In this document: positions 1 through 64,000 of the stretch, piece by piece
Position numbering within the stretch: the first letter of the stretch is position 1
How the letters are laid out: every line of letters starts with the position of its first letter
Assembly (NCBI GenBank): GCA_033239005.1
Contig: BSQZ01000051.1
Coordinates: 3,377,501-3,441,500, forward strand
Direction of reading: 5' to 3'
DNA length: 64,000 bases
Source of the DNA: Lamellibrachia satsuma
Lineage: Eukaryota; Annelida; Polychaeta; Sabellida; Siboglinidae
Program-made: the position numbers and the translations under genes
Notes under the pieces: generated by a model
What the model saw: the letters and a program-made list of their open reading frames with translations, nothing else
What the model was told of the DNA's origin: nothing
The model's database searches: none

Positions 1-323
1 TTGGCCAGAATGCTAAAACAGACGCGGGTTGAGCAGGTAATACTGTCAGGGATTTTACCTGTAATGGGCAGGAGGGGTTACAAATATCGAAATTGTCGGG
101 GATGGCAATTAACATGTTAGTCCAGAAGCTATGTAGGGAAGAGGAAGTTGGATTTGTGGATTTATATTTATGGGGAAGTTTTGTTGGGAGGGCTGATATG
201 TACATGAAGGATGGGCTTCATCTAAGTGGAAAGGGGGCGGCAGTATTCGCGGACAAACTTTCAGCAGCAGTAGATAGTGACTTGGGTACAATAACACATA
301 TTTTAGGAAGTAACATTGTTTAA
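1..323 (+). pseudogene. LINE ORF1, C-terminal esterase (SGNH-like) fragment
   Basis: Residues readable from 93 include GMAINMLVQKLC and DGLHLSGKGAAVFADKL, which match the end of the 305-residue ORF1 of copy B. The D-x-x-H motif (DGLH) is the block V Asp/His pair of SGNH esterases found in ORF1 of some CR1/L2-type LINEs. The upstream part is in another frame or outside the window. Confidence 0.8.
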
Positions 324-364
324 ATTAGAAGTGCAGGGGGGGTTACCTAGAGGTGTTTCAAGCT

Positions 365-2663
365 GAACAGATGCTGAATTAGGACTGACAGGATACGCAT
401 AGGAAGAAGGGGCGGGAGAGTTATTTTATATGTTAAATAATCTATTCAGGCTTATGAAATAAAACTAGAAAGGGAAGCAGATTGCGATGAAGCTGTTTGG
501 TGCAAAATTGTTTCAGGAAATTCAAAATTAACTATTGGATTAGTTTACCGAAGTCCAAACATAAACGATGAGGACAACACAAAAATAAAAAAGCTATAAA
601 GGAAGTTAGTAAAGAGGAATGTATCATAATGGGAGATTTTAACCATGGACACATACAATGGAATTCTCTAGAGAGCACAGGGACTGAGGACCAACAATTT
701 CTATTTTTAATCCAGGATAGCTTTCTTACTCAGCACGTGCTAAAATCCAACCAGGGGAGAAAATGTATTAGATATAGTTTTGTCATCACAAAAAGAATTA
801 GTGGACAATGTAAAAATATTTGAACCATTGGGTAACAGTGACCATAATCAAATACATTTTGACATCAATGTAAAATCAGAAAGTAAAAATAAGAAAACGT
901 ACAAGAGAAACTTCCACAAAGGTAACTACAAAGATATGAGAAAATACTTAGCAAAGCTAGATTGGTATAACATGCTGATGAATAAGACCGCAATTGAATG
1001 TTGGAATATTCTAAAATATGAAATTGAGAGTATCATCGATAAATTTGTTCCCTTCCAAAAACAAGGAAAATGGTGAAACACTTGTCAAAAGAGGCTATTA
1101 AAAAATAGTGTTAAAACAAACTATGTGGAGGGTTTATAGGCGTACCAGAAAGGAAGAAGACTATGCAAATTATAAAGAGGCATTTAATGTAACTACAACT
1201 GGAATCAGACGATCTAAAAGAAACTATGAACAAAAACTAGCATGTAGCATAAAAAATTACAGAAAGAGTTTTTATGCATATGTCAGGAATAAACAAAACG
1301 TACAAGACAAGGTTGGACCTCTAGAAGATAGTGCTAGAAATATAATATCACAGGGGTTTTTAATGGCGGAAGACCTAAATGGTTACTTCAGTTCAGTGTT
1401 TACCAACGAAGATATTAGTTCATTACCAGTTGCTGATGCTAAATTTCAGGAGGCTAAATCTGACTATTTAGGTCCGTTAGTTGTAACTCCAGAATTGGTA
1501 GCTAAGAAAATCAAGGCAATGAAGAATAACAAATCACCGGGAGTGGATGGGATTCCTCTAAAATTACTAATGGAAACAGTAGAACAAATCAGTATACCAC
1601 TTGCAAGAGTATTCAATTTGTCATTAAGAGAGGGAGTTGTTCCGTTCGAATAGAAAGAAGCCAACATCATACCATTATTTAAAAAGGGTTCGAGAAATAA
1701 GTCAGAGAATTACACACCAGCGAGTTTAACATCAGTGATTTGTAAATTATTAGAAAGGTTAATTAAATACCGTATGGTGGACTTCCTCGTTAAGCATAAA
1801 TTATTAAATTCATCTCAACATGGATTCCTTAAAGCGAGGTCATGCTTAACAAATATGGTATGTTTTTTGGAAGAAATCACTAAGTGGATAGACGTGGGAT
1901 CGTCAGTAGATATTATCTACTTAGATTTTCAGAAAGCTTTTGACAAAGTGCCACATCAAAGATTACTACTTAAATTAAAAGCCCATGTTATCGGGGATAA
2001 CATAACTGACTGGATATAACAATGGCTGAATGACAGAAGACAACGAGTTGTAGTAGATGGAGAAGTTTCAAATTGGAAATACGTTTTGAGTGGGGTACCT
2101 TAAGGATCAGTATTAGGACCTATATCATTCTTAATATATATCAATGACTTGGACGACAGTATAACAAGTAACGTACTGAAATTTGCGGATGACACAAAAC
2201 TGTTTAGAAAGGTTAATACTGATGGTGATAAACAACATTTACAAAATGACCTAGACAGATTAGTAAAATGGTCTGAGAAATGGCAGATGATGTTCAATTT
2301 TGTGAAATGTAAATGCTTACATTCAGGACATGGGAACTTGAATGTAAACTATAAAATGGGAGATACTCTTCTGGGTACTACTGTAAAAGAAAAGGACTTC
2401 AGATTGAAGTTTTTAAGATATTGAATGGGTATGAAAATATTGATAGAAATATGTTTTTCTCACTCAAGAAGGATAGCAGAACTAGAGGACATGAGGTAAA
2501 ATTAGTAAAGGATCAATGTAGATTGGACATCAGGAAGCACTCGTTCTCACAGAGGACAATAAATGAATGGAACAAATTGTCTACAGATTGTGTAACTGCT
2601 AGCAGCGTGAATATGTTTAAAAACAAGGTTGACACATATCTCAGGAGGGCGGGCTATAAGTAG
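365..2663 (+). pseudogene. LINE ORF2 (endonuclease + reverse transcriptase), broken
   Basis: Open pieces at 629-823, 780-1,076, 1,108-1,653, 1,735-2,019, 2,149-2,424 and 2,421-2,663 follow one another in the order of copy B ORF2. Visible landmarks: MGDFNHGHIQW and NSDHNQIHF (apurinic endonuclease), KNNKSPGVDGIP (start of the RT domain), YLDFQKAFDKVPH, KFADDTKLF (RT catalytic pair) and a C-terminal block ending YLRRAGYK. In-frame stops near 1,651, 2,017 and 2,101 and several frameshifts show that it is dead. Confidence 0.9.
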
Positions 2664-3078
2664 ATGAACATTGTTGGACTCTCGATAAGCCAATGGATTC
2701 CTTGTCCACTTGCCATCTAGGCCTTTGGCTTGGATAGCAAATCTTGTTAAATATCTTGTAAGTTACATCCAACTTGCGTAAACTCGACGATTTATCACAT
2801 TGTACCTATGTTTGAGTGAAAGAGTTTACGGCGGGTGACTATGCGGGTATGCGTGGAATGTATCAGATGTATATGATGCAATGGATACATTCACGTAGTA
2901 AACAAAAACATGTAGTATACCGACTGACCGACATGAGGTTAAAAGCGACGCCTAATAGATTGTTCGGCAAAGCTAATTATAATACATGACAAAATAACCG
3001 GAAAGCTACACAATCATTCCCGTGCAAGATGGGTTGTGCATTGAAACAGTAACGACGTCGGAACAGGCTTATTGACAA

Positions 3079-3500
3079 ATGCAAATGCATTTGAATGCGC
3101 ATTGGAAAAAAGTGCTCTGTAATGGGGTGGGAACCCATTGGAGGAGTAAACATTAGCAATGCCAGCACTTAATATTTACAGCCAGGGATAGTTATTAGAG
3201 GTAGGTGTAACTATCCACCAGGTTATCATCCCAGTGACCCCAACAGTGGAGTGTCAATTGTTTTGGGTTTACCTTCCACTCTGGCCTACCTGAATCTTAA
3301 TCTTTCATTCACTGCCATTGTTCGCAGTAAACTGTCAATTGTCTATTCCTCCCTCCCATTTCCACCACATGTGCAGGTCTGGAACTGCGTGACTCAGTGT
3401 ATGACTCTACAGACATGTTCATGTAGTGGGACTGGTATGTAATGGTACTTAGTGGTTACACTGATGTGCTACTCTATTTATTAAATAATTTCATCATGTG

Positions 3501-3589
<89 letters not shown>

Positions 3590-3725
3590 CGTTGTTTTTT
3601 CTCCAAATAAAACAAAACGTTAACATAAAGCCAAAACATTTGAAATTAATTAAATTCATGCATATGCAAGTGTGTAACCAAAACATTTGCATTTGCTGAT
3701 GAGTTCGACCCTAAAACATTTGCAT
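3079..3725. promoter_or_regulatory. Three octamer (ATTTGCAT) motifs upstream of channel exon 1
   Basis: Exact octamers lie at 3,079-3,086 (as ATGCAAAT), 3,685-3,692 and 3,718-3,725, with near matches just after. This is the classical POU-domain binding site. They lie 0.4-1.0 kb upstream of the first coding exon. They may instead belong to a repeat unit, because the phrase ATTTGCATTTGAATGCG occurs in part more than once. The regulatory role is inferred. Confidence 0.25.
3505..3589. repeat. (TA)n microsatellite
   Basis: About 85 bases of uninterrupted TA dinucleotide. The open frames through it (Tyr-Ile repeats) are not genes. Confidence 0.98.
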
Positions 3726-4103
3726 TTGAATGCGTTCTTGGAAAATTGCATTTGTATTTCCATTAAAATGCGCTGACATGCATTTGTTAACAAGCCTGCG
3801 TGGGAGAGATGTACCTTGATGATAACTAGATTGGTACAACACCTTCAGAGAGCTTCCCCGAGGAGCACCACCGTCAGCGGGATGCACTTTCTTACATGTC
3901 GACTTTTATCGGCGTCTCCTGTCCACACTCTTTTTTCTGTCGTCGTTGTGATTTTTCTATGTGGGATCGCCTGATGATATAATTATGTGCAATGCATTTA
4001 CTATGATACGGCCATTGCGTAGTTTGAGTTCTGCTAGCATCTAGGCTTTAAGTATAATGAAATATTGCTATTATATGTTATACGGATTGCAAGGTATGTA
4101 CGG

Positions 4104-27643
<23,540 letters not shown>

Positions 27644-27744
27644 CTCTTTGTTGTGTTTCAAGCTTTCTCCATTCGTTTAGCGTTCGTTTTGAGTCAGAGT
27701 TTTATGTTCTTCCGTACAAACGTATTTGGGAAAAGGGGCAGAAA

Positions 27745-28205
<461 letters not shown>

Positions 28206-28214
28206 ACACTAATG

Positions 28215-29590
28215 TGTTCTGCTCTTTCCATTAGTAGCTTTAGAGGGATTGGTTGTCCTTCCTTGCCTTTATTTCCTTAGGTACCTTTTTGTGGAGTTAC
28301 AATTAACTGCCCTAAATAATCCGATTTAGCCTCCTGAAATTTAGCATCTGAAACTGGTAATGAACTAATATCCTCTCTGGCAAACACTGAACTGAAGCAT
28401 CCGTTTAGGTCTTCTGCCATTAAAAAAACCTTGTGATGTTATATTTCCAGTACTGTCTCCAACCTTGTCCTAACTTGTTTCGTACATTTTGTTTATTCTT
28501 GACATATGCATACAAACGCTTGCTCTCATTGTTCATGTTACATGCTAATTTTTACTCATAGCTTCTTTTAGATTGTCTAATTTAATTCGTAGCTGTTTTA
28601 TGTGGCTCTTTGTAATTTGGTTACTCTTCATCCTTTCCGGAACGTCTATAAACTCGCCACATAGTTTGCATGTACGCTATTTTCTAATAGCTTCTTTTGA
28701 CAAGTGTTTTGCTTTCTAGACCGATTTTCTTGTTTTTCAAAGGAACAAATTGATCAATGGTACCCTCAATTTCATATTTTATATTGTTCCAACATTCAAT
28801 TGCGATCTTATTCCTAAGCATGTTATTCCAATCTACCTATGCTACGTATTTTCTCATATCTTTATATTTACCTTTGTGGAAGTTTATCCTGTAGTTTTGT
28901 ATTTGTACTTTGATGTACTCTGATTTTACTTTAATGTAAAAATGTATTTGATTATGATCACTGTTACCCAATGGCTCATATATGTTAGCACTGTCGACTA
29001 ATTCATCACTGTTACCCAATGGCTCATATATGTTGGCACTGTCGACTAATTCATCACTGTTACCCAATGGCTCATATATGTTGGCACTGTCGACTAATTC
29101 ATCACTGTTACCCAATGGCTCATATAGGTTGGCACTGTCGACTAATTCATCACTGTTACCCAATGGCTCATATATGTTGGCACTGTCGACTAATTCATCA
29201 CTGTTACCCAATGGCTCATATATGTTAGCACTGTCGACTAATTCATCAATGTTACCCAATGGCTCATATATGTTGGCACTGTCGACTAATTCATCACTGC
29301 TACCCAATGGCTCATATATGTTGGCACTGTCGACTAATTCATCACTGTTACCCAATGGCTCATATATGTTGGCACTGTCGAATAATTCATTTTGTGAAGA
29401 AAAACATCAATCTGATACATGTTCTCCCCGGTTGGTTCTAGCATGCGTTGAGTAAGAAAGGTATATTGAATGATAAATAGAAACTGTTGTTCCTTACCCC
29501 CTGTACTCTCCAGATATTTCCATTGTATGCGTCTCACATGCATAGCGAAGTGATGTTTATGCAACGGCATATGGTAGAAAGACAACATGG
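28215..29590 (-). mobile_element. CR1-like LINE, copy D (decayed, with internal expansion)
   Basis: The reverse strand corresponds to copy B from the RT start (at the left end, 28,215) back to the endonuclease region (right end). Readable pieces: LVDSANIYEPLGNSDHNQI and MRKYVA. The endonuclease part is expanded by a 48-bp tandem repeat (28,966-29,393). Stops and frameshifts are many. Confidence 0.88.
28966..29393 (-). repeat. 48-bp tandem repeat inside a LINE endonuclease frame, about nine units
   Basis: Each unit encodes NSDELVDSANIYEPLG (16 residues), a direct repeat of the segment that in copy B reads KELVDNVKIFEPLGNSD next to the catalytic SDH. It is in frame, so 172 residues stay open on the reverse strand. 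Units are nearly identical (CTGTTACCC or ATGTTACCC; GTTAGC or GTTGGC). Confidence 0.96.
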
Positions 29591-30249
29591 ATTAATCAAG
29601 ATTGAATGACAATGAATGTAGGGGTATGGCGGGTAAAACAGGTTAATAGGGGAAACTGGGAAATGTCTATATATTACGACCACATTGTGCCATCTCGCAA
29701 AAATCCGTAAACATACACTATTGCACATGACAGGCAGACCAGAGAAAGTGCTTGTTAAAGATAAAGAAAGATAACGACTGCTGATCCTTGTCTTTGTTTT
29801 TTTTATTTTAGTTTAACATGACCAAAATATAGAAAAATAATGTCACTTTTTTATAATTGCTTGCGAGCGGGCAAAATAGTACATCGAATTGTTCACGGAA
29901 ACAGTCGATGACGACTACATCCAGTGCAGCCCGAGTTAGATACTGACACGTGTTGAATGCGCTGGTCTCGTCGACAACTAGACATATTTTGAATGTGAAC
30001 GATGCTTATCAAAATGATGACAATAAATGCCTACCCGTTTGCACCATTACCTTCTCGGTCGTGATACATTCCGTTTTGTCATTAAAGTGTTCTTCAAAGA
30101 GGGTTGTTGTTTTTCATGTAAATGAATGTAGATAGTTGCAACTATTTCACCAAAAATCGCCATACATAATTTTTATCTCATATTACCCGCAGGCAACATA
30201 CGTTTTGCCCGACTAGGGCAGGCAAAGGGGAATTGGTTGGGGGGTGGGG
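29591..30249. other. Non-coding spacer
   Basis: No gene recognised. Short frames only; AT-rich. Confidence 0.5.
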
Positions 30250-30441
30250 TGGGAAACCGGCTAAATTGCATATTTATGTTACCCTATCCAAAAATAATGC
30301 AACCACTGGATGCGTCCAAAATACGTGCTTAATTGAACAAAATAAATGTAATTGTGTAGGATTTGTGGAAGCCCTAGGGTGCAAATATCACTAAAAAGCG
30401 ACCCGTTTTGCCTGTCCTTCCACTACACGTTTTTATACTTG

Positions 30442-30443
<2 letters not shown>

Positions 30444-30511
<68 letters not shown>
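30444..30511. repeat. (GA)n microsatellite
   Basis: Pure GA; absent from the matching place (about 60,870) of the other duplicate. Confidence 0.97.
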
Positions 30512-30515
<4 letters not shown>

Positions 30516-30719
30516 CGCAGTCACGCAACATTATAATTTTTACCTTTGCGCTATGACATCATGCTGCAATATTTGCCTAGAAACATTATCTGGAGAATAT
30601 TGCGTGCATACGGATTCCCGACTCATATCGTGTACATCATCAAGCTGTTTTATGAGAACTAGACACGCACCACCAGACAATCAGATATAACAGTTAAGGC
30701 AAAGTGAGAAGCGTGAGAG

Positions 30720-31212
<493 letters not shown>

Positions 31213-31399
31213 AGGAGGTAAAGTGTGTGATGCCCGCAGTCTTATTCAGTCTTGTAATGAACAGGATTATGAAGAGGGCACAAACAGGAGGAATTAGATG
31301 GACAATGTTTTTTTCTCGCGAAGAGATTGACATCGTTGATGACGTAACATGTCTTATCTCATACGCGACAAGACATGTCAGAAATGACGAAAAAATCAA

Positions 31400-32057
31400 G
31401 GAAATCAGCCAGAAGATATAACTCAAAATCTTCAAAAAGAAATCAGAGGTGATGGGGCTGAACCACACAAACGCTGTATCAGTTTATCTCGATCAAGAAG
31501 ATATGTAAACCACTAATATCTTCACCTACACGCGAAGCATAGTTTGTAAAGAGGGATGAACCATTATTGAATTCACGAATCACTCGAAAAAGGCAAGAGG
31601 AGCATTTGTCATACTATGACCTGTATAGAAATCGACCATATACTCTAGAAGAATGAAGCCGAGGCTACATCAGAGTTGCGTTCTCTTCATGGTTCAGAAT
31701 GATGGCGTATGACTGAAACATATCTCAGACAACTTTCAACCCTTCAACCTACAAAGATCTTCTTAAACTTAATTAATTGACATGGATGACTTGCTCACCA
31801 CAAGAATATGAAGATGGATGGGTCACGTTTGACGAAAAGATAGCCACAGTATGGTAAAACAGCTTTGATGTGTATCCCCGAAAAAAAAACGTGGACGCCC
31901 AAAATCACCCTGGAGGAGAACTGAGAGATTACGCTAAATGCACCTCAGCTGGGGTCAGGCTGCCAAACAAGCTTCAGACCGATAGGGGTGGATAGGTTTT
32001 GTTTCTGCCTTATGTACCTGTAAGCACGAAGAGGACTAAGCAAGTAAGTAAGTAAGT
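31400..32057 (+). mobile_element. LINE 3' remnant with (TAAG)n tail
   Basis: The sequence (GAAGATGGATGGGTCACG; ACGTGGACGCCCAAAATC) matches the C-terminal end of LINE ORF2 proteins (W-R-W-x-G-H-x-L-R-K ... G-K-R-R-R-G-R-P-K) and ends in a (TAAG)n tail at 32,036-32,057. It is the counterpart of 61,830-62,370. Confidence 0.7.
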
Positions 32058-32239
32058 ACAGTTGTGGCCATTGCACCAACACGAATCCAGTTTGGAAGTG
32101 ATGTCCTCTCTAACGAACGGCACGGTGTAAGAATAACGAACACTAACGGACACATGGCGATTTGCACTCAAAATGGGAAAATATTGGATACAAGTTGACG
32201 TTGGTTGACCCAACTTCAAGTAGTACACAAACATAAACG

Positions 32240-32860
32240 CACGAAAACAGCTTTCCAATTCCCCACCAGGCGTTGCAACTGCACCTAACGCATTTGTCAG
32301 AAACTTCGCAGGTCCCATTTTATGCAGGAGACCATGCACTATGCGGCACTCTTAGCTACGCATTTGGGAAGACCGTGTCTACTACAGTCACGACACAAGT
32401 GGCCTCTGAAATGGCAACTGCCTCTCTTGCAGTGAACCATACTAACCTGCGGAGGATCTACAACAGTACTTTTACCTACATATAATTCGTTCTTTCTTGA
32501 AGACAAAACTCTACTTTTACAAAGCAAGCTAGATCATCGTTATGTAAAGAGTATTTTAGACGTGACACTTACCTATCGTGTAACTGTTTTGCGCTTAAAT
32601 AATTGTGGTTATATGTACACAATGTTGGAGGCTGTACTAGACAGGATTAGCTATGTTACATAAAAGTGGCTAATCTGTTGCATACTGCATACTGCAGCGG
32701 AAAGGATAATAACATACTGAAATACTGCCTTCACCGTTACATAACAATTTCTATGAATAATGCGTAAGCATCATTTCATAAACTAATCATGAGTGAAAGG
32801 TATAGTACACTTTCTCCGTGGAATGGTCAGAAGAGGATTTTCCTCTCTCTTGTTGCGACG
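32240..32860 (-). pseudogene. Broken copy of the secreted Cys-rich peptide gene
   Basis: The reverse strand carries a decayed last exon (from 32,457 leftwards, acceptor TACTGTTGTAG intact) that reads DPPQVSMVHCKRGSC and PKCVAKSAA, then a TAG stop at 32,341-32,339 and, further on, a frameshift. After the shift the frame resumes CVRCSCNAW. One cysteine of the CxC pair is Phe (CHF). The preceding small basic exon is also visible (about 32,809-32,859) but its acceptor AG is AC, and part of its terminal basic motif is deleted. No exon 2 or exon 1 is seen to the right. This is an inactive paralogue of the gene at 62,725-63,971. Confidence 0.85.
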
Positions 32861-33060
32861 TTGAAGGGAAACAAAACGCTGTAGTTTAAATTAGAACAAA
32901 TGCAACACAAAATGTATATAGAGTAGACAAGTAACACAACCAAGTGTTGGTAAATAACTACATTAACTACATACAGCAGGACGCTGGGCTAAATGCGGGG
33001 TCTCAATGTGGTGAAGACAGTCAGATTCGTGCAGATCACATTAATCACGACGCCTGACGT

Positions 33061-34430
33061 TAGAGAGTGGCATAATGAATGCATGCATAAAACTACTAGC
33101 TTTCGTTATTGCCTAATACTACTAAATACATCAGATTTCCCAAATTTGGAAATTAATGTATAATATACTGTATCAAGTTTGATGATTATTATTATAAATT
33201 CATATTCTAATTTTAGATTTAGGGTGAACTTATTTTGCAGTAGTTACAAATAGAATGTTGCATATTGTTCAGTGTTTTTAGCACGTCTGTTTCTTCTTTG
33301 CAGTCAAAACGTCAGCATCAAATCAACACAGAACGTAAACCCCAATCACCAACATTTATTTGATTTATTTGTTTATAACTACTAGTTGCAGTATATGTAA
33401 AACGATACGATATGGTAACAATAACGCTTTCAGTTGCAGCTTTACACTTTAGACGAATGTTAATTAGCTAATCATGTTTAACATATGATAAATGCGTAAA
33501 TTATTTACACAATATTTCCATAGGAACATGCCTCCCGACAGAATTTCTCACATTCGTATATTACCGCTCACAATATTTTACAAATATGTCATCACACACT
33601 ACGTCGTGGCTTCTATTGCACTAAATTTACCTGTCTTCATCATTGATGAAATGGACAAACGATAATTAGCTCTGCTGTTTGGTTACTATTGCTGTAGCCA
33701 ACAGCCGAACAAAACAGACGATTGTACTGGAAAGTGCCGTTGGCATAGAAACCCATTCCCGCTTCGCCTGAATGTCAACACAGTAACTCCGTTCGTATGC
33801 TGGTGCTGCAATCACACGATAACCACAGGCAGCGCCGATTGTGGTATATTTTCTGTACTGTCTTTGGTGGGAATGTGCCGAAATAGACACAATGAAATGA
33901 AATGCAGTCAGGCAAACACCTCAGAGTAATCAGCATATCCTGCAGCAAACGTAGGGCCTGTCTTTCTCTTTAGTTGCGGTCATGCAAAATCACAAGTCGT
34001 GATAATTAAATGGCGGCAGCCAGATAATTAAATGGCGGCTTTCAGAAAAAAACATGTTCACCCCCGGCACCAACGGGCTTCCGTAGGATCGTGTATGGTA
34101 TGTTGCTGATTTATTTTAATGTCTTGACTGAACTGTTAAATTAGTTTTGATGTTGTATTTATTGAGTGTATTTAACAACAGAGAACATTTAGCAAAATTG
34201 ATAGAAATTATAAATTAGAATTGTTGTGATAAAAACAATACGTTTTGAAAAAAGTGTGGGAGGAATGTAAAGTGTAAGCCAGTATGATTTAATTAGTGTT
34301 TAATAACTAATTGTCAATAGGAGATGTTTGATCGATATATTAAGCCTAGATTAGCAACAGAAAAGCAGTATTCGAAAATATTTTAGTTAAACCACCCAAG
34401 TGGATATTGACAAAATTCATATGATGTCAA
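33061..34430. other. Non-coding region
   Basis: I see no exon, no clear repeat array and no RNA gene. AT-rich. Confidence 0.5.
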
Positions 34431-34548
34431 AGATTGATGATGTTATTTAGACACTTCAGTCCTCCCTGCACGGCTTACCACTGTCAGTGTGTGAGTTATC
34501 TGGGAAGTATTCAGCAGCGCTGCAGTTACTGCGTGAAGACAATCCCTG

Positions 34549-35158
34549 CCCATATACCCATCAATATCTTAGCTCATCAGCTGAGTGAAAATAAGCAATG
34601 TGGATTGACAGGAATTGCCAAAAAATCACACGGTAATTGTGCAAGTCGCCGAATCATCGTCTGGAAAACGCACTACTGTGGCTCCACCTTCTGTAGTTGC
34701 AATAACTACGCAGTAAGCATTGCTTCCTTTGTAGGCATTGACTTTATATATTGGATGTCTTAGTAACTTTGTGCTTTTGGTTGGTCTTGGTACTGTCGTT
34801 CCTGCAGTCTGTTCGTGTAGACTCGTGCAAGATGGCAAGTGGATAAATCAAATAATCCCTACCTAACACCCTTGCCCATATACCCATCATTATCTTAGCT
34901 CATCAGCTGAGTGAAAATAAGCAATGTGGATTGACAGGAATTGCCAAAAAATCACACTACTGTGGCTCCACCTTCTGTATTTGCAATAACTACGCAGTAA
35001 GCATTGCTTCCTTTGTAGGCATTGACTTTATATATTGGATGTCTTAGTAACTTTGTGCTTTTGGTTGGTCTTGGTACTGTCGTTCCTGCAGTCTGTTCGT
35101 GTAGACTCGTGCAAGATGGTAAGTGGATAAATCAAATAATCCCTACCTAACATCCAAC
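34549..35158. repeat. ~285-325-bp direct tandem duplication
   Basis: 34,549-34,868 and 34,875-35,158 are nearly identical. The second copy lacks 42 bp (between AAATCACAC and TACTGTGGC) that lie in the first. The break has a CAC microhomology. A 109-residue frame over the first copy has several Cys but no recognisable domain. Confidence 0.93.
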
Positions 35159-35159
35159 A

Positions 35160-35440
35160 GTGGCGACATTCTGCACGTCACAACTGCCACAACTTGGTCA
35201 TCAATTCAAAATGGACAGTTGTGAATTTGTGTAAACACTGATTGGCTGGACAACGCGATTGTTGTTTACAACATGCTACGTCATCGCAACAGGCAGTTGA
35301 GTATGGGTAACACAGTTTCAAACAAAACCGAACGTTATGGTGTTTCTAGACACAGTTTCAATGCAAAGACTATCTACAATAGCATACACATGAGTGTGAA
35401 ATTTGCCATTTTGTAGTGTTATTTTATGCACCAGAGGCGC
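35160..35440 (+). repeat. Dispersed repeat R1, copy 1
   Basis: Phrases ACAACGCGATTGTTGT, TGCTACGTCATCGCAAC and AGTTTCAAACAAAACCGAACG match 57,800-58,060 in the same direction. Family unknown; it begins next to a CAGTGGCG motif in both copies. Confidence 0.8.
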
Positions 35441-35849
35441 CACTTGTTATTTCTGGTAGCCTCTATTAAGATGAATAAAGGCTGAATAAAACCAAGTTAA
35501 TGAATTTTGTCAAATGCAATTCATTAGTCACATCTAAAAGCATGCCGGTCATATAACATTGACAATATCACTAATTTGATAAGTACCAAATTCTATTATA
35601 AGAGTTGGGGATCTAAAAACAGCCTTTTGAGTTGTTGGTCTTCGCGGTAGTCCCCTGTATGGCTTTGTGTGAAGTTTACAAAACTCCAAAATACATTAGA
35701 CAAGCATTATCAATAAAACCTGAATTATAGATAGACAGCAAGAAATCCACATATTAAATGGCACAATCCATTTAAGCAAAAATAATAAGTAATACAATGA
35801 AATTAATCTGAAATCCACACATGCAATTCATTTAAACAAACATTGAAGT

Positions 35850-36352
35850 AACATTAAGAAAGTGAATTAATCAATAGAAGAATTGTGCTGTGTGATGGTC
35901 GTTGCCAAGCTGTCATGTTGCTTTGAACAGCTCTTTCGCTAGCATTGTGTGTATTTTTGACCTGAGCTCGGCATGGATCACCTATGTTAAATGCAGGAAA
36001 TGTCAACTCGTATTTACTATTTCTGATTTCTATGGGTCCCCTTCCGTCTACAAACTGAATTATGAGAATGTCGTTTAGGTAACCTACCAAGGAAAACTGT
36101 CGGTGCAGCTGGTTTCTGAGGATCATGTAAGAGTTTAAGTAGCTCACCCTTCTTAGCATATTGTTCTTCTAATTCAATTGCTTGATGGGTCCTTTGCAAT
36201 AAAGACTTTATACAACTGAAAACATTACCTCGACCACGTGTATTACATATTTGGGGAAAAGCGCAGACAAACCGGGAGGATTTTTTTATACAGTTGCAAA
36301 ATACAATTCCAAAAATGTCAAGCGAGCATGACATTTGTTGTAGTTGCTAGCA
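35850..36352 (-). repeat. Dispersed repeat R2, copy 1 (coding-like remnant)
   Basis: The reverse strand reads QICNTRGRGNVFSCIKSLL, LEEQYAKKGELLKLLHDPQK and, after a frameshift, NSKYELTFPAFNIGDPC. The same protein fragments occur at 47,262-47,700 on the + strand. It looks like a piece of a transposon or gene-derived repeat; I cannot name the family. Confidence 0.75.
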
Positions 36353-37759
36353 CTGCATGCAAAAGCTTATATAAATATGGCTGTTCCTTGCGAATGAAAC
36401 TTAAGCAAGTATAAATTATAACATTAATAATGTAAACCCCTTCGTCTGGTGCCGGTTTTTACTGGTAGTTTGACTGCCTATGCTTGGCCTGAGCTTATAA
36501 TAATAATAAATACACTTTATTTTTACACTCATACCCAGAGTACCACTCAGTTCCGTCTACAATGATTACAATGTACTAAAATGTTTGAGTGATTGTTGCT
36601 ATTCATAATTATCATATGCAAAACCAGCTGCTAAACAACCTGTGCAGGTGAATCTAATAATATAACTGACAAAGTCATGTCATTGTTCCAAGGAGTGGTA
36701 AGTCATGCGTTACATCTACCCAATACGTTTTCTGCCAACACGAAAACAATATTCCACAGTAGATTCACAATTAGAATGTACATATCATGTTCAGTCGACG
36801 TCTTGAAAATGCCTCGTGCGCTGCAAACAATATGTCTCAGTAGGTTTTTAATAAACACGTATACATCATTTTAGTGAACATCTTGAAAATGTCTTGTGTG
36901 TTACAAAAAATGGGTACACATCCCTACGAGAATCAACCAAATAAATGTTCGCTCTTTTGTGCAAATTCAGGATCCACATGTATCCATATATATATTGAAA
37001 TGTGTGCATAATTTTAATGCAAGAAACCTTTCTGTTTTGCAATGTTTATTTCTTTGTGCACCATAAGTTTTCTACGTTCAATCTACATTTGGTGTTTTCT
37101 ATGACTCATCGTTCCATCATATTTCAAACGTTATGAAAAACGGTCCGTCATTGTGTCATTCGAACTACATGCGTTTTATAAATACATATTCACAAGCACC
37201 CGCACCACTAGATGTTGCTTGCATGCCGACAAAACATAAAATAAATGTGCTTAAAACGAGTGCAGCTGAAATTATTTACTTCGATTGCATTCTATAATCC
37301 TTGAATGTATAGATGATCCGGTTTCTCGGTTATTAATATTAAACATAGTTACCTGTCAAGAAACTTGGTATTCGATCTGAATCATATTTGAAAAGTGGTG
37401 AAAAGATTACACGGCACTTCGTATTCGAAAATAATTGCATTGAAGTAAATATATACTCACAGGCATACGCCCGCATATACACACACGCCTGGTTTGGTGT
37501 TGTTTGTATGGAGATAAAACATAAATTTACTTAAAGCGATCAAGAGCATCGCAAATGATTTCTTTTTAAAGAAAAAAACAGTTACTATAGTTTATGAAAC
37601 GTGGTGAAAAAAAACAACCCGGCTTTTCGTACTCGAAAGTAGTAGCATTCCAGTAAATATTCACTCGCAATCGAACATCCATCTTGATGTACTACGTCAG
37701 CAATAGACATGCGTGTGCTGCAGAATGACCATTTCCAATTTGGATGACAAGGACACATT

Positions 37760-37762
<3 letters not shown>

Positions 37763-37795
<33 letters not shown>

Positions 37796-37796
37796 A
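37763..37796. repeat. (GTGC)n microsatellite
   Basis: About eight GTGC units. Confidence 0.95.
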
Positions 37797-39885
37797 TATC
37801 TTGAAAATTGATTTAATATATTCTTTGTATAGTTTCAGACGCTTCCAGGCAGTGCATTCACGTCAGCTGCTTCACCAAATTACAACAGTTTCTGCGCTCT
37901 TGTTTCTGATTTTCTTTTCAGGTGACAGATCCAATGAAGCTGAATTCTTGATGTTCAAGCTTCTTTGCTGCAAGTACGGGTTGTTGGCATGACGTCACTA
38001 TTTTTTATGCGATGAAACACAGCCAGGAATACGATGAACAGAAAAGGCACAATGTCGTGCACATTCCAGCAAACAAAACAAAATCATGCGTAGATACTGC
38101 CGCGAGAATCATATGACATAATGTAACTATTCGTGATAATGTCATATAATGAGACCGTCGACTTATTTTGAAAAGTTCTTCTTCCTGTAGGTGATCCGTT
38201 GACATACATATACATACCAAGTCGCACATAATTTATGGTGTGCATCAGACTCATCCCCTCATCCTTTGACAGCGGCGGTCTTAGGGGGCCATTTACACAT
38301 ATTCTTCGTCAGCGTGGCCTTTGCCGTTGACGCGTACTGTCCGATAGGTTGACAACTAATCGACCGTGTGAACATCCTCGCGAGACCGATTAGCGACGCC
38401 ACTGTGTGGCTACAGTTGCATCTGCGGAAAATGTCAATCAGTTGCCAATCAGCGACCCCCTCGGCCCAGTGCAGGTGTACCCGTCGTGAGTTTAATCAGA
38501 ACTCAATTGGAGATTGGCGCCCATAAATAGGTTGCACATGCACTAGTCTGAACGAGCGGATAATTTAGCAGCGCTTTGTCTGCATAATTATGTGCGACGG
38601 GTCACCCCTTAGACTTGCTGGTTAACATATCCGTTTAACCGTTTCCGTTTACTACATGTCAACTCCAACTTTCTCATATCCTTCGATATATCGATACCAA
38701 CGTAACATTCCCAAACGGTTCCCGCAGAAAACACACCGTACGGAACCGATGTTAACACTGAAGTGAATATATATTACAGGCATGGGAATGTATGTATGGG
38801 TCATTATGTTGTTCAAATAGGCAGAACTGATCGACATACCAGACGTTAAAGACATCCATGCTTATGCCAGATAAACACCGCGAACACGGAGAACCTGGCC
38901 CGCAAATCGCATACATTGCCGTCGCAAGATCCAGCGTGCATGGGTTTATTTCGAGTCAAACCGCCTTCTGAATGAGCCGGAGAAGAGGCAGACATGGAAA
39001 GAGAAGGGAAGGAACCAATACTTGCAAATATAACTTCCACCCAGAACGTCACGCTCCACTGCCCTAAGATCAACAGAGCAATAATCAGGCTCCTGTGTTC
39101 ACGTCAGGTTGTACGATCTACCCTTGTCTGACGTTATCCTCGTCTCTAGGGACTGTCGATGGTTTATGTTATGTACATTGCTATTAGATGTTTGCATTCG
39201 AATTGAGACAACATATATCCATGTTGGTTCTATTTCTATTTTGTATTACTCCAAAGTTTGCCTACAGTAGGGACATAATTCTTTATGTTAATATATGTTT
39301 ATCATGATTTTAGGTACACACCTCATACGAGTCATGTGTACAACATGCATTGCGGAATATTTTCAGGTATTACATACATCGAAGGAACGTGTAACTGCAA
39401 TCACAACAAGATGCAACTAATTAACACAACTAAACATTTCCATACCTTAAGCAACGTTTGTAGTAGGGGCGTGGGGAGAGAGTGAACGAAAGGGGGAATG
39501 TGCTAGTGAAGGAATGAATGGAAGGAAGTAGGTATCGCGATAGACAGATAGGGTGTATGGATAGGGACTCTAGGAAGCAGCAGACTAAGATGTGGACTTG
39601 GACATGAAACACGTGGCGAGGGAAACCAAACAGGGTGTGAGTCAGGCGGAGAATGGATTAAAGGGAAGGGGCAGACGGAACAGATGTGGAATGCAAAGAG
39701 GGGACGGAACGGGAGCGGGGAGGGTAGGCGAGGGGAAGGGAGTGAAAGTGGAATGGAGCAGTTAGGCGAGGTGGGGGTAGAGTGGGAATACTTCTCAAAC
39801 CGTCTGGCAGAAAATGTGGCATAGTTTGACGTATCCGTAAACACAGTCATCAAGTAGTAGACATATATGAGTAACAATTTACTTC

Positions 39886-39932
39886 AAAACACAACTATTG
39901 AGATTACTTACTCAATAGTAGTTGTGTTTAGA
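39886..39932. repeat. Imperfect inverted repeat
   Basis: AAACACAACTATTGA and TCAATAGTAGTTGTGTTT face each other across about 12 bases; one 3-base difference. Confidence 0.7.
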
Positions 39933-41254
39933 AGAAAATCAATACTCATATAGTTTGTGAGGTAGTATCGAAAATAGCCGTGATACCCTTCTGTCGAAAT
40001 ACGTAGAATGCGTTATATTATTCACAGAATGCACAGTTTGTTTGATCAATTCATTATGACGTGCACCTGTTTAGAGAGGTACTTGAATTGAACTGCTGCT
40101 ACTTATGTTTGAATTTTAATCGAGCGGCTGTATCGACGACCTATTTACCGCAATGTGACATCGCAGCAGCGTCAACATACAGCTACGCATCTAATCGTGA
40201 CATTGCTACAGGTCAGGTGCGCGCTGCAAGGCCTCTGTGTTGACTGAACAACAATTGGCACATATATTTAGACAATTTAATAAATGTTGCGCTAAACGTA
40301 TTCCATGAACAGCAATGAACATTAGTCATCTCTACGCAAGACAGACATCTTAAATTAGTAAGTAATGCACTTATTGCAGAAATATCTCGTATCCGACGGA
40401 GCTGCTTACTCTCACCATTAAATGTCTTGAGACATTGGTGGTTCACACAATTTCACACACTTTCGCAGTACAGCTGCAAAAAGAAGCACTAAGCTATGCC
40501 ATTATTGTATGATCCATTTACACAACATGTGAAAGACCTGATTACCGCCACAGTGATATATTTGACAATATAGCGGATTACATTATACAAATGAGTAACA
40601 TAAGTTTGATTTACCAGTAGTTATCATCGGGGAGTTTAATTGAACGGGTTCGTTCAACGACTTTACAACCATTGAACACATTGTAGTTGAAACCATTGGG
40701 ATCGATGTTGTCAAACAAATAGCGGATAGACAAAACCTTGACAATGATACCAACCACAATGGGTACATCGAAGTATGCTTAAGATCATGCACACTTCTGT
40801 ATTCCGATCATTTGATCGTAATGGCCGAATATTCTGGTGCAGTGCCAACTGGTTGAACAATAGTTGGAGTCAAATCGACCGATTTTTGCATACTGGTGAT
40901 GGTGGGACGCTGCGGTTTTTGTTATATAACTTTCAACTATATTGTTGGTACGAGGCATTCGTTTGTGGCAGAACTAAAGACAGTAAAGCAAATCTAAATA
41001 CACAGATTAACTTTGCAGTACACAAGTGGGCAGCTGTTGACTCGTCGAGTGCATGCATACGTGCCTTACACTGCTGACTGTAGTGAGTTTAAGGCACGTG
41101 ATCATGAAGCCTTTAAAGTCTCACCTCCGAGTGGCATTGTCACTCCGAGCAGGAAGACACTCCGTCTAACAGACATGGCCTGTGACAAAACGGTAGGAAC
41201 GCGACAACACGAGGAGACCTAGCCATTATGTGGTAGTAGTGGGAGTGAGATATG

Positions 41255-41500
41255 TTAGGCACAATGGAGCACGGTGGCGCGGTGGTTAGAATACCGGACT
41301 CTCAATCGAGAGAATCTGGGTTCGAATCATCTTGCTGTCGTTTCGACGCTTGGGTTATATCGTTCTCTCCACGTTACCACAGTTCACTCAGCTGTATTAA
41401 TGATTACCTGGCTTCAGAGAGTAGTGGATATTTGATCGAACTTTCTTCACGCAGTAATTGAAGCGTGGTTGTAAGCTTCCCAGTACCTTTACCTTTTTTG
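41255..41500 (+). mobile_element. tRNA-derived SINE
   Basis: Starts with a tRNA-like head: an A-box-like GGCGCGGTGGTTAG and a near-perfect B-box GGTTCGAATC at the right spacing, then a non-tRNA body (CCACGTTACCACAGTTCACTC). The same head and body occur reversed at 55,190-55,395, which shows an interspersed element rather than a single tRNA gene. Folding into a true cloverleaf is poor. Confidence 0.75.
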
Positions 41501-41599
41501 GTTAGCTAAACACGAAACAAGAATTGGTGAATATGTGCGTGTGTTTGCGCATGTATGTTACAGCACATTTGGCTGTAATACCTTTGTTTCATGATATAG

Positions 41600-42030
41600 G
41601 ACATGTTATTGTTGTGACTGTGTGAGCTATAGCAGCTGTTGTGTGTAGCATCGATGTGATTGTGTGTGGTACAAACTATATGGTATGTAGCACAGTCGTG
41701 AATGTGTATGTTACAGTAACTGCTGTATGTAACATCGATATGACTGAGTGTGCTACAGTAGTTGATGTGTGCAATATCGCTGCGACAGTGTGTGCTACGG
41801 TATTTGATATATGTAACATCGCCGTGACTGTGTGAGTTACAGTAGCTGATGCGTGTAACATCGCTGTGACTATATGTGCTATAGTAGCTGTTGCGTGTAA
41901 CATCGCTGTGACTATATGTGCTATAGTAGCTGTTGCGTGTAACATCGCTGTGACTATATGTGCGTGCTATAGTAGCTGTTGCGTGTAACGACGCAGTGAC
42001 GGTGAGTGTTGCAGTAACTGCTGTGTGTAA
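41600..42030. repeat. 42-bp minisatellite, degenerate
   Basis: The unit GTAGCTGTTGCGTGTAACAT + CGCTGTGACTATATGTGCTA + TA is clear at 41,842, 41,884 and 41,926 and decays to the left. Long frames on the reverse strand (14-residue repeats of the HSDVTRNSYYSTYS type) are artefacts. It ends about 45 bp before the exon at 42,076. Confidence 0.9.
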
Positions 42031-42075
42031 TGTCGATGTCAACCTGTCTGTTACAAGTCTGCTCGGTGGTTGTAG

Positions 42076-42330
42076 TTCGTCCTCCTGTTCCTGCTGGCCT
42101 GTGTGCTGGCGGCGACCGTGGCTGGGGGTCGGGTCATGCATCAATGCAACAAGTTATGCAACGAGAAATTCGCAGAAGAGATCAAAGCCAACAATAAGAA
42201 GGAGAACGAAGACCTCGTCAAGATGATCGTAGAGTGTGTAGAAAGCTGCATGGACAGGGTTAACGAGTTATTGCGTGAACGAGGACATGAGGACCTCGTT
42301 GAGCCGTTCACACACACTGAGTTTGACTAG
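42076..42330 (+). CDS. Last exon of a small secreted protein with twin C-x3-C motifs
   Basis: The acceptor TCGGTGGTTGTAG is followed by 84 open residues and TAG. It opens inside a hydrophobic stretch (FVLLFLLACVLAATVAGG) that looks like the core of a signal peptide with a cut near AGG. The mature part is charged and predicted helical: CNKLC, then 25 residues (FAEEIKANNKKENEDL...), then CVESC, then DRVNELLRERGHEDLVEP. Two C-x3-C motifs on two helices resemble helical-hairpin peptides held by two disulfides. Small Tim proteins also have twin C-x3-C but closer spacing and no signal peptide. The first exon with the ATG was not found; it must be upstream, probably beyond the minisatellite. A possible poly(A) signal ATTAAA lies near 42,375. 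Function unknown. Confidence 0.72.
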   Translation, partial: FVLLFLLACVLAATVAGGRVMHQCNKLCNEKFAEEIKANNKKENEDLVKMIVECVESCMDRVNELLRERGHEDLVEPFTHTEFD

Positions 42331-42383
42331 AAAATGGAGAACTTGACGTCACAGACTTGTTCAACATCAACTAATATTAAAAA

Positions 42384-42872
42384 AACAAAACAAATGTGTG
42401 GTCTTCTCCAAACGTTCTTACTAATCGATGGTCAAACTTCGCTTTAATTTGTTTAGTAACTGATATTTTCACAGTTCTCCTATTGTTGGCTACATGTATG
42501 AAGATGTCCACCTGCAAGTCGCATGACAGTGACGTCAGTGCAGACTCTGGCGCGCCCATTCCCTAGTAGTACATATGTACAGGAAGCAAAACATTTAATC
42601 CATTTAAGGTTCGACGTGTCGATGTTGAACGGTATATGTAAATCTATGTTTACTGGTGTGCTACGGACCTGCCAGGGCCAGACAATGACACGCACACACA
42701 TGTTGTAGTATCCTTACAATCCTGTTCACATCAGACAGAAGACATCATCAATTATATAACCAAGTGTATGAATGAGTCAAGTACCAATAAAAAGTGTTAC
42801 AAACGTGCATGCATATTTCATACATGTAGCCCTCAACCCTAACTTTATGTGGCAGGGTCACTCATATTGTCA

Positions 42873-42908
<36 letters not shown>

Positions 42909-43924
42909 CACTTTGCTTCAATATATTCAAGTCATCGTTGAATATTCATCTACCGGATACTCCCATTTAGTGACTTACTTAAAGAGTTCCATTGATCCGA
43001 AAGTAAGCTTAGATGGCGACGACAATAGTTTAATGTAGCCATGTTTGCTGTTGATTCTATAAGCCTTCTGATCTGTCGTGTCGATATTAGTTCTCGATAT
43101 TAATTAGATTACTAGTTCGATATTACATGGATACGAAACACAAACAACTGCTAAACCAGTCGTGCTTTTCACGCTGACCCATTAATTGTCTGTGACAAAG
43201 TGGTGTCGAATTCACCAGAGCTGCAAAACATCAAGGGTATGAAAGGAGTCGTGCATTTCAAAGAAAATAAAAACGTATACTGTTTAGTATTTGATCAGAC
43301 CACCCCACCCCCACCCCACCCCAGAAATGCCAATAATACAGTATTCACCTTTTAAACCATTGTTACAAAACAGTTTTACCACAATTTTTATAGCCCAGCA
43401 TCAATGTACGATTATAACCATTTCACTCTGTAGGTGGCGCCACATCTGCTGATATTCGCTTGTCCCACAAAACATGGGCCGTCAAACCAACACCCACAAA
43501 TACATAATGTTACATTTTTGGGGACTTTGAGAACTTATGCGACGACACCTCAGGTGTTTTACCAGGATTTAAATATGAACACAAAGCATGACATAAGGTT
43601 TGAAGCGATTATGGTTTCGTGTAGCCCTATAATGAGGTCACCAGCCACTTTGAATCCACGCGCTGCCCAACAAGGTATGCCCTGCACTGTTTGAATGCGG
43701 GCAGTAGTGCGTAAATCCGGGGTAGCCGCATAAATTCGCAGTTTAAAAAAGCGCATACCATTACGTATTGGTGGGTGGTGGGTGATTGTCCCACGTTTCG
43801 CATAAAAAACAATCGCTTCATTTGTGCCTCTTAATGAGTAAAATATGCAAAAGATTACCTCACTTCACGTAATAATAATCGACGTGCATCGTAATTTTAC
43901 GACCATTTCCCTTTAGTCGATTGC
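42384..43924. other. Non-coding region
   Basis: Has a (CGCA)n array (42,869-42,910) and one palindrome GTGGCGCCAC at 43,434-43,443. No gene recognised. Confidence 0.5.
42869..42910. repeat. (CGCA)n microsatellite
   Basis: Tetranucleotide array. Confidence 0.95.
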
Positions 43925-44165
43925 GGTGTTTTGCCTTGGCCTTAGATGACAATGTTGTTAAATCTTGTTAAGTCTTGTGAAATCTTGTTAAATCGTATTA
44001 AGTCTTGTTAAATCTTGATAAATATTAATAAATCTAGTAAAGTTTCGTTAAATCGTATTGCATATAATAATATATTGTTAAATATTTTAAAACAAATTTC
44101 AATCTTGTTAAATCGGGTTAAATGTCGTTAAGTCGTGTTAAATATAGTTAAATTCCAGCGTAAGC
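43925..44165 (+). mobile_element. CR1-like LINE 3' end with expanded tail
   Basis: GCCTTGGCCTTAGATGAC corresponds to the end of the LINE 3' UTR (GCCTTTGGCTTGGATGGC). It is followed by about 15 degenerate copies of a 10-base unit (TCTTGTTAAA), an expanded form of the AAATCTTGTTAAAT tail. Confidence 0.8.
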
Positions 44166-44229
44166 CCATTCCCAATCTTCTAATTTATTCCTGGCATCGG
44201 AGAGACACATAACAAATGTAACAATTGCT

Positions 44230-45270
44230 GAGCCTTTGGTGGAATCAGGTGGAACAAGTACACAAAGAAATAAGTCGATACACGACATTCGCTATAGACC
44301 CGCAAAACCCATCAATCTTTATATTACTACGCTAATTGCGGGGGCCGTCTGGCAGTATCTCCCCCAGCCGCCGACGTCCAATCGCCCCTCTTTTTGTTCC
44401 TTCGCCTCTTTGCATCATTGTCCTATGATCCAACCATTTTGTCGTCACGCTGAATCCTCACATTCATAGGGACTTTTCAAAACTCACGGATCCTAAACGT
44501 GGTATGTGGCCAACATAAGCCACAGTGGCGCCCCCTTTATAGTGGATTACACTCATTTCGCCCACTGTTTCCACCTTTGTCCGGCAGGTATAAAATCATA
44601 CTATTAGAAAATAAATCTAGTAACTGCCTTTGTGTTTTTTTACGAGTTAAGTTATCCAAGCACTTTCTCAAGGGATACGTTATGAAAGTAAATGTATTAT
44701 ATATTACTACACTCAATATTTCTTTTGATGGCATCGTGCCAGTCACGGGGCTGGTTGGAACTTGAGGTGTATCAGATTTGGGCGTGTTTTTCTGAGAAAA
44801 AAAACGAGAGTTTTTTTTCCGTTTCACGAATGTCACACGGTATGTGTGTTAAAAGAGGACACATGTGCTGTGAAACGTTTAAAAACAGCGTAGGAAAAAT
44901 TGTCGTGGAATCCTAAGAAACCATATAATGGCGGCCTATTGGAAAAGGTGTGATTTCATCGCTTTTGCTCCGTGGACAGGTGTAAGCCAGTAAACAATAA
45001 ATAGTGAGCTGTAACCCGCTTCGTTCGAGTTAAACATTGTAATCGGCATACCTTAGAGGCCGATCACCACAGGGAGTCTTGATGGGCGGGACAGGTAGTT
45101 ATAAAACTAAACGAACCAGCAAACGCTATTAATGTAAACTATGACTTTGCGAGACCTGGATTCGGTTGCCAATTGTCTCGGTTAACATATATAACCACGC
45201 ATGAGACGCAGGAGAGTAATGCATCACCAAAATGTATCACATAAATGTACAATGTATGCGTGACACCATG
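44230..45270 (+). repeat. Dispersed repeat R3, copy 1 (inverted partner 55,800-56,790)
   Basis: Matching blocks: GACGTCCAATCGC with 56,697; CAGTAACTGCC region 44,570-44,640 with 56,460-56,550; AATGGCGGCCTATTGGAAAA (44,927) with 56,120; GTAACCCGCTTCG (45,013) with 56,040; GAGACGCAGGAGAGTAATGC (45,203) with 55,850. About 1 kb, no obvious coding capacity, family unknown. Confidence 0.88.
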
Positions 45271-45289
45271 GCATTCGACACCTCTTAAT

Positions 45290-45880
45290 GATGACAGTAC
45301 CGATAAATAATTAGCAGTGACCCACTTCTAGCACAAGCCCGCACAAGGTGGGCTGTGATACTGACACACGTTAGAGGCCGAACAGGGAACCTTGATGGGT
45401 GGGTCAGGCAGCGATTCAGCGTTTGTCTGCTGGTTTGCATTTAACCGCAAACCCCAAACGCCAAGCACCGTGTGTTGACGTGGCAGGCCAACGATACAGG
45501 CAATACACGGTGCACCGTAACACGGCAGAGATACGTCGACAATTCAGACTGCTGAGTGAGACGATCACCACGAGCTGGATAATACCACACCAGATGTGAC
45601 TATTACGCCATGTTTTGTATAAATATGCCTTATAAATCTTTCTGAAAACACAGTAGTTTGAAAATGGTTCAATGTGTTTCTGGAAGAATAAGACAGACAA
45701 TTTTAAACCTACTACCATAACATCAGTGGCATGTGAGTTATAAACTATAGTTACATACCGCATGTTGGACTACCTAGTTATTAATGAATTAATAGTATCG
45801 TTTTCCCTTGTAATTTGTTATGCTGGAACATTATATAACAGCGACATGGGTTTTTTGGTCACACATTTATTGCTAACATG
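45290..45880 (+). repeat. Dispersed repeat R4, copy A
   Basis: Shares GACGATCACCACGAG, TACGTCGACAATTCAGACT and AGACAGACAATTTTAAACC with copy B (reversed, 50,270-50,640) and copy C (50,840-51,400). It begins GTGACCCACTTCTAGCAC. Confidence 0.88.
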
Positions 45881-46244
45881 TACCAGTTTGTCTTCTACAC
45901 TGATGTAATTATCCAGACAGACTATTTATTCTGACTGTGCACCCTATGCTGCAGGCATCTTTTAATTTAATTTAATGCGGTGTGCACAGTGGTAATTACG
46001 TCGAAATTCACCCTCCAAAATAAATTGGACGAATTGCCCATTTTTAACCTACATAGTAGTTGGGTTTTTTCCACACAAACTTAGAAAGGGTTCTACATCC
46101 CCATTATTAACCAAATAAACCAGGGATTCATGGGTAATGGAACTGCTTGAGCACACGAAACAGCGGAGTACGTGATAACAATCACGCGTTATACTGTGTA
46201 TTGGTGTGTGTGCGTGCGTATTTGCGTGCGTGCGCGTGTTTGTG

Positions 46245-46350
46245 AGTGCCCATGTACTCAATAAAACTGTATGAACCCTTTGTGTGGATAGTGCCTGATT
46301 TAACAACCATAAACTGCGCAAGTCAACTCAGCATACGCAACATGTGACTA
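46245..46350 (-). repeat. Dispersed repeat R5, copy 1
   Basis: The reverse complement of ACTCAATAAAACTGTATGAA and GGATAGTG is found at 54,990-55,095 (TTCATACAGTTTTATTGAGT). Confidence 0.85.
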
Positions 46351-46679
46351 AACGGCTGTCAGCTCCTACATATGTGTAGTCTACCCTATGTTGATTGAGG
46401 TTGTTTATTATTATGTATCAGTCCCCTGTGTAGCTGAGATAAGTACTTCGCTTTTAGAAGATAGTTATTGAGACCTAAAAGATATTCATCAAACCAATCT
46501 TAATTGTACGGCAAAGTGTAATGCGAAGTTGGCATAAACCTGTCCGGCCCGGTATGGTGCAACGATTTTAAACTTATCTATATAATGATATTCCAAATGT
46601 TAGTGCAAAAACAAAGAATAACTTCCAAGATTACCTAAATACGTACTGGTTTCGTAGTGCATGGCACAAAACGTTTACT

Positions 46680-46964
46680 GCCGAGACAGCACTTTTTGTG
46701 CCGGAACAAGATGGGCGAAATCCTCTCTTATTAACAGATTATATAACAGAAAATCAGTTCCGGCTGGTTGTCCAGGGGGAATATGCAAATCACTTAAATA
46801 AATCTATCGCATTACAAGTTCGAAATTTGACTGATATAACTCTGCCCAGACATACACATGACACAGTGCATGTTGTAACTAAACTAGCCAAATGTCAAAA
46901 CCAGATAAACACTTCCAAGGGTAAATTATTGATATGTATCGTAAAAAGGACTCATTCTGATTAA
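46680..46964 (+). other. Open frame of unknown nature
   Basis: Reads MPEQDGRNPLLLTDYITENQ through EYANHLNKSIALQVRNLTDI to KLLICIVKRTHSD. No known domain. It lies among dispersed repeats and may be a transposon remnant; weak coding look only. Confidence 0.3.
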
Positions 46965-47241
46965 GGTAGGAAAAGTCAATCTCATTCCAAATTTGGAACA
47001 ACATGGGTGGTCAAATGTCACCTCAGAAAATAAAAAACAGTGTCGAAATGACCACGACTACGCTCTAAATGCAGCCAGTGCAAATTTGCTACGACATGTG
47101 AACACGCCTGCAGCCAAAGGTTTCCTTGATGTTGTTCCCAGTACCTGTCTGTTCCGGCACCAAATTAAGTAGTTATATTGTCAACATATCCCTTACAAAA
47201 TGCACTTGCTTACGTTTAATTCATAATGGACAGCCATAGTT

Positions 47242-47280
47242 TTGGTTGTACTTGCTAGCATTGCTAGCAAGTACAACCAA
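47242..47280. repeat. Perfect 39-bp palindrome
   Basis: TTGGTTGTACTTGCTAGCA, one T, then its exact reverse complement. It sits at the left end of dispersed repeat R2 copy 2. Confidence 0.98.
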
Positions 47281-47700
47281 ATGCCATGATAGCTTGAAAT
47301 TGTATTGACTTGTATTTTGCTATTGAACCAAAATTCCTCTTGGTTTGTCTGCACTGTTTCTCCCAAATCTGTAATACACGTTGTCGATGTAATGTTTTCA
47401 GTGGTGTACATTCTTTATTGCAAAGGCAACACCAAGCCACTAAATTAGAAGAACAGCATGCTGAGAAGGGTGAGTTACTTAAACTCTTACATGACCCTCA
47501 GAAACTAGCTGCACCGACCGTCTTCCCTGGTAGGTTACCTAAAAGGCATCTTTATAATTAAGGTTTTAGCCGGAAGGGGTTTCATAATTTTCAGAAATAG
47601 TAATTATGAGTTGAAATTTCCTGCATTTAATATGGGCGATCCATACCAGCCTCAAGTAAAAAATCCGCATGCTGCTAGAGAAAGATGGGGTGGGTGGAAA
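47262..47700 (+). repeat. Dispersed repeat R2, copy 2
   Basis: Reads QICNTRCRCNVFSGVHSLL, LEEQHAEKGELLKLLHDPQK and, frameshifted, NYELKFPAFNMGDPYQP, matching 35,850-36,352 in the other orientation. Same unknown family. Confidence 0.75.
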
Positions 47701-47849
47701 AGATATATGCACACAAAAACGGGGACTCACGATAAATGAGGTAACTTCAGAAAATGCCCAAATTTTGGCTTTCGAATTTTGAAAAGTTGGCAATAGCATG
47801 GTCACAGAAGCAGTAAAGGAAATTAAAACTCGAGGGTTGGTGTGAGTAC

Positions 47850-48150
47850 AGTTAGGCGTGCAATCAGTTTAGGCGTGCAATCAGTGCAATCAGTTTAATT
47901 CAGCCTGACGTCAGTTTAATTTAACAAGTCAGTGTTATTAGTAAAAAAACCGTGTAGTTAGGCCAGCAGTCGGTTTAGTTAGGCCACGGGTCAGTGCAGT
48001 TAGTCCAGCAATCGATGTACTTAGGCAATCAGTCGGTTTAGTTAGGCCAGTAGTCAGTTTAATTAGGCCACCAGCCAGTATAGTTAGTCCAGCAATCCGC
48101 GTAGTTAGGCCAGCAGACAGTTTATTTAGACCTGCGGTCAGCTTAGCGGT
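47850..48150. repeat. 21-bp minisatellite, about 10-12 degenerate units
   Basis: The unit GTTAGGCCAGCAGTCGGTTTA recurs every 21 bases from about 47,944, with more diverged units before it. Confidence 0.88.
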
Positions 48151-49049
48151 AGTCTTTGTTAGACCAGGAGGTCAAGTAAAGTTATACGGGTCTTAGAAAG
48201 GTATGTCGAGACCAATTTTTGATGTTTTTCTCTTCCACATGTGCAACAAGCGAGTGGTTCCAAGCAAACCTGGCAGCTCGGTAACGACCATCCCACGGCA
48301 CATTTCTTCCGTTGAGTAACTAATGTTCTTAATATTACTTCAATTTGTGCTTGCATTAATTACATTTGTTGATTTCAGATTCATTAACTTATATTACTTA
48401 ATTTTTTGCTTAATTGGATTGTGCCATTGTATGTATGGATTTTGTGCCGTCTATATGCCGTCTATATGTAATTGGGAGGGGAGTAGAGAACGTGGTTCCC
48501 TACCCTGGGTATCTGAACTACTGAACTACTTTGCAGACAACGTCTTAAAACTTGTAAAACTTGCTTCTCCTGGGGGTGGACCCAGTGGCGATTTTCGCTA
48601 TTATTATGTAGAATGTATATATAAATATCTGAATAATTATTCAATGACATCAGCTAGTATGTGTATATTTGCATATGTATCACATATTCCAATGACAGAG
48701 AGCTTCTCAGTATAATAGAATTGGTATTTAACTGAACATGTAAAACTAATAATAATGAAATTTTTTTGATGCGGCAGTTTCTAGATTACGCTATTCACTG
48801 CGCGAACAAACTAAAAGTCCATTAAAAAAATTATTAATTAACACATCATTAGAGAAAAGTATATAAAGTCCTCCACGATAATCGTTATTGTGCATAAAAA
48901 TATAAATAATAAATTAATTAAAACAGCAAATACATTATTTAAAACAATCGTTATAGTCCATACACATATAAATGAATTAATTAATTAAAACGTAATCACA
49001 GAAAAGCATATCAAGTCATCCACGGCAGCCGTTATAGTCCATAAAAAAC

Positions 49050-50050
49050 AGTGTTGTTTTCACACATTGCCATATGCACACAGGAAGAGGCGAGTATTTA
49101 GTTTGCTCTTAAATAATGTCAATGAAGGTGCGTCACGGAGGGAGAGAGGTATTGCATTCAAATGTGCGGGGCAGGTTGTTCCAAAAAACCGCGTCTGCAG
49201 ATGGATTTGGACGCTGGTGGTACAACTAGCTGCAGATCATCATAAAGCTGCCGTAGTCGATTATTTCTGGTTCGTTAATTTAGCAAGTCCGACAGATATG
49301 TCGGTGCCAGATCATTCATAGCATTATATACATATACGAGTACTTTGAATTTGATGCGTTGCCTGACAGGCAACCAATGCAAATCCACCAGAACTGGAGT
49401 GATATGTGCAGAAATAGGACGGGCTGCCCCATTGTGTATCTTCTGCATGTCAAATGATATTCTGGCATTTCCAGCATGAGGGCATTGCAGTAACCCAGAC
49501 TTGAAACAAGCAGAGCAATGACCAATGAGTGACAGACCCGCTTCGTGATGTAAGGTCTGATGTATTTGATACGTCGCAGATGGAAGTTACACTTCTTGCA
49601 AACAGCATCAACATGATGCCGCGTGCTTATGTGGGTATCAAAATGAGCTCCCAAGTTTCTGACAGAAACAACAGACTGGATGGTGGCATCTCCAACCACA
49701 AGGTTCTTCGGTAGTCCAAATTTACTCAGGTGATGAGGGCTGAGTGCCACCATAAACTCAGTCTTTTCATAATTTTACTTGAGTTTATGTTGAATCATCC
49801 AGCATTTGATCTCATTGATGCAGCGACAAAGTCTCTGAATAGCGCGTTCCGTGCCATCAGATACACGAGGATAGTAGGATGTGTATATTTGTAGGTAACC
49901 TGCAAACTTATGATATTCCGCAGCGTGCTTCGTTAGCATGTCCTGCACTGGTGCCGTGTAAACACTGATCATCAGCGGACCTAGCACCGAGCCTAGTGGA
50001 ACATGTCCACTGGGGGTGAATAATAAAGACTGGATAGGCACATACCTTTA
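49050..50050 (-). mobile_element. LINE (L2/CR1-type), truncated, RT to 3' end
   Basis: The reverse strand reads PLGSVLGPLMISVYTAPVQD, YHKFAGYLQIYTSYY (catalytic FADD changed to FAGY), CINEIKCWMIQHKLK; then after a stop NYEKTEF and VRNLGAHFDTHISTRHHVD, RRIKYIRPYITKRVCHSLV; and near 49,070-49,200 the C-terminal FKSKLNTRLF in a broken frame. It starts abruptly at about 50,050, so it is 5'-truncated, and it is dead. Confidence 0.88.
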
Positions 50051-50079
50051 TCATAGTTGGACTGTTACTGATTGACGCT

Positions 50080-50280
50080 GAATATGCTTTCAATTGTTCT
50101 TCCTGTTTTGTCTGATCTCACTACACTGCCTCTAATGGGTCGTGGGGTGAATTCCCATCACCATCCAGATCGCTAGCACAATCAACGAATATATTAGTTT
50201 ATTATTATTATTACTATTATTTATTATTACTAGTTTATACATGTAAGCCTGGTTACGACTAGCAGGGCTGTTCGAAATCG
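50080..50280 (-). repeat. Dispersed repeat R6, copy 1
   Basis: TTTTGTCTGATCTCACTACACT, TATTAGTTTATTATTATT and GACTAGCAGGGCTG match the reverse complement of 54,720-54,960. Confidence 0.8.
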
Positions 50281-50640
50281 GTCAACAGTTATATAATGTT
50301 CCAGCATAACAGATTACAAGGGAAAACGATACTGTTAATTAATTAATAACTAGGTAGTCCAACACACGGTATGTAACTATAGTTTATAACTCACATGCTA
50401 CTGATGTTATCGTAGTAGGTTTAAAATTGTCTGTCTTATTCTTCCAGAAACAAATTGAACCATTTTTAGACTAATATGTTTTCAGAAAGATTTATAAGGC
50501 ACATTTATACAAAACATAGCGTAATAGTCACATCTGGTGTGTTATTATCCAGCTCATGGTGATCGTCTCGCTCAGCAGTCTGAATTGTCGACGTATCTCT
50601 GCCGTGGTACGGTGCACCGTGTACTGCCTGTGTATTTAAA
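50270..50640 (-). repeat. Dispersed repeat R4, copy B (inverted)
   Basis: Reverse complement of copy A 45,480-45,850. It faces copy C at 50,840, so the pair forms a large inverted repeat with about 200 bp between. Confidence 0.88.
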
Positions 50641-50754
50641 AAACTGTCAACAGTATTAATGTACATGACCACTTGGATTGATATGAATCCGGCCACACAT
50701 TGTGTTGTTGTTAATGTATGTTACTATGCATGAAACGAAGGAGGGTAATATTTC

Positions 50755-50818
50755 CACACAAGCACGCACGCACGCACGCACACACGCACGCACGCACGCA
50801 CATACACACACACAAACA
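50755..50818. repeat. (CACG)n/(CA)n microsatellite
   Basis: Short array between R4 copies B and C. Confidence 0.93.
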
Positions 50819-50839
50819 CCGCTACACAAACTGGCAGTG

Positions 50840-51400
50840 ATCCAAATGTCGGAGTCAGATGCATGACACCACGGCTTGAAATACCTCGTAAAGATGGCAG
50901 TACCGATAAATAATTAGACGTGACCCACTTCTAGCACTAGCCCGTAAGAGGTGGGCTGTGCTATTGGCATAATTATGCTAGAGGCCGAACAGGGTACCTT
51001 GATGGATGGCTCAAATGGCGAATCGGCTTTTGTCTGCATTTACCACACAAAACCCCTTAAACCAAACACCGTCTGTCGACGAGGCAGGCCACCGATTGCT
51101 TCGGTACGCGACGCATCGCGCCACGGGAGAGCAACGTCGACAATTCAGACTACTGAGTGAGACGATCACCACGAGTCCAAGAATACCACGACAGGTGTGA
51201 CTGGTATTCTTTGTTTTGTGTTAGTATGTCATTGGATGCTCTCTGAAAACGCTTTGGTCTGAAATTGTATTTTTTTCTGGAAGAACAAGTCAGAAAATGT
51301 CAAACCAATTACCATAATACCAGTAGCATGTGTTTTATTTATTACAAACAATAATTACATCAAATTTGATGGACTAGCTAGTTAGTCATACATTAATAAC
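50840..51400 (+). repeat. Dispersed repeat R4, copy C
   Basis: Same order of blocks as copy A (GTGACCCACTTCTAGCAC, GAGGCCGAACAGGG, ACGTCGACAATTCAGACTAC, GACGATCACCACGAG). Confidence 0.88.
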
Positions 51401-51446
51401 CCACTAACTATAGGGCGCAACCATATCTTTGCAATATATGTATTAA

Positions 51447-51662
<216 letters not shown>

Positions 51663-51668
<6 letters not shown>

Positions 51669-51722
51669 GTTTGCGTTTGATACCTCTTACAATTGCGATA
51701 ACACGTATCTAACCAGTAAGAA

Positions 51723-51755
<33 letters not shown>

Positions 51756-51815
51756 GTTTGCGTTTGATACCTCTTACAATTGCGATAACACGTATCTAAC
51801 CAGTAAGAAAGATCA
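51663..51815. repeat. Two exact ~63-bp direct repeats around a (TA)n tract
   Basis: ATAATGTTTGCGTTTGATAC ... CAGTAAGAAAGAT occurs at 51,663 and again at 51,752 without difference, so it is a very recent duplication. Confidence 0.95.
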
Positions 51816-52164
51816 TTGTACCGGGATAATATATGCCTAGGTATATTTTAACGAATGGCAAGGGGCGAGATTATCGATCATTTATATTAACAGCATATCA
51901 TTGAATACTATCTGAAAATGCATTGTCCTGAAATGATTCAATTTACTTTCTGGAAGAATTTTTTAAACATAGACGTGTACTCACAGGACATGGGCATTGG
52001 ACTGGAAAATATAAAGTGGGACATACTAGCATAGTTATAACGATTATACAAAAACACTGATGAGATAACAATTAAGTTTGACACGAAAGTGTCAGAGAAG
52101 TGTTGGGTTGCGGCATACAAAAATTACAAATATCTTATTAGGGCATATACATGAATAAAAATTG

Positions 52165-52255
52165 TGTAGCTCTCGATAAACCAATGACTTCCTTGTTAAC
52201 GTGGTATATTTTGCTTTGGATGGAAACCTTGCTAAATTTTGTTGTTAAATCACTT
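52165..52255 (+). mobile_element. CR1-like LINE 3' end fragment
   Basis: CTCTCGATAAACCAATGACT and GGATGGAAACCTTGC ... TTGTTGTTAAATC match the LINE 3' UTR. It ends about 220 bp upstream of the start codon of the Cys-rich peptide gene. Confidence 0.75.
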
Positions 52256-52473
52256 GATCAAGTTGGCATCGGTCCAACTCAAGGCAGTAATAAAACAGTG
52301 GAATACGAGACAACAATCACGCGGGACACTTGATCAGATTAGTTTAGATGACCATTTATGTAAGTGCATTCATACGCCGCTCCGTATACTGTAAATTATC
52401 CACTGGCAAACTAAACAACATATCTTATGACATAGCCTATTCACTATTTCACCGATGCCCTGTTGTAGAGAAA

Positions 52474-52557
52474 ATGCGTGCAGCCATCGTCCTTCTATTC
52501 ACGTGTCTAGCGTTGGCAGCTTTGGCTGATGACAATGCGGGTCAGTTGGAGAAAAAG
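52474..52557 (+). CDS. Cys-rich peptide exon 1 (signal peptide)
   Basis: The ATG at 52,474 follows GTTGTAGAGAAA and opens MRAAIVLLFTCLALAALA, cut predicted before DDNAGQLEKK. Donor AAG|GTATGA, phase 0. Confidence 0.87.
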
Positions 52558-53831
52558 GTATGAAAATTATGTTCGCCAATCCTGTCGATCTTTGATGGTT
52601 CCATCCATTTGCTCCAAAAGAGATATGTCCATCATTACCGTATGCAGGATAACTGACTCTAGTTCTTCGTCTTCCTTCACATAGTCAAATAATGTAAAGA
52701 CTGGTCTGCTATGACCTGATCGGCTGTGTTTTGTAATTTAGTACTTCTACTCTCATAACTAAATCATTAATTATAATTTACTAAATTCGTTTATGTATAC
52801 ATGTTATATACATATCAGCGTCAGTAAGTTGACAGTTCATTGTGTAATAATTTCGTCACCGATGTGGTGCTAATGAATTATATTCTACTGAGGTGTGTAA
52901 ATCTTTCTTTCTTGATTAGGGTGACGAATCCTCTGTAAGCTTGGGCGAAGCCAGCGATGAAGTGTCTCGTACGCGTTGCTTGCATACAATATTTTATTTA
53001 TGAACATTTTCGTGTATAACGCAACGAAATGCATATCGTACGTGATATGTATTATAATACCAAAGACAGTTTAACATATGATTCACACGTAACGTGCAGC
53101 CGTCTAACTTCTGAACATTCTAATTGTCTCTTTTGTATCCGGAACATTGTTTCTCGTGCGATTTCTGACAGCTAAGCAAGCTATCATCAGTTCTGCATTG
53201 GTGGTATCATACCCCAGTTCATATATTTTGGCATTCGGGTATGCAGCGTACCGAAGATCATGCATATTTTCTGTTTTCTTCAAGGTCGCAACAAGAGAGA
53301 AGAAAACCCTCTTCTGACCATTGGCCGCAGAACCCGTCGACGTTCGTCATATTGTCGTTTTTAATCATTATACTTGTAGTAGATTCTTAGTAACCATTAT
53401 TCAATAGACCGTCAAACACACACTTCACTATGTTATTATCGTATATCGATGCTATTATCGTATATCGTACGGAACTGTAACGCCAGTCGTCGACTGCCAA
53501 TATAATATCATAACATTCATCAGAACACGCACATATATCCTAGTGTCGCTTCAACAAATGTTACGTTTTGAATGCGAGAAAGACTAACTGTTCTTTTGTA
53601 GATGCGGATGACTGTCACGTTTCGTGCAGGAGAGGCAGTTGCCACTGCAAAGGCCACACATGCAAATGCTACTGCAGCTGGTGGTTTGGTGTTCCTCGTT
53701 GCCGTGCAAAGTGTGGCCACACCCACTACTGCGAAGCCAGGTGCAAAAAGGGGTTGTGTGGCGCCCAGCACAAGTGCGTCAAGTGTTCTTGCTTCTTTTC
53801 GGGATCTCCAAACTGTAAAGGAGGGTGCTGA
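52474..53831 (+). CDS. Secreted cysteine-rich peptide precursor, four exons
   Basis: The exons (52474-52557, 52920-52968, 53285-53341, 53602-53831) join with phases 0, 1, 1 into 139 residues. Order: a signal peptide (MRAAIVLLFTCLALAALA), a short acidic propeptide, a basic propeptide with two furin-type sites (RRNKR and RRTRR), and a Cys-rich mature part of about 75 residues with 17 Cys. The mature part is two copies of a C-x3-C-x4-C ... C-x-C ... C-x3-C unit; C-x3-C with C-x-C recalls cysteine-stabilised defensin-like and mytilin-like peptides, but the full pattern is not one I recognise. The 17 Cys are odd in number, so one may be free or pair between chains. Poly(A) signals AATAAA follow at 53,923 and 53,928. 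A role in host defence, venom or mucus is inference only. Paralogues: 62,725-63,971, and pseudogenes at 32.3 and 60.4 kb. Confidence 0.85.
52920..52968 (+). CDS. Cys-rich peptide exon 2 (acidic propeptide)
   Basis: Acceptor TTTCTTTCTTGATTAG; encodes GDESSVSLGEASDEVS; donor C|GTACGC, phase 1. The homologous exon at 63,923-63,971 has the same length (49 bp) and phase and reads DEDSSVSLSEVSDDVS, strong support that both are real. Confidence 0.85.
53285..53341 (+). CDS. Cys-rich peptide exon 3 (basic propeptide with furin sites)
   Basis: Acceptor TTTTCTGTTTTCTTCAAG; 57 bp; encodes NKREENPLLTIGRRTRR after a split Arg; donor C|GTTCGT is weak. Phase 1 in and 1 out, so skipping it would also keep the frame. 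The matching 57-bp exon at 63,328-63,384 keeps acceptor, length and phase and has a better donor (GTACGT). Confidence 0.75.
53602..53831 (+). CDS. Cys-rich peptide exon 4 (mature domain)
   Basis: Acceptor GTTCTTTTGTAG. Encodes ADDCHVSCRRGSCHC, KGHTCKCYCSWWFGVPRC, RAKCGHTHYCEARC, KKGLCGAQHKCVKCSC and SGSPNCKGGC, then TGA. The unit C-x3-C-(R/K)2-G-x-C appears twice, which indicates an internal duplication. Basic overall. Confidence 0.92.
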
Positions 53832-53922
53832 ATGTTCTGTTCGCCAGAGGGCGCACCACTCTGCAGCATGGCCTACGTATGAGAAGACAACGTTGGAGTG
53901 TTCTACTGCTGCGATTGTAGAT

Positions 53923-53933
53923 AATAAAATAAA
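53923..53933 (+). terminator. Poly(A) signals of the Cys-rich peptide gene
   Basis: Two overlapping AATAAA hexamers in ATAATAAAATAAATGG, about 90 bases after the stop codon. Confidence 0.75.
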
Positions 53934-54719
53934 TGGTGATATATCTCATTTATACAAAATCCGTTCGGTCATAACCACATCGCAAACAACATTTGTGATG
54001 AGTGTCGTAACGGCCTTTCGAATAAGCAAATTGTCCGCGGAAAATCCCGCTCAGCCCACATGATATATACATGTAATATACATTGACGACAAAATTAGAA
54101 GAAATATGTTTTGGTCGTATAAAATTCTGCACTACTCGTATGAAAAAAACTGCATGTTATACAATATACACTTCAACCGGCATAAGGCAATTTGTATACC
54201 CTGGTACCACTGACACACCCGTTAATACGATTAATAATGTATTAATCGTACACCTTTAGTAACAAGGTTAACTTTCGAAAAAATATTAATGTATAATATT
54301 GTCACAGTGATGCGGAAGCGTGGTACTGGGCGTAACAATAAAAATGGGTCGATTAGCAAAGAAAACAAAATTGGTAGGATAAATTACTTCTTGGGATACG
54401 TGAAATAGAAAGTGTTTTTGGGAAAGCCTATTTTGGCCGTTTTTGGCTCATAACTCATCGGGAATTAGGGCCATTTGGTGACACATGACTATAGAAAAGT
54501 ATATATTTCCTGAACAATCTCGGCAAAACAAATCCAGTGATATTTGTGGTTGAGGGTAGTAATGTGTGTGCGTGCGTGAGAATGTGGGAAGTATTACACT
54601 CCTACGTTTCAAGAGTATTGACATATGTTAACATAAAAAGTGTGGCAGAATTCATGTCACACATTTACATGAATAATGTTTGAGGGTTTTCTTAAATACA
54701 CTCGATACTGTTCACTGAC
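53934..54719. other. Non-coding spacer
   Basis: No gene, RNA or array recognised. Confidence 0.5.
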
Positions 54720-54960
54720 TTTGAAAAGCCCTGCTAGTCGTGAACAGGCGTACCTGCAGTAAATAAATAATAATAAGTAATAATAATAAACTAATATGGT
54801 TGTTAATTCTGCTATCGATCTGGATGCGGATGTGAGTTCACCACGCCACCTAGTGGAGGCAGTGTAATGAGTTCAGACAAAACGAGAGGGCAAATTTAAA
54901 GCATACGCAGCGTCAATCAATGATATTCCAACAGAGGGTAGAATATAGATCTGTTGGTGC
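54720..54960 (+). repeat. Dispersed repeat R6, copy 2
   Basis: Inverted match of 50,080-50,280 (GCCCTGCTAGTCGTGAAC; CACCTAGTGGAGGCAGTGTA). Confidence 0.8.
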
Positions 54961-54989
54961 TCGCGCATATGCGTCAGCCGTTCGGCCAC

Positions 54990-55095
54990 TTGTTTCACAT
55001 GCAGAGTTGATCTGCGCAGTTTGTGGTTGCTGGATCAAACACTATCCACAGGGTTCATACAGTTTTATTGAGTACACGGGCACTCAAAAGGTACG
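54990..55095 (+). repeat. Dispersed repeat R5, copy 2
   Basis: Inverted match of 46,245-46,350. Confidence 0.85.
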
Positions 55096-55189
55096 TTTTT
55101 ATACAATACTTGGGATTGTTCAAAGCGCTTTACACTTCACCCCCTGGCAGACCTGTTCATTCCAACGCCATTTCAACTTCTCTGGGAAG

Positions 55190-55395
55190 CACGCACTTAC
55201 TGCGCGAATACTGTTCGTTCCGATATCCATCTCTGTCTGTAGACAGATACTCATGTATACAGTTGAGTGAACTGTGGCAACGTGGTATGAACGAAATTGC
55301 CAAAGCTTCGAAATGGCAGCAGGAGTATTCGAAAACACGGGTTCCCTCGATTGAGAGCCCGACTTTCTAACCGCTACACTACAGCGTCCCATAAA
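55190..55395 (-). mobile_element. tRNA-derived SINE, decayed copy
   Basis: The reverse strand starts GGGACGCTGTAGTGTAGCGG, continues TCTCAATCGAGGGAACCCG, and the body CCACGTTGCCACAGTTCACTC matches the SINE at 41,255-41,500. The B-box is damaged (TTTTCGAATAC). Confidence 0.7.
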
Positions 55396-55399
55396 CATA

Positions 55400-55522
55400 C
55401 GCACGCACGCACGCACACATAAACACACACCCATACACCCATACACACACGCACACACATACACACACTCACACACACGCACACTCACACTCACACTCAC
55501 ACTCACACTCACACTCACACTC

Positions 55523-55597
<75 letters not shown>
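55400..55597. repeat. (CACG)n / (CACACT)n / (CA)n microsatellites
   Basis: Three array types in a row, pure CA at the right end. The 168-residue reverse frame over it is an artefact. Confidence 0.97.
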
Positions 55598-55600
<3 letters not shown>

Positions 55601-55689
55601 TAAGGCGTTATTGTTATCAAGTACACCGCTGTTTTCCTAGTGATTTGTGTTGGACCAGTGCCAACTTGAGCAAATGAGACGGTTATTTA

Positions 55690-55775
55690 ACAACAAGATT
55701 TAACCTGACAGCCATACAAAGATAAACTCAAGATGGGAAATGGACAAGGAAACCATTGGCGGATCGAGGGTGTTT
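55690..55775 (-). mobile_element. CR1-like LINE 3' end fragment
   Basis: AACAAGATTTAACC, AGATGGGAAATGGACAAGGA and ACCATTGGCGGATCGAG correspond to the reversed 3' UTR of the LINE family. Confidence 0.72.
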
Positions 55776-55799
55776 AATGCCATGGTGTCGCGCAAACGT

Positions 55800-56790
55800 T
55801 GTATGTTTGTGTGATGCATTACTCTCCTTAGTATATTTGGCGATGCATTACTCTCCTGCGTCTCATTAGTAGTATACGTTAATATGTATAATGTGCAACA
55901 GAATTCAGGTCTAGCAAAGTCTTCCTTTACATTAATAACGTTTGTGGTTTGTTTAGTTTTATAACTACCTGTCCCGTCCATCAAGACTCCCTGTGGCGAT
56001 CAGCCTCTAAGGTATGCCGATTACAATGTTCACCGCCTATGAAGCGGGTTACAGCTCACTATTTATCGTTTACTGGCTTACACCTGTCCATGGAGCAACT
56101 ACGTTGAAAACACACCTTTTCCAATAGGCCGCCATTATAATGTTTCTTAGGACTCCAGGATAATTTTTCCTACGATTTGTTTAACATTTCACAGCATATG
56201 TATCCTCTATTAACACACATTCTGTGTGAATTTCGAGAAAATGACAAAAACTCAGAAACAAATATGCCCAAATCTGATGCACTTCAGCCCCGTGACTAGT
56301 TTATAAATGCCGGAACGCTGTCATCAAATTAAAAATTTCATGTAATGCACTTCAGCCCCGTGACTAGTTTATAAATGCCGGAACGCTGTCATCAAATTAA
56401 AAATTTCATGTAGTTATATATGACACCTTCACTTTAATAACGTATCCGTTGGAAACAAAATGACTCGTTAAAAAACACAAAGGCAGTTACTAGATTTATA
56501 TACTAACAGTATGCTTTTATACCTGCCGGACAAAGATGGAAACAGTGGGCGAAATAAATGTTAAACCACTGTCGAGGCGGAGATACTGTGACCTTTGTTG
56601 GCCACATACCAAATTTAAGGTCCATCGGATCTGTGAAGAGAGAATTGGTGGATCATAGGCCAATGGTGCAAGCAGGCGAAGGAGTATAGAAACAAGCGAT
56701 TGGACGTCGGCGCCTGGGAGGAGACTGCCAGACGACCCCCACAGTTAGCGTATTAACATAGAGCTTGCTAAGTCACGGTTTCGCCCTCTG
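55800..56790 (-). repeat. Dispersed repeat R3, copy 2
   Basis: Reverse complement of 44,230-45,270, block by block. It contains a 68-bp exact tandem duplication at 56,276-56,412 that copy 1 lacks. Confidence 0.88.
56276..56412. repeat. 68-bp exact tandem duplication
   Basis: ATGCACTTCAGCCCCGTGAC ... AAAAATTTCATGTA occurs twice in direct succession without differences. Confidence 0.96.
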
Positions 56791-56889
56791 AAGAGTGAAT
56801 CACACTCAATTGGTCTGCTGTTCCATCTTTGTACGACAGGTAGAACAGCATATAAGCATATATAAGTATAAATTACTACAATTGTGAAT

Positions 56890-57860
56890 TATTTAACATT
56901 TCCACTGGTGGGGAGTTTGATGCCAAATATAACCACCGCTATAAAATTTCTCGCCAGTGGCGCCACTAATCATTTCACCACTGCCACAATTTACATATTT
57001 CGTTCGGTACACTGCTATTTTTTTCAACAAATCTCAGTTCCAGTTGTATGTAATTGTGGACTGTGGCTGCATTGAACATGTGCTTAGAAACAAAATAACG
57101 TTAGTTTTTTACTACGTTACGTTGACTCAAATGTACAACTGCAATGACGTAACATGTCAGGTGCAACAGTCACATTGCACGGCCAACATACCACTCCACA
57201 CCGGCCATTGTAAATCCACCGGCCAACTTGTGGCAGTGATTATGTGCTAACTGGCGCCACTGTCTGGAAGTTTGGCGCACTGTAAAATTAGGAGTTTACC
57301 AAATCAAATGACAGTGTGGAGAATTTACACATCAAGTGTAAGTTGGTGGTAAAATTGTGAGTGACATTATATTCGCTACGTGGCGCGACAGGTGGGGAGT
57401 TTGTCTGCACCGTTGCGTCCAAATTCCACCCAGTGGCGCCTCTCACCATTTCGCAATTGCCACAACTTGGGTGTTCATATTCTACACATCTTTGTTTCAT
57501 TTGGTACACTCCTATTTGTTGTCAAAACATGTTTTAATTTCAATTGCAAGCAACTGTGTATTATGTTTGTATTGAACTTAAGTGTGTCTAGAAACACAAT
57601 AACATTCGGTTTTTTTAATTATGTTACATTACTCAATTGCCTCTGGCAATGACTTAATAAGTCGTAGAAATGATGTTGCCTTGCTAAAAATTTATTTGTA
57701 CCAATCTGCAACTGTATATTTTGAACTCATAATCAAGTTGTGACAGTGGTTATACGCTAAGTGGCGCCACTGTCGGGGAGGGTGCATCAAAACTCCCCAA
57801 CAGTGGCGCCACTCAGTATTTCAACACTGTCACAACTTCATAATTGAAGTTAAAGAAATT
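56890..57860. repeat. ~484-bp diverged tandem repeat with GTGGCGCCAC palindromes
   Basis: GGTGGGGAGTTTG recurs at 56,907 and 57,391; both copies go on with AGTGGCGCC, CACCA, TTGCCACAA and AAACACAATAAC-type blocks. A third partial unit lies near 57,760. The palindrome GTGGCGCCAC is exact at 56,957, 57,761 and 57,803. Confidence 0.8.
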
Positions 57861-58060
57861 AACAGATGTCTTGACAACTGGACAATGCAGAGTGGCATGT
57901 TGACTGGGAAATGCGATTGTTGTCTACGACTTGTTACGTCATTGCAACTGTGCACTCGACTGCGTAGCATAGTTTCAAACGAAAGCGAAAACGAGCGTTG
58001 TTTTGTTCCTATTCACATTTTCAAAGGAAACGCCATCCACAATTGCATGCAACTGAAATT
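57800..58060 (+). repeat. Dispersed repeat R1, copy 2
   Basis: Matches 35,160-35,440 (GCGATTGTTGTCTACGAC; TTACGTCATTGCAAC; AGTTTCAAACGAAAGCG). Confidence 0.8.
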
Positions 58061-58565
58061 GAGAGATTTATTAAACTAAATAGGAGTTGACTAAATGAAC
58101 TGACGATGATGATATCAGTGGTGAAACAGAGAGTGACTTACATTACATTCACTATGTTGCGCCACTGTGGAGATTTCACGTTGCCTCGTGCTGCTTCCTA
58201 TATGAATGTTTAGATTAGTTCTTAAAGTTCCAGAAGGCGAAACCACATTAGCGCGCCTAGCGGTAATTCAGCTGCTTGCCTACTCAGCCACTGCGCGCCC
58301 ACTCGGGTTATCACAGGTGACGGGTCGACAGGAAAATGTCCACAAAGCGACTTCACCACCATCGAATACGTCGTATGTACGGGATAAACTTCAGCTATAT
58401 TAATCACGAACATGAGGAAAACAGTGACGTTCGGCTATGCATTGTTGTGTGCAGTATTGCTAGTGATACGGTACAATCAGCAAAATCAAGTAATGACAAA
58501 CAACAACAGTAAAAATACCTGGTACTTTTCAAAACTGTGACTTTTTGGCAGATGCGCATCAGTGT

Positions 58566-58774
58566 TTATTCGGCGCGGTGACGTGGCGGAAGAACGCTGA
58601 CTTCCCATTCCGGAAGAATAAGGGCAACTTGTTTCATTGCCTTTGCTGACACGAGCACGTCGTCTGAGTCATCGAAACGACGGAATATCAGCCGAGGCAG
58701 GTCCATGTCTACCGTAGGCAGATGTCCAGCTGGTAGTTCTGAGAAGCAGGAAGCATCGTATATTCTCCAAGTGT
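58566..58774 (-). other. Open frame of unknown nature (possible exon fragment)
   Basis: The reverse strand reads ASCFSELPAGHLPTVDMD, LPRLIFRRFDDSDDVLVSA and VALILPEWEVSVLPPRHRAE-stop. The composition looks protein-like, but I recognise no domain. A LINE fragment begins at 58,775 and cuts the frame at its N-terminal side. Confidence 0.3.
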
Positions 58775-59470
58775 ATTTAAGATTTAACAAGATTTGCCAT
58801 CCAAGTCAAAGGCCCAGATGACAAGTGGACAAGGAAGCCATTGGCTTATTGAGAGTCCAACAATGTTTATCTACGTGTAACCCGCCCTCCTGAGATATTT
58901 GTCAACTTTGTTTTTAAACATGTCCACGCTGCTAGCTGAAACATATTCCGTAGACAATGTGTTCCATTCTTACATTGTCCTCTGTGAGAACGAGTATTTC
59001 CTGATATCCAATCTACGCTGATCCTTCACCAGTTTTACTTCATGTCCTCTAGTTCTACGATCTTTGTTGAGTGAAAAATACATGTTTCTATCAATATTTT
59101 CAAAACCATTCAATATCTTGAAAACTTCAGTATGATCTCTCAACATCCTTGTCCCTATGGTTGTTAAACTATAATAGGTGTAGTTGCTCTCGTCTGTATG
59201 CGTTCATGTGTATCTATATCATCCGTACGATATGGTATCCAAGCTTGTGTACGGTATTCTATATGGGGTCTAACTATTGCATTATACATAGGTATAATTA
59301 ACTTTTTTCCTTGTTTGTTTCTCGTAATCAACCCATGAGTTTGATTACCCTATGAAGCTGCAGTACTACAGTGTTCTGAAACGTTCATATCAGCACTTAG
59401 TTTTATTCTAAAGTCCTTTACTTTTACAGTAATACATAAAACAGTATCTCCCATATCATAGTTTGTATGT
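58775..59470 (-). mobile_element. CR1-like LINE, 3' fragment of about 700 bp
   Basis: The reversed 3' UTR (AACAAGATTTGCCATCCAAG; CATTGGCTTATTGAGAGTCC), the C-terminal block and the end of the RT region, parallel to 11,107-11,850 of copy B. Broken by stops. Confidence 0.92.
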
Positions 59471-60334
59471 GTGTGGTTCAATTGTATTGTTCGTGCAAAA
59501 TATGGCAGGACATCACAGTGCTGCTGTTTACTCGCTAGCGGAACTATCTTGTATCACATGCAGAAGCTAGAACAATATATGGGTATATGTTGGTTAATAT
59601 ATTGCACTAGGACGCATCACAAAATAAGTCAAATTGGAATATAGCTTGATACCAGCCTCAAATTGGTCTTCTGCGTTTCACTAACCTCATAAGCTGTGTC
59701 GTTCTTATAAACGGTTCCGTTAAATTAATATTATATTATGTTGTTTTGCTGGGTTCATAGTGACAACATTGTCACAAGTGTATTGATATTTTAATCACAT
59801 TGGGACATGCATACATATTAACTGATTAAGTAACACCTACTAATCCTGAAGGGTCGTATTTATGAAACCGTGGACATCTTCGCACAGTGTTCATGCTCCC
59901 ACAAAAAACGATAATAACCAACTTAAATCCAGTTGCAAATATCAAACGCAAACAGTTTGTGTAGTTCTACGGTCGTTTCAACAATGTTAGCGAGAGAGAC
60001 ACTTTCATACCACAGTCTCATTGTTGTGTGTGTTTGCCCTGCAAAACTGAGGTCGTTGTACAGGGATAATACATGCCTAGGTATATTCTAACGGATGGTA
60101 CTGGGCGAGAGTGTCGATAATTTATAGACAACTGACTATTCATATGCGTAAAGTTAGTGAATAAATAAAGAGGAAATTGTGCTTATAAGTTGATGTTAGT
60201 TGTTCTATCTCAAGTCATTTAGTACACAACCACTAAAAAAAACCGTGAAAACAGTCATTTAGTCAATTAGTTAGAATATGTGTTATTATTGTACACAAAT
60301 ACAACAGTACATCACTGCAACGTTGTCGTGTGAG
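59471..60334. other. Non-coding spacer
   Basis: No gene seen. The block at 60,050-60,130 (GGGATAATACATGCCTAGG) recurs at 51,815-51,890 (GGGATAATATATGCCTAGG). Confidence 0.5.
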
Positions 60335-60580
60335 ATGAATTCCACACTACAGGGCGGAGCGCGCTCTGGGGAACAGAACCTCTAACACTAACGCTGCAAA
60401 ACCCCTTTCGCCAGAGGCTGCAACGACCCTTTTTACACGTTTGCCCGAAATTATGAAACTCCCCCATCTGTTGACGGCCCAGCAGGCGTATTAGTGGCCA
60501 CATTGAGCACTGCATTTGGGACGTGGCCACATTATACATCTGCTGCGTTCTGATATAATTGTACGTCTATGGAAGCAGGA
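60335..60580 (-). pseudogene. Second broken copy of the Cys-rich peptide last exon
   Basis: The reverse strand reads SRCIMWPRPKCSAQCGH and then a TAA stop; after a frameshift it goes on TCKKGRCSLWRKGFCSV. These align with RSKCIIGRPKC and CRAKCGH of the intact copies and with the second repeat CKKGLC. The stop and the shift make it inactive. The start of the exon and all upstream exons are lost; a Penelope-like element begins about 400 bp to the right. Confidence 0.75.
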
Positions 60581-60959
60581 TGTTTGATAAGAATGCTCAA
60601 AATAGCCAGAAAAAAAAATACTTGTATAACTCCGTGATAATGACTGTTGATATATCTTTGTTTTTTTTGTGGGGGAGACTTCGGTTAAACTGCATATTTA
60701 TATTACCCCATCCCAAAATTAACACAACGACTTCATGCGCCAAAAATAACGTACTTAATTGAACGAAATAAATGTTATCGTCTAGCATTTTTATGGTGGC
60801 GCTAGGGTACAAATGTAACTAAGCGACCCGTTTTGCCCGCCCATCGCCCATACATGGTTTTGCACTTGGCGAAATAGACGCAGTCATGCAATATTCTCAT
60901 TTGTACGTGTGCGCTATGGAATCATGCTTCCGTAGTTGAATACAAACTCTCTCTGAAGA

Positions 60960-61812
60960 CCACTGCGTGTATAGGTTGTCTTGGTGACATGACTCGGTCT
61001 ATACCCCCTCATCTAGATTCATGACTGGAGTTGTCTTTCTGATGCACATGCATCTTTGATCCATCTTGCCTGTCTGTTACACTCTCCGTCAAACACTTCT
61101 GCCCCTCCCTGTGTGTGATGAAATGTTTCGTGTATGCCTGGTCTGTTACTACAGACTTATGCTCGACCATCGCTGACTCTCTTTTCTGTTACCTGCTAAA
61201 TCATCTGGTTGTGATGTTTTCAACCTCCTTCTTCTGTTCTTCGAGTCTTATTCCAAATGTTCTCCCTGTTTCGCCGATATACGTGTGGCTACAGCTCTTA
61301 CAAGGGAGATGGTATGCACAGTCTGTCTTTTTTACTCTCTTCAACTTTGTCCTTTGGATGCACTAGTACTCTCCTGATGTTTGGTGAGGTCTAACCGATG
61401 TAGCGATCTCATGGTGTTTTAAAATCCGATGTATAGGTTCTGTTACTCTATTGACAGACTGAAGTGTGACCATACATTTGGATATCTTTTGGATTTCTCT
61501 GTTTTCGTTTCCTTCTTTTCCTTGGTTTTTCCCTACAGAAATTGTTGTTCTTTCACTTTCTTTATGGTCCAACGTGGGAACCCACATCTTTCTATTGCTT
61601 CGGTGATCTGTTCCTCGTGTTTATATCTGTTCTCTGGCTCTGATACACTGTTGTTGCATCTATTTACTAACGTTTTGATGACCTGCAGTTTTTGGTGTAA
61701 CAGATGATGAGACGTGTAGTTCAGATATTGGTTTGTGTCCGTCTTCTTCCGATACACAATGAGTTTCACTCTTCCATCTGCCTTTCGCATCACTGATACC
61801 TTCACCTACCTG
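60960..61812 (-). mobile_element. Penelope-like element, C-terminal part with GIY-YIG endonuclease
   Basis: The reverse strand, in broken frames, reads KLIVYRKKTDTNQYLNYTS, HHLLHQKLQVIKTLVNRC and ERCGFPRWTIKKVKEQ (end of the Penelope RT), SVNRVTEPIHRILKHHEIAT, then CAYHLPCKSCSHTYIGETGR and TFGIRLEEQKKEVEN, the GIY-YIG-type nuclease core with its Cys pair (C-x4-C-x2-C), and last RQARWIKDACASERQ. The order is that of Penelope/Poseidon retroelements. 5'-truncated; several frameshifts. Confidence 0.88.
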
Positions 61813-61829
61813 AGAAACATTGTTTACAA

Positions 61830-62370
61830 AGAGTGTAAATAAACACAAAGAATCGCATGAATAAGGATAGAGGAGCATGTTTCAGACCTCTATGGAGGTC
61901 GACCATGCACTCGAGAAGAAAAAGCTGAGGCTACATTAGAGTTGAGTTATCTCCAGTCTGCCATATGGTTCAGAATGCGTATGACTGAAACAGATGTTAT
62001 GCACCTTCCATTCAAAATGCCTTCGAAACATCATGCGAATATTGTGGCCACAAAATGTCTCCAACAAAAAACTTCTTAAATAAACTAAGCAAATTAACAT
62101 GGATGACTTACTCACCACAAGGTGGAGATGGTGGAGAAGGTGGAGATGGATGGGCCATGGTTTAGGAAAAGATGACGAAAATAGCCAACACACCATTAAT
62201 GTGGACCCCGGAAGGAAAATGAGGACGACCAAAACCAACCAGGAGGTGAAATGTTGAGGGAGAGTAACGCGAAATGCACCCCAGCTGCATGTTGCAAATC
62301 GACATAAATGGAGAGGTCTTATTTCTGCCTTGTGCGCCAGAAGGTTCGAAAAGGATTAAGTAAGTAGAAT
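61830..62370 (+). mobile_element. LINE 3' remnant (counterpart of 31,400-32,057)
   Basis: Reads RWRWMGHGL and, in broken frames, an end like that of LINE ORF2 (GKRRRGRPK-type), then GGATTAAGTAAGTAG. It is part of the segmental duplication. Confidence 0.72.
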
Positions 62371-62724
62371 TGTAGCTACTGCACTAACAAGAATTAAACT
62401 GGGAAGTGATGTCGTTATTGTGGAATAATACATATATTGACATACGCTAACGAATGGCAAAGGGTGATAATATCGAACACTAATGGACAAGTTATGATTT
62501 GTATACGCAAAGACAAAATGAGAAAATATGCATGCAAGTTTATGTCGGTTGAGCCACCTTCATTTGATACATAAACAAACGCAAACGCAGCACAAACAGC
62601 TCCTTGTAGTAAGTCACATTTATTTAGAATGTGTTTTATTGATTGCAACGATACAACACTTGAAAGGTTTCATACTCTTCTACAAGCCACAAGCAGACGG
62701 AGCGTCCTCTAGCGAACACAACAT
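62371..62724. other. 3' flank of the right-hand Cys-rich peptide gene
   Basis: Reverse-strand poly(A) signal AATAAA at 62,635-62,640 (TTTATT on the + strand), about 85 bases after the stop codon of the gene at 62,725. Otherwise nothing recognised. Confidence 0.6.
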
Positions 62725-62957
62725 TTAACATTTGGTGCAGTAGGCCTTTCCATTTCCCCAGGCGCTGCAACTGCACGTGACGCATTTGCCAAAAATTATG
62801 CAGGTGTCGTTTTTGCAGAAGACCATGCAGTAGGCGGAGCCGTTGGCACTCTTGGCCACGCATTTGGGACGACCAATTATACACTTGCTACGACACCATT
62901 GGCCTCTGCAGTTACAGTTGCCTTTCTTGCAGAGAACCGTACTAAACTGCGGAGGAT
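62725..62957 (-). CDS. Cys-rich paralogue, last exon (mature domain)
   Basis: Acceptor CGTACTTTTCTAG. Encodes PPQFSTVLCKKGNCNC, RGQWCRSKCIIGRPKC, VAKSANGSAYCMVFC, KNDTCIIFGKCVTCSC and SAWGNGKAYCTKC, then TAA. CKKGNC and CKNDTC begin two similar halves. One N-glycosylation sequon, NGS, and one NDT. Confidence 0.92.
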
Positions 62958-63971
62958 CTAGAAAAGTACGTTTATTTACATGTACTTCGTCCACTCTTGC
63001 GGACCAAACTCAAACTTTTACTGAGCAATATACTGTATATGCAGTTAGGTAATTGTTACGAGTACTTTTTAGCGTGACACATGCCTATTGGGTTACTTAT
63101 TTGTATATAAATAATGTTGGTTACATATGCAAGTAAGTTATAGGAGGCTGACCTAGGCAGACTATGTTACATAAAAGTTACTAATATGTTGCATAATGCA
63201 TTCTGCATGGGGAAAGGATAATAGCATGCTGAAATACAGTCTACATCATTATATAGGCTTTCCTATGAATAATGCATATGCAACATTTAATAAGCTATTC
63301 ATGAATGGAAATTATAGTAAAACGTACTTCGGCGTGTTCTCCGTTGAAATGTCAGAAGAGGATTCGCCGCTCTCTTGTTGCGACCTTGAAGGGAAACAAA
63401 ACGTTGTAGTTTAAATCACAGTTAATGCAAACAACAGTAACACAGAAACACAAAATTGTTTTGGTAAATAAGTAATTTAACTACATGCAACAGGACTCTA
63501 AGACAGATGCGGAATCTCAAAGTGGTGAAAGTCAGATTCGTGCAGCATACGAAATTAGTCGAGTGGCACAATGAAACAGAACGAGCGAGCGAGAGAGATA
63601 GAGGGGGAGAGAGAGAGAGGGAGGGAGAGAGGGAGAGAGAGAGAGAGGGAGAGGGAGAGACGTATGACCGTGTTTTAACTCGGTTGTCTCACCCCAGACG
63701 TCCAGAACTCAGAAACGTGTTACAACGGCCTTGATAACCACGAAATGAAAGACACTAATACCATCACCTTAAGTGTCAACTACATAACGCAATATGTAAA
63801 GCAGATTGTGATAATATATTGATTACCTCCTTTGGTATTGTGATATAATATCATATCCAAAATCTATTACATTTCGTAATGCAAGAAACACCCAAGAAGA
63901 AGGGGAATGTACGAACACATACCAGACACGTCGTCGCTGACTTCGCTCAGACTCACTGAGGAATCTTCATC
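62725..63971 (-). CDS. Secreted cysteine-rich peptide precursor, paralogue (5' end outside window)
   Basis: Three exons on the reverse strand: 63971-63923 (acidic propeptide), 63384-63328 (basic propeptide), 62957-62725 (mature part and stop). Exon 1 with the signal peptide must lie beyond 64,000. Lengths of the first two (49 and 57 bp) and all phases equal those of the 52,474-53,831 gene. The basic exon keeps both furin-type sites (RNKR and RRTRR). The mature domain has 14 Cys in the same two-repeat layout; it lacks three Cys of the + strand paralogue (the first, the middle one of C-x-C-x-C, and the one before GHTHY). Neighbouring pseudogenes at 32.3 and 60.4 kb lie in the same orientation. 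A secreted, processed, disulfide-rich peptide; target unknown. Confidence 0.85.
63328..63384 (-). CDS. Cys-rich paralogue, basic propeptide exon
   Basis: Acceptor TTGTTTCCCTTCAAG, donor A|GTACGT, 57 bp. Encodes RNKRAANPLLTFQRRTRR. It is strongly conserved with 53,285-53,341 (41 bases with few changes), while the flanking intron is not. Confidence 0.82.
63585..63662. repeat. (GA)n / (GAGAGG)n microsatellite
   Basis: Purine tract in the intron between the acidic and basic propeptide exons. Confidence 0.93.
63923..63971 (-). CDS. Cys-rich paralogue, acidic propeptide exon
   Basis: Acceptor TGTGTTTATTAG, donor G|GTATGT, 49 bp. Encodes DEDSSVSLSEVSDDVS. Phase 0 in, phase 1 out. Confidence 0.85.
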
Positions 63972-64000
63972 CTAATAAACACAGACTAAGCAATATCAGA

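Follow-up and report, generated by a model that had tools for sequence, protein, structure and literature searches.

What kind of peptides do two cysteine-rich precursor genes on opposite strands of the genome of Lamellibrachia satsuma, a deep-sea vestimentiferan tubeworm, encode, and what might these peptides do? The genes lie in the window, the whole stretch of 64,000 nucleotides analysed here, taken from contig BSQZ01000051.1 (henceforth C51). The features of the locus are listed below; positions are those of the window unless preceded by C51.

52474-53831, plus strand: gene A, four exons, in frame, GT/AG at all three introns
52474..52557, plus strand: gene A exon 1, 84 nt with ATG and GT donor at +84, coding for the signal peptide and the first part of the acidic propeptide
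52920..52968, plus strand: gene A exon 2, 49 nt coding for acidic propeptide, with AG/GT junctions and phase kept
53285..53341, plus strand: gene A exon 3, 57 nt coding for the linker, which has a furin-type site R-x-[KR]-R on either side
53602..53831, plus strand: gene A exon 4, mature part with 17 Cys in two homologous halves, stop codon
53923..53928, plus strand: gene A polyadenylation signal AATAAA, by sequence match only
63971-62725, minus strand: gene B, exons 2-4 in the window, exon 1 just past its edge
C51:3441743-3441660, minus strand, outside the window: gene B exon 1 (signal); 84 nt, GT at +84
63923..63971, minus strand: gene B exon 2, acidic propeptide
63328..63384, minus strand: gene B exon 3, linker flanked by two furin-type sites
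62725..62957, minus strand: gene B exon 4, mature part with 14 Cys, stop codon; no difference from LSAT2_023926 in this part
32235..32905, minus strand: B-type relic covering the region from exon 3 to exon 4, intron 3 included; disrupted by a stop, by indels and by the loss of splice sites
60286..60547, minus strand: broken relic of exon 4 and 3' UTR

A clustered gene family with one exon plan

The preliminary description of this DNA had proposed two intact genes and two pseudogenes, at 32.3 and 60.4 kb, and all four stand. The exons of gene A are in frame and encode a precursor of 139 aa whose acidic propeptide stretch has a charge of -6, and the signal exon of gene B was located outside the window. 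Gene B corresponds to the L. satsuma hypothetical protein LSAT2_023926, with identity over 112 residues; the first exon of that protein differs from the gene B plan and its annotation is probably wrong. The relic near 32.3 kb is 74% identical to gene B across 824 nt and has an in-frame stop, while that near 60.4 kb retains sequence of exon 4 and the 3' UTR only, with an alignment score of 111, whereas none of 500 shuffles scored above 41. No RNA genes were found in the window, with 0 matches to Rfam at gathering level and no tRNA.

A whole-genome search revealed at least 43 matching places (a lower bound on loci), 30 of them at E<1e-3, and these are clustered: 25 of the 43 lie on C51 and 15 on C11. 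Stops are present in nine of the best 30 places. That we are dealing with a gene family above chance rests on related proteins in the public L. satsuma gene set (the hypothetical proteins LSAT2_031238, LSAT2_023926 and LSAT2_029770) along with 13 genes sharing one exon plan: signal, acidic propeptide, linker between furin-type sites and mature part. All 13 have a hydrophobic signal exon and the GT donor at +84 of exon 1, gene A included, and exon 2 has the 49 nt of gene A in all ten genes in which it was placed. Two furin-type sites were recognised by eye in 12 of the 13 genes; two R-x-[KR]-R sites occur in gene A and in six of ten protein matches, the others stopping short of the second site or lacking the region. 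Secretion and furin-type processing are supported as predictions, and the proposed birth and death of copies is borne out by clustered copies and relics in a family far larger than the window showed.

The cysteine scaffold and its duplicated module

We aligned 19 full-length mature parts, which span 73-82 residues with 14 to 18 Cys, contain many C-x-C motifs and have aromatic residues adjoining Cys. Their net charge ranges from +8 to +19 in all 19, and His is present in 18. Sixteen core Cys are nearly invariant, each being retained in 17 to 19 of the 19. Five members are without some core Cys, and each is short of exactly two, a pattern with a chance probability of 3e-4, or 0.01 once relics are dropped and sister genes merged. 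The missing residues are 68+86 in gene B and 72+84 in L020, and the losses in twos are incompatible with a single connectivity, since 88+107 crosses the halves. L020 itself looks like a relic. Disulfide pairs 68-86 and 122-139 are predicted. The Cys counts exclude relatives that contain stops or have cut exons, as well as three distinct exon-4 frames that are open but shortened:

C51:3043230 (identical copy at 3055467): shortened open exon-4 frame, 5 core Cys missing
C51:3915621: shortened open exon-4 frame, 2 core Cys missing
C51:3956382: shortened open exon-4 frame, 4 core Cys missing

The mature part was thought to consist of two similar halves, which is detectable in gene A, in paralogue P0001 and in a local alignment of the family profiles, but not in gene B taken alone. 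The half-versus-half score of gene A (73) was matched by 0 of 5000 full shuffles and by 9 of 5000 with Cys held fixed, and that of P0001 by 0 of 5000 in both modes. Profiles of the two halves built from the 19 members aligned in the local mode of hhalign with a probability of 78% (E 1.9e-5), but in forced global mode with only 17% (E 3e-4). In gene B the repeat was not detectable, 597 and 555 of 5000 shuffles reaching its score. Since 8-Cys half modules occupy exons of their own elsewhere, the half is a real module, and the mature part carries it in duplicate.

The mature part is also the more variable one: of 78 gene pairs, 77 had a higher pN there than in the prepro part. Pooled pN/pS was 0.62 in both parts alike and 0.90 for the mature part when shared Cys codons were left out; outside these codons pN exceeded pS in 26 of 78 pairs, compared to 13 of 78 for the prepro part. 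Although dN (1.01) was above dS (0.71) outside shared Cys codons when only genes A and B were compared, we do not claim positive (diversifying) selection, because the pooled ratio stays at 0.90 and pN exceeds pS in so few of the 78 pairs. Exon 4 is the least conserved segment of the pooled C51 cluster, though only slightly under introns, and in the three pairs formed by A, L002 and L003 it is 81-87% identical and no less conserved than introns (66-87%).

As the preliminary description had it, the Cys pattern is unfamiliar, Pfam and PDB profile searches giving no name for it. Pfam returned no family match for A, B or any of the 18 members scanned, except two matches to unrelated models (E 3.3 and 4); PDB searches found no relative, with no defensin or macin among the matches, and the best profile match was fibrillin at E 0.68. 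The suggested likeness to CS-alpha-beta and mytilin-like peptides is not supported. The core C-x3-C ... C-x-C motif is present in all four sequences tested, but also in 522 to 2083 of 4000 shuffles, and the 6-Cys CS-alpha-beta arrangement, in which one Cys precedes C-x3-C and another precedes C-x-C at the usual distances, was found in none of the four (149 to 1269 of 4000 shuffles by chance). The 8-Cys mussel-defensin spacing was likewise found in 0 of 4, an absence that says little because the spacing is so rare by chance (0 to 3 of 4000). Family members do resemble invertebrate defensins and macins in being cationic, Cys-rich and secreted, with C-x3-C and C-x-C in most halves, yet differ from them in these spacings, in the lack of a Pfam match and in having two 8-Cys modules. 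An EGF-like spacing (C4-x-C5-x(8-12)-C6) fits three of the four sequences, but also 157 to 1414 of 4000 shuffles; Pfam gave no EGF match in 18 members, and the core Cys lost together presumably do not equal EGF disulfide partners. Although the peptides contain the gamma-core motif known from antimicrobial peptides, it is no more frequent than expected by chance at fixed Cys, and we dropped it as support for an antimicrobial nature. A prokaryotic or viral origin was rejected as well: of 59 (viral_contigs) and 58 (genome_contigs) stretches with the pattern, none was confirmed as a relative.

Candidate roles of the peptides

From sequence features, we lean towards host defence: a family of cationic, disulfide-rich peptides restricted to the lineage of this Lamellibrachia tubeworm, whose probable task is to kill bacteria or hold them in check in a host that lives off bacterial partners. 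Positive charge, a nearly fixed Cys scaffold and a more variable mature part fit with defence peptides. Conotoxin and defensin gene families combine conserved signal and propeptide exons with a more variable mature exon built around a fixed Cys frame, and have clustered copies and relics. The tubeworm family shares all of these traits with them, but with no sequence relation found and no venom sign. Vestimentiferans are not known to have a venom apparatus. Since these worms also have no digestive tract (PMC3553155), venom, the other role once offered beside defence, is unsupported. By size and charge, all 19 aligned mature parts would fit among antimicrobial peptides, which have <100 residues and are cationic (PMC6780910).

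Upon transcription and translation, the signal peptide would direct the precursor into the secretory route, and the acidic propeptide would counterbalance the mature part's positive charge. Cleavage by furin-type proteases is predicted at R-x-[KR]-R and R-T-R-R, and the mature peptide may then fold into two homologous modules of 8 Cys each, stabilised by disulfides. Once released, it most likely binds and damages bacterial envelopes, an activity that would guard the body surface, the coelom or the trophosome.

By analogy with legume NCR and aphid BCR peptides, the family could instead supply symbiosis effectors that are made in the trophosome and sent to bacteriocyte vacuoles, where they limit or reshape the endosymbiont, an idea we hold to be possible but doubtful. 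The host group lives in an obligate gammaproteobacterial symbiosis (PMC6862839), named homologues came from Lamellibrachia only among the searches made, and BCR and NCR peptides likewise form lineage-restricted, many-copy families of small, cationic, secreted Cys-rich peptides in hosts of intracellular symbionts, some BCR peptides permeabilising E. coli. Going by the losses of 68+86 (gene B) and 72+84 (the relic-like L020), C-x3-C and C-x-C would moreover pair in the nested manner of aphid BCR4 (17-34, 21-32). By contrast, BCR peptides have 6 or 8 Cys, compared to 16 core Cys in two modules here, with no sequence match found, and Riftia host immune proteins were judged no major factor in symbiont population control (PMC6918071). 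A bolder proposal is equally tentative: 16-Cys cationic double-module peptides, a new structural class that would have arisen in the Lamellibrachia lineage by duplication of an 8-Cys exon module, might form a trophosome arsenal for symbiont control, an independent counterpart of NCR and BCR peptides within a chemosynthetic host.

Three further roles appear improbable. Serine protease inhibitors with two domains, whether descended from the antistasin type of leeches or convergent with it, would also be annelid and Cys-rich, and part of the spacing given in PMC12838937 recurs (C3-C7 in half 1 of 4/4, C6-C10 in half 2 of 3/4 sequences); none of the four sequences has the full 10-Cys pattern given there, 54 to 629 of 4000 shuffles produce the partial matches too, and the strongly cationic charge, the prepro part with two furin-type sites and the Pfam result set the tubeworm peptides apart. 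Slightly less probable still are secreted, metallothionein-like thiolate-rich peptides that bind metal in a sulfide- and metal-rich habitat: the Cys density, C-x-C motifs and His would suit them, but the aromatic residues beside Cys, the loss of core Cys in twos among the 19 aligned and the lack of a Pfam metallothionein match in 18 members would not. Metallothioneins are intracellular and are not known to carry a signal peptide, whereas these precursors have a signal exon in every one of the 13 genes, and furin-type sites. Just as unlikely are signalling peptides, with a host receptor as the target of either the conserved linker or the mature part. In pairs with gene A the linker is indeed more conserved (71-93%) than the mature part (39-82%), but a one-receptor ligand would not usually come with relics, such a copy number and so variable a mature part, and the glycine before a basic residue needed for amidation occurs in only 2 of 13 linkers (A and L024), for which reason we rejected a conserved amidated linker peptide.

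Significance for tubeworm biology

No such family is named in the word-searched main-text passages of siboglinid genome and proteome papers, and within the searches made it is apparently undescribed, its LSAT2 members being unnamed. The host-defence reading touches a problem of vestimentiferans, that of keeping one bacterial partner while holding others off, and the cluster of secreted cationic peptides provides concrete genes to seek in trophosome, skin and coelom. The unnamed, fixed Cys frame is new material for the study of disulfide-rich folds, and a possible route by which this frame was built can be read from the half modules that have exons of their own.

Genes and relics in the window

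The four-exon structure and the 139-residue translation of gene A agree with the preliminary description of a secreted-type precursor with a 17-Cys mature domain. All three introns are bounded by GT and AG. The precursor runs from a signal peptide through an acidic stretch and R-N-K-R to a 14-residue linker, with R-T-R-R at its end, and a 76-residue mature part that contains 17 Cys and carries a net charge of +10 (K+R-D-E). The second gene, B, was likewise borne out on the opposite strand: exons 2-4 were read in the window, in the same phases as in A and with 14 Cys, and exon 1 was placed past the window end. The first exon that the public model P0003 assigns to B, which differs from ours, is probably wrong.

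Features of the window and of the adjoining contig C51
52474-53831, + strand: gene A, exons of 84, 49, 57 and 230 nt, stop within the 230-nt exon
53923, + strand: AATAAA of gene A, a sequence match
63971-62725, - strand: gene B, exons 2-4 (49, 57 and 233 nt)
C51:3441743-3441660: exon 1 of gene B, 84 nt as in A, 160-243 bases beyond the window end
11636-12685, 13985-14926, 21685-22953 and 23068-24021, - strand: retrotransposon remains (two reverse transcriptase, one endonuclease and one GDSL/OSK frame)
18013-18432, 28957-29390 and 30715-31214: tandem arrays (in that order, ten copies of 42 bp, nine of 48 bp and a 500-base GA tract)

Both pseudogenes claimed earlier were identified: one, at about 32.3 kb, is a copy of B type, and the other, at about 60.4 kb, consists of exon 4 and 3' UTR sequence and nothing else of the gene. 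A segment duplication relates 60669-63545, where gene B lies, to 30244-33034, where the 32 kb relic lies, repeat-like flanking DNA included, with four blocks aligning at 62-77% identity. A Pfam scan covered seven of the 50 window frames of at least 120 aa plus one shorter; three matched reverse transcriptase or endonuclease and one a GDSL/OSK domain, while the other four of the eight gave nothing convincing.

Family size and public annotation

Searching 735 Mb in 279 contigs with mature A (cut-off E<=10, large-family counts being lower bounds) gave at least 43 matching places, 25 on contig C51, 15 on C11, two on C10 and one on C43. At E<1e-3 there were at least 30, nine with an internal stop and 21 with none. 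The clusters on C51 and C11 and the stops in nine of the 30 best places uphold the proposed birth and death of copies. Exons 1, 3 and 4 could be placed for 13 genes, and exon 2 for ten of those; the exon 1 donor lies at +84 in all 13, and both furin-type sites are present, by eye, in 12. The remaining gene, L012, may be decaying, because it has neither site in strict form and carries a stop within the stretch most like exon 2. Two relics about 12 kb apart, L021 and L022 (G000:C51:3042081 and 3054318), have the same translation, and identical shortened exons (3043230 and 3055467) follow them at equal distance; the pair thus arose by recent local duplication.

A word-based search of 5.8 billion proteins, whose rounds gave 2, 6 and 10 matches, returned ten distinct proteins, eight named Lamellibrachia satsuma and two ENA entries with likeness confined to the signal region; within that scope no other named species matched, and none of the matches was an entry for gene A itself. 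LSAT2_023926 is identical to B over 112 residues (100%), and LSAT2_031238 differs from genome gene L002 at 3 of 139 residues, which assigns the assembly to L. satsuma or a very close relative. Four public models (P0002, P0003, P0004 and P0009) carry the conserved prepro exons on other tails or a different first exon, and the public annotation therefore probably miscounts the family.

Cysteine scaffold and half modules

We aligned 19 open full-length exons 4, from the 13 genes and L018, L020, L023, L025, L029 and L040; the first residue of each translation is the intron-straddling codon (D instead of the true H in A), so that charges may be wrong by one. Sixteen core Cys emerged, each retained in 17-19 of the 19 members. 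An extra Cys at position 101 of A occurs in 10/19 (9/19 after realignment), about half, so that the odd Cys of A is an optional one. Core Cys are missing in five members, always exactly two apiece.

Core Cys missing, by residue of the A precursor
B: 68 and 86
L014 and L023: 122 and 139
L018: 88 and 107
L020: 72 and 84

The probability of this all-in-twos pattern under random loss (19 members, 10 losses) is 3e-4, rising to 7e-4 if L014 and L023, which are sister genes, enter as one; without L018 and L020, upstream of which exons 1-3 were not found in some 7-8 kb, it is 0.0025, and 0.01 with the sisters also merged. We read the paired losses as disulfide partners that would have vanished jointly. 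Against this, no single connectivity suits all pairs, 88+107 spans both halves, and 72-84 conflicts with 122-139 if both halves pair alike; moreover, three distinct open shortened exons, left out of the counts as incomplete, lack five, two and four core Cys, mostly in missing stretches. If the losses in B and L020 do mark disulfides, half 1 would have a nested C-x3-C/C-x-C pairing resembling that of aphid BCR4, a peptide with a fold described by its authors as new (PMC9604261); L020, the source of the 72+84 loss, is regarded as a relic.

The earlier claim of two similar halves stood for A and for the paralogue P0001, whose half-to-half scores were equalled or beaten by 9/5000 and 0/5000 Cys-fixed shuffles, but not for B taken alone, where no repeat was detectable against shuffles. 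Aligned to each other, the half profiles gave a probability of 78% in local mode and 17% in global mode. On this sequence evidence the two halves are homologous. At 3.27-3.40 Mb on C11, three divergent loci (L038, L040 and L042) carry a two-half exon that is preceded upstream by exons each coding for a single 8-Cys half. These half-module exons, four in all, measure 102, 102, 99 and 102 nt, have phase 1 at start and end provided that the GTAAAT donors are correct, and space their Cys 3,4,1,4,1,1,6 or 7, a near match to the 3,4,1,4,1,1,8 of A's first half. We infer that they belong to one transcript with the two-half exon.

Known families, exon evolution and proposed role

The cysteine pattern, called unfamiliar in the preliminary description, has no named family in Pfam or PDB: Pfam had no match for A, B, P0001 or P0004 and, for 18 of the 19 aligned members, two matches in all, at E 3.3 and 4, and PDB searches gave chance-level matches or none (best, fibrillin EGF at E 0.68 with an 18-member profile). 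Spacing was tested in A, B, P0001 and P0004 against 4000 shuffles; P0004 lacks the C-terminal Cys, perhaps owing to a faulty gene model, given that L015-L017, its relatives in the genome, are complete. The suggested CS-alpha-beta or mytilin likeness was not sustained: the core spacing occurs in 4/4 sequences yet in 522-2083 shuffles, and the 6-Cys CS-alpha-beta and 8-Cys mussel spacings in 0/4. The full antistasin pattern, as given in an excerpt of PMC12838937, occurs in 0/4, and its partial spacings C3-C7 and C6-C10 in 4/4 and 3/4 (chance 54-629); EGF-like spacing occurs in 3/4 (chance 157-1414), and gamma-core motifs are present, but no more often than chance gives with the Cys fixed. Because the peptide is so Cys-dense, spacing is weak evidence. 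Among the open-access PubMed Central papers listed by the literature searches, no title or abstract beginning names such a family, though papers elsewhere may. The analysis also covered PMC6918071, PMC8789280, PMC8476170, PMC10192322, PMC6862839, PMC5117596, PMC6594739 and PMC3553155.

Identity was compared in 16 pairs picked from the 45 possible among ten C51-cluster genes, 13 pooled and three (A, L002 and L003) kept apart. The pooled pairs show 87.0% identity in exon 1, 87.9% in exon 3, 76.2% in exon 4, 77.9-81.4% in intron pieces, 81.0% in the 3' UTR and, for five pairs, 85.3% in the 200 bases upstream; between A, L002 and L003, exon 4 (81-87%) is no less conserved than intron pieces (66-87%). 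Within pairs of C51-cluster genes, dS of exon 4 exceeds that of the prepro exons (for example L012-L014, 0.46 vs 0.03). Among the 78 pairs of the 13 genes, pN was higher in the mature part than in the prepro part in 77, and pooled pN/pS was 0.62 in both; without the shared Cys codons the mature part gave 0.90, with pN above pS in 26/78 pairs. The pN and pS comparisons thus indicate that synonymous and nonsynonymous sites alike change more quickly in the mature part, with its Cys held, which would be compatible with diversification, short of demonstrated diversifying selection.

The precursor layout points to secretion and furin-type processing: the precursor would be secreted and then cut at the furin-type sites. 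A cationic peptide with a near-constant Cys frame and variable loops is usual for membrane-active defence peptides. All 19 aligned mature parts carry a net charge of +8 to +19 (+/-1); the physico-chemical definition of antimicrobial peptides used here is that in an excerpt of PMC6780910. Protease inhibition, metal binding and signalling, even all three together, seem an improbable account of the peptides, and their dedication to symbiont control is similarly doubtful; the boldest reading standing, a 16-Cys arsenal for symbiont control, is unlikely. We lean, with modest confidence, towards peptides that serve general host defence.
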